Assembly: GCF_014279975.1 (NCBI RefSeq)
Contig: NZ_CP047936.1
Span: 2,418,001-2,482,000 of the forward strand
DNA length: 64,000 bases
From: Synechococcus sp. BIOS-U3-1
Lineage (GTDB): Bacteria > Cyanobacteriota > Cyanobacteriia > PCC-6307 > Cyanobiaceae
Direction of reading: 5' to 3'
A program made the position numbers and the translations under genes. The stretch's first letter is position 1. Each line of letters begins with the position of its first letter. Below are positions 1 to 64,000 of this stretch, in pieces. The notes beneath the pieces are model-generated. The model was not told the origin of the DNA. It did not search any database and worked only from the letters and a program-made list of their open reading frames with translations.

Positions 1-428
1 ACAACAGTGATGCCCAGGTGGTGCTATCAGGCAGCCCAGAAGCTGTGAACGCGCTGAGCGAAGCACTCACCTGCAAGAGAGCCATTCCCCTCGCCGTTTC
101 AGGGGCCTTTCATTCCCCTTTCATGGCGCAGGCGGCAGACGCCTTCTCCTCCCATCTCGACAGTGTGGCCTTCGAGGACGCGCGCTTCCCGGTCTTCAGT
201 AACACCGACCCCACACCGTGCCGCGATGCCACAGAGCTAAAGCAACGACTGCGTCGCCAGATGATTACTGGCGTGCGCTGGCGAGAAACGATGGCAGGAA
301 TGACTTCTTCCGGCGTGGAGACGCTCATCGAGATCGGTCCAGGCAATGTGCTCAGCGGTCTGGCCAAACGTGCCATGAAAGGGGTCACCACGTCACAGCT
401 GGCGAGCGCTGGCGACTTAGGTCTTTGA
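1..428 (+). CDS. fabD: malonyl-CoA:ACP transacylase, C-terminal part (cut by window edge)
   Basis: This is the last 141 residues of FabD, which transfers malonyl from CoA to acyl carrier protein at the start of fatty acid synthesis. The reading frame is already open at base 3, so the true start lies before the window. GAFHSPFM carries the conserved second active-site His of the family, and EIGPGNVLSGLAKR is the usual C-terminal motif. The nucleophile motif GHSLG would lie upstream and is not visible. The stop is two bases before the GTG of plsC, so the two are probably cotranscribed as a lipid-synthesis pair. Confidence 0.93.
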   Translation, partial: NSDAQVVLSGSPEAVNALSEALTCKRAIPLAVSGAFHSPFMAQAADAFSSHLDSVAFEDARFPVFSNTDPTPCRDATELKQRLRRQMITGVRWRETMAGMTSSGVETLIEIGPGNVLSGLAKRAMKGVTTSQLASAGDLGL

Positions 429-430
429 AT

Positions 431-1105
431 GTGAGCAGCAACCTTGCAGCCAACACCAGCGACCTGGAGTTACTGAAGGCGCCACGTCCAAGCCTGGCCT
501 ACAGGTTGGTCAGTGGCTTGCTGGTGTTTCCTGTGTTCAGGATGCTGTTCCGAGGACGCACCCGCGGCAACGACAACGTGCCGATGGGGGGACCTCTGGT
601 GGTTGTGGCCAACCATGGATCGCATCTCGATCCACCCTTGCTTGGCCATGCTCTGGGGCGACCGGTGTCGTTCATGGCCAAAGCCGAGTTGTTCCGCATC
701 CCGCTTCTGGGCCATGTGATCCGAGCCTGCGGCGCCTATCCGGTGAAGCGTGGAGCGAGCGACCGTGAAGCCATTCGCACAGCCACCGCAAGACTCAAAG
801 AAGGCTGGGCCATCGGCGTCTTTCTCGATGGGACCCGACAGTCGGATGGGCGCGTGAACCAGCCCATGCCGGGCGCAGCTCTCCTGGCGGCGAGATCAGG
901 AGCTCCCCTTCTGCCTGTCGCCATTCTCAACAGCCACAGAGCTCTTGGCATGAGACGCAATCTGCCGCGATTAGTGAGGCTTGAAATGCGAATTGGCGCA
1001 CCGATTCCCGCACCGAACAGCAGGCGAAAACCGGACTTGGAAGCGACCACACGCGAACTACAGAGACGCATCAACGCCCTTCTCGATCACGTCCCGCTCG
1101 ATTAG
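431..1105 (+). CDS. plsC: 1-acyl-sn-glycerol-3-phosphate acyltransferase (PlsC family)
   Basis: A membrane-associated acyltransferase of 224 residues that should acylate lysophosphatidic acid to phosphatidic acid. The catalytic HX4D motif is seen as NHGSHLD (His62, Asp67). The substrate-binding motif usually written FPEGTR reads FLDGTR at 131-136. The frame is open upstream inside fabD, but homology begins after GTG 431, just after the fabD stop, with an AGGT-like site upstream. Its tail overlaps the tail of the opposite-strand YdcF gene by four bases. It could act on a related lysophospholipid, because substrate preference is not readable from sequence. Confidence 0.88.
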   Translation: MSSNLAANTSDLELLKAPRPSLAYRLVSGLLVFPVFRMLFRGRTRGNDNVPMGGPLVVVANHGSHLDPPLLGHALGRPVSFMAKAELFRIPLLGHVIRACGAYPVKRGASDREAIRTATARLKEGWAIGVFLDGTRQSDGRVNQPMPGAALLAARSGAPLLPVAILNSHRALGMRRNLPRLVRLEMRIGAPIPAPNSRRKPDLEATTRELQRRINALLDHVPLD

Positions 1106-1689
1106 TGAGCACTGAACAGCTGAGGCCAGTTTCTGCGAGCCCAGGGCTTGAAATCACGACCGGTGATGACCCAGACAGCAGCGCGTAATCCATCTCCAAC
1201 CCGCTTGCCCAGACTTTCATCACGGCATTTGGGATTACAACTGACTGGAACACCTGTAAGCCGGATTCCACGACTTCCAGCAACGATGCCGCCTACAGCC
1301 ATGGCCCGCGGCAGATGGTCTTCGCTTGTGACCAAGAGCAGATGATGCACCCCATCTTGCTGAAGTTCATCCACCAGCGACGTGAAATTTCCGAGCGTGT
1401 CCTTCGCTCTGTAATCCAAGCGAACCCTGTCCTGTGCGAGACCAGCATCAAGGACCAGGTACTGGGCGTATTCAGGATTGGTCCCCCCGCTTACGACCAG
1501 TGGCAGGTTCATCCGGCGTGCCAGATGCAGACCCATGCGCTCACGATCAGCATCGCCTCCGAGAACCAAAATCCGCTGGGGCTGATGATTCGTGAGAGCA
1601 GCTTCCATGAAGGGGCGCAGGGGACCAGCAACAGCGGCTCCAGCCAGAACGGACGCACAGAGAAGCAGCGAGCGTCGACCTAGCCCCAT
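1102..1689 (-). CDS. YdcF-like (DUF218) protein
   Basis: A 195-residue protein with an N-terminal hydrophobic stretch (about residues 6-22, possible signal anchor), followed by a DUF218/YdcF-type Rossmann-like domain beginning RILVLGGDADRERMGLHLAR. The family's biochemical role is poorly defined. Members occur in envelope contexts and bind nucleotide-like ligands. I chose ATG 1689 because its A is also the last base of the tsaB stop (TGATG), which indicates translational coupling. A longer frame to 1740 exists but lies inside tsaB. Confidence 0.75.
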   Translation of the reverse strand: MGLGRRSLLLCASVLAGAAVAGPLRPFMEAALTNHQPQRILVLGGDADRERMGLHLARRMNLPLVVSGGTNPEYAQYLVLDAGLAQDRVRLDYRAKDTLGNFTSLVDELQQDGVHHLLLVTSEDHLPRAMAVGGIVAGSRGIRLTGVPVSCNPKCRDESLGKRVGDGLRAAVWVITGRDFKPWARRNWPQLFSAH

Positions 1690-2306
1690 CAGATTGGCCC
1701 CACGGGCGAGGTGGGATAGATCGGAAGGACCGGGTCCCATGGACCAGGAAGATCTCGGTCATGACACTGCCGGCAAAAGCGCAGAAGCTCAAGCACATCC
1801 GCGGGTACGTCAACGGCCATCGCAACAGCGGGGGCGGGTCGATCCTGCTCGCTGAGCAAACGGGGGGATTCCAGTTCCTCCACCTCGGTCTTGACAATTC
1901 TGTAGCGACCGGCGACCTGCCCCCTGCGGGGAAGGGTCTGCACAATCGAAAACGACTCGTCCCGCTGCAGCTCCGGCAGCTGATGACGAAGCCTGGGAGC
2001 CATCAAAGCGAAACTGCTCACACCATGAAGTGGAGCCCCCAATTGCTGAGCCAGCGTCCGGGCAAGGACAACCGTGAGCCGGGTGCCAGTGAATCCTCCA
2101 GGTCCTGTTGCTACGGCAAGCCTTTTGATATCAGCCCACTGATCAGTGGGCAGAAGCTGCTGAAGCGAGATCACCAGCTCGTTGGTGAGAGCTCGTCCAA
2201 GCGAACGACAGACCACGCGTGCATCTTCCATGGGGGCCTCTGCCGCCACCAGTGCGATCCCGAGCGTTTCTGTTGAGCTGTGCAGAGCGAGCAGCCAGTC
2301 GCTCAT
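1689..2306 (-). CDS. tsaB: tRNA threonylcarbamoyladenosine biosynthesis protein TsaB
   Basis: A 205-residue ASKHA-fold partner of TsaD in forming t6A37 on ANN-decoding tRNAs. The N-terminus LLALHSSTETLGIAL and the segment ATGPGGFTGTRLTVVLA match the family (typically GPGSFTGLR). The C-terminal half is less conserved, as is normal for TsaB. The start overlaps the ycf34 stop by four bases (ATGA), and the stop overlaps the YdcF start by one base, so the three minus-strand genes form one compact operon. Confidence 0.88.
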   Translation of the reverse strand: MSDWLLALHSSTETLGIALVAAEAPMEDARVVCRSLGRALTNELVISLQQLLPTDQWADIKRLAVATGPGGFTGTRLTVVLARTLAQQLGAPLHGVSSFALMAPRLRHQLPELQRDESFSIVQTLPRRGQVAGRYRIVKTEVEELESPRLLSEQDRPAPAVAMAVDVPADVLELLRFCRQCHDRDLPGPWDPVLPIYPTSPVGPI

Positions 2307-2554
2307 GTAGGCACCTCCTCACCGGGCCTGAGTCGACTCCAACGCCCTCGATCCAGTTGAAACGATCCACAGCCACGCACATCCCATTCGACACCAACCT
2401 GCCCGGCCTGCAGATCCATCACGCTGATATGAATTCGAGGATCCGCAGGCTTCAGATCAGGTGTCTCTGCGAGATGAGGAGCTCCATGCTGTCGCTCCAC
2501 AGCGTGATAGGCCTGGCAGCGGTCCACCCAGCGGCAGTCCACACAGATGCACAT
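2303..2554 (-). CDS. ycf34: Ycf34 family iron-sulfur protein
   Basis: A protein of 83 residues beginning MCICVDCRWVDRC. The four closely spaced Cys (residues 2, 4, 7 and 13) are the signature of Ycf34, a protein conserved in cyanobacteria and red-lineage plastids. Work in Synechocystis links Ycf34 to an Fe-S cluster and to photosynthetic function. Start ATG 2554 is set by this motif. The 5' end overlaps head-to-head with the start of the CCA-adding enzyme gene on the other strand, so its promoter must lie inside that gene. Confidence 0.85.
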   Translation of the reverse strand: MCICVDCRWVDRCQAYHAVERQHGAPHLAETPDLKPADPRIHISVMDLQAGQVGVEWDVRGCGSFQLDRGRWSRLRPGEEVPT

Positions 2555-3830
2555 GCCCCCCCGCTCCGGTTCGGCATCCATTCTGACGGGAGATCGGGGC
2601 AGGCTGGCTGAACTCATCTGGGAGCGCTTGAAACCGGAAAGCTGGCCGGTGCGGCCAACAGAGCTCCCGAGAGGCTCAGTGCTTGTGGGAGGAGCCGTTC
2701 GTGACGCGCTCCTGGGCAGGCTTTGTGATGCCCCTGACCTGGACCTTGTGGTGCCGGACCACGCCCTCAAGAACGCTCGGCAGCTGGCGCAGAAGCTTGG
2801 AGGGGCCTGCGTTGTGCTCGATGAACAACGCGATATGGCCCGCCTGGTGCTGGGGGGGTGGACGATCGATCTAGCTCGACGGGAGGGCGCAACGCTTGAG
2901 GACGATCTGAACCGTCGCGATTACAGGCTGAATGCCATGGCCCTGAGCTTCGAGGGCACCCCGAGACTGCTGGATCCCACAGGGGGTCTTAAGGATCTGC
3001 GGGAGGGCACGGTCGCTGCGGTCAAGGAAGCCAACCTTCAGGACGATCCCCTGCGCTTGTTGCGAGGACTGCGCCTGATCGCCGAACTGGACATGCACCT
3101 GGATGCTCAGACGCTGAAGATGCTGCACCGCAACCGTTCGCTGCTGCCTCATGCTGCGCCGGAACGGATCCAGGCTGAACTGGTGCGACTGGTCGCAGCA
3201 CCTGCCGCCGACCGCGCCATTGCGACCATTCTTGAACTGGAACTGCTGGCGCCCTGGATGAAACAGGGCGCGAAGGCTGGTGATCAACGACTCATCGGGA
3301 CGACGAAGACATGCGAACTGTTGACAGACAGCGAACGCCGGCAGGCCCTCCCACTGGCCAGGCTCACAGAGCTGCTGCCGGATGCCGGATTGAAAGAGCT
3401 TCGTTTCAGTCGCCGACAGTTGCAACGCTGTGAACGACTGCGTTACTGGATCGAGCATTCAACATCCAGCGAGGGACGCCCTTGCCCTGCTGAATTGACG
3501 GAGCAAGAACGACTGCGGCTCCAGATGGATCTTGAACAGGATCTGCCTGCACTCATCCTGACTTGGCCGATAGCACTGCAGCAGCAGTGGCTAGAGCGCT
3601 GGAGAGACCTTCAGGACCCCCTCTTTCATCCACGGCCTCCACTGGATGGGAAAAGCCTTCAAGCAGCCCTCCAGATTTCGCCTGGGCCCACCCTGGGCGC
3701 TCTGATTCAACACCTGACCCTTGAGCGTGCGTATGGTCGTATTTCGACTCGCGATCAGGCGCTGAACTCAGCCCGATTCTGGTTGTTCCATCAAGAGGTT
3801 CAGACAGACCTGGATAGGTCCTGTGATTAA
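2547..3830 (+). CDS. cca: CCA tRNA nucleotidyltransferase / poly(A) polymerase family
   Basis: A 427-residue class II nucleotidyltransferase that adds or repairs the 3' CCA of tRNAs. Visible motifs are LVGGAVRDALLGR (46-58), the metal-binding DLD at 64-66, RRDYRLNA (123-130) for ribose recognition, and the neck motif DPLRLLRGLR (167-176). The C-terminal half is helical and divergent, as expected. ATG 2547 or 2553 is preferred because the conserved region before VGGAVRD starts at about residue 20, and no later start would include it. Either choice overlaps the ycf34 start region. Confidence 0.9.
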   Translation: MHMPPRSGSASILTGDRGRLAELIWERLKPESWPVRPTELPRGSVLVGGAVRDALLGRLCDAPDLDLVVPDHALKNARQLAQKLGGACVVLDEQRDMARLVLGGWTIDLARREGATLEDDLNRRDYRLNAMALSFEGTPRLLDPTGGLKDLREGTVAAVKEANLQDDPLRLLRGLRLIAELDMHLDAQTLKMLHRNRSLLPHAAPERIQAELVRLVAAPAADRAIATILELELLAPWMKQGAKAGDQRLIGTTKTCELLTDSERRQALPLARLTELLPDAGLKELRFSRRQLQRCERLRYWIEHSTSSEGRPCPAELTEQERLRLQMDLEQDLPALILTWPIALQQQWLERWRDLQDPLFHPRPPLDGKSLQAALQISPGPTLGALIQHLTLERAYGRISTRDQALNSARFWLFHQEVQTDLDRSCD

Positions 3831-3894
3831 CTGCCCTTGCAGTGACGACAACGATCGGCCTGACACGCAGTCTTCCGTTTCCCTTCCCCGTTTC

Positions 3895-4326
3895 ATGAGC
3901 GTGCGTCTTTACATCGGCAATCTGCCGCAGAATTTTGAGAGCAAGGAGCTTGAGGCTCAGCTCACCAGCGTTGGGGAGGGAGTTCGCTTCAAAGCCGTTC
4001 TCGACCGCGAAACCGGCGTCTGCCGTGGATTCGGATTCGCGAACGTCGATGACGAAAAAGTCGCTGATGCCGTGATCGAACAGTTCAACGGCAAGGAGTT
4101 CGGAGGCAATGCACTCCGTGTTGAACGCTCTGAGCGGCGAGACAGCAATACCAGTGGCGGTGGACGACGCGGACAGGCAGGCGGCCACGCACCGGGCTCA
4201 GCGCGTAAAGCTGTTAACAAGGTTGTTCACAGTGATGCCAAAGCTGAAGAAGCACCCGATCCCCGCTGGGCTGGTGAACTCTCCAAGCTCAAGGATCTGC
4301 TTGCAGATCAGAAAACGGCTGTTTGA
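3895..4326 (+). CDS. RNA-binding protein with one RRM (cyanobacterial Rbp type)
   Basis: A 143-residue protein with a single N-terminal RRM: RNP2 LYIGNL at 5-10 and RNP1 RGFGFANV at 44-51. A short Gly/Arg-rich linker (about 88-103) and a charged C-terminal tail follow. Cyanobacterial Rbp proteins bind mRNA and are often cold- or stress-regulated, and some guide mRNAs to thylakoids. The specific role here is inferred only. ATG 3895 sits directly before the RRM. A strong intrinsic terminator follows 20 bases after the stop, so the gene is probably monocistronic. Confidence 0.9.
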   Translation: MSVRLYIGNLPQNFESKELEAQLTSVGEGVRFKAVLDRETGVCRGFGFANVDDEKVADAVIEQFNGKEFGGNALRVERSERRDSNTSGGGRRGQAGGHAPGSARKAVNKVVHSDAKAEEAPDPRWAGELSKLKDLLADQKTAV

Positions 4327-4346
4327 AGCCCAACAACTCCCTCCCG

Positions 4347-4377
4347 ACCGGTTATCTGAGATAACCGGTTTTTTTTT
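4347..4377 (+). terminator. Rho-independent terminator of the RRM gene
   Basis: A perfect 9-bp stem, ACCGGTTAT (4347-4355) paired with ATAACCGGT (4361-4369), with a 5-base loop CTGAG, runs straight into eight T residues (4370-4377). It ends the plus-strand transcript. The minus-strand gene crtB ends 13 bases further on. There is no T tract in the minus direction, so it is one-way by sequence. Confidence 0.92.
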
Positions 4378-4390
4378 GGCCAATCACGAT

Positions 4391-5299
4391 CTAGCGAGAC
4401 TGAGCAAGGACAAAGGAGCGAGGAAGATCAAGCAGCTTGTTGAGCTTTCCCACGTAGGCGCGTTTATTGAAGACGTCGTAATCGTGGCGCTCGATGACAT
4501 CCAGAATTCCCCTGTAAAGGCGAAGGGATGTCCAGACAGGCCATCGGGCATCACGAGACAACCAACGCACACCGGCCTCGGAGCGATCGAACCACTGACG
4601 TGCACGGCGTAGCTGAAACTCCATGAGATCCTTCCAAGCTTGATTCATACGACCTGCCATCAAGTCGTCCTCGGAATATCCGAAGTGCTCGAGGTCTTCC
4701 AAGGGCAGATAGATCCGACCCCGACCGCGATCTTCTCCCACATCCCTAAGGATGTTGGTGAGCTGGTTGGCGATGCCAAGGGCAACTGCGGCGTCTGACG
4801 TGTCGGGCTGGTCACTCCAAGGAGCAGAGCTGTAAGCCTGATCCAAACCCATGACCCCCTGGGTCATGAGGCCAACTGTTCCTGCAACCCGGTAGCAGTA
4901 CAGCCTCAGATCCTCGAAACGGGGGTAGCGAGTCCAGGTGAGGTCCATGCGCTGGCCCTCGATCATGTCGAGATAAGGCTGGATGCTCTGAGGGAACTTT
5001 TCGAGCGTGTCGACCATCACCGCATCGAGCTCATCGTCGACATGTCCCTTGAACAAGTCGCGGGTTTTTAACTCCCAGCGATTCAGACGATCGGCCAGCT
5101 CATCGGCAGGACGAGCCTGAGCCTCCGGACTGTCCATCAGTTCATCTGTACGCCTACACCAGACATAGATCGCCCAAATTGCCCGACGCTTCTCATAGGG
5201 CAGCAGCAGCGTTCCGAGATAGAACGTTTTGGCCCACTCGGCGGTCTCCCGACGACAGGCCTCGAAGGCTGCGTCGAGGTCCGGAGCTGCGAGAGGCAT
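4391..5299 (-). CDS. crtB: phytoene synthase
   Basis: A 302-residue trans-isoprenyl diphosphate synthase that joins two geranylgeranyl diphosphates into 15-cis-phytoene, the first committed carotenoid step. The two Asp-rich metal-binding motifs are present: TDELMD (51-56) and LRDVGEDRGRGRIYLP (around 184-199). Length is typical for cyanobacteria. The start lies three bases after the pds stop, so pds-crtB is a two-gene operon with the enzymes of consecutive steps. Confidence 0.95.
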   Translation of the reverse strand: MPLAAPDLDAAFEACRRETAEWAKTFYLGTLLLPYEKRRAIWAIYVWCRRTDELMDSPEAQARPADELADRLNRWELKTRDLFKGHVDDELDAVMVDTLEKFPQSIQPYLDMIEGQRMDLTWTRYPRFEDLRLYCYRVAGTVGLMTQGVMGLDQAYSSAPWSDQPDTSDAAVALGIANQLTNILRDVGEDRGRGRIYLPLEDLEHFGYSEDDLMAGRMNQAWKDLMEFQLRRARQWFDRSEAGVRWLSRDARWPVWTSLRLYRGILDVIERHDYDVFNKRAYVGKLNKLLDLPRSFVLAQSR

Positions 5300-5302
5300 G
5301 AC

Positions 5303-6748
<1,446 letters not shown>

Positions 6749-6754
6749 TTAAAA

Positions 6755-6771
6755 GGAGAGGTCACCTCTCC
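6755..6771. promoter_or_regulatory. 17-bp palindrome in the pds/ndhM divergent spacer
   Basis: GGAGAGGT (6755-6762), one central base, then ACCTCTCC (6764-6771) forms a perfect inverted repeat of 8-base arms, midway between the divergent starts of pds (33 bases away) and ndhM (58 bases away). A one-base centre favours a protein-binding operator over an RNA hairpin. I cannot name the regulator and did not find convincing -10/-35 boxes around it. Confidence 0.45.
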
Positions 6772-6829
6772 GCTTCCTAAAGTCACCGTCAATACGCCTC
6801 CGCGGTGTTCGCATCGCTCCGCTTGATTC

Positions 6830-7177
6830 ATGGCTGAGACCCTGCTGAAGAGCACCACCCGTCACGTGCGCCTGTTCACGGCACGAGTCGAGAATGGTGA
6901 TCTGGTCGCCGACCCGAGTCAGCTCACCCTCGACTTGGATCCCGACAACGAATTCGTCTGGTCTGACAGCACGATCGAGATTGTCCAGCAACGCTTCCGC
7001 GAACTGGTCAAAAGCCATGACGGCCAAGCGCTGAACGATTACAACCTGCGTCGTATCGGCACGGAACTCGAAGGCTGTATCCGTGAGCTGCTGCAGGCCG
7101 GAAAGTTGAGTTACAACCCTGACTGCCGCGTCCTCAACTATTCGATGGGTCTTCCCAGAACCCCTGAACTGCTGTGA
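6830..7177 (+). CDS. ndhM: NAD(P)H-quinone oxidoreductase subunit M
   Basis: A 115-residue subunit specific to oxygenic phototrophs, located on the cytoplasmic side of the NDH-1 arm that docks ferredoxin and plastoquinone-reducing modules. Sequence such as [18 protein letters not shown] and [14 protein letters not shown]-type segments match NdhM closely over full length. No Fe-S motif is expected or seen. The stop overlaps the GTG start of the DUF3172 gene (GTGA), so the two are translationally coupled. Confidence 0.92.
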
Positions 7178-7803
7178 GTCGTTCCCCCTACGACCGTTCC
7201 GGCTCCGGCTACGACCGGAGAGACGATGACAGGCGTCGTGATGAGCCTCGCAGGGATAACCGTCGAGATGGGCGGGGCTATGGAGGACCACCACCCCCAA
7301 ACAATGGTGGAAACGGCATGAGCCTGAACACAGCCACTATTGCTGTACTTGCAGGGGTTCTGATTGTGGGGATCGGGATCGGCAGTGCCGTCACCAGTAC
7401 CACTCAGGGCGACCAGGGAAACATTGCCAGCTCCCAACAGCTAGACATGGCGGTTCCAGACCCTGAGTTCTGCAGGCAGTGGGGTGCCAGTGCCTTTGTG
7501 ATGGATATCGAGATGTACACGACACTGAATCCATCCAGCAGTTTTGTCACCCAGCCGACCCTGCAACCTGGATGTGTGATTCGAAGAGAAAACTGGGCGG
7601 TGCTGCGCAAGGAAGGAGCCATCACTTCAGGGCAGGAGCGCGAATGCAAACAGCGCATGAATACCTTCGCCTATATCGGCTCAGTGCGGGACAAGCCTGT
7701 TGTGCGTTGCGTCTACCAGACCGACATCACTCAAAACAAGTTCCTCACCCGAGGAGTGGCGGATGACACCGTCGGCATCACTCCAGAAGCCGATCAGTTC
7801 TGA
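7174..7803 (+). CDS. DUF3172 membrane-anchored protein
   Basis: A 209-residue protein. Residues 1-48 are Arg/Asp/Gly-rich and hydrophilic, residues about 52-73 form one transmembrane helix ([20 protein letters not shown]), and the rest is a soluble domain with conserved Cys. This architecture matches the cyanobacterial DUF3172 family of unknown function. It starts at GTG 7174 overlapping the ndhM stop. The coupling to ndhM suggests, without proving, a role near the thylakoid or NDH-1. The last ten bases overlap the tail of the opposing rbcR gene. Confidence 0.8.
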
Positions 7804-8798
7804 TTGTTTTCCCCTAATTGCTCGGAGCTGATCTCTGGAGTCAGCGCGACAGCCCTTCCCTGACGGAGAGGGCTGTCAGCACTCGCAAAAACCGGCAGCA
7901 CATCTCGACGGAATGCTTCGGCTGCCCTTGAGCAATAGCGGGAGGGGTTCGTAATCAACTTGAGCTGACGACGCACCTGCAGGTCAACGACGCTCGGGCG
8001 CAACAAAGTCCCGGCGGTGAGCTCCCTCTCGATCGAGACCACTGGCAAAAAAGCAGCTCCCAGGCCGGCCTGGACAGCATTCTTAATCGCTTCGAATGAG
8101 TTCAGTTCCATTTCGATGCGCAGCCGCTGTACGTCCAATCCGGAGCGGCCGAGCAACTGATCAACCATCTTGCGCGTAGTCGACTGCGCATCCAGGCTCA
8201 CAAAGCCGAGCCTGTAGAGGTCATCTTTGCTGAGCTCAACCAGACGCGCGAGCGGGTGCTTCACAGGCAGCACCAGAGCCAACTCGTCACTGGCGTAGGG
8301 CACAACCTGCAACAGTTCATTCAGTTCCGCAGGCAATTCACCCCCGATAATCGCCAGATCAATCTGTCCGTTGGCGACACTCCAGCCGGTGCGACGGGTG
8401 CTGTGAACATGCAGCTGCACGGCCACATCCGGGAATTTTTGGCGGAATAGACCGATCATGCGAGGCATGAGATAAGTCCCGGTGGTCTGACTAGCGCCGA
8501 CTAAAAGAGATCCGCCTTTGAGGTCGTGAAGATCATCCAACGCCCTGCACGCCTCATGACACTGACTGAGAATTCGATCGCAGTAGCTGAGCAGAAGATG
8601 GCCCGCTTCTGTGAGCTGAGCCTTCCGACCTCCACGGTCGAAGAGGGCCACCTCCAGCTGCTTCTCCAGGTTCTGGATTTGCAGGCTCACCGCCGGCTGG
8701 GTGACATAGAGGCTGTCGGCCGCCTTCTTGAAACTGCCCTCACTGACGATGGCCCGCAGAATGCGCAGCTGATCCAGGGTGAAGGGCAGATCGGCCAT
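7794..8798 (-). CDS. rbcR: LysR-type regulator, RbcR/Ycf30 type
   Basis: A 334-residue LysR-family regulator with an N-terminal winged helix-turn-helix (about 6-65, [23 protein letters not shown]) and a periplasmic-binding-like effector domain. The N-terminal half ([52 protein letters not shown]) fits cyanobacterial/plastid RbcR (Ycf30), which controls RuBisCO and carbon-fixation genes, rather than NtcB or CysR. NdhR/CcmR is the main alternative, given nearby ndhF. Targets cannot be read from this window. Confidence 0.85.
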
Positions 8799-8889
8799 GG
8801 AAAGCTGCCCAGCGAACAGCAGAAGCCAGAAAACTGTAGGGGTCCCCTTCCCTGCAGAACGCCAGAATCACGGCTCCCGCAGCATCTCG

Positions 8890-9633
8890 TTGGCTGACGC
8901 AACAGGAGGCATCCATCACAGCAGCCTGGTGATGCTGGGATTACTCGTTGTCTTCGCAGTGATCCACAGCGGTGGCGCAGCCCTACGAACCCGGGCTGAG
9001 GCCAAGATCGGGGCGAGAGCCTGGCGGCTGGTGTTTGCAGTCTTGAGCATTCCGTCAGCCGTAGTGGTCATTGCCTATTTCTTGGCTCATCGCTATGACG
9101 GCATTCGGATTTGGAACCTCCAAGGTGTTCCTGGGATGGTGCCCTCCATCTGGGTCGTGACAGCGATCAGCTTCCTGTTCCTCTATCCGGCCACCTACAA
9201 CCTGCTGGAGATCCCAGCGGTGCTGAAGCCTCAGGTGCGGCTGTATGCGACCGGCATCATCCGCATTAGCCGACATCCTCAGGCTGTAGGGCAGATTCTC
9301 TGGTGCATGAGCCATGCACTCTGGATCGGCAGCAGCTTCATGCTGGTGACCTGTGCTGGTCTGATTGCGCATCATCTGTTTGCTGTCTGGCATGGCGACC
9401 GACGACTGAAAGCCCGCTTCGGAGTGGCGTTCGACAGGCTTCAGGCCGAGACATCCGTCGTGCCGTTCGCAGCGGTGATCGATGGCCGCCAGCAACTGGT
9501 CTTCAGTGAACTGGTCCGACCGGCCCAGTTGGGCATCGCCATCGCCGTCGGAGTGTTTTGGTGGGCACACCGCTATATCCCCAGAGGGGGAATGGCTTTT
9601 CTGCACTCGCGTCTCGGAGAATTGTTGAACTGA
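8890..9633 (+). CDS. NnrU family membrane protein
   Basis: A polytopic membrane protein of about 247 residues with a NnrU/isoprenylcysteine methyltransferase-like pattern (FAVIHSGGAALR near the start, IIRISRHPQAVGQILW in the middle). In plants the homolog is Z-ISO (15-cis-zeta-carotene isomerase), so a carotenoid role next to this genome's pds/crtB is possible but not shown. The start is uncertain: TTG 8890 keeps the roughly ten residues homologs have before the first helix, while GTG 8929 or ATG 8932 would shorten the protein. The frame is also open back to 8779. Confidence 0.8.
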   Translation: MADATGGIHHSSLVMLGLLVVFAVIHSGGAALRTRAEAKIGARAWRLVFAVLSIPSAVVVIAYFLAHRYDGIRIWNLQGVPGMVPSIWVVTAISFLFLYPATYNLLEIPAVLKPQVRLYATGIIRISRHPQAVGQILWCMSHALWIGSSFMLVTCAGLIAHHLFAVWHGDRRLKARFGVAFDRLQAETSVVPFAAVIDGRQQLVFSELVRPAQLGIAIAVGVFWWAHRYIPRGGMAFLHSRLGELLN

Positions 9634-9667
9634 GCTGCCTACACTCGATACAAGCTGTTTTGTCTGG

Positions 9668-11680
9668 ATGCCCTCGGCTGCCGACTCCGCCTGGTTGATT
9701 CCAGTGCTGCCCTTGTTCGGGGCCCTGATTACTGGTCTTGGTTTGATCAGCTTCAACCGCACGATCAACCGATTGCGAAAACCGGTGGCACTGCTGCTGA
9801 TTAGCTGCATCGGTGCTGCCGCAGTGATCAGTTACGCGGTGCTGTTAGAGCAACTTGGAGGCGCACCACCAGTTGAGCACCTCTTCATTTGGGCAAGCGC
9901 AGGTGACTTCGTCCTGCCGATGGGTTATGTGGTCGACCCTCTGGCCGCAGTGATGCTGGCTCTGGTCACCACTGTGGCCTTGCTGGTGATGATCTACTCA
10001 CACGGCTACATGGCGCACGACAAGAGCTATGTGCGCTTTTTCACCTACCTGGCCATCTTCAGCAGTTCGATGCTGGGTTTAGTGGTGAGTCCCAACCTGC
10101 TCGAGATCTATGTGTTCTGGGAGTTGGTGGGCATGTCGTCCTATCTGCTGGTGGGCTTTTGGTACGACCGAGATGGCGCAGCACATGCCGCCCAAAAAGC
10201 TTTCGTCGTCAACAGGGTTGGTGACTTCGGCCTCTTGCTCGGCATCCTTGGCTTGTTTTGGGCAACAGGCAGTTTCGACTTCCAGGGAATCGCTGATGGG
10301 CTTTCAGCGGGTGTGAGCAGCGGCATCGTGCCGGGCTGGGCAGCACTGCTTCTCTGTCTGTTTGTGTTCATGGGCCCGATGGCGAAATCGGCCCAGTTCC
10401 CTCTTCACGTCTGGCTGCCGGATGCGATGGAAGGGCCAACACCGATCTCGGCACTGATCCATGCCGCCACGATGGTGGCTGCTGGCGTGTTCTTGGTGGC
10501 ACGGCTCGAACCGCTCTACAGCCAGTTCCCGAGCGTAGGTGTGTTCATCGCCGTCACCGGAACGATCACCTGCTTTCTGGGGGCCTCGATCGCCCTTACT
10601 CAGATGGACCTGAAAAAAGGACTGGCCTACAGCACTGTGTCTCAGCTGGGGTACATGATGCTGGCCATGGGCTGTGGAGCTCCAGTAGCCGGCATGTTCC
10701 ACCTGGTGACCCATGCCTTCTTCAAGGCGATGCTCTTCCTGGGATCGGGATCCGTGATTCACGCCATGGAGGATGTGGTGGGACATGAACCTGTGCTCGC
10801 CCAAGACATGCGACTCATGGGCGGTCTGCGCAAAAAGATGCCGATTACAGCCATCACCTTCCTGATCGGCTGCATTGCCATCAGTGGCATTCCCCCGCTG
10901 GCAGGTTTTTGGAGCAAAGACGAGATTCTGGGTCAGGCCTTTGGCACGTTCCCCATCCTTTGGGTGGTGGGCTTTCTCACCGCCGGCATGACCGCGTTCT
11001 ACATGTTCCGGCTCTACTTCCTCACTTTCGAGGGAGAGTTTCGAGGCAACGATGAGGCCATGAAGGCCAATCTCATGGCTGCTGCCGGCAAGGCTATTGA
11101 TGAAGACCATGCACACCATGCGGGCAGCCTGCACGAATCACCATGGCCAATGACCCTGCCACTGGTGGTGCTTGCGGTCCCATCCGTCTTGATCGGTCTG
11201 CTCGGGACCCCATGGAACAGTCGCTTTGCCGGACTTCTTAACCCCGAAGAAGCGCTTGAGATGGCGGAACACTTCAGTTGGGGGGAATTCTTGCCTCTTG
11301 CAGGAGCCTCGGTTGCCATCTCCGTGACCGGAATCAGCGTGGCAGTACTCGCCTATGCCCTGCGTCGCATCGACCTCGGTGAGCTGGTGGCAGCTCGTTT
11401 CCCAGCCATTAATGCCTTCCTTGCTAACAAGTGGTATCTGGATGACATCAACGAGAAACTGTTCGTCCGCAGCAGCCGCAAGATTGCACGCGAGGTACTA
11501 GAAGTCGACGCCAAGGTGGTTGATGGAGTGGTGAACCTCACCGGTCTGCTCACGCTCGGCAGCGGTGAAGGTCTCAAATACTTCGAAACCGGCCGCGCTC
11601 AGTTCTATGCCCTGATCGTGTTCGGCGGTGTCATCGGTCTAGTTGTGCTCTTCGGTGTGCTTGGCGGCCCGATCAATTGA
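9668..11680 (+). CDS. ndhF: NAD(P)H-quinone oxidoreductase chain 5 (NdhF1)
   Basis: A 670-residue proton-pumping antiporter-like subunit at the distal end of the NDH-1 membrane arm. It has many transmembrane helices, the conserved [26 protein letters not shown] segment in its usual form ([17 protein letters not shown]), and [13 protein letters not shown]. A long amphipathic C-terminal region is expected for this chain. Length and sequence suggest NdhF1, the respiratory/cyclic-flow form paired with NdhD1, not the CO2-uptake NdhF3/F4. The 3' end runs into an inverted-repeat region. Confidence 0.94.
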   Translation: [670 protein letters not shown]

Positions 11681-11710
11681 AGCAATGAATTGATCGGATG
11701 AATTGATCGG
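11669..11710 (+). repeat. tandem 13-bp repeat with alternative hairpins at the end of ndhF
   Basis: ATGAATTGATCGG occurs twice in tandem (11685-11697 and 11698-11710). CCGATCAATT (11669-11678), which forms the last codons of ndhF, is complementary to the AATTGATCGG in either copy, giving two mutually exclusive 10-bp hairpins. No T tract follows, so it is not a classic terminator. Confidence 0.75.
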
Positions 11711-11724
11711 AGCGACTCGCTGGC

Positions 11725-11752
11725 TCTGCTCAAAGTCACTGACTTGGGCAGA
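11725..11752 (+). promoter_or_regulatory. stem-loop in the ndhF/porin spacer
   Basis: TCTGCTCAAAGTC pairs with GACTTGGGCAGA with one bulged A and one G-U pair around a 3-base loop. It lies 45 bases after ndhF and 112 bases before the porin. There is no U tract. It may be an mRNA 3'-end stabiliser, a processing site or a weak terminator. Confidence 0.5.
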
Positions 11753-11863
11753 GGCTCATTGATCAAGAGACTCTCTGGCACAACCCCTCAAGCACTCACT
11801 CGGAAAAACCCTCAACGTGTGAATGGTGCTTGAAGCGCCGGTTCTGTGTGAGGACCCATCCCC

Positions 11864-13570
11864 ATGAAATTGTTCAAGCAACTGCTGGTTGCTCCTGCTG
11901 CTCTGGGCCTACTGGCTCCGATGGCTGCTGGCGCGACTGAAGTCAATGTTGCCGGTGTTTCCGACTACGCCTCCGTGTCTCATGGCACGGCTGCTGTGGA
12001 TCAGGTCACCAGCATCACCCAATTCTCAGACGTCTACCCGAACGACTGGGCTTATCAGGCACTCAGCAACCTGATCGAGCGCTACGGCTGTGTTGCTGGT
12101 TATCCCAACGGCACCTACCGCGGCAACCGTGCGATGACCCGCTTTGAAGCGGCTGCACTGTTGAACGCCTGTCTCGACCGCGTCACTGAAGTGACCGACG
12201 AGCTCAAGCGTCTGATGAAAGAGTTCGAAAAGGAACTCGCGATCGTGAAGGGCCGCGTTGACGGTCTGGAAGCTCGCGTTGGCGAACTGGAAGCAACCCA
12301 GTTCTCCACCACCACCAAGATGAAGGGGAACACCACCTTCGTGATCGGCGCCAACAGCTACGGCGGTGACGCCAATGAATTTGGGCAGTTCGGCTCCAAT
12401 CCTGCTGTGAACAACAGCAAAAAGATGGCGGACCTGGCCAACGCCAATCTCGGTGCGGTCACCTTCAACTACGACATCAAGATCGATTTTGATACCAGTT
12501 TCACTGGCAAGGATCTGCTGCGCACGCGTCTGAGGGCAGGCAACTTCGACACGAGTGCCTTCGGTTTCGGCGCAAGCACTGGCATTCGCAGCCCTTTTTA
12601 TAAAACAAGCACTTACTCGACAGCGTCAGGCTTGGAAGTGGCCTTTGAGGAGGGTGATGGCCTCAACATCGACCGCATCTTCTACCAGTTCCCTCTGGGT
12701 AGCTCTTTCACCGTCACAGCAGGCGGCAAGGTTCGTCAGGACGACATGCTCGCCGTCTGGCCGAGTGCGTACCCCTCAGACACCATCCTTGATTACTTCA
12801 CCTATGCAGGTGCTCCCGGTGCCTACAGCTTGAATCTCGGTTCTGGTGCTGGCGTCTGGTGGAGCAACGACGGTTTCAGCATCAGTGCCAACTACGTTTC
12901 CACAAACGGCTCTGAGGGCAATCCCAAAAAGGGAGGCATCGCCACCAACGGTGCGTCCGGAACAGGCACGGTTCAACTGGCCTATGCCGATTCCAGCTGG
13001 GGTATCGCCGCGGCATACACCTACAGCTCCAAGAAGTGGGGAGCCGTCTATGAGTCAACGGGGACTCCCCTTGCAACGGAAGCTGGAAAACTTGGCAACA
13101 GCAACAATGTCGGACTGAGCGCCTGGTGGCAGCCTGAAGATTCGGGCTTTATTCCCTCCATTAGCGCCGGCTGGGGCCTCAGCTCCACGACCGGTGCGGA
13201 TGGCAGCACTCTGTTCGACTATGAATTTGATTCCGCTACCTCGCAGTCCTGGTATGTGGGTCTGCAGTGGAGCGATGTCTTCCTGAAAGGCAACAACGCC
13301 GGCATGGCTGTTGGTCAGCAGGCATTCGTGACCTCAATTGCGCTGACCGGAGACCCTGGCACCGCTGCGTGGAGCTCCTCCTCCAACGCGGAAGACAATC
13401 TTGCGCGCGATGGTCAGTACGCCTGGGAATTCTGGTATCAGTTCCAGGTCACCGACAACATCTCCGTGACTCCAGCCCTCTTCTATCTGAGCCGCCCCCT
13501 GGGCTCAGCCACCCAGAATGAGAGCTTCAATCAGTTCGGTGGTCTGGTGAAGACCTCCTTCCGCTTCTGA
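11864..13570 (+). CDS. SLH-domain outer-membrane porin (SomA/SomB type)
   Basis: A 568-residue porin of the cyanobacterial OprB/Som family. It has a signal peptide (residues 1-24, cleavage after an AGA motif), one S-layer-homology domain (about 50-110, FSDVYPNDWAYQALSNLIER...MTRFEAAALLN) that binds peptidoglycan-linked polysaccharide, a short coiled coil (about 105-145, with heptad-like VDGLEARVGELEA), and a long Gly/Ser/aromatic-rich beta-barrel ending in the terminal Phe needed for BAM recognition. Substrate is unknown; inorganic ions and small solutes are typical. A terminator follows about 40 bases later. Confidence 0.9.
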   Translation: MKLFKQLLVAPAALGLLAPMAAGATEVNVAGVSDYASVSHGTAAVDQVTSITQFSDVYPNDWAYQALSNLIERYGCVAGYPNGTYRGNRAMTRFEAAALLNACLDRVTEVTDELKRLMKEFEKELAIVKGRVDGLEARVGELEATQFSTTTKMKGNTTFVIGANSYGGDANEFGQFGSNPAVNNSKKMADLANANLGAVTFNYDIKIDFDTSFTGKDLLRTRLRAGNFDTSAFGFGASTGIRSPFYKTSTYSTASGLEVAFEEGDGLNIDRIFYQFPLGSSFTVTAGGKVRQDDMLAVWPSAYPSDTILDYFTYAGAPGAYSLNLGSGAGVWWSNDGFSISANYVSTNGSEGNPKKGGIATNGASGTGTVQLAYADSSWGIAAAYTYSSKKWGAVYESTGTPLATEAGKLGNSNNVGLSAWWQPEDSGFIPSISAGWGLSSTTGADGSTLFDYEFDSATSQSWYVGLQWSDVFLKGNNAGMAVGQQAFVTSIALTGDPGTAAWSSSSNAEDNLARDGQYAWEFWYQFQVTDNISVTPALFYLSRPLGSATQNESFNQFGGLVKTSFRF

Positions 13571-13931
13571 TCTGAAGTCTGCGACTTTCTACTAATTGTT
13601 CGAGCACTTCAAGCTTCCTCAACGAGGGAGCTTTTTTATTGCTGGACCAAGTCGTTCTTTGACTCTGAAAACAACGACCTTTGCCCACTGAATCAAGAGA
13701 GCTGATTTGGCTTGGACTCCGCGGCAATGGAGATGAATGCAGCGAATATGTCATCAATCTCACACGTTGTGGTTGATCACAGCGACAACTTTTCCCCGAT
13801 ATTCCGGGTTCTGGAGAAGCCTGATCAGCAGATCAGCACATCAATCCGGGTTATGTGTGTCAACGCCTATCGACTGAGTGCCAGTACAGCCAGGATTTCT
13901 ACACTCCCAACAGTGGTGAAAGGACTTTTCG
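13571..13931. other. 361-base spacer between porin and ndhD
   Basis: The first 70 bases hold the porin terminator. The rest shows no coding signal that I accept: an open frame at 13712-13963 has no family likeness. It is the only upstream region for ndhD, so the ndhD promoter should be here. TACACT at 13899-13904 resembles a -10 box but I see no good -35 partner. Confidence 0.55.
13611..13638 (+). terminator. Rho-independent terminator of the porin gene
   Basis: AAGCTTCCTC (13611-13620) pairs with GAGGGAGCTT (13624-13633), with one G-T wobble and a 3-base loop, and is followed by TTTTT to 13637. This ends the porin transcript. Confidence 0.85.
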
Positions 13932-15602
13932 TTGCTGGAGTTTGCCGTCAGTGCTCCCTTTGACCCTGCAGCGGATATCGCAGCAGGAATCATTCCAGCT
14001 CAGTTTCCTTGGCTGAGTCTTTCCATCCTCTTCCCGATCGTGGGCGCGTTAATTGTCCCCTTCATCCCCGATCAGGGAGAAGGGCGACAAGTCCGCTGGT
14101 TCGCTCTTGGCATCGCTCTAACCACCTTCCTGATCACAGTCGGGGCCTATCTCAGCGGTTATGACCCCAGTTTCAGTGGTCTGCAGCTTTCCGAACGTGT
14201 CAGCTGGCTGCCGAGTCTTGGACTCACCTGGGCCGTTGGGGCGGATGGGCTCTCCATGCCTCTCATCCTGCTGACCAGCTTCATCACCGCTCTGGCGGTC
14301 CTGGCCGCCTGGCCGGTCACCTTCAAACCCAAGCTGTTCTTCTTTCTGATCCTGGCCATGGATGGCGGTCAGATCGCAGTCTTCGCAGTCCAGGACATGC
14401 TGTTGTTTTTCCTGGCCTGGGAGCTGGAACTACTGCCTGTTTATCTCTTGCTTGCCATCTGGGGCGGCAAGAGGCGTCAGTACGCCGCCACGAAATTCAT
14501 CCTTTACACAGCAGGCAGTTCTCTGTTCATCCTGCTTGCGGCTTTAGCCATGGGCTTCATGGGAGGCGGTACTCCCAACTTCGAGTACACCGTGCTGGCA
14601 CAGAAAGGATTCAGCACAAGCTTTCAGCTGCTCTGTTATGCCGGTCTGCTGATCGCCTTCGGGGTCAAATTACCGATTGTTCCTCTGCACACCTGGCTAC
14701 CAGATGCTCATGGCGAAGCGACAGCGCCAGTGCACATGCTGTTAGCAGGAATCCTGCTGAAAATGGGCGGCTATGCCCTGATGCGCTTTAACGCCGAAAT
14801 CCTGCCTGAAGCCCATGCCCAGTTCGCACCACTGCTTGTGGTGCTTGGTGTGGTCAACATCATTTACGCAGCACTCACCTCTTTCGCTCAGCGCAACCTC
14901 AAACGCAAAATTGCCTACAGCTCCATCAGCCACATGGGTTTTGTGCTGATTGGCATTGGCAGTTTCAGCGCTCTAGGAACGAGTGGAGCGATGTTGCAGA
15001 TGATCAGCCATGGCCTGATCGGGGCCAGCCTATTTTTCCTGGTGGGAGCCACCTATGACCGCACCCACACCCTTCAGCTCGATGAGATGGGTGGTGTGGG
15101 TCAGAAGATGAGAATCATGTTTGCTCTTTGGACCGTCTGCTGCCTGGCATCCCTCGCACTCCCAGGCATGAGTGGATTTGTGAGTGAATTGATGGTGTTC
15201 ACAGGTTTCGCCACCGATGAGGCCTACACACTGAGCTTCCGAATCGTGATCGACGGACTGGCCGCGATCGGTGTGATCCTGACGCCGGTCTATCTGCTCT
15301 CCATGTTGAGGGAAATCTTCTTTGGCAAGGAAAACGCCCAGCTCACCACCAACACGAACCTGGTAGATGCGGAACCTCGCGAGATCTACATCATCGGCTG
15401 CTTGCTGGTGCCGATCATCGGTATCGGTCTCTACCCGCGTTTGATGACCGACAGCTATCGCACAGCGATCGAAGCTCTGGTAGATCGAGATGTCGCAGCC
15501 ATGGAGGTGATCACCCGACCCACTGCGCCGCTGATTCGCAGTGGCAGCCTGGCGCCAGCCATGCTCAGGGCCCCTCAGCTGATCTCTCGCAACGGATCCT
15601 GA
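13932..15602 (+). CDS. ndhD: NAD(P)H-quinone oxidoreductase chain 4 (NdhD1)
   Basis: A 556-residue proton-pumping membrane subunit of NDH-1. It shows the family segments [32 protein letters not shown] and [16 protein letters not shown]. The start is TTG 13932 ([10 protein letters not shown]), because no ATG or GTG lies nearby in frame and the N-terminus agrees with picocyanobacterial NdhD1 as I remember it. Like ndhF it probably belongs to NDH-1L, used in respiration and cyclic electron flow. It has its own long upstream spacer. Confidence 0.93.
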
Positions 15603-15675
15603 CCAGTAACTCGGAGAGGGGCTGGCCCGATCAATCCATCACCGGTATTTTTCCGGCAGACGGCCAAAGGCTTAG

Positions 15676-16575
15676 ATGGATGCCGGGCTGAGTCAGAGAG
15701 CTGATGCCGGTGCGAGGCTCGCCATTCGTCTGCTTCAGGACGCTGCTCAGCAGGGTGACCTCGATCCATGGGATGTGGATGTCATTGCTGTGGTCGATGG
15801 CTTTCTGGATCAGCTGAAGCAACGGATCGAAGTTCCTCGCCAGGTTGAGGAAGCGTTAAAGCGACGTGGAGGAAGCTATGAACGTGACCTGGCCGACAGC
15901 AGTGAAGCCTTCCTGGCAGCGTCGGTGCTGGTGGGCCTGAAGGCGGAAGTCCTTGAAGCCAGCACGTTCCCGCCACAACCAGACGTGGAGGACATGTTTG
16001 AAGCAGATTTTGCTGACCAGGGCTGGCTAGATCCAAGCTTCGACATCCCTCGCCACCCCGAGCGACACCTACAACGCCGACCGGTGGCACCTCCACCTCT
16101 GCGGCGCCCGGTCACCCTTGGGGAACTGATCGAACAACTGGAATCGATTGCGGAACAGCTCGAATCAGACGAACTAGAAATGCGCCGGCGTCAGCGTCAA
16201 AAACGCTATTCCAACAAGGAAGCGATCGCGCAGGTGGCAGCGCTCGCTCACCGGGAGAAACTGCCAGAAACCACCGCTGCCATGGGTATCTTCCTGAATA
16301 GCTGGGAAGCAGCCCTCCAATGGGTCAATTTCGAAAACCTGGTCATTCAGTGGAACGCCATTGCCGACGACGACCTGGACAAGGACCGCGTCGGGGTTTT
16401 CTGGGCGCTTTTGTTCCTGTCATCACAAGGCCAGGTTGAACTGGAGCAAATGGACTCACTCCACGGTCCGATCCGACTTAAGCGCTTACTGGCTCCGGGC
16501 ACCGTGGCTCAGATGCCTCTGGCCAGCCTTGACGTGCCAGCTGTCATGCCGGCCGAGGGGGCCGTGGCCGCTTAA
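15676..16575 (+). CDS. scpA: segregation and condensation protein A
   Basis: A kleisin of 299 residues that bridges SMC heads in chromosome condensation. The N-terminal segment RLAIRLLQDAAQQGDLDPWDVDVIAV matches the ScpA signature (typically LLhLIeknkiDIyDIpI), and the C-terminal winged-helix region LFLSSQGQVELEQ is recognisable. The middle is Glu/Arg-rich and poorly conserved. ATG 15676 lies 73 bases after ndhD. An scpB partner is not in this window. Confidence 0.87.
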   Translation: MDAGLSQRADAGARLAIRLLQDAAQQGDLDPWDVDVIAVVDGFLDQLKQRIEVPRQVEEALKRRGGSYERDLADSSEAFLAASVLVGLKAEVLEASTFPPQPDVEDMFEADFADQGWLDPSFDIPRHPERHLQRRPVAPPPLRRPVTLGELIEQLESIAEQLESDELEMRRRQRQKRYSNKEAIAQVAALAHREKLPETTAAMGIFLNSWEAALQWVNFENLVIQWNAIADDDLDKDRVGVFWALLFLSSQGQVELEQMDSLHGPIRLKRLLAPGTVAQMPLASLDVPAVMPAEGAVAA

Positions 16576-16619
16576 CCACCCCCTTATGTTGGCTTATCCG
16601 TAGTAAGCCTGTAACGCCG

Positions 16620-17798
16620 ATGAAGGCGATGATCCTGGCCGCGGGCAAGGGAACAAGGGTTCAGCCGATCACGCATGTGATCCCCAAACCGATGATTCCG
16701 ATCCTGCAGAAGCCAGTGATGGAGTTCCTGCTTGAGCTGCTCAAGGAGCATGGTTTCGCAGAGGTGATGGTCAATGTGTCCCACCTGGCTGAAGAGATCG
16801 AGAACTACTTCCGAGACGGCCAGCGATTTGGCGTCGAAATTGCTTACAGCTTCGAAGGTCGTATCGAAGATGGTGAACTGATCGGTGACGCTCTGGGCTC
16901 CGCTGGCGGGCTGAAGAAAATCCAGGACTTCCAGACGTTTTTTGATGACACCTTTGTGGTGTTGTGCGGCGATGCACTGATCGACCTCGATCTCACCGAA
17001 GCGGTGAGACGACACCGGGAGAAGGGTGCTCTCGCCAGCCTCATCACCAAACGTGTTCCGAAGGAACAGGTGAGCAGCTATGGCGTTGTCGTGAGTGATG
17101 CAGAGGGACGCATTCAGGCCTTTCAGGAAAAGCCGAAGGTGGATGAAGCCCTGAGCGACACCATCAACACGGGCATCTATCTCTTCGAACCGGAGATTTT
17201 CGAGCACATCCCCTCGGGTGAATCCTTCGACATCGGCTCGGATCTGTTTCCCAAGCTGGTGGAGGTCGGTGCACCCTTCTATGCCCTACCCATGGAGTTC
17301 GAATGGGTCGACATCGGCAAAGTTCCCGATTACTGGCGGGCGATCCGCAGCGTGCTTCAAGGTGATGTCCGCCAAGTGGGCATTCCTGGCAAAGAAGTTC
17401 GTCCTGGGGTTTACACCGGCCTGAATGTGGCGGCCAACTGGGACCGGATCAACGTTCAAGGCCCTATCTATGTCGGTGGCATGACCAAGATCGAGGACGG
17501 AGCAACGCTGATTGGTCCAACGATGATCGGGCCCAGCTGCCACATCTGCGAAGGCGCCACGATCGATAATTCGATCATCTTCGACTACTCCCGCATCGGT
17601 GCAGGCGTGCAGCTTGTCGAAAAGTTGGTGTTCGGCCGTTACTGCGTCGGCAAAAATGGTGACCATTTCGACCTTCAGGAAGCGGCTCTCGACTGGTTGA
17701 TCACCGATGCCAGGCGCCAAGATCTGGTAGAACCCTCCCCTCAGCAGAAAGCGATGGCTGAATTGCTCGGGACTGATCTCACGACGGCCGCGAGCTGA
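16620..17798 (+). CDS. sugar-phosphate nucleotidyltransferase (GDP-mannose pyrophosphorylase-like)
   Basis: A 392-residue protein with an N-terminal nucleotidyltransferase domain: LAAGKGTRVQPIT (6-18) and PKPMIPI form the nucleotide-binding loop, and VLCGDALIDLDL holds the metal-binding Asp. A C-terminal left-handed beta-helix of hexapeptide repeats follows (about 250-350, with IEDGATLIGPTMIGPSCHI). It should couple a sugar-1-phosphate to NTP for glycan synthesis. Mannose-1-phosphate guanylyl- and glucose-1-phosphate thymidylyl-transferase are both possible. The tail overlaps metF by 20 bases in the convergent sense. Confidence 0.85.
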   Translation: MKAMILAAGKGTRVQPITHVIPKPMIPILQKPVMEFLLELLKEHGFAEVMVNVSHLAEEIENYFRDGQRFGVEIAYSFEGRIEDGELIGDALGSAGGLKKIQDFQTFFDDTFVVLCGDALIDLDLTEAVRRHREKGALASLITKRVPKEQVSSYGVVVSDAEGRIQAFQEKPKVDEALSDTINTGIYLFEPEIFEHIPSGESFDIGSDLFPKLVEVGAPFYALPMEFEWVDIGKVPDYWRAIRSVLQGDVRQVGIPGKEVRPGVYTGLNVAANWDRINVQGPIYVGGMTKIEDGATLIGPTMIGPSCHICEGATIDNSIIFDYSRIGAGVQLVEKLVFGRYCVGKNGDHFDLQEAALDWLITDARRQDLVEPSPQQKAMAELLGTDLTTAAS

Positions 17799-18681
17799 GG
17801 CCAGCTCGCTCGAGCACTTCAGGTATCCGCTCTTCCGCTTTAACAGCCATGACATGAACGCCCTGAGCAATCCCGGCAAATTGCCGGACCTGCTCAGCCG
17901 CGATGGCGATTCCCTCGGCCGCAGGATCATCGGCCTCATCGAGTCGTGCAATCAGGCGGTCTGGAATGTTGGCTCCAGGAACCTTCTGATTGATGAAGCT
18001 GGCATTCCTGGCTGATTTAAGTAGAAACACCCCTGCCAGAACAGGCAGCTCCATCGGAGCAGCCATGTCTCGGCAGAAGCGCTCCAGCACCCCAGGATCC
18101 ATCACCATCTGGGTCTGAACGAAACGAGCACCTGCTTCGCGTTTGCGCTCCAGCCTGCGCTTGAGCCCCGACCAGCTTGCGCAGTGTGGATCAGCGGCAG
18201 CTCCCGCAAACAAAGTTGTGGGGCCATCGGGCAGGTTCTCCTTAACAGGATCTTCACCACGGTTGAAAGCGCTCACCTGCTGCAGCAGCCGTACCGACTC
18301 CATTTCGTGCACAGGGCGAGCCGAAGGTTGATCACCGGCCTTCACGGAATCGCCTGTAAGACACAGCAGATTTCTGATACCGAGGGCATGGGCACCGAGC
18401 AGATCCGCCTGAATTCCAATGCGATTGCGATCACGCCCAGCCATCTGCAGCACAGGCTCAAGGCCGGCGTCCAACAGCAAACGACAAACCGCCAGGCTGC
18501 TCATGCGCATCACAGCACGGCTGCCGTCAGTGACATTGATGGCCTGAACCCAGTGGCGCAGGAGATTGGCCATGGCAAGGGTATGACTGGGATCTCCCCC
18601 ACGGGGCGGCATCACCTCAGCCGTGACTGTGACGGCACCAGCCTCAAGACTGCGCTGCAGCGCTGAACCCAAACCCTTCAA
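17779..18681 (-). CDS. metF: methylenetetrahydrofolate reductase family protein
   Basis: A 300-residue flavoprotein of the MTHFR family that reduces 5,10-methylene-THF to 5-methyl-THF for methionine synthesis. The N-terminal TAEVMPPRGGD, the central INVTDGSRAVMRMSSLAV and LCLTGDSVKAGDQ, and ARFVQTQMVMDPGVLERF are the expected family blocks. It is at the short end for MetF. The first residues differ from the E. coli enzyme, as in other cyanobacterial copies. It is divergent from the PedR-like regulator with a 43-base gap. Confidence 0.87.
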   Translation of the reverse strand: MKGLGSALQRSLEAGAVTVTAEVMPPRGGDPSHTLAMANLLRHWVQAINVTDGSRAVMRMSSLAVCRLLLDAGLEPVLQMAGRDRNRIGIQADLLGAHALGIRNLLCLTGDSVKAGDQPSARPVHEMESVRLLQQVSAFNRGEDPVKENLPDGPTTLFAGAAADPHCASWSGLKRRLERKREAGARFVQTQMVMDPGVLERFCRDMAAPMELPVLAGVFLLKSARNASFINQKVPGANIPDRLIARLDEADDPAAEGIAIAAEQVRQFAGIAQGVHVMAVKAEERIPEVLERAGLSSRPS

Positions 18682-18724
18682 ATGCTTCTGATGGACACTA
18701 TGGAAGATCGCCGGTCAGGAATGA

Positions 18725-19042
18725 ATGCCTAGGATGGTGTCGGAAGAACCGTCGGTGTCCAGCATGGTGAATGGCGATGGACATGGGTCCTCGAACATCT
18801 CACTCTCGACGCGGGAGGTTGAAATCATCGAACTGGTGGCAGAAGGATTGACCAACCAGGAGATTGCAGAGCGGCTCACCATCAGCAAACGGACGGTCGA
18901 CAATCACGTCAGCAACGTCTTTACGAAGACTGGTTCCAAGAACAGAGTGGCCCTGCTCAATTGGGCAATGGATCACGGGAAAATCTGCCGGGACGGCTTC
19001 AACTGTTGCCTACTCCCGGAATCATCCGCTGACGAGTCCTGA
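18725..19042 (+). CDS. pedR: small LuxR-type HTH regulator, PedR-like
   Basis: A 105-residue protein made almost only of a LuxR/FixJ helix-turn-helix (about 28-90, STREVEIIELVAEGLTNQEIAERL then KRTVDNHVSNVFTKTG) with no receiver domain. After the HTH it has a Cys-containing tail, ICRDGFNCC. Size, lack of a receiver and the Cys-rich C-terminus resemble cyanobacterial PedR, a regulator that responds to photosynthetic electron transport through thioredoxin. That identity is from memory and is inference. ATG 18725 is used, and ATG 18734 is also possible. Confidence 0.7.
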   Translation: MPRMVSEEPSVSSMVNGDGHGSSNISLSTREVEIIELVAEGLTNQEIAERLTISKRTVDNHVSNVFTKTGSKNRVALLNWAMDHGKICRDGFNCCLLPESSADES

Positions 19043-19184
19043 CCGCCAGCGGTAGAGGCAAAGGCAGATCCATCAGGGAGCATCTGGCCAAAGAAAGGTC
19101 GAACAGCTCGGCATATGCGACACAGGCCTCCCGATCCAGTCCGATGAACCGCAGAATTCCGTCGTGGTCGTAGAGGCCGTGCAC
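18999..19184 (-). CDS. conserved-looking small hypothetical protein
   Basis: A 61-residue frame starting at GTG 19184 (HGLYDHDGILRFIGLDREACVAYAELF). The sequence is not low-complexity and resembles a small hypothetical that I recall from marine Synechococcus, but I cannot name a family or function. Its last 44 bases overlap, antisense, the end of the PedR-like gene. A purely spurious frame is possible. Confidence 0.5.
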   Translation of the reverse strand: MHGLYDHDGILRFIGLDREACVAYAELFDLSLARCSLMDLPLPLPLAVRTRQRMIPGVGNS

Positions 19185-19257
19185 GAGTCACTTCCCGATT
19201 CCCGATCCAAATCTAAAGGAAAACTAAAGACTGTTACAAGGGGCGTGGGTGATTGTC

Positions 19258-19764
19258 TTAATTCCGCGCCAAACCATGGCGCTGCCTCTTCTCCAGAGAC
19301 CAGCTTGAAACCGGCTGATGAGCCAGTGCTGCATTGCTCCAGAAGCCCTCGCCAGTGACCTCCTGACCACACCACATGGGAAGGTCAAAGGCATCTGAAA
19401 CATCACTGAGCTCCACCTCCGCCAGCACAAGCGGTGCATTTTCTCCTTCAAAGCAATCCACCACCCACTCACCGCCTGGAAGCGACAAGGCAAAACGGGT
19501 CTTGATCAACCGATGGGGCGCAAGAGTCCAGAGGGCTTCGGAATCGGCAGATGGCAGTTCGTATTCGAATTCATGGCGAGCAATTCCCTCCGCCGGTGCC
19601 TTGAGCGTGAGCCAGGCTTTTCCGTCGGCCCGAAGCCGCACCCGAACGGTGAAACCCTCCTCACTGGAGGCCAGATAGCCTTGCCTGAGGTGCTGTGGCT
19701 CGCCGGCATGGGCACGCCAGCCAGACCCTGTGACCAGGAAACGGCGTTCGATCTCGAGGGGCAT
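19258..19764 (-). CDS. CYTH domain protein
   Basis: A 168-residue triphosphate-tunnel metalloenzyme. The N-terminus MPLEIERRFLV carries the ExExR/K signature that binds metal and triphosphate. Further charged strands such as RVRLRADGKAWLTLKAP and LAEVELSD supply the inward-facing residues of the tunnel. Bacterial members hydrolyse inorganic tripolyphosphate or thiamine triphosphate, and adenylate cyclases of class IV share the fold; activity here is not decided. It lies ten bases downstream of nadK on the same strand, so the two are probably cotranscribed. Confidence 0.87.
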   Translation of the reverse strand: MPLEIERRFLVTGSGWRAHAGEPQHLRQGYLASSEEGFTVRVRLRADGKAWLTLKAPAEGIARHEFEYELPSADSEALWTLAPHRLIKTRFALSLPGGEWVVDCFEGENAPLVLAEVELSDVSDAFDLPMWCGQEVTGEGFWSNAALAHQPVSSWSLEKRQRHGLARN

Positions 19765-19774
19765 CGCTGAGCTG

Positions 19775-20716
19775 TCAGTTGGGCGAGGGAATCGTGTCCA
19801 CCAGGCTCCCCGCCCAGTGCAACTTGCGTGAAAGGGTGCGGTAATAAGAGGGCGACTGCTCCAACTGAACCATCAGCGCATGGTGAGGAGCCCTTTGAAT
19901 CACGCAGCATTCACCGGGACACAGCACCGGCCCACTGGCACCATCCTTCCAAAGCTTTACCGGTCGATAGCCGTCTCCAAGGGGCCAGATCACCAATCTT
20001 GACCTGGGTGGAAGCACCACCGGACGACTGGAGAGACTCATCGGACAGATGGGGCTCACGATGATGGCATCAATTCCTGGGTGAAGGATGGGTCCTCCTG
20101 CTGCCATCGCATAGCCGGTTGAACCGGTTGGCGTCGCCAGGATCAGACCATCACCCCGCACTTGATCGACCACTTCCCCGTCAATCTCCAGTTCAAGAGT
20201 GCAGGTGGGCGCAAGTTCTTCCTGACAGGGGCGCAGATACAGATCATTCAGAGCCCAATGACGCTCAATGTCATCCGCGGCACAACCTCCTTCTCCAGAC
20301 ACTGAACAGTTGAGGTCATCCGCTCGGTTCACGACAGCCTGCAGCATCATGCGGCGTTCCATCGCGAAATGATCATCCTGCAGGCGTCGCCACAAACCAT
20401 CACGACGAATCAGCCCAGGCTCATGGGTGAGGAAGCCGAGATGACCTCCGACGTTGAAACAGAGAAGCGGCACGTCATAAACAGCCAAATGCCGAGCAGC
20501 ACCCAGAACTGTGCCATCGCCTCCAAGCACCACCGCCAGATCAGGGAGTTCTGGTTCCGAAGCGAGGAGCCCTGGGAAGGGATCCGCGCTCAGGCCGCTC
20601 ATTGCCACGGATACAGTCACGCCAAGAGACTCCAGCGTCTTGGCACAAGCCTTGGCCTCTTTCAGTGCCAGAGGGCTTTCTGCCCTATAGATCAACCAGA
20701 CCCGTTGCAGACGCAT
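19775..20716 (-). CDS. nadK: NAD kinase
   Basis: A 313-residue enzyme that phosphorylates NAD to NADP. The catalytic GGDGT is at 65-69 ([15 protein letters not shown]), and the second conserved block [18 protein letters not shown] lies in the C-terminal half. The usual NEVVI-like motif appears as NDLYL. ATG 20716 is chosen because residues before it lie inside the ndhE end. Cyanobacteria usually have two NAD kinases, and I cannot assign which this is. It follows ndhE on the same strand with a 16-base gap, so NADP supply may be transcribed with NDH-1. Confidence 0.92.
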
Positions 20717-20732
20717 GATGAGGGCGCCGGCC

Positions 20733-21065
20733 CTACCAGCGCAGAAGATTGAAGCGTTCCATGTCCACTGTGACGCGATTGCGATAGAGCGACAAAAGAA
20801 TGGCCAAACCAACCGCAGCTTCAGCAGCAGCGACTGTGATCACGAATACTGAGAAAATCTGACCACGGATCAACTGGCCGTCCACATAGGAGGAGAACGC
20901 CATCAGGTTGATATTCACACCATTGAGCATCAGCTCGATGCTCATGAGCACCCTCACAGCATTGCGACTGTTGATCAGCCCCCAGACGCCAGTGCAGAAA
21001 AGCACTGCGGCGACAAGCAGATAAGCCTCGAGAGGAACGGAACCGGACAGCAGCTCGGAGAGCAT
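20733..21065 (-). CDS. ndhE: NAD(P)H-quinone oxidoreductase subunit 4L
   Basis: A 110-residue membrane subunit with three predicted helices (around 14-31, 40-60 and 71-92). It shows the conserved [18 protein letters not shown], in which Glu is a proton-path residue, and [18 protein letters not shown] with the second conserved Glu. It is the last ndh gene of the ndhA-I-G-E operon, 18 bases after ndhG, and is followed closely by nadK. Confidence 0.94.
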
Positions 21066-21083
21066 GAGAAGAAGAAGAAAACG

Positions 21084-21683
21084 TCAGGAAGGTGGTTGAT
21101 CAACCAGGAGGGGAGTCCGGGCCTTTTCAATCAGGCCTTGATCAGCAAGTTCACCAGTTCCTGGATCAACGGCCTGAACATCGCGTCGAGCCAGAACAAT
21201 GGCTCCGATCATGGCCATGAGCAGCAGGACTGAAGCGAGCTCAAAAGGAAGCAAATAATCGGTGAAGAGGTGCTCACCGATTCGAACAGTGGCGTCTTCT
21301 CCGATCGGCTCTGGCCCTTCAGCCCAAGGGGTAGTGACGACCACCCTCGTTAACAGGGCGAAGAGGCCGGCACAGACACCGCCGGAAAGCAGGCGACGCA
21401 AGGTCAAACCTGGAATCGGAGCGAGATCTTCCTTTTTGTTCACGAGCATGATCGCGAACAGGATCAGCACGTTCACAGCACCGACGTACACGAGCACCTG
21501 GGCTGCCGCCACGAAACTGGCATTGAGCAGCAGATACAAACCAGCCACTGCCAAGAACACGCCTCCAAGCAAGAAGGCGGAATAGACGATGTTGCTGAGT
21601 AGAACTACGCCGAGAGCTCCCAGCACAACCACAAAGCTGAGCACCAGAAAGCAGATCAGCTGCGTGGACGCTGCGATCGTCAT
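21084..21683 (-). CDS. ndhG: NAD(P)H-quinone oxidoreductase chain 6
   Basis: A 199-residue membrane subunit (Nuo J/ND6 type) with about five hydrophobic helices. The conserved segment [22 protein letters not shown] carries the pi-bulge helix of the family. The C-terminal tail is soluble. Its ATG overlaps the ndhI stop by four bases, a coupled arrangement seen in many ndh operons. Confidence 0.93.
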
Positions 21684-22351
21684 TCGGCACTCTCCTTGGA
21701 ATCAGTGGACGCTGTGGTTGATTCTCCCGCATCCACTGTTGACACAGCTGCAGCTGACTTCATGGCTGCCAGCTTCATGGCTGCCAGCACCTGATCAGGT
21801 CGCTGACCGGCACGTGGTCGATCGGGATCCACAACATGGGGATCAAGCTCGCCGGCCGGAAGGTAAGCAAGTTCTCGCAGGGGCAGAACTGATGGGTCTG
21901 TCGTCACGCTGGTGGGAAGACGCCCTAGTGCGACGTTGTCGTAGTTGAGGCTGTGACGGTCAAATGCTGCCAGCTCATACTCTTCGGTCATCGAAAGGCA
22001 ATTGGTGGGGCAGTACTCCACGCAGTTGCCGCAGAAAATGCAAACCCCGAAATCGATCGAGTAATTACGCAGTTCTTTCTTCTTGGTGGCTTTGTTCATC
22101 ACCCAATCCACCACAGGCAGGTTGATCGGGCAGACACGCACGCACACCTCACAGGCAATGCACTTGTCGAACTCGTAATGAATGCGTCCCCGATACCTCT
22201 CAGACGGAATCAGTTTCTCGTAGGGGTACTGCACCGTCACAGGACGGCGCTTCATATGGTCAAAGGTGACGGAAAGACCTTGCGTGAGATTGCGCGCCGC
22301 ATCTACGGCATCTCTGGTGTAATCACCAACCTGTTTGAGAAAACCGAACAT
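21680..22351 (-). CDS. ndhI: NAD(P)H-quinone oxidoreductase subunit I (two 4Fe-4S clusters)
   Basis: A 223-residue peripheral-arm subunit. [12 protein letters not shown] (Cys 64, 67, 70, 74) and [12 protein letters not shown] (Cys 104, 107, 110, 114) bind the two 4Fe-4S clusters that pass electrons towards the quinone site. The core matches NdhI closely. The tail after about residue 175 is Ala/Ser/Thr-rich and contains LAAMK twice in a row, encoded by a tandem 15-bp repeat. It is the second gene of the ndhA-I-G-E operon. Confidence 0.95.
21759..21788. repeat. tandem 15-bp repeat inside ndhI
   Basis: TTCATGGCTGCCAGC is present twice without a gap (21759-21773 and 21774-21788). In ndhI it encodes a duplicated five-residue LAAMK block in the non-conserved C-terminal tail, so it is in frame and probably neutral. 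It looks like a slippage duplication. Confidence 0.9.
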
Positions 22352-22407
22352 GGCCTGAGGAAGGGGAGACGGAGAAACCGCTAAAACAAGAGCCTAGGTA
22401 ATTAAAC

Positions 22408-23562
22408 CTAACCTCCGAAGGCGACCGGGAATGCAAGTTTGAGAGCTGCGGTCACAAGCAGATTGACCAAAGCAAGCGGCAACAGGAACTTCCAGCCAAG
22501 ATCCAGCAGCTGATCAATACGCACCCGCGGCGTGGACCAGCGCAGAAGAATGGCAATGAACACGAGCAGATAGGCCTTAAGCACGGTCATCACAATGCCT
22601 GTTGTGCCTGTGATCACCTGGACTAAAGGAGCATCGACTGACTGCCCCAACCAACCCGCGAGCCATTCCACAGGCAGGGGAAAACCCCAACCTCCGAGAT
22701 AAAGCACTGAAACCAGCAGAGCTGACAGCACCAAATTGATGTAGCTGCCGAGGTAGAAGAGAGCAAACTTCATTCCGGCGTATTCGGTCTGATAACCGGC
22801 AACCAACTCCTCTTCCGCTTCGGGGAGGTCGAACGGAAGGCGTTCACATTCCGCCAGAGCACAGATCCAGAAAATCAGAAAGCCAACAGGCTGACGCCAG
22901 ATGTTCCAGCTGAGGATGCCAGCTCCTGTTTGCTGGTCGACAATGTCAACAGTGCTGAGGGAGTTGCTCATCATCACCACCGCAAGCACGGCAAGCGCAA
23001 GCGGAATCTCGTAACTGATTGACTGTGCAGCTGCCCTCAGGCCTCCAAGCAGGGAATACTTGTTATTAGAGGCGTATCCACTCATCAGCAGGCCAATGGG
23101 CTGAACGCTGCTGAGGGAGATCCACAGAAAAATACCCACTCCCACATTGCTGATCAGCAGGTTCTGACCGAACGGAACGATGAGCCAGGACAAAATCACT
23201 GGAACAACGACCAGAACGGGGCCGAGGGTGAACAGCAAACTGTCGGCCCTGGCAGGAATGATGTCTTCCTTGACCAGCAATTTGAGGCCATCAGCCAGGG
23301 GCTGAAGAACTCCGAGCGCACCTGCATATTCAGGTCCAATCCGCTGCTGCACCGCTGCTGAGATCTTGCGCTCAAGCCAAACGGTGACCAAAACCCCCAC
23401 CACTGCTGCTACCAACACCAAAAGCATTGGCAGTGGCAGCCAGATCAACCGAGCTGCCTGTTCAGACAGACCGAAGCCCTCAAGAGCCTGACTGAAACTT
23501 CGTTCAAGATCGAGGCCAGGACTGACCAGGGCCGGTGCGCTGGTGGCGAGGAAAGTCACCAT
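22408..23562 (-). CDS. ndhA: NAD(P)H-quinone oxidoreductase subunit 1
   Basis: A 384-residue membrane subunit (NuoH/ND1 type) that forms the quinone chamber at the junction of the arms. Conserved blocks are [31 protein letters not shown] and the loop [23 protein letters not shown] with its acidic cluster. The first ATG (23562) is preferred to TTG 23568. It heads the ndhA-I-G-E operon, 56 bases before ndhI, and lies 24 bases after gltA, so gltA may also be cotranscribed. Confidence 0.94.
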
Positions 23563-23586
23563 GAGCAAAGGTGTGATGAATGTAAC

Positions 23587-24795
23587 TTAAGTGGTGATGG
23601 TTGGAACACGGGCCTCCAGTGGCGTCCACTGACGCAGATCACTGCCTGTGTAGATCTGAGATGGTCGGAAGATCCGATTGGCACCAAGCTGTTCGCGCCA
23701 GTGAGCCAGCCAGCCGGCAACTCTGGCAATGGCAAAGACCGGGGTGAATAGATCTCTGGGGATACCCAGCTTTCGGTACACAAGTCCGGAATAGAAGTCC
23801 ACATTGGGATAGATGCCTTTCGGGCCAAGACGCGCTTCCGCCGCTTTCTCCAGAGCTCTGGCCACGTCGTACATCTCATCGTGACCAAAGCGCTCGAACA
23901 TCTCTTCAGCAAGGGTTTGAAGGATCACAGCACGAGGATCTTTGACACGGTATTCACGGTGACCGAATCCCATAATCTTGCGCTTGCTGGCCATGGCCTC
24001 ATCGAGATAGCCCGCGGCTAGATCTGGCGTAGCGATCTCTTCGAGCATTGCCAGGACGTCTTCATTGGCCCCTCCATGAAGGGGGCCAGCGAGCGTGCCG
24101 ACGGCGGAAGCAACAACCGCGTAAGGATCGGTGAGGGTGCTGGCGGTCACACGGGCACTGAAAGTGCTGGCGTTGAGACTGTGTTCCGCGTGCAAGATCA
24201 GACACTGATCAAAGATCCTTGAGGCCATTGGATCCGGCTCACGCTCCATGAGCATGTAAAGGAAATTGGCGGAATACGCCAGATCATCCCTGGGCTGGAT
24301 GGGGTCCTGACCTTTACGGATCAGCTGAAAAGCGGCGACCATCGTCGGGATCTTGGCGATCAGCCTGACCACAGCGTCGTAGATGTACTGGGGGTCGTCG
24401 ATGGCTCGACGTGAATAGAAGAGACCAAGAGACGCTGCGCTGGACTGCAGAGCATCCATCGGATGCCCATCGGATGGGAAGCACTTCATCATGTCCCTGA
24501 CGCGAAAACTCACGCGTCGGTGCATCTGCACCTCGTCCTCAAAGTCGCGCAACTGCTGAGGGGTCGGCAATTGCCCCCAGATCAGCAGGTATGTGGTTTC
24601 CAGGAAGCTGCAGTGGGTGGCCAGATCGTCGACGGGATAGCCGCGATAGGACAAGCACCCCGCATGACCATCGATGTCACAGATGGACGACTGGGTAGCA
24701 GGCACCCCCTCAAGTCCGGGGCGGAACACCAGACCCGTTCGCTCATGACGGATCTCGGCACCATCGTTCTGACTCACCAACCTCCGCTTCAGCAC
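23587..24795 (-). CDS. gltA: citrate synthase
   Basis: A 402-residue enzyme at most, condensing acetyl-CoA and oxaloacetate. LHGGANE and GFGHREYRVKDPRA carry the catalytic His residues, and PNVDFYSGLVY holds the catalytic Asp. The start is uncertain: GTG 24795, TTG 24780 or GTG 24777 all precede the conserved RHERTGLVFRPGLEGV region. It follows sixA by nine bases on the same strand. In cyanobacteria it feeds 2-oxoglutarate synthesis for nitrogen assimilation. Confidence 0.94.
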   Translation of the reverse strand: MLKRRLVSQNDGAEIRHERTGLVFRPGLEGVPATQSSICDIDGHAGCLSYRGYPVDDLATHCSFLETTYLLIWGQLPTPQQLRDFEDEVQMHRRVSFRVRDMMKCFPSDGHPMDALQSSAASLGLFYSRRAIDDPQYIYDAVVRLIAKIPTMVAAFQLIRKGQDPIQPRDDLAYSANFLYMLMEREPDPMASRIFDQCLILHAEHSLNASTFSARVTASTLTDPYAVVASAVGTLAGPLHGGANEDVLAMLEEIATPDLAAGYLDEAMASKRKIMGFGHREYRVKDPRAVILQTLAEEMFERFGHDEMYDVARALEKAAEARLGPKGIYPNVDFYSGLVYRKLGIPRDLFTPVFAIARVAGWLAHWREQLGANRIFRPSQIYTGSDLRQWTPLEARVPTITT

Positions 24796-24804
24796 AAAGG
24801 CAAC

Positions 24805-25305
24805 TTAAACGGAGCGCGGAAGTAAAAGACGAGGCCTAAGCAATGCCTGCAGTTCGGCCTGACCCCGAGGATCGCTCAGGTCTGCCGGCCAACTGAGATG
24901 GCAGTATCCGGCCTTTCGCAGGCGCAAGCTTCCGAGGGGTGCTCCGATCAACGTCGCCGCAAGCGTGCTCAGCTCCGGCTCATGGCCGACCAACAGGCAA
25001 CAACCAGACAAGCGGTAGACCAATGGCCAAGGGTCACCTCCCGGCTCCAGGGCTGAATCGAGACAGATCGACTCCGCCAGCCCAGCCTGGATCGCCAGCT
25101 CGGCCGTCTGCCTAGCTCGACGGTAAGGACTGCTGATCAGTGTGTCCGCCTGCACATCAAGCATCCGTAATTGACGGACCACCTCCCAAGTGCGACGCAG
25201 GCCCCGACCCGTCAGACCGCGATCGGGATGATCACGGCCCAGCACGCGTTGTGCGGCAATGCCATGGCGCAGGAGAAGAAGATCAACCGAGCTGGAGTCG
25301 CGCAC
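24805..25305 (-). CDS. sixA: SixA-type phosphohistidine phosphatase
   Basis: A 166-residue histidine-phosphatase-fold protein. The catalytic motif LLLRHGIA has the RHG triad at 13-15, and the second His is in LVGHEPELS. In E. coli SixA dephosphorylates the histidine phosphotransfer domain of ArcB or NPr; no such partner is evident here, so the target is unknown. The 5' end overlaps the end of the DUF3352 gene by 23 bases, and gltA follows directly, so the three look like one operon. Confidence 0.85.
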   Translation of the reverse strand: MRDSSSVDLLLLRHGIAAQRVLGRDHPDRGLTGRGLRRTWEVVRQLRMLDVQADTLISSPYRRARQTAELAIQAGLAESICLDSALEPGGDPWPLVYRLSGCCLLVGHEPELSTLAATLIGAPLGSLRLRKAGYCHLSWPADLSDPRGQAELQALLRPRLLLPRSV

Positions 25306-26920
25306 GCAGACGCAAGCTGCTCACACGCTCATCCTGCACGGAGGCTGCGTTCTGGTCAGCCCCAGCGGCGATGGCCAAGCCTTGGACGGCCGGCAGCAGT
25401 GATCGACCGGCCACACCCTGCACCAGCTCCCAGGGTCGCCACTGACCAAGGCGCAAGCGACTGGGGGCCGCAGCGAGTGCCAGTTGCTGAGCCAGCACTG
25501 ACTGACTCGGGGATTGCAGCTCATGCAGCTGCTGCTGTCGCTGAATCAGATCACCGCTCTCACCGCGACGTCGCAAACCATCGAGTGTCTCTGCCCACCA
25601 GTTCACACCGGTGTGCCGCTCCAGAGCAACAGCGAGCTCAGCCTGAAGAGACTCCTCTCCGCGACGACGCTGACGAGCCAGACGAGTCCAGACCTGAACA
25701 GGCTGGCCGTCGCTCTCGAGGGTGGAACCAGTCAAGCCGAGCTCCTGAAGCCGACCATCCACCATTTCGGGATCGGGACGATTAGGCCGGGTGCCCAGCA
25801 CCCAGCCCTGCGGCCCCTGCTGCCAGAGCATGGGCCCTTGATCGAGGTCCACGACCGCAGCCGCGGCCCCGGTCGGAACCGATTCCAACGCCTGCCGCAG
25901 GATGGGAGCGATCCACTGGGCCAGGGGCTCGTTGGCATCAGGAGCCAGCAGAGCCGCAGGGTTCGTCAACAAAGCGACGGTCTGCGCATCACCGCCGGCA
26001 TCTCTCAGCAACGCATCGCTGTCCGTCGTCTGAGACCCCACGGGAATTAGAGGCTCACGGAAGTGGACTACGGCATCAAGCGCCAAATCAGGTCCCTGCG
26101 GTGTCAGCGATGCCACCAGCCCTTGGAGGTCTTCGCGGGCCGTGATCGCTGATGGGACCCCCAGCCAGCGGTCCATCGCGCCAGGGTTGGCAATCAAAAC
26201 AGCGGCCCCACGACCGAAGCTTTGGAGATCAGTTGCCAAAGCAGGATCTCCAAGTTGATGCTGACTTTCCAGCTGGGACACATCAAGGGCCTGTTCAAGC
26301 ACCCCTCGCCCTGAAGCCAGCAACAGCAGATTGTCATCGATTAATGCAGTGGCGATCGGTTGTGGATCTCTTCCCAGCAGGGCTCCACGACCACTGATCA
26401 GTCCCATGCCGCGATAACGGGAGATCTGCAGATCGGTGCCTGCCAGGCTTCGGGTCTGCCAGAAACGCTGCAGAAAGCGCTTAGCACCGTCTTCATCGCG
26501 GCTCGACAGTGCCAGCACCCAGCCCTGCTTGGGTTGTTCGCCGGACTGCTGAGCAGGAGCATCCAACACTGCAAAGCTGACCTCGGGACCAATCCAACCG
26601 GCCAGCTCAGCGCTGAAGTCAAGACCAGCCAGAGCAAAAGCACCATCTCTGAGCTGACGGGTGCTGTCATTCACCAGTCGGCGTTGGCGCACTGGTGCAA
26701 CGGCCTGTGCGTAAGCAGGCACCTGACGGGTATCAACCAACCAATGCAGCGTTAGAGCTGCATCACTCGGCATAAAACGTGCCGCCCGGGGCAACTCAAG
26801 GGGCCGTTCCATGATTCGCAGCGGGCTCTGACGAGCCATGCCCCACCACAACCCCAGGGCGAGCGTGAGCAGCGCCACCGCCACAGCGACCAGAGCCAGC
26901 AGGAACGAGCGCCCTTTCAT
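25283..26920 (-). CDS. DUF3352 membrane-anchored protein
   Basis: A 545-residue protein with an N-terminal transmembrane segment (about 4-24, SFLLALVAVAVALLTLALGL) and a long extracytoplasmic domain that fits DUF3352, a cyanobacterial family of unknown function. I prefer ATG 26920 to 26938 because it puts a short positive MKGR before the helix. No catalytic motif is visible. It heads an apparent operon with sixA and gltA and diverges from a rhodanese gene across 50 bases. Confidence 0.8.
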   Translation of the reverse strand: MKGRSFLLALVAVAVALLTLALGLWWGMARQSPLRIMERPLELPRAARFMPSDAALTLHWLVDTRQVPAYAQAVAPVRQRRLVNDSTRQLRDGAFALAGLDFSAELAGWIGPEVSFAVLDAPAQQSGEQPKQGWVLALSSRDEDGAKRFLQRFWQTRSLAGTDLQISRYRGMGLISGRGALLGRDPQPIATALIDDNLLLLASGRGVLEQALDVSQLESQHQLGDPALATDLQSFGRGAAVLIANPGAMDRWLGVPSAITAREDLQGLVASLTPQGPDLALDAVVHFREPLIPVGSQTTDSDALLRDAGGDAQTVALLTNPAALLAPDANEPLAQWIAPILRQALESVPTGAAAAVVDLDQGPMLWQQGPQGWVLGTRPNRPDPEMVDGRLQELGLTGSTLESDGQPVQVWTRLARQRRRGEESLQAELAVALERHTGVNWWAETLDGLRRRGESGDLIQRQQQLHELQSPSQSVLAQQLALAAAPSRLRLGQWRPWELVQGVAGRSLLPAVQGLAIAAGADQNAASVQDERVSSLRLRARLQLG

Positions 26921-26970
26921 GAACAGGCGGTGAAGCACATCGTGCTCATCTTCTATCCATCCAGGGAGCT

Positions 26971-27348
26971 ATGCCAGCCCGAAGCCAGACTGACGTGATG
27001 AATGGACCCACCCCAAAACCCCTCAAAGCCAGCGAGCTGAACAACTGGCTCAGCAGGAACGTCGATCTGACTGTCGTAGATGTGCGGGAGCAGCAAGAGC
27101 TGGCGATCGCTCCCTTTCCGTATCCAGTCAGGCATCTGCCCTTGAGTGATGCTGAAAACTGGATGGGAACCATTGATGCTGTGCTGCCGCAGAGTGGCTC
27201 GATCGTGGTGTTGTGCCATGCCGGTGTGCGCAGCTGGAATTTCGGTTGCTGGCTGCTCGAGAATCGGCCATCACTTGACGTATGGAACCTCGAGGGTGGC
27301 ATTGACGCCTGGAGCGTCATGGTGGATTCCGCAGTACCGCGCTACTGA
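26971..27348 (+). CDS. rhodanese-like domain protein
   Basis: A protein of up to 125 residues consisting of a single rhodanese domain. The active-site loop is CHAGVRS, with the catalytic Cys, and VVDVREQQELAIAPF is the conserved CH2A-like region. Such proteins carry sulfane sulfur, but the acceptor is not known. Starts at 26971 and 26998 are both plausible, the second being nearer the domain. The stop codon falls within the first unit of a degenerate 15-bp repeat. Confidence 0.88.
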   Translation: MPARSQTDVMNGPTPKPLKASELNNWLSRNVDLTVVDVREQQELAIAPFPYPVRHLPLSDAENWMGTIDAVLPQSGSIVVLCHAGVRSWNFGCWLLENRPSLDVWNLEGGIDAWSVMVDSAVPRY

Positions 27349-27384
27349 TCGCCGCGCTATTGATCGCTGCGCCGCTAATCGTTG
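27340..27384. repeat. three degenerate 15-bp direct repeats across the rhodanese stop
   Basis: CGCTACTGATCGCCG, CGCTATTGATCGCTG and CGCCGCTAATCGTTG lie end to end from 27340 to 27384. The first unit contains the rhodanese stop. The remainder of the 125-base spacer to hrcA shows nothing else that I can name. Confidence 0.7.
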
Positions 27385-27473
27385 CACCAATCAACCGAAC
27401 AGCGTGCATTCATGACAAGAGCGAACCGGCGTGACTGGTTGTTCGTAGGATTTTGGTTCGCAAGTTGGTCCCC

Positions 27474-28466
27474 GTGAAGCCGCTGCCCCGACGACAGCAG
27501 GAGGTCCTTCAGGCCACGGTCCACCATTACGTTGACACCATCGAACCGGTAGGCAGCCGGGCTTTAGTGCAGCGATTCGGGATCAAGGCCAGCTCGGCCA
27601 CAGTGCGTTCGGCCATGGGAGCTCTCGAACAGCGTGGACTTCTGACCCAGCCACACCCGTCGTCGGGTCGCGTGCCCAGTCCCCAGGGCTACCGCCACTA
27701 CGTGGACTGCCTGCTGCCCGAGCCAGGTGCAGGCGCCCATCACCTGGAGCGGGAATTAACCCAGCTGAGCCTGCGCTGGGCGGCACTGGATGACCTTCTG
27801 CTGCAGCTCACTCGCCGGCTGACGGATTTCACAGGTCTGATGAGCCTGATCAGCCCGCCACAAAGATCCAAGAGCCAACTCAGAACCATTCGCCTGGTCC
27901 GCAGTGAAGACCGCCTCCTGGTGATGCTCGTCGGCGATTCCAGCCAGGCCCATCACCTCAATCTGCGGCTGCCCCACGGCAGTGCCGGTCAGGTGGAAGC
28001 CTTGGAACGCTGGACCTCCGACCAGCTGCTGCAGGCCGGCAAACTGGATTGGAGCTGTCTGCCACAGCAACTTCAGCCCTGCGGGAGGGCACTACAGGAT
28101 GCCCTGGAGAACGGGAATCCCTTCCATCGCCCGATCGAGCAGGCACCTTTGGTGCATGGGGTTTCGAGGCTGGTGGCCGAACCCGAATTCAGTGATAGCG
28201 CCCGGGTGAGACCTCTTCTCGACCTGATGGACAGTGATCCGGCAGCATTTGTTCCTGCTCCTGCCTGGTCCGACGGGCGAGTCTGGATCGGCCAGGAGCA
28301 TCCTCAAACAGCCCTCAGCCGCTGTTCAGTCGTCCAGGCCAGCTACCGCAGCGGTGATGGGGGTGTAGGCCAGGTTGCTTTGATCGGGCCGATGCGTATG
28401 GCTTACGCAACCGCTCGTGCGGCCGTGAATTCCGTCGCAGTGACCCTGGAGCGCTTACTCAGCTGA
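27474..28466 (+). CDS. hrcA: heat-inducible transcription repressor HrcA
   Basis: A 330-residue repressor that binds CIRCE operators of groESL-type genes. The N-terminal winged helix is recognisable (RRQQEVLQATVHHYVDTIEPVGSRAL, then SSATVRSAMGALEQRGLL), followed by the long HrcA core. GTG 27474 gives the expected VKPLPRRQQ start, and the earlier TTG 27453 would add seven residues. No CIRCE element was seen near it, and no chaperone gene is in the window. The gene converges with trpB with a 16-base gap. Confidence 0.92.
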   Translation: MKPLPRRQQEVLQATVHHYVDTIEPVGSRALVQRFGIKASSATVRSAMGALEQRGLLTQPHPSSGRVPSPQGYRHYVDCLLPEPGAGAHHLERELTQLSLRWAALDDLLLQLTRRLTDFTGLMSLISPPQRSKSQLRTIRLVRSEDRLLVMLVGDSSQAHHLNLRLPHGSAGQVEALERWTSDQLLQAGKLDWSCLPQQLQPCGRALQDALENGNPFHRPIEQAPLVHGVSRLVAEPEFSDSARVRPLLDLMDSDPAAFVPAPAWSDGRVWIGQEHPQTALSRCSVVQASYRSGDGGVGQVALIGPMRMAYATARAAVNSVAVTLERLLS

Positions 28467-28482
28467 GACAAGCTCTGAATGT

Positions 28483-29733
28483 TCAGAGTGCATCGCCAAG
28501 CTGCTCAGCGACCGTGTTCACATCCTTGTCTCCACGCCCAGAGCAGTTCAACACCACTTCAGTGCCATCCGACAAAGTTGGGCAGAGGGTCTCAAGCCAG
28601 GCGAATGCGTGAGCTGTCTCTAGGGCAGGAATGATGCCCTCCAGTCGACTCACAAGTTGCAGCGCCTCGAGCGCTTCAGCATCGGTCACGGCGCCATATT
28701 CGGCCCGGCCGATCTCGCGCAAGTAGCTGTGTTCAGGGCCGACTCCGGGGTAATCCAGGCCCGCACTGATCGAATGAGCTTCCTGCACCTGACCGTCCTG
28801 GTCCTGCAGCAACAAGCTCATGGCACCGTGAAGCACCCCGACCCTGCCTTCGGTCATGGTGGCGGCATGGCGGCCTGTCGCGACGCCATCACCGGCGGCC
28901 TCCACTCCGATCAGACGTACGTCGCTGCACTCCACAAAAGGATGAAACAGCCCCATGGCGTTGGACCCCCCGCCAACACAGGCCATCAGCACATCTGGCA
29001 AACGACCGAATGCCTGCTGGCATTGCTCTCTAGCCTCCTCTCCGATCACGGCGTGGAAGTCGCGAACCAGCATCGGATAGGGATGGGGGCCTGCCACTGA
29101 TCCGAGGATGTAATGCGTGGTCTCCACATTCGTGACCCAGTCACGAATGGCCTCGCTGGTGGCGTCCTTGAGTGTGGCTGTGCCGGCAGTAACAGGCTGA
29201 ACGCTGGCACCCAGAAGACGCATGCGGAACACATTCAGAGCCTGACGGCGCATGTCTTCAGCACCCATGTAGACCACACACTCCAAGCCGAAGCGGGCAC
29301 AGACCGTGGCCGTCGCGACCCCATGCTGACCAGCACCTGTTTCAGCAATGATCCGCTTTTTGCCCATTCGCAAGGCCAGCAGCGCTTGCCCAAGTGCATT
29401 GTTGATTTTGTGTGCACCGGTGTGATTGAGGTCCTCACGCTTCAACCAAATCCTGGGTCCGCCATCGCTGCGGCGGTAATGCGCAGTAAGCCGCTCAGCT
29501 TCATAGAGGGGGGTGGCCCTGCCCACGTAGTTGCGCAGCAGGCTGTTCAGCTCTGAGGTGAAAGCCGGATCTTTCCAGGCCTCAGCCGCGGCCTTCTCCA
29601 GCTCAGCCAGGGCAGGCATCAAGGTTTCAGGTACGTACTGACCACCGAAACGGCCGAAACGACCAGAGGCAGCAGGCCTGGAGCTGACGGCCAGATCCTG
29701 AGCGGTGGGCTTGGGTGGCAGGGTGCTGGTCAA
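28483..29733 (-). CDS. trpB: tryptophan synthase beta chain
   Basis: A 416-residue PLP enzyme that makes L-tryptophan from indole and serine. The PLP-binding lysine is Lys109 in [17 protein letters not shown], and the phosphate-binding loop is GGGSNAMG. The N-terminus has the usual cyanobacterial extension before [16 protein letters not shown]. The start codon is TTG 29733, with no better in-frame ATG before the conserved region. The alpha subunit gene is not in this window. A divergent short palindrome CTCTGAA/TTCAGAG overlaps the stop. Confidence 0.95.
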
Positions 29734-29772
29734 GGTGCAGCTGACCGCGCGCGCGGCCTTTGAAGCGTTGAT

Positions 29773-30732
29773 TCAGCGTAAGCAGGCAATCACGCGATGC
29801 CGTGGATCACAGGCACGGATTTGCAAATTCCGGAACCCTGCCGCTCGCAGGGCCTCAGCCATGTCGAGGCTGAAGTACTGCTCGATATAAGGCTCGGTAC
29901 TTTTGAGCAATGTGGCGACCACAGCGGGAAGGCGCTGAAGGACGGAAGAGGCGGGATCCTGATCAACCATCACCAGAGCACCGCCTGGCCGCAGCAACCG
30001 AGCAGCCTCCATCAGCACAGCGTGGGTCGCCTCCTGAGGCAGTTCATGGCAGACGAACTGGAGACTGATCAGATCAAAAGACGCAACCGCCAGACCCGTG
30101 TTCTCCGCCGCTGCATGCAACCAGCCATCCACCAGTCCCTCCCGATCACGCACTTGGGCCACCGCAAGCATGTCGGGGGACAGATCCAGGCCTTGAATCC
30201 GAGGCGCAGACTCTTGGCGCTGCTCGGCCCGCTCACGCAGCCAGCGTGCGAGATACAACGTGCTCACTCCCACTGAACAGCCAAGATCAAGCACCTGATC
30301 AATGGACCCGTTCAGGAGCGGCGCCAAAGTGCGATGGATCTCATCCCTCAGACGGGCCTGGGCCACAGATGGTGCCAACGCCTCTTCCGGCCAGATGCGC
30401 AGGGCCATCGCATCGGTGGCTTGCTCCGCTTCGGCAGCAGCCTCCCAGCAGAGATTGCCTTGTTCATAGGCATGGAAACGAGCCACGTAGTAGTCGGGCG
30501 GCTTAATCCCGGGGTTGATGGTGCTCGACAACAACGGTGCTGCAGCCTTCTGCAGTTCCCGGCGACGGACTCTCCAGGGAATGCCGTTGCGTTCAGCAGT
30601 GCGAATAATCAGCTGACGTGCCTGGAAGAACAGCGGGCGCCTCAGCAGAGCGATACCGATCAAACGTTCGATCCAGCGACCAAGGCCCTGACTGGAGTCA
30701 GCCCATCGAGGCGTGGACGCGGAGTCGGTCAT
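29773..30732 (-). CDS. SAM-dependent methyltransferase
   Basis: A 319-residue class I methyltransferase. The SAM-binding motif I is LDLGCSVGVSTLYLARWL (around 149), with further motifs GLDLSPDMLAVAQ and LISLQFVCHELP, and LRPGGALVMVD. The N-terminal 140 residues are helical and not part of the fold. The substrate is unknown; quinone, pigment or small-molecule targets are possible. ATG 30732 is preferred over GTG 30735. It lies 39 bases upstream of trpB on the same strand and diverges from the SUI1 gene. Confidence 0.83.
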   Translation of the reverse strand: MTDSASTPRWADSSQGLGRWIERLIGIALLRRPLFFQARQLIIRTAERNGIPWRVRRRELQKAAAPLLSSTINPGIKPPDYYVARFHAYEQGNLCWEAAAEAEQATDAMALRIWPEEALAPSVAQARLRDEIHRTLAPLLNGSIDQVLDLGCSVGVSTLYLARWLRERAEQRQESAPRIQGLDLSPDMLAVAQVRDREGLVDGWLHAAAENTGLAVASFDLISLQFVCHELPQEATHAVLMEAARLLRPGGALVMVDQDPASSVLQRLPAVVATLLKSTEPYIEQYFSLDMAEALRAAGFRNLQIRACDPRHRVIACLR

Positions 30733-30770
30733 CACGAGAACGGCAGGATGGTGTCGGATGCGCAGAAGCG

Positions 30771-31097
30771 ATGCCGAAGGGCGGGTGGCAGGAATTCAGC
30801 AACACAGACAGTTTGCAGCGGCCGAGCGGTCCCGAGAAGCAACCAACCGCGAAAGCACAACAGATCGTTCGGGTGCAGCCAACCCGAGGCGGCAAAGGCG
30901 GCAAGACCGTGACGGTGATCCGCGGTTTGGAGCTCGACCAAGAGGGACTCAAAGCATTGCTGAAGACACTCAAGAAACGCATCGGCAGCGGTGGCACAGC
31001 AAGAGACGGCCTGATCGAACTTCAGGGCGATCAGGTGGAGATTGCGCTGGAACTGCTCAACAAGCAGGGATATCGACCCAAGCGCGCTGGGGGATGA
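30771..31097 (+). CDS. SUI1/YciH translation initiation factor-like protein
   Basis: A 108-residue protein whose C-terminal part matches the SUI1/eIF1 fold (TRGGKGGKTVTVIRGLEL, then LLKTLKKRIGSGGTA and IELQGDQVEIALELL). The N-terminal 40 residues are charged and flexible. Bacterial YciH affects start-codon fidelity in reconstituted systems, but its cellular role is unsettled. ATG 30771 begins MPKGGWQEF; the longer frame upstream lies in the methyltransferase 5' region. The spacer to cysC is 65 bases. Confidence 0.88.
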   Translation: MPKGGWQEFSNTDSLQRPSGPEKQPTAKAQQIVRVQPTRGGKGGKTVTVIRGLELDQEGLKALLKTLKKRIGSGGTARDGLIELQGDQVEIALELLNKQGYRPKRAGG

Positions 31098-31162
31098 GGC
31101 AGATGCAGGCCGAGAGAGGTACTGGTTGAGGGACAATGGCGGCCCGAGACCGCCGGATCCCA

Positions 31163-31810
31163 ATGACCGCTTCGTCCAGCCACGGCCAGCTCACCAACCA
31201 GGGTGCTTCCACCAACATCGCCTGGCATCAGGCATCGGTTGACCGAGCAGCCCGCGCTGAACAACGGGGACATCGCAGCGCCATTCTTTGGTTCACAGGT
31301 CTAAGCGGTGCTGGCAAGAGCACGCTCGCCAACGCGGTCAATCAGGCCCTGTTCGATCGGGGCCTGACGACCTATGTGCTCGACGGCGACAACATTCGCC
31401 ATGGCCTCTGCAAAGACCTTGGTTTTTCTGATGCCGACCGTGAGGAGAACATCCGCCGCATAGGTGAGGTGTCCAAACTCTTTCTGGATTCCGGTGCCAT
31501 CGTGTTGACGGCATTCGTCTCGCCGTTCCGTGCTGACCGCGACAAGGCACGCAACCTGGTTGGCGACGGAGATTTCATCGAGATCTTCTGTGCCGCTGAC
31601 CTGAACGTGTGCGAACAGAGGGACACCAAGGGCCTCTATGCAAAGGCACGTGCGGGAGAAATCAAAGAATTCACTGGTATCTCCAGCCCTTATGAAGCAC
31701 CAGAAACGCCGGAACTTTCTGTCGACACTGGCGCTGCAGACCTGTCGAACTGCGTGGATCAGGTGGTCAACGAGCTGATCTCCCGGCAACTCATTCCTGC
31801 CCAGCGCTGA
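31163..31810 (+). CDS. cysC: adenylylsulfate kinase
   Basis: A 215-residue APS kinase that makes PAPS for sulfate assimilation. The P-loop is GLSGAGKS (46-53), with [29 protein letters not shown] downstream, all standard for CysC. ATG 31163 ([10 protein letters not shown]) is chosen because homology begins just after it, and an open frame exists back to 31136. The tail overlaps the convergent permease gene by 20 bases. Confidence 0.94.
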
Positions 31811-32888
31811 CGTCGTTAACGACCGCATTGCTGACGACGGCATGGATGCCCTGACGCTCGGCCCAGGCATCCACGAACGTCTTGAGGCAGCTGGCGACAG
31901 GCACCGCCAGCAACAGACCCAATAACTCTCCAAGACCGTAAAGCGCTCCGGCCTTGGCTCCCAGGGGCAGGGCAATCAGCAGCCAGGCTGGCTGCAGACC
32001 CACGATGCTTCCCATCAGACGCGGCTGAATCACCTGATCGACGATCTGGCCGACCACGATCGCTGCCACCAACGTCTCGAGGCCAGTACTGGGATCTTGA
32101 AAAGCGAGCAAGCCGCTTACGGCGACAATGGTCAAAGCACTGGCATAGGGGATCAGGGTTGTAAACCCGATGAGCACTGCAAACAGCACTCCATAGGGGA
32201 TCTTGAGAAGGGTGAAGACCACGATCTGACCCAGCGCCAGGATCAGCGCGAGGAGCACTTGCCCGCCGAAGTAGCCACGAAAGGTACGCGCCAGGGTGCT
32301 GGTCACCACCACACGCCACTCATCCGGGAGCCAGCGGACCAGCCCCTTGGTAATCGATTCACCTCCAATCAGGAAGAACACCGCCAGCACAAGCACGATC
32401 ACGGTGTTGATCGTGGTGCCGAGTGTGGCCCCAAGGATGCTCAGAAACCGCTGACTGAGCTGACTGGCCAAGGTGCTTGCACGGGAGAGCAAATCGCTGC
32501 TGAGATCTCCAAACTCATTGGGCAGGCCACGGATTGACGCCCACTCCTGAAGACGGTTGACCCACGCCTGTGCCGCCAGAAGCAGTCCAGGCAGAGCATT
32601 GATCAACTGGCCAAGCTGCTCAATGAGCAGCGGCACCAGGGTCACAGCAGCGAAGGCCAGTGCGCCGGTCGTAGCGAGCGTGACGAACACAATCGCCACC
32701 CAGCGGCGAATCCCTCGACCGGTGAGCCAGCGGCAGGGAATATCCAGCAGGAAGGCGATCAACGCAGCCGTGAGGAACAGGCCCGGGAACGGAGCCAGCG
32801 GCAGGAGGAGCTGACGGATGACAAACAGGTTGAGGGTCAGCAACGGCAGCACCAATCCCCAGCGAATCCAGGCTGGCCAGGACGTCAT
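31791..32888 (-). CDS. AI-2E family transporter (PerM-like permease)
   Basis: A 365-residue polytopic membrane protein, with about eight hydrophobic segments, matching the AI-2E/PerM family. The C-terminal part [40 protein letters not shown] is the most conserved block. Some members export or exchange small solutes or act as Na+/H+ antiporters, so AI-2 transport cannot be assumed. Its 5' side has a 110-base spacer to purE with no gene visible. Confidence 0.87.
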
Positions 32889-32998
32889 GGATTGGAGGGG
32901 GCGCAGATCAAAGGGAGCTCAGCTTGTCAACGGCACTCGCCTTATGGCACCAAACATCTCGTCTGGCGGCAACATCGAAAGATTGCAATCGCTGGCGA

Positions 32999-33586
32999 TC
33001 AATCCATTTGCTTGAGGTAGTCAAGACTGCCCAGATCCTGCAAACGCGCGTCCTTGTTAACGACGGTGTCATGCAGCTGTTGGCGGTAGGCCTCAAGTCG
33101 TTCCGCCAGCACACCACCCTCCACAGCAAGGATCTGTGCAGCCAACAAGCCTGCATTCAGGCCTCCCCCGATCGCCACCGTGGCCACCGGAATACCACCG
33201 GGCATCTGCACAATCGAATGCAAGGAGTCGACACCTGACAGTGCTTTGCTCTGCACCGGCACACCGATCACAGGCAAGGTGGTGAGTGACGCCACCATGC
33301 CAGGCAGATGGGCTGCGCCGCCAGCGCCGGCAATGATCACGGCTAGCCCACGCTGGCGAGCCTGCTGGGCGAAGTTGACCATCTCCAAGGGCGTGCGGTG
33401 AGCCGAGAGCACGCGCACCTCCACCGACACCCCCAGCTGTTTCAACACCTCCACGGCAGGGTGGAGGCTCGGAAGGTCGGAATCACTGCCCATGATGACG
33501 GCGACCCTGGGCACGGAACCTGGATCAACAGAAGGGGATGGCAACTCGGCCACAGGCAAGAACCGGAAGGACAGCGAGACTGCCAT
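32999..33586 (-). CDS. purE: N5-carboxyaminoimidazole ribonucleotide mutase (PurE)
   Basis: A 195-residue purine-synthesis enzyme that converts N5-CAIR to CAIR. The core begins VAVIMGSDSDLPSL and includes SAHRTPLEMVNFA and AGAGGAAHLPGMVASLTTLPVIGVPV, all standard. About 25 extra residues precede the core from ATG 33586, and the true start could be further in. The purK partner is absent here. It diverges from nagA, with only 32 bases between their starts. Confidence 0.94.
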   Translation of the reverse strand: MAVSLSFRFLPVAELPSPSVDPGSVPRVAVIMGSDSDLPSLHPAVEVLKQLGVSVEVRVLSAHRTPLEMVNFAQQARQRGLAVIIAGAGGAAHLPGMVASLTTLPVIGVPVQSKALSGVDSLHSIVQMPGGIPVATVAIGGGLNAGLLAAQILAVEGGVLAERLEAYRQQLHDTVVNKDARLQDLGSLDYLKQMD

Positions 33587-33618
33587 CGTCCCGCACCGGC
33601 TTGAGCCGGCCCCACCGC

Positions 33619-34773
33619 ATGCGTCGGATCACCGATGTGCGTCTCCCCCGGCGCCCCGGAAGCAACGACCCTGTCGGTCTGTCCTGGCTCAGCCTGGATG
33701 ATCACAATCTGATCACAGCCACCGGTCCCATGCCGGCTGGTGGAGCGATGGCGGGGGAGAGCTGGCATGGAGACAGGCTCAGTCAGCGGGGTATCGATCT
33801 TCAGATCAATGGAGGTCTTGGCCTGGCCTTCACGGAACTCTCGGACCAAGATCTACCGAGGCTCCTGGAGTTGCTGGAGCTGCTTTGGCGCGATGGAGTC
33901 GAGGCGATCGCTCCAACCCTGGTCACCTGTGGGGTGACCCCTTTACGCCAATCACTGGCCGTACTCCGGAAGGCCCGGGACCGGCATTCAACAGGCCGCT
34001 GCCAACTACTGGGAGCACATCTTGAGGGCCCGTTTCTGGCGGAAGCCCGGCGGGGTGCACACCCGCTGGAGCACATCGCTGCTCCCAGCGTCGCGGCCCT
34101 GAAAGAACGAATCGCGGGATTTGAAACCGAGATCAGCCTGATCACCCTGGCGCCAGAGCAACCGGGAGCTCAAGCCTTGCTCAGTCACCTGAAAGAGCTC
34201 GGCATCCAAGTGGCACTGGGTCACAGCACTGCAAACGCCGACCAGGCAGCCCTGGCGTTCAGCCAGGGCGTCGACATGATCACGCATGCTTTCAATGCCA
34301 TGCCTGGACTGCACCACCGCGCTCCTGGGCCGCTAGGGGAAGCCTGCCGACGTGGCGATATTGCTCTTGGGCTGATTGCCGATGGCGTGCATGTACATCC
34401 CACGACTGCTGTTTTGTTGCAACGGATGGCGGGAGATCAGCTGGTGCTGGTGAGTGATGCCCTTGCGCCCTACGGGCTGGCTGAAGGAGAACATCGCTGG
34501 GACGAGCGAGTGCTGCTGGTGAACAACGGCACCTGCCGACTGGAAGACGGCACCTTGGCCGGTGTGACCCTGCCCTTGCTCGAAGGAACCTGCCGCCTGG
34601 CGAGCTGGAGCGGTGACGCCGATGGTGCAATCTGGGCCTCAACCATGGCACCCAGAGAAGTGCTTACGGAAAGTCTTGAAGACCACTGGCTGATTGGAAA
34701 CATGCTCAGCGACCTGCTGCGCTGGGAATGGAACGCATCAGAACGCAAGTTGGCCTGGCGGGGGGCTGCGTAA
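33619..34773 (+). CDS. nagA: N-acetylglucosamine-6-phosphate deacetylase
   Basis: A 384-residue amidohydrolase that removes acetate from GlcNAc-6-phosphate in amino-sugar recycling. Family motifs are seen: GIDLQINGGLGLAF, LGAHLEGPFL, ALGHSTANADQA, ITHAFNAMPGLHHR, GLIADGVHVHP and LVSDALAPYG. ATG 33619 is preferred; the frame also opens at 33538 within purE's upstream region. No nagB or transporter is in this window, so peptidoglycan turnover is a more likely role than uptake. Confidence 0.9.
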   Translation: MRRITDVRLPRRPGSNDPVGLSWLSLDDHNLITATGPMPAGGAMAGESWHGDRLSQRGIDLQINGGLGLAFTELSDQDLPRLLELLELLWRDGVEAIAPTLVTCGVTPLRQSLAVLRKARDRHSTGRCQLLGAHLEGPFLAEARRGAHPLEHIAAPSVAALKERIAGFETEISLITLAPEQPGAQALLSHLKELGIQVALGHSTANADQAALAFSQGVDMITHAFNAMPGLHHRAPGPLGEACRRGDIALGLIADGVHVHPTTAVLLQRMAGDQLVLVSDALAPYGLAEGEHRWDERVLLVNNGTCRLEDGTLAGVTLPLLEGTCRLASWSGDADGAIWASTMAPREVLTESLEDHWLIGNMLSDLLRWEWNASERKLAWRGAA

Positions 34774-34797
34774 AATTCAGTCGCAGCGAGTGAATTG

Positions 34798-35511
34798 ATG
34801 GCCCCCGAGCAACTGCTGAATGACAAGCAGGCCGAGAAAAAGGAAGTCAAGGGCTATTTCGAGACCACAGGCTTCGATCGCTGGAACCGCATTTACAGCG
34901 ACAGCGATGACGTCAATAAGGTCCAACGCAATATCAGGATCGGGCACCAGAAAACCGTTGATGAGGTCCTGGCCTGGATCAAGGAGAGTGGGCAGTTCAA
35001 CGACGTGAGTTTCTGCGATGCCGGTTGCGGCGTCGGCAGTCTGAGCATCCCTCTAGCAAGCATGGGAGCCGGTTCTATTCATGCCAGCGACATCTCTGAA
35101 GCAATGGCCGAGGAGGCTGAGCGACGGGCGCGTGATGCGGGCCTGGACATGTCCAAACTCAATTTCGCAGCCAGCGATCTGGAAAGCCTCAGCGGCTCAT
35201 TTCACACCGTGTGCTGTCTGGATGTGTTCATTCACTACCCCCAGGAGGCTGCTGAAGAGATGGTGCGGCACCTCTGCTCTCTCACCAATCAACGCCTGAT
35301 CGTGAGCTTCGCGCCCTACACACCGCTCCTGGCAGCTCTGAAGAGCATTGGCCAGTTGTTCCCAGGACCCAGCAAAACCACCCGCGCCTACACCCTCAAG
35401 GAGAAAGGAATTGTGGCCGCAGCCGAAGCCAGCGGCTTCAAACCCATGCGACGCAGCCTCAATAAGGCGCCTTTCTACTTTTCCAGACTGATCGAATTTC
35501 AAAAGGCCTGA
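34798..35511 (+). CDS. chlM: magnesium protoporphyrin IX methyltransferase
   Basis: A 237-residue SAM methyltransferase that esterifies Mg-protoporphyrin IX on the way to chlorophyll. It starts with the typical VKGYFETTGFDRWNRIYSD, followed by the SAM-binding loop CDAGCGVGSLSIPLA and VCCLDVFIHYPQ, and the C-terminal KTTRAYTLKEKGI block. ATG 34798 is preferred over TTG 34795. It lies 24 bases after nagA on the same strand, which may be coincidental. Confidence 0.94.
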   Translation: MAPEQLLNDKQAEKKEVKGYFETTGFDRWNRIYSDSDDVNKVQRNIRIGHQKTVDEVLAWIKESGQFNDVSFCDAGCGVGSLSIPLASMGAGSIHASDISEAMAEEAERRARDAGLDMSKLNFAASDLESLSGSFHTVCCLDVFIHYPQEAAEEMVRHLCSLTNQRLIVSFAPYTPLLAALKSIGQLFPGPSKTTRAYTLKEKGIVAAAEASGFKPMRRSLNKAPFYFSRLIEFQKA

Positions 35512-35545
35512 ACAACTTTTGGAAGAGACCATGGTTCAAGACCCA

Positions 35546-36133
35546 TCAGGACCCGAACTGACTCTGCAGTTTGAGTAACGCATAGGGAGGCGTGTCACTG
35601 ACAAAGTCAGCCGACCCCACATCACCGCTAAAAACGCCGCCCTGACCGATCAGGGTCGCGCCGTGGTCCCTGGGGAAGAGATCACCGAGCGAAAGATTCA
35701 TTGATCCTGATCCCAGGCTTGGCGTCACATCGACGCTGGGCTGAAGCGAGCCGAAGGAACGGGTTTGAATGTTGCCGTCCTCAAAGGTCAGGGTTCCCTG
35801 GCCATGGGTCAAGAACTCCATTTCGCCGTTCAGCACTCGTCGTTCGACCACCTCTTCGAGCCCATAAAAGGAACCATTGGCCTGTTCACAGCCCAGCACA
35901 ACTCCCCCCAACCGAGCCACCGCAAGCTTGTAACTGACCGAATCACCCACCGACAGGACTGAATCCTGATTGGCATCGATGAAGGTGCCGGATTCCACGT
36001 TGCAGAACAACACTTTGAGCTGTTTTGTCTAGCGGAGATCGACGCCGGAACTGGTCCCGGAACCGCCTGGGGAACAGCCCATCAACGGGCAGAGCAGCGA
36101 ACCCAAAGCAATAGCGGAAACCGACCTAGGCAT
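35546..36133 (-). pseudogene. lipoprotein gene interrupted by an amber codon
   Basis: From ATG 36133 the frame encodes 34 residues with a lipoprotein signal peptide (lipobox LMGC, Cys20), then TAG at 36029-36031. The same frame continues, with no further stop, for 160 residues to 35546, and those residues look like real protein. GTG 36013 could restart translation but would lack export signals. The body has strand-rich, Gly-rich text such as TLIGQGGVFSGDVGSADF that recalls allene-oxide-cyclase-like barrels; this is weak inference. It may be a fresh pseudogene, a sequencing error or a read-through gene. Confidence 0.65.
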
Positions 36134-36168
36134 GGCATCAACCACTGAGCTCACTCAATGCTGACAAG

Positions 36169-37149
36169 TCATGGTGAACCTGAGCTGAACCAGAACGTTG
36201 ATGGCGGCTCACAGCTGAGGTGCAGATCATTCAGCTGCAGACGCCAGGCGTGAAGTCGGTAGCCCCCGTCTCCTGGGGTCGCCACATCACTGATGCGCTG
36301 ATCGTTCAGGTACAGCGGATCACCGAGGAGGGGAGATCCCAGTTGCGCGAGATGAATGCGGATCTGATGAGGTCGTCCTGTTGTGATCGATACCTGCAGA
36401 CGATCTCCCTGCGGACAGCGTTCCAGCAGCTTCAGCTCACTGTGGGCTTGGAGTCGCCCCCGGATCACCCCATCCGATTGGGGCAGCGGTCCCCAGACCC
36501 AGCCCAGCCAGGGATGGGGCCGCTCGACCACATCCGTGTTCACGGCAAGAGACGTCCCGAACTCGAGCCCTGCCACACGCTGAGCCCAGGCCTGATAGAT
36601 CTTGCAGGTTCCCGAAGCAGGCTGAAACTCTCGCGAGAGAGCGGATCTGGTGGTCGGGTTGCGTGCACAGACCTGCAATCCGGAAGTGAAGCGACCAAGG
36701 CGATGCACAGGCTTGGGAACCAGCGGATCACCCAGCTGGCAACTGCGCTGATCCAAAAGCGTCGCGAGCGTGTGCTGAAGGAAGCCACCACCAGGCATCA
36801 CTGGCAGTCCGGAGGGTTTGTTGATCACCAGCAGATCCCCATCGTCATATTCCACCGACCAGGAGTCGGGGATCGCTGGCTCGATCCATGGAGGACGGCA
36901 CCAGAGCAGCTCTGCCTGATCGGGTAGCCGTCGATCCTTGAGGAGACGCTTTCCGTTACAGCGGATTTCACCAGCAGCAAGACGTCGAAGCCAGACGTCC
37001 TCAGTGGAGTGGGCATAACGCTCAGCTAGCAGCGCGCTGATCAGCGTGCCGTGATTGCCAGCGTGCGTGATGTCCCGGTACGTCCATCCCTGATTGAGTG
37101 CAGCTGGACGCCAACCCTCAGGCAAAGGCGATGCCTGTTGGCTTGTCAC
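36169..37149 (-). CDS. RluA-family pseudouridine synthase-like protein
   Basis: A 326-residue protein with an N-terminal S4-like RNA-binding region (about 35-90) and an RluA catalytic fold (about 100-300). The fold is clear: LLVINKPSGLPVMPG, then VHRLGRFTSGLQVCARN and TGRPHQIRIHLA. In the family the catalytic motif is HRLDRxTSG; here the Asp position is Gly152. Either another residue serves or the protein is an inactive RNA binder. Its stop is 36 bases downstream of the broken lipoprotein gene's start, and its ATG overlaps the response-regulator stop by four bases. Confidence 0.85.
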   Translation of the reverse strand: MTSQQASPLPEGWRPAALNQGWTYRDITHAGNHGTLISALLAERYAHSTEDVWLRRLAAGEIRCNGKRLLKDRRLPDQAELLWCRPPWIEPAIPDSWSVEYDDGDLLVINKPSGLPVMPGGGFLQHTLATLLDQRSCQLGDPLVPKPVHRLGRFTSGLQVCARNPTTRSALSREFQPASGTCKIYQAWAQRVAGLEFGTSLAVNTDVVERPHPWLGWVWGPLPQSDGVIRGRLQAHSELKLLERCPQGDRLQVSITTGRPHQIRIHLAQLGSPLLGDPLYLNDQRISDVATPGDGGYRLHAWRLQLNDLHLSCEPPSTFWFSSGSP

Positions 37150-37895
37150 TCCACCAGACGATTCTGCAAGGCGTAACGCACCAGCTCGGTTCGGCTGGAT
37201 GTACCGGTTTTGATGAACAACCTGCTCACGTATTTCTCCACGTTTCGGATTGATGTCTCCAGCTGGCGGGCGATTTCTTTGTTCATCAATCCCTCTGCCA
37301 CGAGTTGCAGAACACTGGATTCCCTGGGCGTGAAATTGTGCTGGACAGGATCGCTGGAGGGCAGTGCCTCCGCCTGAGCGAGAAGAGAGCGAATTTCAGT
37401 GATCTGTTTCGCCATTTGCCCCATGTCGGCATCCGCGAAGCGGGCTGCTTCCTGCAAGAGGCGCTGCTGACGCTGGGCCACGTTGCTCACACGCGCCACC
37501 AACTCATCCGGGTCAAAGGGTTTAGGGATGTAATCATCAACACCCGCCAGATAGCCCTGAGTGCGATCTGCAGTCATGCCCTTGGCGGTGAGGAAAATCA
37601 CGGGAGTACCGCCCAAACGCTCATCAGCTCTGAGTTTGTTGAGCAGCCCGTAGCCGTCCAGCCTGGGCATCATCACGTCACTGATGACCACATCAGGAAG
37701 CATCTGTTGCGCCTTGGCAAACCCATCCTCACCATCAACAGCCGTGGTGACATCAAAGCCCTCATCTTCAAGGTAGGCCTGCACTGCTGAACGCAAGCCA
37801 GGTTCGTCGTCGACCAGTAGCAGACGAACTGTTGGCGGCTCAGGCTGAGAGGGCTGCTCAGGCTGGGAGGATTGTTCGGGCTGGGAGGTTGTCAA
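37146..37895 (-). CDS. response regulator with LuxR-type output
   Basis: A 249-residue two-component regulator. The receiver domain (about 23-140) has the acidic pair DD 29-30, the phospho-acceptor Asp73 in VVISDVMMPRLDG, and Lys125. A linker follows, then a LuxR/FixJ HTH (about 185-245, TPRESSVLQLVAEGLMNKEIARQLE). The start is TTG 37895, after which an 18-bp DNA repeat encodes QPEQ-type repeats (residues 5-20). No histidine kinase is adjacent, so the partner is unknown. Target genes are unknown. Confidence 0.9.
   Translation of the reverse strand: MTTSQPEQSSQPEQPSQPEPPTVRLLLVDDEPGLRSAVQAYLEDEGFDVTTAVDGEDGFAKAQQMLPDVVISDVMMPRLDGYGLLNKLRADERLGGTPVIFLTAKGMTADRTQGYLAGVDDYIPKPFDPDELVARVSNVAQRQQRLLQEAARFADADMGQMAKQITEIRSLLAQAEALPSSDPVQHNFTPRESSVLQLVAEGLMNKEIARQLETSIRNVEKYVSRLFIKTGTSSRTELVRYALQNRLVE
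37840..37893. repeat. three 18-bp repeats encoding QPE-rich N-terminus
   Basis: Units TCAGGCTGAGAGGGCTGC, TCAGGCTGGGAGGATTGT and TCGGGCTGGGAGGTTGTC lie end to end (37840-37857, 37858-37875, 37876-37893) at the 5' end of the response regulator gene. They give the QPEQSS/QPEQPS/QPEPPT block before the receiver domain, a likely slippage-prone, length-variable segment. Confidence 0.85.
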
Positions 37896-37928
37896 GGCCT
37901 GACCTCATCTGGCCGGAATCTAGGGGCG

Positions 37929-38444
37929 TCAGGGCGCTGGCAACCGCAAGACTTCTTGGGATTCGATCAACTCAGTGGAATAACCAAGCTCTCTAGCCAT
38001 CTCCGAGAGACCGGAGGGGTCCTGGCCAGCGAGGTCGGGATGACAGGCCGCCCACCAGACCAGATGGTCTTCACGCGTGGACGCACGCCTGGTCCCCCCT
38101 GGGTTGAGTTTGCGCACATAGATGGCTTCGGTATCCCTGGTGACACGCAGCGGCTCTTCGCGACTGCAGTTCACCGACTCGGTGGGAATCACGAGATTGT
38201 CGGCGGATTCCTGCCACAGCTTGAACCTGCGTATCTCGGGATCAGCAGGGTCTCCCGAGACCGCAAAGATCCCCAAGGTGTACTCCTCAGCCCCCTCACC
38301 CTGATCCAGCACCACCAAATCAACAGGACGCATGGCCTTCATCTGCTCAAGCAGCTGTTCACGATTCACGGCCTCCGCGACAGCGGGCTGAAAAGCTGCC
38401 GACACCAGCAGACCCAAACTGAAGAGCCAACGGATGGAATGCAT
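37929..38444 (-). CDS. exported protein of unknown function
   Basis: A 171-residue protein starting at ATG 38444 (MHSIRWLFSLGLLVSAAF...AVA), with a clean signal peptide and cleavage after AVA or AEA near residue 23. The mature part is charged with two Cys (in SVNCSREEP and WWAACHPD) that could form a disulfide. I do not recognise a family. The longer frame to 38513 would bury the signal peptide, so it is rejected. The gene diverges from the cysteine desulfurase by 61 bases. Confidence 0.75.
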   Translation of the reverse strand: MHSIRWLFSLGLLVSAAFQPAVAEAVNREQLLEQMKAMRPVDLVVLDQGEGAEEYTLGIFAVSGDPADPEIRRFKLWQESADNLVIPTESVNCSREEPLRVTRDTEAIYVRKLNPGGTRRASTREDHLVWWAACHPDLAGQDPSGLSEMARELGYSTELIESQEVLRLPAP

Positions 38445-38505
38445 CGCGACAATCTGAGAGTCACACCATGCTGACCCCACACACCCCATTGAGCGCACTG
38501 AAGTT

Positions 38506-39645
38506 GTGATCAACCTCGATCACCAGGCCACCACACCTTGTCATCCCTCCGTGATCGAGGCGATGGAGCCCTGGTGGCGCCAGCAGTGGGGCAATCCATC
38601 GAGTCGTCAACATCGGCTTGGGCTGACAGCTGCAGCGGCAATCAGCTCAGCCAGGGAGAGCATTGCAGGCAGTTTGGGAATCAGATCTGAAGAACTGATT
38701 TTCACCAGTGGTGCCACTGAAGCCAACAACCTGGCACTGCTAGGCCACGCGAGGGCTCGGACGCTGTCCGACGGGGGAGCAGGGCATCTGATCAGCGTGG
38801 CGAGTGAGCATCACGCAGTACTCGACCCTCTGCTGCAGCTGCAAGAGGAGGGATTTCAGATCACGCTGTTGGCGCCGCAAGAGGACGGCCTGATCACGGT
38901 GGAACAGCTGGAACAAGCCATTCAGCCCAACACCCAGCTGATCAGCGTGATGGTGGCCAACAACGAGATCGGCGTGATCCAGCCGATCCGGGACCTGAGC
39001 GCCGTCTGCCGCAGACGCGGCATCACCATGCACACCGATGCTGCCCAGGCCTACGGACATCTGCCGCTGAACGCTGAAGAGCTGGGCTGTGAGCTAATCA
39101 GTCTGAGCGCTCACAAATTCAACGGCCCAAAAGGCATCGGGTGCCTCGTGGTTAGAGCAGGCACGAAGCTGCAACCGCTCCAGTGGGGTGGAGGACAGGA
39201 ACAGGGTCTGCGGGCAGGGACCCTTCCGGTGCCGCTGATCATGGGCATGGCTGCTGCAGCCGAGCTCTCAACGCAAGACTTGAAGGACCGCCAGGCTCGG
39301 CTCCAGGCCTTGAGGGATCAGCTTTGGGAAGGGCTCAAAGATCGAAATCCCATGATTCAGCTCAACGGCGCGCTGCGACCTCGACTGGCCCACAACCTCA
39401 ACATCACTATTCCCGAGATCTCGGGCAGCCGACTGCTTCGGACACTGCGGCCCCGACTGGCCTGCAGCAGCGGTTCTGCCTGCAGTCGTGGTGAGCCATC
39501 TCACGTGCTGCGATCCATTGGCCGAAGCCGTCTTGAGGCAGAAGCATCACTGCGACTAAGCCTGGGACGAGACACAACAACGATCGACATTGACGGAGCA
39601 ATCGAGGTGATCACAACCGCAATCCAGACACTGACCCAGCGCTGA
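38506..39645 (+). CDS. cysteine desulfurase (NifS/IscS family)
   Basis: A 379-residue PLP enzyme that takes sulfur from cysteine for Fe-S clusters and other thio-groups. The PLP lysine is Lys204 in SLSAHKFNGPKG. EHHAVLDPL holds the substrate-interacting His, HTDAAQA binds PLP, and the persulfide Cys lies in CSSGSACSRGEPSHVL. The GTG start at 38506 is used. The scaffold gene iscU/nifU is not adjacent. It is followed, on the same strand, by a decayed membrane-protein gene. Confidence 0.93.
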   Translation: MINLDHQATTPCHPSVIEAMEPWWRQQWGNPSSRQHRLGLTAAAAISSARESIAGSLGIRSEELIFTSGATEANNLALLGHARARTLSDGGAGHLISVASEHHAVLDPLLQLQEEGFQITLLAPQEDGLITVEQLEQAIQPNTQLISVMVANNEIGVIQPIRDLSAVCRRRGITMHTDAAQAYGHLPLNAEELGCELISLSAHKFNGPKGIGCLVVRAGTKLQPLQWGGGQEQGLRAGTLPVPLIMGMAAAAELSTQDLKDRQARLQALRDQLWEGLKDRNPMIQLNGALRPRLAHNLNITIPEISGSRLLRTLRPRLACSSGSACSRGEPSHVLRSIGRSRLEAEASLRLSLGRDTTTIDIDGAIEVITTAIQTLTQR

Positions 39646-39680
39646 AATCAAAAACTCACTTAACACAATCTCTGGGAAAA

Positions 39681-40099
39681 GTGTCAGAGCAGCTACGTGT
39701 ACTTCAAGCCATCGAAGATGGATGGGATGCTTTCGCGAAGGATCCCTGGTTGGGTTTGGACTGGCACAAATTAACCAAGCCCTCGCAATCATTCCCCCAA
39801 CCATTGCCTTTGTTTTGCGTATTTACCTCTCTATAAATCGGAAGTCCCCCCCCTTCATTGCTCTATTGAAAAACAACAGCTCCTTTGAAGCCATTCAGTA
39901 AGGGGGCTCGATTGTTGATCCCTCATGGTGGACACTGCTCTGGTTCTTTGTCGTTGAAGCGGTCATCCATATAATCGCTGCCATATTCCATTTCGGAGGC
40001 TTGTTTGTCGTCGTGCCCGTTCTGATCTGCATCTCAACAGCTGCGTATCGCCAACGATTTGGGAGCGAAAACCAGACGGGTCTGATCAGCTCAGAATGA
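39681..40099 (+). pseudogene. decayed small membrane-protein gene
   Basis: The N-terminal part, from GTG 39681, reads MSEQLRVLQAIEDGWDAFAK and continues DPWL, typical of the start of DUF975/UPF0259-like membrane proteins. It then shifts frame near 39754 (GGTTGGGTTTGG). The shifted frame (FGLAQINQALAII...) runs to TAA at 39899. Beyond it, in the same frame, a hydrophobic C-terminus appears (WWTLLWFFVVEAVIHIIAAI, then HFGGLFVVVPVLICISTAAY) that matches the end of such proteins. The frame ends at TGA 40097-40099. One frameshift and one stop, and possibly an internal deletion, disable it. It fills the 468-base gap after the cysteine desulfurase. Confidence 0.55.
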
Positions 40100-40125
40100 T
40101 TAGCGAACACTGATTAGCGAACACT
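40098..40125. repeat. tandem 14-bp repeat at the DUF456 stop
   Basis: GATTAGCGAACACT occurs twice in tandem (40098-40111 and 40112-40125). The second copy includes the last residues and stop of the minus-strand DUF456 gene; the first copy lies just beyond it and next to the pseudogene's terminal stop. Confidence 0.9.
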
Positions 40126-40662
40126 GACAATCACGAAACCCGCAATTCCCACCAAAGCCATTACAAACTGGACAATTTTGCTGACCAGCAGTCCAGCGAC
40201 GACAGCCAAACCAACGACTGATCCCTGGCGCAACGCCTCAAACCAGCCCAGATAACGGGGTTGTTTTGTTGCGACCCAGGTTTCAACCAGCATTGCTCCA
40301 AGCCATGGACCCAAGAAGGCCCCCAGAAGTGGACCTCCGAAGGGAAGTGCTGGCAGCAAGCCCAGCACTCCAACGAGCAAGCCCACGCCAGCTCCAGCCG
40401 CAGACCAGCGACTGGCCTTCAGTCGTACAGAGGCAAGTCCCAGAGCCAGGAGATCAGCGATGAGACCCAAGCTGAACAACACCAGCGCCAGAACAAGCTC
40501 AGGCCAGGCTTGAGTCCAACCCACAGCCCCCATCCAGACAAGCGATCCCACCGGCAACCAAATCAGGCCTGGAAGCAGGGGTAAAAACGTGCCTGGAATC
40601 GCCAGGAGCTGAACCAGCAGAGCAATCCACCACACACCATCACTCGTCCAGGACCAGCTCAT
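40114..40662 (-). CDS. DUF456 family membrane protein
   Basis: A 182-residue integral membrane protein with four to five hydrophobic helices and the Gly/Pro-rich pattern [22 protein letters not shown] that defines DUF456. Function is unknown. It overlaps the end of rsmH by four bases (ATGA), so it is probably expressed with it. The 3' end has a tandem 14-bp duplication that includes the stop codon. Confidence 0.83.
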
Positions 40663-41606
40663 ATTTCAGACCTCGGCTCGGTCAGGCTCGGATCGGGTGG
40701 TCGGCGGCGGGCAATTCGCAGCTTGGCGCTGCGACTGCGCGGATTGAGCAGCTGCTCCGCCTCATCAGCTCTGAGTGGCTTCCGAGTGACGCGCTGTAGG
40801 CGCTCATCACTGAGAAAGGCGGTCTTCACACGCCTGTCTTCGAGTGAATGGAAACTGATGATCGCCAGCAGGCCATCCGGCTGGAGCCAGTCAGGGGCTT
40901 GTTGCAACAAGCGGTCCAGAACCGCAAGCTCATCATTGACCGCGACCCGCAGAGCCTGAAAGGTGCGCGTGGCGGGGTGGATACGACCGCGGCGAGCCTT
41001 GGGTGGATAACAGCCAGCCACCGCGTAGGCCAGAGCCGCCGTCCCCGCATAGGCACCGCTTGCGTCCAGATCAGCTTTGATCCTGCGGGCAATCCTCCTC
41101 GACAATCGCTCCTCTCCATAGGCGTAGATCAGATCCGCTAGATCCGACTCATCCAGCCTTGCGATCAGATCAGCTGCAGTTTCCCCTCCCCCCGCTTGAT
41201 TCATGCGCATATCGAGAGGACCATCCAGCCGAAAGCTGAATCCCCGCTGCGCTACATCCAGCTGAGGGCTACTCACCCCAAGATCGGCCAGAACCAGTGC
41301 AACAGGGCGAGGAGGGGTGTAGTCGGCGAAATTCGTCGCCACGATCGTGACGCGGTCGCCATGAAGCTCAAGCCGCTCGGCCGCAGCCAAACGGGCGGTT
41401 GGATCGTGATCGAGCCCCAGCAGCCGCAGTTTTGGATAGCGATCCAGTAGCAGACCGCTATGGCCACCACCACCCAGCGTGGCATCAATGAACACGCCTG
41501 ATTGGCGCTGATCACAGAGCTCCACAGCCAGTGTTTGCATCAATGGTTCAGCCAGAACCGGCACATGCATGAAACCCTGAGCGGGGCTGGCTAGCAGATC
41601 GGGCAT
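40659..41606 (-). CDS. rsmH: 16S rRNA (cytosine1402-N4)-methyltransferase
   Basis: A 315-residue MraW/RsmH enzyme that methylates C1402 in the ribosomal P site. Motifs are seen: [32 protein letters not shown] (SAM site), [31 protein letters not shown] and [11 protein letters not shown] near the end. It starts at ATG 41606 and diverges from ndhH by 44 bases. It is not near other cell-division genes as in the classic mra cluster. Confidence 0.95.
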
Positions 41607-41650
41607 GGGTCCTTCCTAAGATCCCGACACGATTGTTCTGCCACGGCCCC

Positions 41651-42835
41651 ATGACGCAGATGGAAACGCGCACGGAGCCGATGGTGGTCAACTTCGGCCC
41701 CCACCACCCCTCAATGCACGGGGTGTTGCGCCTTGTGGTGACTCTCGATGGAGAGGATGTGCTCGATTGCGAGCCGGTAATCGGCTATCTCCATCGCGGC
41801 ATGGAGAAGATCGCCGAAAACCGAACGAACGTCATGTTCGTGCCCTACGTGAGCCGAATGGATTACGCAGCAGGCATGTTCTACGAAGCGATTGTCGTCA
41901 ACGCCCCTGAAAGGTTGGCGAATATCCCTGTTCCCAAGCGGGCCAGTTACATCAGGGTGTTGATGCTGGAGCTCAACCGCATCGCCAATCATCTGCTGTG
42001 GCTGGGACCCTTCCTCGCTGATGTCGGCGCCCAGACCCCATTTTTCTACATCTTCCGTGAACGGGAGATGATCTATGACCTCTGGGAAGCGGCAACCGGT
42101 CAGCGCCTGATCAACAACAACTACTTCCGCATCGGTGGCGTGGCAGCCGATCTGCCTTGGGGATGGCTCGAAAAATGTCGCGATTTCTGTGACTGGTTCG
42201 GCCCCAAAATCGATGAATACGAAAAACTAATTACCAATAATCCGATCTTCCGCCGACGCATTGAAGGTCTGGGAATCATCGGCAAGGAAGAAGCCATCAA
42301 CTGGAGCCTTTCCGGCCCAATGCTGAGGGCCTCCGGAGTGCCGTGGGACCTGCGCAAAGTTGACCATTACGAGTGCTACGACGACTTCGACTGGGATGTG
42401 ATCTGGGAGAAAGAGGGAGACTGCTTCGCCCGTTACAGAGTTCGAGTGGAAGAAATGCGCCAGTCCCTCAAGATTCTTCGCCAGGCCTGCGACATGATTC
42501 CCGGCGGCCCAACGGAAAACTTAGAGGCCAAACGCATGCTCGAAGGCAAAGACAGCGATTTCGCCGGGTTCGACTACCAGTACGTGGCCAAAAAGGTGGC
42601 TCCCACATTCAAGATCCCCAATGGGGAGCTTTACACCCGACTGGAATCTGGAAAGGGCGAGATCGGAGTATTCATTCAGGGCAACAACGACGTGACACCC
42701 TGGCGCTTCAAGATTCGTGCCGCAGACAGCAACAATTTGCAGATCCTTCCCCACATCCTCAAGGGGCACAAAGTCGCCGACATCATGGCGATCCTTGGTT
42801 CCATCGACGTGATCATGGGATCCGTCGATCGCTGA
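41651..42835 (+). CDS. ndhH: NAD(P)H-quinone oxidoreductase subunit H
   Basis: A 394-residue peripheral-arm subunit (49 kDa/NuoD type) that forms the quinone-binding pocket with NdhK. The N-terminal [18 protein letters not shown] and [11 protein letters not shown] are typical, and the C-terminal [27 protein letters not shown] ends as in cyanobacteria. ATG 41651 ([11 protein letters not shown]) is preferred to the upstream start. It stands alone, close to the DUF6790 gene on the other strand. Confidence 0.95.
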
Positions 42836-43342
42836 TCAGCTCAACCGCCGACGTTCACCTCTGCTGATCCACAGCAGGATCACCACCAGTACAGGGGTCA
42901 GGAGATCGGTGTAGAGCACGGTGCCTGCGTTAGAAGGAGCATTGTTCTGATCGACCACAAGCGAGACCACGTGCCCGATCCCGTCAGCGAAATACCAACT
43001 GGCGAAGGCGACCATGCTCGCCAGAAGGTAATCACGCTTGCGGTACAGGAAGCTGCTGAAACCGAGGATGCCGATGGTGAGATTGGCGTAGGCCACTTCA
43101 TTCTGAAAAGGACTGTTCGGCCATCCGATCTGCTCTGCCAGGAACGAGCCGAACACAAGATGCATGAGGAATCCATAGACACCACCCACACCCAGTACCC
43201 AGAACGCGATCCAAAGCAGAGAGGCTTCCGACCAACGGCCAAGAGTCCATTGCTGCCGTGTCTGCAAAGCACCGAGCAACAGTGCCAAAAGCAGCGTCCA
43301 AACGCCGTAATCGGCCAACAGAAAATGCACCACTCCTCTCAT
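42836..43342 (-). CDS. DUF6790-like membrane protein
   Basis: A 168-residue protein with about five hydrophobic helices (LLALLLGALQ, LLWIAFWVLGVGGVYGFLMHLVF, ANLTIGILGFSSFLY, VAFASWYFADGIGHVVSLV, LYTDLLTPVLVVILLWI). It resembles the DUF6790 membrane family of unknown function. ATG 43342 is preferred to 43423, which would run into the menI start. Its stop abuts that of ndhH. Confidence 0.72.
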   Translation of the reverse strand: MRGVVHFLLADYGVWTLLLALLLGALQTRQQWTLGRWSEASLLWIAFWVLGVGGVYGFLMHLVFGSFLAEQIGWPNSPFQNEVAYANLTIGILGFSSFLYRKRDYLLASMVAFASWYFADGIGHVVSLVVDQNNAPSNAGTVLYTDLLTPVLVVILLWISRGERRRLS

Positions 43343-43407
43343 CAGCTCCGTCCACTCACTGATACCAAGATGACAACTACTGCCCAGAGCGACCAGATCA
43401 TCCCCTA

Positions 43408-43863
43408 ATGGCGAAGCTCCCATGGCTCAACCTGACCAGAACCGTGCGCTTCGGCGATACGGATGCCGCTGGCGTGATGCATTTTCATCAGCTGTTGCGC
43501 TGGTGCCACGAGGCATGGGAAGAGAGCCTGGAGCTCTACGGCGTTGAAGCCGACACGATTTTTCCTGGATGTCGTGAGCAGGAACGGTGGCCTGACACAG
43601 CGCTCCCAATCGTGCATTGCAGCGCCAACTTCACCAAAGCGGTGCACGGGGGAGATCAACTGCTCGTACGCCTAACGCCACAACAGATTGACCAGGGGTG
43701 TTTTGAGGTTCGCAGTCAATTTCTACTGAAAGAGCAGGAAGTGGCCAATGGCTTGATCAGACAGCTGGCCATCAGTGCACAAACGCGTCGACGTTGCCCG
43801 TTACCAGTGGCCATCTCACGCTGGATCGAGGCTGCACAAATCGGACAAATCAGGGAGCTGTGA
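43408..43863 (+). CDS. menI: 1,4-dihydroxy-2-naphthoyl-CoA thioesterase
   Basis: A 151-residue hotdog-fold (4HBT) thioesterase. The catalytic Asp19 lies in FGDTDAAGVMHFHQLLRWCHEAWEE. In cyanobacteria this family releases 1,4-dihydroxy-2-naphthoate from its CoA ester during phylloquinone synthesis. The nearby menE-menC-menA and menF support that assignment, although a generic acyl-CoA thioesterase is possible. The start ATG is clear. It lies just upstream of the psbY region. Confidence 0.82.
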   Translation: MAKLPWLNLTRTVRFGDTDAAGVMHFHQLLRWCHEAWEESLELYGVEADTIFPGCREQERWPDTALPIVHCSANFTKAVHGGDQLLVRLTPQQIDQGCFEVRSQFLLKEQEVANGLIRQLAISAQTRRRCPLPVAISRWIEAAQIGQIREL

Positions 43864-44061
43864 GCTCTAAACCGAGCAAGCCCGCTGCCCGCCGGAGCTC
43901 CGGATCCAGCTCAGCTCTTCGAGGCCAATGGCGACACAATTGCGACATCGATTAGTTCAAGAATCTGCAGGCTGATCTTCCATCCGCAACGCTCGCAGCC
44001 ATCAAAGAACACTGAAAAAATTGGCGCCAAAGCTAATTTGTAAATTATTTTTTGAATGCCG

Positions 44062-44196
44062 ATGGATTTGAGAATTCTGATTGTGGCATTGCCCATTCTT
44101 CTTGCTCTGAGCTGGGCCGGCTACAACATTGGCAGAGCTGCGATTGGCCAGCTTCAGATTGCAATCAAGCAATTCAAAACCAATCAAACCTCCTGA
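44062..44196 (+). CDS. psbY: photosystem II protein Y
   Basis: A 44-residue single-helix protein, [20 protein letters not shown] followed by [13 protein letters not shown]. This matches PsbY, a small photosystem II subunit with one transmembrane helix near cytochrome b559, and its usual cyanobacterial length of about 40 residues. The ATG at 44056 (MPM) would add two residues. An AT-rich leader and a 10-bp palindrome TTGGCGCCAA at 44021-44030 lie upstream. Confidence 0.88.
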
Positions 44197-44343
44197 ACAG
44201 AATTCAACTCCTACGTCCGAGCAAACCATTCATCGCTTCTTTAACTATTGGAGTTCTTCTGCAGCATTTTGAAAGTCTCAAACCTCAATATTGCGCAAAG
44301 ATTGTGCAGATTCACGTTTCGTAAGTGATACAAGTCAACCACG

Positions 44344-44736
44344 ATGTTCGACACTTCTGCGGCATTTACAGCACCTTCAGACGCTGAAACGACGTTTGAA
44401 ACGACTTTTGAAAGCTCGGCCGCTTTCACTGCACCGTCTCGTAGCATCCCTTCACCCACAGGCTTGGAACCATGCCTGGGTGGCGAACTGAGACTTCAAG
44501 CAATCTGGGTGGACGAGAAAGTCTGCGTCGGATGTCGATATTGCGCGCACGTGGCAACGAACACCTTCCTCATGGATCAACAGACAGGCAAGTGTCGAGC
44601 AATTCGCCAGGATGGTGATTCAACAATGGTGATCAACGAAGCAATCGATACCTGTCCAGTGGACTGCATTCACTGGATCAGTTTCGAGGAATTAATTGAG
44701 AAGAAAAAGGAAGAAATGGCGAGATCCGCTTGTTAG
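44344..44736 (+). CDS. 4Fe-4S ferredoxin with repeated N-terminal extension
   Basis: A 130-residue protein. The C-terminal part (about 55-115) is a bacterial-type ferredoxin domain with CVGCRYCAHVATNTF (Cys 61, 64, 67), Cys84 and CPVDC (Cys 104, 108), as in cyanobacterial and chloroplast ferredoxin-like proteins. The first 50 residues carry SAAFTAPS twice (5-12 and 25-32) and are otherwise rich in Ser/Thr. The electron donor and acceptor are unknown. It lies between psbY and the convergent cpcL-like linker, whose stop is four bases away. Confidence 0.85.
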   Translation: MFDTSAAFTAPSDAETTFETTFESSAAFTAPSRSIPSPTGLEPCLGGELRLQAIWVDEKVCVGCRYCAHVATNTFLMDQQTGKCRAIRQDGDSTMVINEAIDTCPVDCIHWISFEELIEKKKEEMARSAC

Positions 44737-44740
44737 CGCG

Positions 44741-45475
44741 TCAGCCCACCACAAAAACACTTGCAAAGACTTTCACAATCCCAACAACAATCAATCCCGA
44801 CAAGATTACAAAGGAAGGAATAATATAACGGAACGCTTTATCAGAGGGGCGTTCGTATAGGACTTTCTCGGCGAAGGACTTCGTAGGACCGAAGTTCAGG
44901 TGATCTTCAATCGACATCATCATGTCGTTTGAAATCAACTTTTCCTGCCAATCGTAAGAGTATCGCGGAAGCTCCTGATACACAGGAGCCTCACCAACAG
45001 CTCGACCTGGCAATACTCTTGAGATCTCTAGAGGCACAGTGTCGTAACCAAACCTCTGCATGTACTCCTCACTATTGAGGACCAGATCAACAAAAGCTTC
45101 GAATCCTTTCTCAGCAATAACAATCGAATAAGTTAATTTTTCGGAGTTGTCTCTCACTTTGCGACCCAAAGCCCTGCCGATGACCTGCTCAACAAGGCGA
45201 TAATTACTATTGCAAGCGACATAACCACGCATAAAACGGTCCGAAAGCAGAAGACCGCGAATAAAATCTCTTACTGTGATTGATCCGTTTCTTAATTGCG
45301 ACTCTAGATAGCGATCCTTATCGCTACTCATCGCATGAAAATAAATCTGACGATAGCAACGGTTAATCACATCACCAGCGTTATCAATAACATCCCCTTC
45401 AATCGAGGGAGCATCGATCGTGCTCACACGTATATTTTGAGAGGTAGGCCGAAAGGGCCGAAGGGGAACTGGCAA
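44741..45475 (-). CDS. cpcL: phycobilisome rod linker with C-terminal membrane helix (CpcL-like)
   Basis: A 244-residue protein. An N-terminal phycobilisome linker domain (about 15-165; RYLESQLRNGSITVRDFIRGL, then CNSNYRLVEQVIGRALGR and EAFVDLVLNSEEYMQRFG) matches CpcG-type rod linkers. After residue 215, FRYIIPSFVILSGLIVVGIV forms one transmembrane helix. A CpcG domain plus terminal helix defines CpcL (CpcG2), which anchors rods to the thylakoid and to photosystem I. TTG 45475 gives the MPVPLRPFRPTSQNIRV start of CpcG proteins. The frame is open for 65 codons upstream without family likeness. It is AT-richer than its neighbours. Confidence 0.85.
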   Translation of the reverse strand: MPVPLRPFRPTSQNIRVSTIDAPSIEGDVIDNAGDVINRCYRQIYFHAMSSDKDRYLESQLRNGSITVRDFIRGLLLSDRFMRGYVACNSNYRLVEQVIGRALGRKVRDNSEKLTYSIVIAEKGFEAFVDLVLNSEEYMQRFGYDTVPLEISRVLPGRAVGEAPVYQELPRYSYDWQEKLISNDMMMSIEDHLNFGPTKSFAEKVLYERPSDKAFRYIIPSFVILSGLIVVGIVKVFASVFVVG

Positions 45476-45921
45476 CGAAGAAACCCAGTAAAACTCAGAA
45501 AAATACCTTAAGAGTTCGTCGATATACCGAGGGGGCAAACCGCAAACTAATTCACAATTCAGATGCTGACCGAGGGCGTTCGAATTAAATTGATACGCGC
45601 CTTCGTGGCAAAGGAAACGTGCTCTTTTTGATGGTTTCGTGTTGAGCGAGGGCCTGGCGAACAAGACCAAGGCATCAGCGCCACAAACTCAACAGGTTCA
45701 ACAGACAGATCCGCCAGTGATTCCGATGAGCACGCCGCTTCAAATCAGATCACAGATGCGGCAGCATCCAGCAGGCGGAATGCAACAGATTAAGCTAAAG
45801 ATTGATATTCAAAATACAGCGATTGAACAGGCGAATAGATCTTAAAGTGAGGCTTCTAAGTGAACCTAGGATCAAAGACTAAAGCAAAGATTCAGAGCGA
45901 CTGAGTTAATGACTGAGCTGA
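45476..45921. other. 446-base region upstream of cpcL
   Basis: No gene is supported here. The frame upstream of cpcL is open on the minus strand to 45670, and a plus-strand frame of 68 codons exists at 45639-45845; neither looks like a protein family. The stretch is AT-rich and probably holds the cpcL promoter and the 3' end of the menE transcript. No terminator hairpin with a T run was found. Confidence 0.5.
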
Positions 45922-47169
45922 TTATTGAGTGAATTGTTGAGCTTCCAACCAGTTCTGCCATCGCGCACGCTCCCACTTCCCTGCGGCAGAGCATTCCAGT
46001 CCCTGGCACTGAACCCAATGCAGAGGGCGTTCGGGCGCGGGCCAATCGGACACCAAGCTGCGCAAGCGGTCGAAAGCGTCCGACGACACGTCAATCGACG
46101 ACCAACGAACGAGAGCCACCAATCGTTCACCCCACTCACGGTTCACCAACCCCAGCAACAGCACGGCATCGAGCGGCAGCCCTTGCTTGCGGGCCTCCGT
46201 CAGCAGCCGCTGTTCCAGTTGTGAAGGAAACACTGTGACCCCACCTGAATGGATGGCGTTGTCGATTCGCCCAAGGAGATACAGCTGGGGATCCGTTGCT
46301 GATCCTGCAAGCTCTGCCAGATCAGCTGAATGCCACCAACCAGTCGCGTCCGACAGCGCGCAAAGTCTTCCTGATCCATCAATTCTGGCCACAGCCAACC
46401 GGTCGCAATGCACGGCCAGAGCTCCTCGCTGATTCAATCGCAAACGCACCCCGTCAAGGGATCGTCCACAACCACCCGTCCCCGCCAGAAAATCAAGCGG
46501 CGCCTGGGCCGTCACCATGGCGGCAGTTTCCGTCGCGCCATAACAAGGGGCAAGCCTGATGCCCAGGTCCCGCGATTGATCGGCCAGATCGGCTGGCAAG
46601 GCTGCACCACCAACCCAGATCACCGCCATTTCACCCAACCATGAGCGTCCACAGGGATCGGCTAGAAGCCGCCGCAATTGGGTGGGCACCAGCGAGAGCA
46701 CCATCGGACGCCGCTGCCAAGCTGGATGACGAAAGCTGTATTCGAGAAGCAGAGCAGGCTGTTTGATCAGAGCGGGGGCGATCCAAGCATGATCTGCGCC
46801 CCACTGACGGGCACGCCACCAAGGCATCAGACCGCTTACGTGCTGAAACGGCAGGGGATTCCAAACCAGCGTTGAGGCTGGCTCCAAGCCGATCGTCTCC
46901 AGCCACGACCCGCAGGCCTGGGCAGAGCGGTCCAGATTCGACAAAGGGTGGAGGCAGAGCTGTCGGCCACCGCTGCTACCACCTGTTGACAACACCACTC
47001 CTGGCCCAGGAGGCCAATCAAGTCCATCCGCAGCCAGGGCTTGTCGCTCCGGCTGAACGCCGGAAGGAAGCAGACGCACCCAAACGTGTTCAGCCAGGTC
47101 CGACTCGAGAATCGCAGCAGCCTGACCAGGCTGGGCAGGGTCACAGTGCAGATCCTTCAAACAGGACAT
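45922..47169 (-). CDS. menE: 2-succinylbenzoate-CoA ligase
   Basis: A 415-residue AMP-forming ligase that activates 2-succinylbenzoate in phylloquinone synthesis. The nucleotide-binding loop LSTGGSSGGRQLC is a variant of the usual SGTTGxPK, and WVGGAALPADLA, CYGATETAAMVTA and LGRIDNAIHSGGVTVFP mark the adenylate-forming core. Compared with E. coli MenE the loop lacks the Lys, and the N-terminus is short. Its ATG shares one base with the menC stop (TGATG). It is the last gene of menA-menC-menE. Confidence 0.9.
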   Translation of the reverse strand: MSCLKDLHCDPAQPGQAAAILESDLAEHVWVRLLPSGVQPERQALAADGLDWPPGPGVVLSTGGSSGGRQLCLHPLSNLDRSAQACGSWLETIGLEPASTLVWNPLPFQHVSGLMPWWRARQWGADHAWIAPALIKQPALLLEYSFRHPAWQRRPMVLSLVPTQLRRLLADPCGRSWLGEMAVIWVGGAALPADLADQSRDLGIRLAPCYGATETAAMVTAQAPLDFLAGTGGCGRSLDGVRLRLNQRGALAVHCDRLAVARIDGSGRLCALSDATGWWHSADLAELAGSATDPQLYLLGRIDNAIHSGGVTVFPSQLEQRLLTEARKQGLPLDAVLLLGLVNREWGERLVALVRWSSIDVSSDAFDRLRSLVSDWPAPERPLHWVQCQGLECSAAGKWERARWQNWLEAQQFTQ

Positions 47170-48146
47170 CAGCAATCCAGCGCGGCCGCAGCCCAAACCT
47201 GCTCAGGATCAGAACTGAATAGGCGACCTTCAGGACGCCAACCTGGCGCCAGTCCAGGAGCCACGGGAGTGGGGCCTCGCTGCTGAAGCCCTGCCATCAA
47301 CGCCAGCCAGCGAAAGCCGATACCGGTTTCGAAGACGGTACTGAGCATCAGCCGCGGCCGGCCTTGCTGCAACTGGCGCAGCAAGAGTCTTGGGTCTCCC
47401 TCCAGCAGTGGTCGCCGCACCTGCCAACCCTGCCACTGCTCCCGCAGAACCGGATGCTTCAACAGCGACTCATCCAGGGCGACAGGAACCCGCTTCGCCA
47501 AATCCTGCAGGCCTTGCAGATCGTCCACTGCCAGTGGCTGCTCCAGCCAATCCAAACGGGGATCGCCCTCCAGAACTCCAGCCCATCGATCCGCCTCGGT
47601 CCGAGCCCAGCCGGCATTGGCGTCCAAACGCAGACGCGCCTCGTGCGGCAGCCGATCCAAAAGCCTGGAGAACAACGACCATTCCTGATCCAAGTCCGCC
47701 GCTGCCACCTTCCACTTCACAGTGATGGGCTCACCCACTGGATGAGTCGCTAGCAGTTGGTCCAGAGTCGGCAGCATGGCCGGACCAGCGGGCAGCAAAC
47801 ATGCCGAGCTCGGAGCAGGGAGCCAGGACGGAACAACGCCATCCAGCTCCGCCAACGAAGCACCGAGCGCAAAGCCGACTTCAGCCGGGAGCTTCGGCAG
47901 CAGTGCCTCGAGCTGATCTCGCTTGCACTCCACACCCTCAGCGTTCTGCCATGGAGATAAAGCCCTTGCACAGGCAGGACGGTGCTCTGGATCGAGCGGA
48001 GCCACCTCACCCCAGCCCACCTGGCCGGAGATCGCACACGTCAAACGCAACAACCAACCCTCACGCAGCTGCCAAGCACCTGAAGCAGTCCGCAGCGGAC
48101 GCGAGAGTGAATAGGCATAGGAGCGGATGGCCAGTTGCAGCGTCAT
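47169..48146 (-). CDS. menC: o-succinylbenzoate synthase
   Basis: A 325-residue enolase-superfamily enzyme that dehydrates SHCHC to 2-succinylbenzoate. The TIM-barrel shows VKWKVAA with the catalytic Lys, LRLDANAGW and WLEQPL for metal binding, and VALDESL. The N-terminal cap is divergent, as usual. It lies four bases after menA and overlaps menE by one base, so the three are cotranscribed. Confidence 0.9.
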   Translation of the reverse strand: MTLQLAIRSYAYSLSRPLRTASGAWQLREGWLLRLTCAISGQVGWGEVAPLDPEHRPACARALSPWQNAEGVECKRDQLEALLPKLPAEVGFALGASLAELDGVVPSWLPAPSSACLLPAGPAMLPTLDQLLATHPVGEPITVKWKVAAADLDQEWSLFSRLLDRLPHEARLRLDANAGWARTEADRWAGVLEGDPRLDWLEQPLAVDDLQGLQDLAKRVPVALDESLLKHPVLREQWQGWQVRRPLLEGDPRLLLRQLQQGRPRLMLSTVFETGIGFRWLALMAGLQQRGPTPVAPGLAPGWRPEGRLFSSDPEQVWAAAALDC

Positions 48147-48150
48147 GAGC

Positions 48151-49116
48151 TCAGCTGGGCAACAGAACAGGGGAGCCGAACCATGGACCCAGGCCTAGAC
48201 CGATGCTCAGGCCGAGGCCATTCAGCGCCTGAAATCGCAATGCGAGGAACTTGCTGCCTGTGATGCGTTCAGGCTCGTGATGATGCATGCGAAGCAAGCG
48301 GATCAACGAAGAGGCCGCGGGTAACCCCAAGGCTCCCAAAAAAGCGGTGAGTGGCCAGTCGCCATGCAGTACAGGTGCCCATTCCAGAGCGAGGGTCCCT
48401 GCAACGAACCAAGGCACCAAGGACGCTGCCCGCGCAGTACCCAAGCGCACCACTGGAGACCGCTTGCCATGCGCCGCATCCTGCTCAACCTGATGAAAAT
48501 GCGAACAGAACAACACCAGCGTGGTCGCCAAAGCAGGGCCGGACCCAAGGACCAGAGCGGTCTCCCAGGGGACGACATCTGTCGCAGGGGCGATCACCAA
48601 CAACGCAGCTGCGGTAGCGAAAGGACCAAACGCGAGCCAACACAGCGGTTCACCCAGCCCCTGGTAGCCAAGACGAAATGGGGGTCCTTGGTAGAGGTAG
48701 CCGAGAGCACAACTCACCAGCACCAGCACCAGCACTCCAAGGCTGCTGCTGCGTGCAATCCACAGCATCAGCAAGAGTCCCATCAGCAAAGCAAGCGTGG
48801 CCAGCCGCTGCACAGGACGTGACCTTCCGATCAGCGCCACGACCGAATGGGGCTTGCCCTGGTCATCGATGCCGGTCTCGGCATCAAAAAGATCGTTGCT
48901 GAGGTTCTCCCAGATCAGCAACAGCACCGCTGCCAGCAGAAAAACGAAGCCCTGGACCCAGCGCACCGGCAAACCTGCACCCAGGCGCCATCCTGCCGCA
49001 AGCAGCACTGGCATCACCGCAACGGAGTACATCGGCCACTTGATCGCTGCCTTCCAGAGACGCCGCCGAGCATCGTCGCGAGAGTAAAGGGTTGCAACAG
49101 CCTGTTGATCTGGCAT
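48151..49116 (-). CDS. menA: 1,4-dihydroxy-2-naphthoate phytyltransferase
   Basis: A 321-residue UbiA-family prenyltransferase that attaches a phytyl chain to 1,4-dihydroxy-2-naphthoate for phylloquinone, the photosystem I quinone. About eight membrane helices are visible. The first Asp-rich motif is NLSNDLFDAETGID, and the second region is FHQVEQDAAHGKRSPVVRLG. ATG 49116 (MPDQQAVATLY) is preferred over 49143. It heads the menA-menC-menE operon and diverges from menF. Confidence 0.92.
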   Translation of the reverse strand: MPDQQAVATLYSRDDARRRLWKAAIKWPMYSVAVMPVLLAAGWRLGAGLPVRWVQGFVFLLAAVLLLIWENLSNDLFDAETGIDDQGKPHSVVALIGRSRPVQRLATLALLMGLLLMLWIARSSSLGVLVLVLVSCALGYLYQGPPFRLGYQGLGEPLCWLAFGPFATAAALLVIAPATDVVPWETALVLGSGPALATTLVLFCSHFHQVEQDAAHGKRSPVVRLGTARAASLVPWFVAGTLALEWAPVLHGDWPLTAFLGALGLPAASSLIRLLRMHHHEPERITGSKFLALRFQALNGLGLSIGLGLGPWFGSPVLLPS

Positions 49117-49185
49117 GGACTGGACTCGTGGAGCCCTCTTCAAGACTCATACATTTGAGCAGTAATCCTTCGTTCTGCCGTCAAG

Positions 49186-50592
49186 ATGTCGGCCGCACCC
49201 CACGACAGTTCACCTGCGGTGCCCTTCAGCGATCTGCTGGAGCGTGCCATGCGCGTCTGGGATCAGCGCCAGATGGACGACGGAGTTGTCGGCTTGGCAC
49301 TGCCACTGCAGGGCCTAGATCCACTGCTTCAACTCGCTGATCTCGAAGATTCCGACCCGTTCCGTTTTCTCTGGGATGGAGCACCAGGACTCTGTCTTGC
49401 AGCTGCCGGCCGCTGCCATCAACTAGAGCTGTCAGGTCCCAAACGTTTCGAGCTGGCCCAGCGTTTTAGTGATATCACGCTCGGACGCATCCTCGAGGGC
49501 ACGCCCGAAGCACCTGCTCAGGCCCGCTCTCGCATCCTGCTGGCCTTCTCCTTTTTTGAGCAAAGTGGAGAACTCCAACCCCAGGGCAGCATGCCCTCGG
49601 TCCAGGCCGTTCTGCCTCGCTGGCAACTGAGTCGTCATGGACGCCACGGTTGGCTGCGCCTGCACGGCATCGCGCAACAGGCGAGTGATGTGCGCTCACT
49701 GACGGAGTCGCTCTGGCTGATGGCGGAGAAGCTGCAGTCTTGGAGGAGCTGGCCAGGCCAGAGCTCAGGCAATCTGAGTGGCAGGATCACTCCAGGCGAC
49801 TGGGAGCGGCGTTACACCAGTGCGCTGCAGCGAGGTCTGGAACTGGTGAATGGTGGTGAACTGCACAAGCTGGTTCTCGCTGTGCGCCACTCAGTGAGCC
49901 TGACCTCACCTCTGGATCCATTGCTGTTGCTGAAACGCCTGCGCTATCAGCAAGCAGGCAGCTGCCGGTTCCTCTGGCAACGCAACCAGCAGGACAGCTT
50001 CTTCGGTGCTTCACCTGAGCGACTGCTGAGCTTGCGCAACGGGCAACTGCGTTGCGATGCACTTGCAGGCACTGCCGGTCGCAACGACCATGCCACCTCG
50101 CTGCTCAACTCCGACAAGGATCGGCGCGAGCATGAACTGGTGGTGCAGGCAATCACCGAACATCTCAGCGCCCAGGGACTACAGCCACGGCGGCCGCGCA
50201 GTCCGCAATTGGCCAGACACGGCCAACTGATCCATCTGCATACCCCGATCACGACTCCAGCTCCGGGCCAATCGCCTCTTGCTCTGGCTGGCGTGCTCCA
50301 TCCCACTCCGGCTGTGGCAGGCCTACCCAGACGAGAAGCGATGAACTGGCTGCGCAGTCTTGAGCCATTCGATCGCGATGGCTATGCAGCACCGATCGGC
50401 TGGATCGACAGCGCTGGCGACTCGGAACTGCGTGTTGCCATCCGCTGTGGCCACGCCCGCGGTACCCAGCTCGACCTCACGGCCGGAGCTGGGCTAGTGC
50501 GTGGCTCGGTGGCTGAACGTGAGCTGCAGGAAGTGGGGCTCAAGCTCACTGTGCTCGCCGATCAGCTGGATCTGGTGTCAGGGGGTCGGTGA
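49186..50592 (+). CDS. menF: isochorismate synthase
   Basis: A 468-residue chorismate-using enzyme that forms isochorismate, the first phylloquinone-specific step. Family features are LHKLVLAVRHSVSL, the mid-protein FFGASPERLLSL, ALAGTAGRN, KDRREHELVVQAI and AIRCGHARGTQLDLTAGAGLVRGS. It diverges from menA by 69 bases, which completes a phylloquinone gene pair across a shared spacer. The last 15 bases overlap the convergent peptidase gene. Confidence 0.92.
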   Translation: MSAAPHDSSPAVPFSDLLERAMRVWDQRQMDDGVVGLALPLQGLDPLLQLADLEDSDPFRFLWDGAPGLCLAAAGRCHQLELSGPKRFELAQRFSDITLGRILEGTPEAPAQARSRILLAFSFFEQSGELQPQGSMPSVQAVLPRWQLSRHGRHGWLRLHGIAQQASDVRSLTESLWLMAEKLQSWRSWPGQSSGNLSGRITPGDWERRYTSALQRGLELVNGGELHKLVLAVRHSVSLTSPLDPLLLLKRLRYQQAGSCRFLWQRNQQDSFFGASPERLLSLRNGQLRCDALAGTAGRNDHATSLLNSDKDRREHELVVQAITEHLSAQGLQPRRPRSPQLARHGQLIHLHTPITTPAPGQSPLALAGVLHPTPAVAGLPRREAMNWLRSLEPFDRDGYAAPIGWIDSAGDSELRVAIRCGHARGTQLDLTAGAGLVRGSVAERELQEVGLKLTVLADQLDLVSGGR

Positions 50593-52602
50593 GGAGCGCA
50601 GTCGCCAATCCATTGACGACTGCTTGAGCACATCACCGAAGGGCTCCACGCGCCCACCGATGTGTTGATGAAGAAAGTGCTCCTCTAACGCTGCCCAGGC
50701 CAACGCATTCCGGGGATTGGCCCAGCCATGCCCCTCATCAGGAAACACAACAAAATCAATCGGCAGTTTGCGAGCCGTCATTGCAGCTGCGATGGATTCA
50801 CTCTCTTGCAAGCTGACCCGCGGATCATTGGCACCGTGCCCCAACAAAAGAGGGCGTTGAATCTGATCCACATGATTGATCGGAGAAATGGCATCGAGGT
50901 CTACATTGCCGACACCAATCATGCGTTCAAAATTGATGCGAATGGCTGCCCAATAAGGAGGAATCGCTGCCAACAATGTGCGGAGATTAGAGGGTCCAAC
51001 TTCTGAAACCGCTGCGGCAAACAGCGTTGGATCGCGCGTCAATCCTGCCAAAGCTGCATAGCCGCCATAGGACGCGCCCTTGATCACCAGTTTGTCAGGG
51101 TCAGCAATACCCTGATCCACCGCCCAGCCAACGGCGTCGACCAGATCATCCTGCATCTTGGCGTACCACTCACCTTCTCCTGCCAGCAGATGCGCCTTTC
51201 CGAAACCAGTGCTGCCGCGATAGTTCACACTCATCACGTGATAGCCCCGATTAGCAAGCCACTGATGGGTACGGTTCAAGCCCCAATAGTCTCTGGCCTG
51301 AGGGCCACCATGCACTACCAGCACAAGGGGCTGCGGCCCATCACTGGCGAGGGGCGTGCGCGTTAGATAGGCAGGAATCCGACGGCCATCCCGGGCCTTG
51401 AGGTCGAGGCTTTCCATCGACGCCAGGGTGTAATCGTCCAGTTTTGGCTGAACTGAAAACAGCCGTTGATGCTGACGGCGATCTCGATCCCAGAGCCAGA
51501 ATTGCTCGCCCTGACGATCGGAACCGACCAGAACCAGCCATAGTCGATCTTTCCTGTCGCGATCGAGGACCGTGAACTCATTGGAGCCAACCAAACGTTC
51601 TAAGGCGTCGTAATCGGAGCGCAGCGATGGATCTAAAATGAAACGCTGACTGCGCAGATCCGTTTCGACCAGCACCGAGGGCACGCCAGTCTCAATCGTG
51701 CTCATTGCGATGCCCAACGCTCCACTCGTTGCACGGTGCACCACTTCAAAACGGCAGTCGGTCGTGCAGCGTTCCAGCTCCTCACGACTCCAGCGCACAA
51801 GGCGAGGTTTGTCTTCCCCCTTGCTCAGTTGCCCATACAGCCACTGACCATCACGGGTGAACCCTGCAAGCCCAGACAGGCGAACATCTTCGAAATCGAA
51901 TTGAAGAAAGGGTCGCCACTCCTTCTCACCAGGTAAACGCAGCTCATAGGTCTCGCCGCCATCGGCCAATTCCTCGGTGCGCAGATAGGGATGCCACTCA
52001 CCATTGAGGCGGTCCACTCCAACAGGTCGACCGTCGTCAACTTGATGAAGGAGTTTGCGCTCTCCACTTGCAATATCAAGCACATAAAGATCGAAATAGC
52101 GAGGATCACGATCATTGAGGCCAATCACCCATTCGCCCGGCACATCGCGATCTAAAGCAATGACACGCGCAAAGACACCAGATGGTGGCGTGAGATCAAC
52201 CATCTCCCCTGTTTGCGGGTCAATTCGGACCAGCACAGTGTTTTCATCCCCCTGTGCATCTCGGCCAGAGATCAAAAAGCGGCCATCATGCGTCCAGGTA
52301 GCACTCTGTTGCGGCCGATCCGTCTTCCGGGTCAGCAGACGGGGCTCTTCACGCCCAGCCAGATCACAGACCCAGAGGTTGAGGACTCCTTGGTAAGGAG
52401 CGAGGTAAGAGATGCGAGTGCCGTCGGGGCTGAGATCAACCCCGACGATTTCCGGGTTCCCGAACAACACCTCACGCGGAATGAGCGGCGGTAACGAGCT
52501 CCCCTGAACCGGGCGCCCTGAGATCGTCAAACTTCCCGCAAGACAAATCAGAAGAGCTGCCCCGCAGCGCAATCCTTGAATCAACACAACCTGGACCGGC
52601 AT
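50578..52602 (-). CDS. prolyl oligopeptidase family (S9) serine peptidase
   Basis: A 674-residue protein with a likely signal peptide (about 1-34), a beta-propeller-like middle made of WD-type strands (TRISYLAPYQG, ATWTHDGRFLISG), and a C-terminal alpha/beta hydrolase domain. The catalytic triad is Ser in KGASYGGYAA, Asp in HGANDPRVSL and His in DEGHGW. Such enzymes cut short peptides, often after Pro. The exported location is inferred. It faces menF and shares 15 bases with its end. The glutathione genes lie upstream. Confidence 0.88.
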   Translation of the reverse strand: MPVQVVLIQGLRCGAALLICLAGSLTISGRPVQGSSLPPLIPREVLFGNPEIVGVDLSPDGTRISYLAPYQGVLNLWVCDLAGREEPRLLTRKTDRPQQSATWTHDGRFLISGRDAQGDENTVLVRIDPQTGEMVDLTPPSGVFARVIALDRDVPGEWVIGLNDRDPRYFDLYVLDIASGERKLLHQVDDGRPVGVDRLNGEWHPYLRTEELADGGETYELRLPGEKEWRPFLQFDFEDVRLSGLAGFTRDGQWLYGQLSKGEDKPRLVRWSREELERCTTDCRFEVVHRATSGALGIAMSTIETGVPSVLVETDLRSQRFILDPSLRSDYDALERLVGSNEFTVLDRDRKDRLWLVLVGSDRQGEQFWLWDRDRRQHQRLFSVQPKLDDYTLASMESLDLKARDGRRIPAYLTRTPLASDGPQPLVLVVHGGPQARDYWGLNRTHQWLANRGYHVMSVNYRGSTGFGKAHLLAGEGEWYAKMQDDLVDAVGWAVDQGIADPDKLVIKGASYGGYAALAGLTRDPTLFAAAVSEVGPSNLRTLLAAIPPYWAAIRINFERMIGVGNVDLDAISPINHVDQIQRPLLLGHGANDPRVSLQESESIAAAMTARKLPIDFVVFPDEGHGWANPRNALAWAALEEHFLHQHIGGRVEPFGDVLKQSSMDWRLRSSPTP

Positions 52603-52623
52603 TCAGCCTTCAATTGTGATCGC

Positions 52624-53547
52624 TCAGAGCAGATCGCGCAGACGAGCGATCACCTGATCAGCAAGGGGCTGATTCATCAGTCGTTCCACCTCACGGATGC
52701 CGGTGGGACTGGTGACGTTGATCTCGCTGAGCATGCCGCCGATCACATCGATACCGACAAAAAACAAGCCTTCGGCCCTCAGAGCAGGCGCCAGGGCCAC
52801 ACAGATCTGGCGTTCCCGCTCACTGAGTTGCGTTGCTTCCGCTTGACCACCAACCGCCAGATTGCTGCGGAATTCTCCAGCGGCTGGCCGGCGGTTGATG
52901 GCACCCAGCGGCTCACCATCCACCAGCAGGATGCGCTTGTCGCCCTCACTCACCGAAGGGAGGAAACACTGAGCCATCACGGGCAATCGTTCCTGCTCTG
53001 TGACTAATTCCAGAAGCGCCTTGAGGCCAGGTGCCTGAGATGACACACGGATCACTCCAAGCCCTGCACGGCCTCCCAGAGGCTTAAGCACGATCTCGCT
53101 ATGCGCTTGGGCAAAGGACTTCAGCTCACTCACCCTTCCGGAAACGAGCGTGGGTGCCATCCATCGACTGAAACGCAATGCCCCGAGCTTTTCATTCCAG
53201 GTGCGCAGTGAATCGGGACGATTCAGAACACGAACACCGGCCCGTTCGGCGACATCAAGAAGATGGGTGGCATAGAGATAGGCCTCGTCCACTGGAGGGT
53301 CCTTGCGCATCCAGATCACCTGGAATGTGGCAAGCGGCAGCCGTTCACGCTCACCGGCGGTGATCCAGGGCTCAGGCTGAACCGGCATGGCCATCGCCAG
53401 AGGTTCATCGCCAAGCGCGATCAGATCAGCCGGAGTGCAAGCCCAGACCTCCAGCGCGGATCTCGCCGCGGCCTGCATCAGCGCAGCGGTGGAATCCTTA
53501 GCTGGATTGATCCGATCCAGCGGATCCAGCACGAACAGATGACGCAT
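52624..53547 (-). CDS. gshB: glutathione synthetase
   Basis: A 307-residue ATP-grasp enzyme that joins glycine to gamma-glutamylcysteine. Motifs are [35 protein letters not shown] (ATP-grasp), [30 protein letters not shown] and [26 protein letters not shown] near the end. The preferred start is ATG 53547; a TTG two codons earlier is possible. It is 23 bases downstream of grxC on the same strand, giving a glutathione-metabolism pair. Confidence 0.93.
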
Positions 53548-53570
53548 GAGCAACGGTCGTGTCAGAGAAC

Positions 53571-53825
53571 TCAGGAGAGCAGTCCATCCAGTTCACCGCC
53601 GCGCTCGAGGGCGTGCAGTTCATCACAGCCACCAAGATGGCGATCGCCGATGAAAATCTGAGGAACGCTGCGGCGGCCATCACCTCGGGCTGCCATGGCA
53701 TCGCGAGCCGGCTCATCGCCATCAACGGAAAACTCGGTATAAGTGACGCCTTTGCGATCCAACAGCTGTTTGGCTCGGATGCAGAAGGGGCAAGTGCGCC
53801 AGGTATAGATCTCGACGCTCGGCAT
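53571..53825 (-). CDS. grxC: glutaredoxin 3
   Basis: An 84-residue dithiol glutaredoxin. The active site CPFC is at residues 12-15 ([16 protein letters not shown]). [20 protein letters not shown] contains the cis-Pro and glutathione-binding segment. ATG 53825 (MPSVEIYTW) is the right start, since an earlier frame adds 17 residues of no homology. It is cotranscribed with gshB and diverges from prfB. Confidence 0.93.
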
Positions 53826-53910
53826 GGAGCCCTCATGACGGGACAACGATCTTATGCAGGCAAGGAGATTCCGCACTGATAAGGTCGCAAAATCCGTTCA
53901 ACGCCCACCG

Positions 53911-55039
53911 TTGCTCGACCTCACCGACTTCAAGCGCGACCTCTCTGAGCTCACTGATCGCCTGGGCAATGCCCAGGACTGTCTTTGACGTACCTGCACT
54001 GAAGGCCAGACAGCAGGACCTCGAACAACTCGCAGCCCAGCCTGACTTCTGGAACGACCAACAGAATGCCCAGAAGCAAATGCGTCGCCTCGATGAGGTG
54101 AAGGCACAGCTGCTGCAACTCACGACCTGGCAAGGAGCTGTGGGTGATGCCCAGGCCACACTCGAGCTTTACGACCTGGAACCCGACGACGACATGCTCG
54201 CCGAAGCCCAGGGGGGCTTGGACGAACTGCGCAAAGAACTGGATCGCTGGGAGCTGGAGCGCCTGCTCAGCGGTGAATACGACAAAGAAGGAGCTGTGCT
54301 CTCGATCAATGCCGGAGCCGGTGGAACGGATGCTCAGGACTGGGCTCAGATGCTGCTGCGGATGTACACCCGCTGGGCCGAAGACCATGACATGAAGGTC
54401 ACGGTTGATGAACTCAGCGAGGGGGAGGAAGCAGGAATCAAGAGCGCCACGATCGAAATCGAAGGGCGATATGCCTATGGGTACCTGCGCAACGAAAAAG
54501 GCACCCATCGCCTCGTACGCATCTCTCCCTTCAACGCCAACGACAAGCGCCAGACCAGTTTCACAGGCATCGAGGTAATGCCGAAACTCGAGGAGGAAGT
54601 CGAGCTCGATATTCCAGAGAAAGACTTGGAAGTGACCACCAGCCGCTCGGGCGGAGCCGGTGGACAGAACGTCAACAAGGTGGAAACCGCAGTACGCATC
54701 CTGCACATCCCCACAGGACTAGCTGTGCGCTGCACCCAGGAGCGCTCCCAGCTGCAGAACAAGGAGAAGGCCATGGCCCAGCTCAAGGCCAAGCTGCTTG
54801 TGATCGCCCAAGAACAACGGGCCGCAGAGATCGCCGACATTCGAGGCGACATCGTGGAGGCCGCCTGGGGCAATCAGATCCGCAACTATGTCTTTCACCC
54901 GTATCAGATGGTCAAGGACCTGCGCACCCAGGAGGAAACCAACGATGTGCAGGGCGTGATGAACGGCGATCTCGACCCCTTCATCCAGGCGTTGCTGCGC
55001 CAGGGTGTCGACAGTCCCGGACAGGATGAGGACAGCTGA
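53911..55039 (+). CDS. prfB: peptide chain release factor 2, requires +1 frameshift
   Basis: A 375-residue release factor that recognises UAA and UGA stops. The GGQ motif that triggers peptide release is in [11 protein letters not shown], and the codon-reading SPF is in [14 protein letters not shown]. The first 25 codons start at TTG 53911 ([17 protein letters not shown]) and end with CTT TGA at 53983-53988. The rest is in the +1 frame, beginning [15 protein letters not shown]. This is the known autoregulated RF2 frameshift. It diverges from grxC. Confidence 0.9.
53983..53989 (+). promoter_or_regulatory. programmed +1 frameshift site CTT TGA C
   Basis: The zero frame ends CTT TGA at 53983-53988, followed by C. 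Slipping one base forward at CTT continues into GAC GTA CCT, the frame of the rest of RF2. This is the same CUU UGA C site used in E. coli prfB. An internal AGG at 53975-53977 is a weak stand-in for the usual upstream Shine-Dalgarno-like stimulator. Confidence 0.85.
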
Positions 55040-55041
55040 CC

Positions 55042-55242
55042 ATGAGCTCAAAGGCCGACGGCATCGAGACTTCGACAGAGAGCACCCCGACCACACCACC
55101 GCCCAGCTTCGTGAAGCAGGCCATGCGCAACATGGTCCGCAAGGGCAGCAAAAGCCTGTTTCATCTTGGGCTCACGGCCGCAGGGTTCGTCGGCTTCATC
55201 CTTGTGGTCGCCTGGCTAGGGCGTCCAACGCTGCCTCAGTGA
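55042..55242 (+). CDS. DUF3285 small membrane protein
   Basis: A 66-residue protein with a Thr/Pro-rich N-terminus and one transmembrane helix (about 41-60, LGLTAAGFVGFILVVAWLG) after a basic FVKQAMRNMVRKGSKSL block. It matches the cyanobacterial DUF3285 family; function unknown. It begins two bases after prfB and its stop overlaps the GTG start of ybeY (GTGA), so it is likely cotranscribed with both. Confidence 0.82.
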   Translation: MSSKADGIETSTESTPTTPPPSFVKQAMRNMVRKGSKSLFHLGLTAAGFVGFILVVAWLGRPTLPQ

Positions 55243-55835
55243 GCAGCGGACGGGCTTTTGCCATCGATCTGGCTTTCACCCCAGCGGAACAGCAGCTGAT
55301 CCAGTCCGCAGAAGGGACGGAAGCCCATCGACGTCTCAGCCAGGGAGACACCTGGGCAGAGACCCTGGATCTCTGGTTGAAACACCTCATCACCACAGGC
55401 GGCGACACCACTCCAAGACAGCTGCTGGACTGCGAAGAAATTTGTCTTGGCCTGCAGTTTGTGGATGATGACCAGATCACTGCTTTGAACGAACGCTGGA
55501 GAGACAAGCCCAGAGCCACGGATGTGTTGTCTTTTTCAGCACTGGAAGCGGACATGCCCCCTGACGGCAGCCCCAGCGTTGAGCTGGGAGACATCATCGT
55601 GTCGGTACCGACTGCTGAACGTCAGGCTCTCGAGCAGGAGCACAGCCTGGAACGAGAGCTCTGCTGGCTGGTGAGCCACGGGCTGCTGCATCTACTGGGA
55701 TGGGATCATCCCGATGATTCGAAGCTGGAAGCGATGCTGCGATGCCAGGAGCAACTGGTTGCCATGGCCGGTATCGTTCAACCCCACGGTGAGATCAACT
55801 GTGAATCAGCAGATGAAATCACTAAGGAACCCTGA
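55239..55835 (+). CDS. ybeY: endoribonuclease YbeY (rRNA maturation factor)
   Basis: A 198-residue zinc endoribonuclease involved in 16S rRNA 3'-end processing and ribosome quality control. The metal motif is HGLLHLLGWDH, matching the family HGxLHLxGyDH, and DVLSFSALEADM is the other conserved block. GTG 55239 is chosen because it overlaps the previous stop. The frame is open much further upstream, but without homology. The C-terminal 35 bases overlap dgkA. Confidence 0.9.
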   Translation: MSSGRAFAIDLAFTPAEQQLIQSAEGTEAHRRLSQGDTWAETLDLWLKHLITTGGDTTPRQLLDCEEICLGLQFVDDDQITALNERWRDKPRATDVLSFSALEADMPPDGSPSVELGDIIVSVPTAERQALEQEHSLERELCWLVSHGLLHLLGWDHPDDSKLEAMLRCQEQLVAMAGIVQPHGEINCESADEITKEP

Positions 55836-56286
55836 CGATGGAGCTCCGTTGACAGAGGAGATCAGCCAACGCAGCACCCGACGTGCCCACCACGCTGCCC
55901 ATCGAGGAGCCTGGAAAATCGCTGGAGACCTGCCGTCCAGCTTCCGCTATGCAGCTCAGGGGCTGGGTTACGGCTTCATCAGCCAACGCAACTTCCGCAT
56001 CCACCTGGGGATTGGCAGCGTCGTGTTCTTCCTGGGTCTGTGGCTCGGGCTGCCAGCGATTCAGTTGGCCGTGCTGGTCTTGACAGTGGCGGCCGTACTG
56101 GTGCTTGAGCTGCTCAATACAGCCATTGAATCGGTAGTGGATCTGGCCATCGGACGGCGCTTTCATCCTCTGGCCAAAATCGCCAAGGACTGCGCAGCAG
56201 CAGCGGTTCTTGTGGCGGCCATCAGTTCTCTGGTCGTTGCCCTGCTGCTGGTGCTGCCGCCCTTGATTCTTCGACTCGGCCTCTAA
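55801..56286 (+). CDS. dgkA: diacylglycerol kinase (DgkA family)
   Basis: A 161-residue protein with a soluble N-terminus of about 45 residues and three membrane helices (around 72-90, 95-115 and 136-157). The catalytic segment LELLNTAIESVVDLAIG is typical of DgkA/undecaprenol-kinase enzymes. GTG 55801 is preferred over ATG 55813, because GGTGAG lies seven bases upstream. Substrate could be diacylglycerol or undecaprenol. It ends three bases before trpG. Confidence 0.88.
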   Translation: MNQQMKSLRNPDDGAPLTEEISQRSTRRAHHAAHRGAWKIAGDLPSSFRYAAQGLGYGFISQRNFRIHLGIGSVVFFLGLWLGLPAIQLAVLVLTVAAVLVLELLNTAIESVVDLAIGRRFHPLAKIAKDCAAAAVLVAAISSLVVALLLVLPPLILRLGL

Positions 56287-56289
56287 ACG

Positions 56290-56898
56290 ATGCTGCTTGT
56301 TATCGACAACTACGACAGCTTCACCTTCAATCTGGTGCAGTACTTCGGGGAGTTGGCGGCTCAGCATCCTCTGGCCCAGGATCTGCGCGTTGAACGCAAC
56401 GATGCGCTCAGCATTGCCCAGATCCGCAACCTCAGTCCCGATGCCATCCTGCTCTCGCCTGGGCCCGGAGATCCCGATCAGGCGGGAGTCTGCCTGGATG
56501 TACTGAAGGAACTATCACCAACTATTCCCACCCTGGGTGTCTGTCTGGGCCATCAGGCTCTCGCTCAGGCTTACGGAGGCAAAGTCGTGCGAGCCGCAGA
56601 ACTGATGCATGGCAAAACCTCTCCTGTGTTGCATCGCGGCGAAGGCGTCTTCGCTGGACTGCCTCAGCCACTCACTGCCACCCGTTATCACAGCTTGATC
56701 GCTGATCGGAGCAGTCTTCCGGACTGCCTGGAAGTCACTGCATGGCTGGAGGACGACACCGTGATGGGACTGCGTCATCGCGAGCATCACCATCTCCAAG
56801 GCGTGCAGTTCCACCCAGAAAGCGTGCTGACGGAGGCTGGGCACAACCTGCTAGCGAACTTCCTTCGAGTGGCTGAAGGGCGCATTCAGCACTGCTAG
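56290..56898 (+). CDS. trpG: anthranilate synthase component II (glutamine amidotransferase)
   Basis: A 202-residue class I glutamine amidotransferase that supplies ammonia for anthranilate. Motifs: [16 protein letters not shown] at the start, [15 protein letters not shown] with the catalytic Cys, and [12 protein letters not shown] with the catalytic His and Glu. TrpG and PabA cannot be separated by these motifs, and in cyanobacteria one copy may serve both. It immediately follows dgkA and precedes the MBL-fold gene by 28 bases. Confidence 0.9.
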
Positions 56899-56926
56899 CT
56901 TCCTGTGCCAGCAGGCATCCTCCCCC

Positions 56927-57670
56927 ATGACAGTCTTCCTGAAACACCAGGGTCCTGGGCAGGCCATCTTCTCCCTGACCGCATCCATGCTGGTGGCCGG
57001 ATTCAGCGCCACCGGCGTGCAGGCGGCAGGCATCTCAATCACCAGCTACGGGCACAGTGCTCTGCTGATTCGTGGTGGCGGCCAGTCGGTGCTGGTGAAT
57101 CCCTTCCGGGCCGTCGGCTGCGCCGCGGGGCTCAGCGAACCGCGCGTCAGCGCCAGTGTGACCCTGGCCAGCTCCGAGCTGCCGGATGAAGGGGCACGGA
57201 TTGGCGGTGGCACCTACCTTTCCAAGCCAGGGTCCTATCGCGTTGGCGGCATGGATTTGGAAGGATTTTCCGCTCCGCATGACCGGATGGGTGGACGTCG
57301 TTTCGGTAACGCCACGATCTGGCGCTGGCAGCAAGGAGGCCTGAACTTTGCCCATCTGGGAGGAACGGCTGCGCCGCTCAGCGGTGAAGACAGGGTGCTG
57401 CTGGGTCGCCCTGACGTGCTGATCATCGGCGTTGGCGGTGGAGGAAAGGTGTACAGCGGCGAAGAAGCAGCCGAAGTGGTGAGGCAGCTCAATCCACGCC
57501 GGGTGATTCCTGTGCAATACGTGAATGGTGAGGCTCCGAGCGGCTGCGATCAAGGCGGGGTTCAGCCCTTTCTGGATGCGATGGGCGGTACACAGGTTCG
57601 AAAGGTTGGACCCACCCTCTCCCTGCCAGGCAGCCTGAACGACAGCACAGTGATCGAGGTGATGCGCTGA
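56927..57670 (+). CDS. metallo-beta-lactamase-fold protein lacking the metal motif
   Basis: A 247-residue protein with a signal-like N-terminus (about 1-34) and a UlaG-like fold: ISITSYGHSALLIRGGGQSVLVNPF is the usual opening strand block. The HxHxDH metal motif is absent; its place has TLASSELPDEG. The later HxGD-like position reads FAHLGG, and the third His is replaced in PVQYVNG. Metal-dependent hydrolysis therefore looks unlikely. It occurs after trpG, and I recall similar proteins in cyanobacteria, but no function. Confidence 0.75.
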   Translation: MTVFLKHQGPGQAIFSLTASMLVAGFSATGVQAAGISITSYGHSALLIRGGGQSVLVNPFRAVGCAAGLSEPRVSASVTLASSELPDEGARIGGGTYLSKPGSYRVGGMDLEGFSAPHDRMGGRRFGNATIWRWQQGGLNFAHLGGTAAPLSGEDRVLLGRPDVLIIGVGGGGKVYSGEEAAEVVRQLNPRRVIPVQYVNGEAPSGCDQGGVQPFLDAMGGTQVRKVGPTLSLPGSLNDSTVIEVMR

Positions 57671-57678
57671 GTGTCCGC

Positions 57679-58782
57679 TCAGCGCTCAAGCTTTCGATAA
57701 CACTCCCAGAACCTCTGCATCTGCTCCTGGGTACCGATGCTCACGCGCAGAGATCCGTCGATCTGTGGCTTTCCGGCCATGGAACGCACCAGGATCCCAG
57801 CATCCCTCAATTGCTGCTCCACTTGCTGAGCGGAAAAACGGGGCCAGACCAGGAGATAGTTCCCTCCGTCGACATGGAATACAGCACCAGAACGTGTCAG
57901 CTCAGTTACTAGGTAGTTACGTGCTCGTAACACCTCAGCCACATAGTGATCGGTGTAGGCCTGGTCAGACAGTGCAGCGAACGCCGCTGTCACCGCGAAG
58001 CTGTTCACGTCATAAGGACCGCTCACCCGGCAGACCCGATCGACCACCTCCGCCGAACCGATCGCAAATCCCATGCGCAGGCCGGCCAGACCGGCGGTCT
58101 TGGCCAGGGAGCGCAGCACCAGCAGATTGGCGTGCTCGGCGAAGTCCACATGCGGCAGCACGCTGTCCCCAGTGAAAGCCTCGTAGAGCTCATCGACCAC
58201 CACCAGCGTGTCGGGCGCAGACGATGCCAACAGCAGCACGTGCTCTGCGGAGAGCCGCGTGCCGGTGGGGTTATTGGGATTGCAGAGCATCAGGATCTTC
58301 GGCCCACGCTGCAAGGCCGCGCGCATCGCCTCCAGCGGGAAGCGAAAACCTGGCAGCTCATGAGGCACCGCCTCGACGACCATCCCCTGCATCCCGGCAC
58401 ATGGGGCGTAATACCCGAAGGTGGGACTGGTGGTGAGCAAGGTGTCTCCAGAGGCGCCATAAGCGTGAATCACCGCATGAATCGCAGCATCCACCCCGTT
58501 GAAAAGACCCACCTGCTGCGGCAACAACGCATGCGCCAAGCCCGCAGGCGAGTCCTGCAAATTGCCGATCACCGCCTCGCGCAGTCCGTCGTACTCGGGA
58601 TACACCGCGATCTGATCAGCCGGAAAGGCCCGAAGTGCTTCAACAACCGCAGGGCTGGGGCCGATGGTGTTCTCGTTGAAATCAAGCCGAAGCAATCCGC
58701 GGCGCCCCTCTAGTGGTGCGCTGTAACCCCTGAGGCGCTCAACGTCAGGGCGTGCTGAAGGCGAGGGAGTCGGTGCGGTCAT
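57679..58782 (-). CDS. HisC-like PLP aminotransferase
   Basis: A 367-residue class I/II aminotransferase of the histidinol-phosphate type. It has the FNENTIGPSPAVVEALR opening, LCNPNNPTGTRLS, VVDELYEAF and the PLP lysine in RSLAKTAGLAGLRMGFAIG. It could be histidinol-phosphate aminotransferase or a paralog such as a CobC-type or aromatic enzyme. The context (argS, asnase, nadC around it) does not decide. ATG 58782 or 58788 is the start; the frame opens at 58800. Confidence 0.85.
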   Translation of the reverse strand: MTAPTPSPSARPDVERLRGYSAPLEGRRGLLRLDFNENTIGPSPAVVEALRAFPADQIAVYPEYDGLREAVIGNLQDSPAGLAHALLPQQVGLFNGVDAAIHAVIHAYGASGDTLLTTSPTFGYYAPCAGMQGMVVEAVPHELPGFRFPLEAMRAALQRGPKILMLCNPNNPTGTRLSAEHVLLLASSAPDTLVVVDELYEAFTGDSVLPHVDFAEHANLLVLRSLAKTAGLAGLRMGFAIGSAEVVDRVCRVSGPYDVNSFAVTAAFAALSDQAYTDHYVAEVLRARNYLVTELTRSGAVFHVDGGNYLLVWPRFSAQQVEQQLRDAGILVRSMAGKPQIDGSLRVSIGTQEQMQRFWECYRKLER

Positions 58783-58891
58783 ACCCATCAACCTTGCCAA
58801 CGAAGGTCAACCAACAAGCTATCGACCTTCCACTCATCCCAACAGTCGTGACAATCATGCCGATGATGGGAACACTGCAGTCACCGGCCTG

Positions 58892-60589
58892 ATGCCAGCC
58901 AGCTCGAGCGCATCCTCCTCAACCGACACATTCGCCGCGTTCGCGGAACACGTCGATTACTCCTTGCTGAACCAACTCACACCGGATCCCGAAGCCACAA
59001 TCAACGGACACGATCACCAGGTGCGTCAGGTGCGATCTGGGCACTACGTGCCGGTCACACCAACACCTCTGCCGGCACCGCAGTACGTGGCGCACAGCAA
59101 CGAGCTATTCAAAGAGCTGGGACTCAGTGATCAGTTGGCAGAGGATGCCGGCTTCCGGCGATTGTTCTCCGGCGACATCAGTGTGGCCAGAGCACCGATG
59201 CGCCCCTATGGCTGGGCCACTGGTTATGCGCTCTCGATCTATGGCACTGAATACGATCAGCAATGTCCGTTCGGTAACGGCAACGGCTACGGCGATGGTC
59301 GGGCGATCTCCATCTTCGAAGGCCTCTTCGAGGGGCAACGCTGGGAGATGCAGCTGAAGGGCGGTGGACCAACGCCCTATTGCCGTGGCGCTGACGGTCG
59401 CGCCGTACTGCGCTCCAGCGTGCGCGAGTTTCTGGCCCAGGAGTTCATGCATGCCCTGGGGGTTCCCACATCTCGCTCGCTGACGCTGTATGTCTCCCAC
59501 GACGAGAACGTGCGTCGCCCCTGGTATTCGGGCACATCTCCATCGATGGACCCCGACATCCTGGTCGACAATTCAGCCGCGATCACCACGCGCCTGGCGC
59601 CATCCTTTCTGCGAGTGGGGCAGCTGGAGTTATTCGCACGACGGACCCGCAACAACAGCCACTCCAAGGCATTCAGTGAGCTGAAGATGATCGTGGAGCA
59701 CCTCATCAAACGGAACTACCACGCGGAGGTCGAGCCATCATTGCCATTCAGCGAACAGGTGGTGGAGTTGGCCAGGTTGTTCCGCGGACGTCTGACAGCA
59801 CTGGTTGCTGACTGGATCCGTGTGGGCTACTGCCAGGGCAACTTCAACAGCGACAACTGTGCCGCCGGCGGCTTCACCCTTGACTACGGACCTTTCGGAT
59901 TCTGCGAACTGTTCGACCCACGCTTTCAGCCCTGGACCGGTGGCGGAATGCATTTCGCCTTCTTCAATCAGCCGGTGGCGGCAGGCAAGAACTATCAGAT
60001 GTTCGTATCAGCCCTGAAACCGTTACTGGAGGATCACCCGGAAGCCATGACTCGCCTTGAGAGACTTGAAGAGGGTTTTAAAGCCGCAATGCAAGAGGCT
60101 CTCGACAGCATGTGGCAACGCAAACTGGGTCTCACCGATCGTTCCCCAGAGCTGGTGAGCAGCCTGCTCCAGTTATGCGTCGACTCAGCAGCCGACTACA
60201 CGATGTTGTTCCGAGAGCTCTCAGCCATCCCTGAACAGGTGGCGCCGCTGAAGCGAAGCTTTTATCGACCCAGCAATGAACAGGTTGATCAACGCTGGAT
60301 GGAGTGGTTGCAACAGTGGCGACGTCAATTAGGACACAACAGCAACCTGAGCGAGGCATCCAAAGCCATGCAGCTGACCAATCCCGCCATCACTTGGCGT
60401 GAATGGCTAATTGCACCGGCCTATGAACAAGCAGCCCATGCTGACTACAGCCAGGTGCACGAGTTACAGAAGGTCTTCGCCAAGCCCTATGAATCCTTAC
60501 CCGTGGAATTAGCTGCCCGCTACGACCAACTGAAACCAGAGGAATTCTTCAACGCCGGAGGCATCTCGCATTACAGCTGTTCCTCATGA
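58892..60589 (+). CDS. selO: protein adenylyltransferase SelO (YdiU family)
   Basis: A 565-residue SelO pseudokinase, which in E. coli and others transfers AMP to hydroxyl side chains of redox-related proteins. Family blocks: GDGRAISIFEGLFEG, MQLKGGGPTPYCRGADGRAVLRSSVREFLAQE and DYGPFGFCELFDPRF. The E. coli Selenium-type Sec in the C-terminal tail is absent; this ends in HYSCSS with Cys near the end. Targets are unknown. It stands alone between the aminotransferase and asparaginase. Confidence 0.9.
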   Translation: MPASSSASSSTDTFAAFAEHVDYSLLNQLTPDPEATINGHDHQVRQVRSGHYVPVTPTPLPAPQYVAHSNELFKELGLSDQLAEDAGFRRLFSGDISVARAPMRPYGWATGYALSIYGTEYDQQCPFGNGNGYGDGRAISIFEGLFEGQRWEMQLKGGGPTPYCRGADGRAVLRSSVREFLAQEFMHALGVPTSRSLTLYVSHDENVRRPWYSGTSPSMDPDILVDNSAAITTRLAPSFLRVGQLELFARRTRNNSHSKAFSELKMIVEHLIKRNYHAEVEPSLPFSEQVVELARLFRGRLTALVADWIRVGYCQGNFNSDNCAAGGFTLDYGPFGFCELFDPRFQPWTGGGMHFAFFNQPVAAGKNYQMFVSALKPLLEDHPEAMTRLERLEEGFKAAMQEALDSMWQRKLGLTDRSPELVSSLLQLCVDSAADYTMLFRELSAIPEQVAPLKRSFYRPSNEQVDQRWMEWLQQWRRQLGHNSNLSEASKAMQLTNPAITWREWLIAPAYEQAAHADYSQVHELQKVFAKPYESLPVELAARYDQLKPEEFFNAGGISHYSCSS

Positions 60590-60616
60590 ACCGTGGTCGA
60601 GCAGGGCATGCAGCGT

Positions 60617-61633
60617 TTAGATCAAGTCGGCGAGTTGAGCCCTGTCCAATCCAGCCATCAGAGCCAGTAACAACAGCACGCGTGCCTTTTGGGGGCTGAG
60701 CCGCCCGGCCGGAACCAGACCAAGACGTGCAAACTGACCTCGATGATGCACGGGCCCGGAACCACAGCGATTTGCCCTGAGCATGAGCGGCAGCGGCCCT
60801 GTCCAGTCTTCAAGCGCGCGACGTTCATGCGCTGATAGCTGGCCTGCACCAGTGCCCGTGAACACCAGACCATGGACACCAGCCGAAAGCAGAGCAGGAA
60901 TTAGGGCTGACGGAGGCTCAACGCAACCATGCAGGATCGCCACCTGCGGCCAAGGCTCAGCAAGCTGAAGGTGTGCAAACGGAACAGGGCGATCAGATCG
61001 GGCTGGAGTCAGGTGCACTCCCGCGTCATCCACCCAACCCAAAGGGCCGACATCAGGACTTTCGAAGGCACCAACCCCTTGGGTCGCGACCTTGGTCACC
61101 TCGCAGGCCGAATGGATCCAGCCATCCATCACCACCAGCACACCCTGCCCGCATGCCTCTGGGCTGACTGCCACCTGCACCGCCTGGAACAGATTCAACG
61201 GCCCATCGGCACTCAGGGCCGTGGCCGGACGCATTGCTCCCACCAGCAGCACCGGCCGCGGGTCATTAATCAGCAGCTGCAACAGCCAAGCTGTTTCCTC
61301 CAGGGTGTTGGTCCCATGGGTGATCACCACACCGCAGAGATCGGGATCAGCCGCAAGGGCCTCACGCACCCGGGTCACAAGCCTTTGCCAGTGGGCGAAG
61401 GTCAGATCCGCGCTATCGACATTGGCGATCTGTTCCACTTCAATCTCGGCAAGCTGCTTCAGCTGGGGCACCGACTGCAGCAACTCCTCGCCAGCAATGA
61501 CACCTGCTGAGTAGTGGTTCAGGGAGATGACATCACTCGCCCGTCCGGCGATGGTGCCGCCGGTGGCCAACAACAGGAGCCGAGGCAGGGAGGAACCGCT
61601 CACACAGAAGTCACTCACAGACGAACCACTCAC
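60617..61633 (-). CDS. L-asparaginase (type I/II family)
   Basis: A 338-residue asparaginase-family protein. The first catalytic Thr is in [13 protein letters not shown] (Thr27). The second conserved motif is [12 protein letters not shown] (106-117), where family members usually read HGTDTLEET; Asp is Asn109. A Lys162-equivalent is not obvious in [18 protein letters not shown]. Activity may be altered. GTG 61633 overlaps the argS stop (GTGA), but GTG 61618 and 61603 are other possible starts in a repeated GTGAGCGGTTC context. Confidence 0.82.
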
Positions 61634-63417
61634 ATTCGCTCCAGGGTTGAGATCCCCAGCAGACCGAGCCCTATTTTCAGCGTGTCGGCGCTGAGGCGAC
61701 AGAGAGCCAGCCGTGACGGCAAAGCATCTGGGCCTGCCTTGAGCACCGGCACCTGGTCATAAAAACGATTGAACACCTGGCTGAGCTCAAACAGATAGCT
61801 GCAGAGACGATTGGGGAGCAACTCCTCCTCCACCTCGGCGATCACAGCATCGAACTTGAGGAGTTCACGCACCAGCGCCCACTCCTGAGGCTCACTGAAC
61901 TGCAGCTGAGCCGTTGAGACATCCAGATCACCACCCTTGCGGGAGATGCCGGCGATCCGCACCAGCGCATAGAGAAGGTAGGGAGCTGTGTTGCCCTGGA
62001 GGGCCAGCATGCGATCAAACGAGAACTGGTAGTTGGTGATCCGGTTCTGACTGAGGTCGGCATATTTCACCGCCGCCAGGCCGACGGTACTGGCCACATG
62101 GTTGATGAAGTCTTCCGGCTCACTGCGCTCTTCTTCCTTGAGGCGCGAGCGCAGGTCCGCTTCAGCGCGCTCTTCCGCCTCATCCAGTAAATCGCGAAGA
62201 CGCACGGTGTCACCGGCCCGGGTCTTGAGCTTCTTGCCGTCTTCTCCCTGCACCAACCCGAAGGGAACATGCTCCAGGCGAGAGCCGTCGGGAATCCAGC
62301 CGGCCCGCTCGGCCACCTGGAACACTCCCGCAAAGTGATTGGCCTGACCGGAATCGGTCACGTAGATCACCCGGCGGGCTGCATCACCATCGGGAGCCGC
62401 CGCGAACCGGTAACGAATCGCCGCGAGATCGGTGGTGGCGTAATTGAAGCCCCCATCACTCTTTTGCACAATCACCGGCAGCGGCTTGCCATCCTTGCCG
62501 CTGACCCCTTCCAAGAAGACGCACTCTGCCCCGTCGTCGGTAACCAGCAGACCGACCTGCTTCAGCCCATCGATCACCGCAGGCAGGAAGGGGTTGTAGA
62601 ACGACTCACCTCGTTCGCTGAGGCGGATGTCAAGCCGGTCGTAGATCTTCTGGAACTCGCGCCGCGACTGATCACACAGGAGCCCCCAAGCTTTGAGCGA
62701 CAGAGGATCGCCTCCCTGCAGCTTCACCACTTCCTCGCGGGATGTGGTCTGAAACGCCTCGTCATCATCAAAGCGTTTTTTAGCCTCCCTGTAGAAGGCA
62801 ACGAGATCACCGAGGTCGATGGCATCGGCGGTCTCGAGAGCATTGGGAGCCACCTGCTTGAGGTGGGTGATCAACATCCCGAACTGGGTTCCCCAGTCGC
62901 CTACATGGTTCAGCCGTAGCACCGGGTGCCCACGGAACTCCAGCACTCGCGCTAAGGAGTCACCGATGATCGTGGAGCGCAGATGGCCCACATGCATCTC
63001 CTTGGCGATGTTGGGACTGGAGAAGTCCACCACCACCGGCGCTGAATCCTTGACAGGCGGAACGCCAAGCCGCTCATCACCGAGCCGGGAGGCCACCTCA
63101 GCAGCGAGACGCTCCGGTCGGATCGTGAGGTTGATGAAGCCAGGCCCAGCGATCTGCGGCTCCAGACACAGCTCGGTGAAGGCCCCGTCCGTTTGCAGCT
63201 GCTCAACGATGGCCGTGGCGATCTGACGCGGCGCCTGCTTCAGCGGCTTGGCCAGTGGCAGAGCACCGTTGGACTGGAAATCCCCGAATTCAGGCTTGCT
63301 CGCTGGCGCCAGCTGGGGGTCCAAGCCAGCTTCCCCCGCCTCAGCCCAGGCCTCGGGGAACGCCCGTTGCATCGCACCGCGCAACTGTGTTTCAAGGGCG
63401 TTGGCGATGCGGAGCAT
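61630..63417 (-). CDS. argS: arginyl-tRNA synthetase
   Basis: A 595-residue class I synthetase. The HIGH-equivalent is in [17 protein letters not shown], and the usual KMSK loop is replaced by [14 protein letters not shown] as in many ArgS proteins. The N-terminal Add1 domain and the C-terminal helical anticodon-binding region (from about 470) are recognisable. It starts at ATG 63417, 30 bases after the nadC stop, and its stop overlaps the asparaginase start. Confidence 0.95.
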
Positions 63418-63447
63418 GGACGGATCAACGGGCTTGGCAAGCCCTGA

Positions 63448-64000
63448 TCATCCCCCGGCAGGTGCGAAACGCATACTCAGATCCAGCCAGCGGCTGCGCG
63501 TGACCGGAGCACTGGTGGAAATCAGATCGATGCCTGTGGCGGCATAGGCACGCAGATCGCCGGGTTGAATCCCGGAGGCTTCGAGGACCACAGCCCCAGA
63601 AGCAGCCCGCTCCACCGCCAGCTGGCGCAACCTGGGCACCAAGCTAATCAGCTGCTCAGGCGTGAACTCATCCAGCAGCACAGCATCGGCTCCGGCAATC
63701 ACGGCCTTCGAGGCTTCCTGCTCGGTTTCGGCTTCCACAATCACCCTCGCCGGCCATGGAGCGGATGCCCGCACAGCAGCAATCGCCGCTTCAATGCCAC
63801 CCGCCCAGGCCAGATGGTTTTCCTTGAGCATGGCGGCGTCATCCAGGCCCAGTCGGTGATTGACGCCGCCACCCATGCGCACGGCGTACTTCTCAAGTTC
63901 ACGCAGTCCTGGCGTGGTCTTGCGCGTGTCGGCCAAGCGCACTCCGCTTCCCTGCAGTTCTCTCACCAGGGCCGCTGTGGCCGTGGCGATACCGGAAAGA
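63448..64000 (-). CDS. nadC: nicotinate-nucleotide pyrophosphorylase, C-terminal part (cut by window edge)
   Basis: The last 184 residues of a quinolinate phosphoribosyltransferase that makes nicotinate mononucleotide. Visible are RLADTRKTTPGLRELEKYAVRMGGGVNHRLGLDDAAMLKENHL, divided by typical spacing, and VIVEAETEQEASKAV. The N-terminal part lies beyond the window. The frame is open to the edge (LSGIATATAALVREL). It is followed by argS and by asparaginase on the same strand. Confidence 0.92.
   Translation of the reverse strand, partial: LSGIATATAALVRELQGSGVRLADTRKTTPGLRELEKYAVRMGGGVNHRLGLDDAAMLKENHLAWAGGIEAAIAAVRASAPWPARVIVEAETEQEASKAVIAGADAVLLDEFTPEQLISLVPRLRQLAVERAASGAVVLEASGIQPGDLRAYAATGIDLISTSAPVTRSRWLDLSMRFAPAGG

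Follow-up and report, generated by a model that had tools for sequence, protein, structure and literature searches.

Co-inheritance of the phycobilisome linker CpcGIII with extra PsbY and ferredoxin genes: a candidate accessory antenna module of marine picocyanobacteria

Across two genera of picocyanobacteria, gains and losses of the linker CpcGIII coincide with those of one or both of two partners, a second copy of psbY (psbY2) and a second 4Fe-4S ferredoxin (Fd2), in several different gene orders. The three genes lie side by side in a 64,000-nucleotide stretch of the genome of Synechococcus sp. BIOS-U3-1 (hereafter the window), where a sequence-only reading had proposed that they form an antenna-to-photosystem-I electron-flow module. 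From sequence comparisons, we propose with moderate confidence that the patch is an accessory antenna, photosystem II (PSII) and redox module of marine picocyanobacteria, perhaps serving under iron or redox stress.

In the window, the trio occupies an AT-rich insert of roughly 2 kb, flanked by two genes that neighbor each other in relatives and that lie outside the module: a 4HBT thioesterase-like gene on the left (43408..43863, plus strand) and, on the right, a menE-like O-succinylbenzoate-CoA ligase gene (45922..47196, minus strand), which scores below the NCBIfam cut-offs. The patch (44056-45475) has a G+C content of 46.3%, whereas the lowest value among 295 equally long stretches, sampled at 200-base steps over the rest of the window, is 54.0%. 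This bears out the earlier remark that the patch is AT-richer than its flanks. The intergenic stretch between cpcGIII and menE (45476..45921, no strand assigned) is also AT-rich (46% G+C) and is probably the site of the predicted cpcGIII promoter; a search of 43400-46400 for RNA elements gave no Rfam match at gathering scores. When the insertion site was compared among 28 genomes of the genus with a menE match, the ferredoxin and linker genes were found beside menE in seven, all of them from the window's clade, while in 20 the same thioesterase gene lies within ~600 bases of menE and there is no cassette. The gap between the thioesterase and menE matches at these cassette-free sites is under 120 bases in eight genomes and ~460-600 bases in the other 12 (L213, L214, L217, L221, L224-L231). 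The last of the 28, G155, gave fragmentary menE and thioesterase matches only (L233, L234), menE being seemingly duplicated or broken, with stops, and accompanied by a second thioesterase-like match. Since the linker, Fd2 and psbY of the window are all second or third copies, they are paralogues and not core genes.

The linker gene, cpcGIII (44741..45475, minus strand), encodes a PF00427 rod-linker domain at residues 34-149, which scored 122.8 bits against a cut-off of 28.7 in the family-model search, followed by a predicted C-terminal hydrophobic helix. The highest hydropathy over 19 residues at the C terminus is 2.49, and the AlphaFold2 model, weak overall with a whole-model mean pLDDT of 59, contains one helix at residues 212-242, in which successive ten-residue blocks have pLDDT values of 68, 83 and 80. 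Domain match, hydropathy and model agree with the description of a CpcG-type linker domain with one C-terminal helix, and the latter two point to a single membrane helix of the kind that is characteristic of CpcL. The hydrophobic C terminus is kept in all 20 aligned CpcGIII sequences, and the start codon is TTG in all eight members of the window's clade, four of which were read from matching database records. The protein also carries a near-private cysteine, Cys40, found in 30 of the 31 readable CpcGIII proteins (33 in total). The same position is occupied by Ala in 31/35 CpcGII, 12/12 CpcGI and 15/15 CpcL-type sequences, as well as in 29 of 31 other soluble CpcG sequences from other cyanobacteria, one of which has Cys. 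Cys40 is retained also in CpcGIII genomes that lack Fd2, and Cys88 of CpcGIII is shared with CpcGII.

CpcL, which corresponds to CpcG2 of Synechocystis and CpcG3 of Anabaena, is the linker associated with photosystem I (PSI). It shares with CpcGIII the combination of a PF00427 domain and a single C-terminal hydrophobic helix, but the C-terminal sequences differ and CpcGIII, unlike CpcL, is accessory, being added on top of CpcGII. The genome that contains the window has 13 PF00427 matches, of which three are CpcG-type proteins: a soluble CpcGI-like protein (2297 kb), a helix-bearing CpcGII-like protein that sits in the rod-linker region (549 kb), and the cassette linker (2463 kb). A C-terminal hydrophobic helix is a feature of picocyanobacterial CpcGII too (e.g., L012). 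A tree was built from linkers of 220-300 aa, 128 in number before near-copies above 93% within a group were thinned and 106 afterwards. In it, the 13 CpcGIII sequences are set off from all others by one branch (SH-aLRT 98), and CpcGII and CpcGIII jointly by another (100). Soluble CpcGI (99) and the helix-bearing CpcL-type sequences of other cyanobacteria (98), which were classed by helix and tree place and not by name, lie elsewhere. Constraining all helix-bearing linkers to group together cost 37.9 log units and was not rejected by the AU test (p 0.083; 104 sequences, two long ones omitted). By sequence, the single-domain linkers of solved structure nearest to the cassette linker are soluble CpcG chains (best phmmer E ~1e-46 to 1e-49), ahead of the best CpcL chain (2.4e-39). 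On these comparisons, the linker is a paralogue of the CpcGIII type, and its closest grouping is with the CpcGII of picocyanobacteria. In view of the best tree, the AU value and the structure scores, calling it "CpcL-like" is fair, whereas "CpcL orthologue" is unsupported; the earlier description of a membrane-anchored CpcL-like linker therefore stands as far as the domain and predicted helix are concerned, but the best tree sets the protein apart from CpcL-type sequences.

The closeness of its PF00427 domain to soluble CpcG structures would suit a simpler explanation, in which CpcGIII is simply an additional rod-core linker, replacing CpcGI in ordinary hemidiscoidal phycobilisomes, and its helix is of minor importance. 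We regard this as very improbable, because the hydrophobic C terminus is kept in every aligned CpcGIII sequence and because the linker tree places CpcGIII with the helix-bearing CpcGII and apart from the soluble CpcGI.

A gene named cpcGIII has been reported in the marine Synechococcus strains BL107, CC9902, CC9311 and CC9605, where it is also a third cpcG and lies apart from both the rod cluster and cpcGI (Six et al. 2007, PMC2246261). In the sections of that paper drawn on here it is given without a transmembrane helix, partner or function, and the word psbY is absent from the main text. The cassette linker is likewise encoded by a third cpcG, one that belongs neither to the rod region nor to the cpcGI cluster, and it matches the cpcGIII of Six et al. 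by gene position. Among open-access full texts, cpcGIII was found named only in that paper, subscription journals being mostly outside this search, and no title or abstract opening on this gene combination in marine Synechococcus was found in the open-access literature. The same paper describes CpcGII as undetected in the phycobilisomes that it analysed, though earlier seen in WH8102 (PMC2246261), and this may be because of the hydrophobic helix of CpcGII.

As for the ferredoxin, Fd2 (44344..44736, plus strand) is a single 4Fe-4S protein that matches PF13370 (Fer4_13) above cut-off and has an extra cysteine (GKCRA). Its gene is convergent with that of the linker, the two stops at 44736 and 44741 leaving a gap of 4 bases, so that coordinates and family match both accord with the earlier account. 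A second ferredoxin of the same type is encoded at 2167 kb, behind DUF1257 (Ycf35) and DUF2997 genes, and represents the core copy; DUF2997-ycf35-fed7 is described as a conserved cluster in cyanobacteria (PMC4284462). Fd2 has in common with Fed7 (sll0662) the single Fer4_13 cluster and the CxxCxxC..CPVDC pattern. The characteristic location in the DUF2997-ycf35-fed7 cluster is, however, that of the 2167-kb copy and not of Fd2, which also differs by its private extra cysteine and by the absence of the conserved C-terminal tail of core Fed7-type copies. Because it lies outside the cluster, Fd2 is a Fed7-type paralogue and not Fed7 itself. In a tree of 41 ferredoxins, with core sequences from genus g1 only and three mis-extracted sequences (one core, two Fd2) dropped, the Fd2 sequences of both genera and both gene orders fall on one side of a branch (97/97). 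The extra cysteine is present in all 19 Fd2 sequences, and all 22 core sequences have Ser in its place. In Synechocystis, Fed7 is described as having a role in redox and stress regulation, as dispensable and weakly expressed under standard conditions, and as having a DnaJ protein and ferredoxin-thioredoxin reductase for partners (PMC4284462).

The third gene, psbY2 (44056..44196, plus strand), lies just upstream of the ferredoxin gene, as had been noticed, and its 46-aa product exceeds the cut-offs of both PF06298 (53.2 bits versus 24) and NF009711. PsbY is a protein of PSII. PsbY2 shares its PF06298 core but is the product of a second gene, and its tail (..KQFKTNQTS) is longer than that of the core copy, whose gene lies at ~1380 kb in the same genome (G000:C1:1379620-1379733), in a neighborhood common to a relative without the cassette. 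The tail motif [FY]KxN occurs in all 21 distinct PsbY2 sequences, which were assigned by gene place, and [KR]R[SG][RE][AV] in all 12 distinct core sequences compared. PsbY is reported to sit beside cytochrome b559 (PMC4823308).

Evidence that these genes belong together comes from their distribution. A search of 400 genomes of the family identified CpcGIII in 33 of them (15 in genus g1, 17 in genus g5 and one in a third genus), the call being set by a score gap between CpcGIII (best E <=1.6e-96) and the next match, a CpcGII (5.1e-90). Fd2 is immediately adjacent to CpcGIII in 21 of the 33, convergent in eight genomes (the window's clade) and downstream and co-directional in 13, and psbY lies within 8 kb of CpcGIII in at least 16 (one of them, G440, judged by its coordinates), since not every stretch reached 8 kb. 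Among the 31 genomes of g1, psbY2 is found in 14/15 genomes with CpcGIII versus 0/16 without it, and Fd2 in 10/15 versus 0/16; among the 34 genomes of g5, the corresponding figures are 8/17 versus 0/17 for psbY2 and 12/17 versus 0/17 for Fd2. Taking both genera together (65 genomes), psbY2, Fd2 or both accompany CpcGIII in 31 of 32 genomes and occur in none of the 33 that lack it. In scoring, G171, a fragmented genome with two 59% ferredoxin matches, one of which adjoins a Ycf35-like sequence, was counted as lacking Fd2. Place and identity led us to score as second copies the single psbY match of G161 and the single ferredoxin matches of G161 and G164. For g5, the psbY2 cut was set by eye at 50 bits (the next match being 44.5), and genomes without a listed match were taken to be among the 400 searched. 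In each of G425, G440 and G453, Fd2 is the sole ferredoxin match in the genome and was assigned by place; the G453 gene contains an internal stop.

Shared ancestry was taken into account on a menE+menC tree, which covers 55 of the 65 genomes and has several long branches. Among nine independent pairs, the presence of either partner, a trait defined after the data had been seen, tracks that of CpcGIII in 8-9 and is opposed to it in none (p 0.004-0.008); the signal is weaker for single partners (p 0.03-0.125 for psbY2 and 0.031-0.0625 for Fd2). Neither partner is obligatory, since G101 has CpcGIII without psbY2 and without Fd2 and several other CpcGIII genomes are missing one of the two: Fd2 was undetected in 5/15 genomes of g1 and 5/17 of g5, and psbY2 in 9/17 of g5. 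In the representative of the third genus (G025), neither was found within the 9 kb examined around CpcGIII. The proposal that the patch is a module is nevertheless reinforced by these extra copies of three genes and by the 31/32 versus 0/33 split, as it is by the suggested comparison across clades, in which the same families remain together in several orders, strands and sites.

Physical linkage lets genes travel together, and the co-occurrence is therefore inflated. The three genes could indeed be passengers of one AT-rich family of genomic islands, co-transferred and functionally unrelated, as the AT-richness of the patches and their scattered distribution, with at least nine changes forced by supported branches, would lead one to expect. 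In G061, an integrase of the phage type lies 5.3 kb away from CpcGIII (L055 12465-12971), and ORFs near CpcGIII are integrase-like by sequence similarity in G123, G159 and G174 (loci L192, L193 and L197, the last of which is in G123); both are also compatible with such transfer. We nonetheless consider this explanation unlikely. Order, strand and site vary by lineage and yet the same families are together, two of the three genes come from families that act in photosystems or antennae, and psbY2 or Fd2 without CpcGIII occurs in 0/33 genomes. Moreover, the co-occurrence persists in some genomes at distances of 0.6-0.9 Mb or on separate contigs: psbY2 and cpcGIII are 0.89 Mb apart in G151, and in the draft genome G453 CpcGIII is on a different contig from psbY2 and Fd2, which share one. 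With regard to a phage origin, the linker, psbY and the small proteins F3 and F4 gave no PHROG match, and the ferredoxin gave a weak one (E 1.3e-4). A Photo_RC reaction-centre gene (L197 16498-17577), presumably of the psbA type, lies ~1.9 kb from CpcGIII in G123.

The trio is joined by several small proteins: F3 and F7 are encoded beside psbY2, and in g5 F4 and F8 are found upstream of CpcGIII, at no more than 7 kb in 14 of its 17 CpcGIII genomes. In g1, F3 occurs in 12/15 genomes with CpcGIII versus 0/16 without it; of the three exceptions, one (G101) is without psbY2 as well and the other two are genomes that are 70-73% complete. F3 maps to 348 kb in the window's genome and the cassette to 2462 kb, a distance of 2.1 Mb by coordinates or, should the chromosome be circular, of ~0.6 Mb along the shorter arc, and this co-occurrence far from the cassette counts against pure hitchhiking. 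F3 is part of a second AT-rich patch (G000:C1:348252-351009; L327 9753-12510) with 43.9% G+C, which encodes F3, F7, a flavodoxin, two unnamed proteins and F4 and is conserved in three relatives (G157, G158 and G173). None of the small co-travelling families has a match above curated cut-off in Pfam or NCBIfam, and only the flavodoxin and a DUF4079 gene are named by family models in the F3/F7 neighborhood. In g5, F4, F7, F8 and F9 (L018, L055, L056, L057) are small, mostly membrane-type proteins that recur beside CpcGIII or psbY2. The F3/flavodoxin patch hints at iron or redox stress. The window's clade is probably CRD1, a clade of the iron-poor ocean. A second flavodoxin has been reported in CRD1 (PMC7522525).

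The module had originally been connected to PSI, with CpcGIII as a CpcL-type PSI antenna and the ferredoxin as a dedicated carrier for NDH-1-dependent cyclic flow. The linker domain and helix are as in CpcL, Fd2 adjoins CpcGIII in 21/33 genomes, and the CpcL-phycobilisomes of Synechocystis are described as passing energy to PSI and as part of an NDH-PBS-PSI supercomplex (PMC10322944), all of which favors such a role. However, Fd2 is a paralogue of Fed7, a protein described as dispensable and weakly expressed in Synechocystis (PMC4284462), it was not found in 11/33 CpcGIII genomes (ten in g1 and g5, and G025 within 9 kb), and the third partner, PsbY2, is a PSII protein. The ndh genes of the window had been cited in support, and six of the eight claimed (ndhF, D, G, I, A and H) were confirmed among ten ORFs checked, but they are tied to the site and not to the cassette. 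Of the 20 relatives with a cassette-free site, 14 have ndhH next to it, the other six having no ndhH in the 0.4-0.9 kb beyond the thioesterase gene. For the 25 CpcGIII genomes that do not belong to the window's clade, the stretches around CpcGIII (8.8-19.5 kb) contain no match to the six window ndh proteins. Since ndhH is near the site even where there is no cassette, its nearness in the window is uninformative; the ndh neighbors look incidental, and we rejected the NDH link as evidence. Taken as a whole, the PSI explanation appears to us decidedly unlikely.

In the accessory antenna, PSII and redox module that we favor, CpcGIII, like CpcL, would seed short rods of phycobiliproteins on the thylakoid membrane, and PsbY2 would replace or join PsbY beside cytochrome b559 of PSII. 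Fd2 would be a redox relay or regulator, not a bulk PSI acceptor, and the three together may alter rod-photosystem coupling under a particular redox or iron condition. A bolder version, speculative and in our judgment rather improbable, is that these genes are part of a mobile antenna-switch programme. Iron or redox stress would lead to the production of a membrane-anchored rod antenna built on CpcGIII and of a modified PSII with PsbY2 beside cytochrome b559; the private cysteine of Fd2 and Cys40 of CpcGIII, alone or with Cys88, would toggle the antenna by thiol redox; and F3, F4, F7, F8 and the flavodoxin would belong to the same programme. Such a switch, if true, would be unknown to the field.

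The present comparison bears on how rods are directed to PSI or PSII and on the role of CpcL-type linkers beyond the model strains. It adds a second helix-bearing linker of marine picocyanobacteria, whose presence is linked, through repeated gains and losses, to that of a variant PSII subunit and a redox ferredoxin. Because each gene of the module is an extra copy, it could probably be deleted with core function kept, and the close strain pairs with and without the module constitute a natural experiment.
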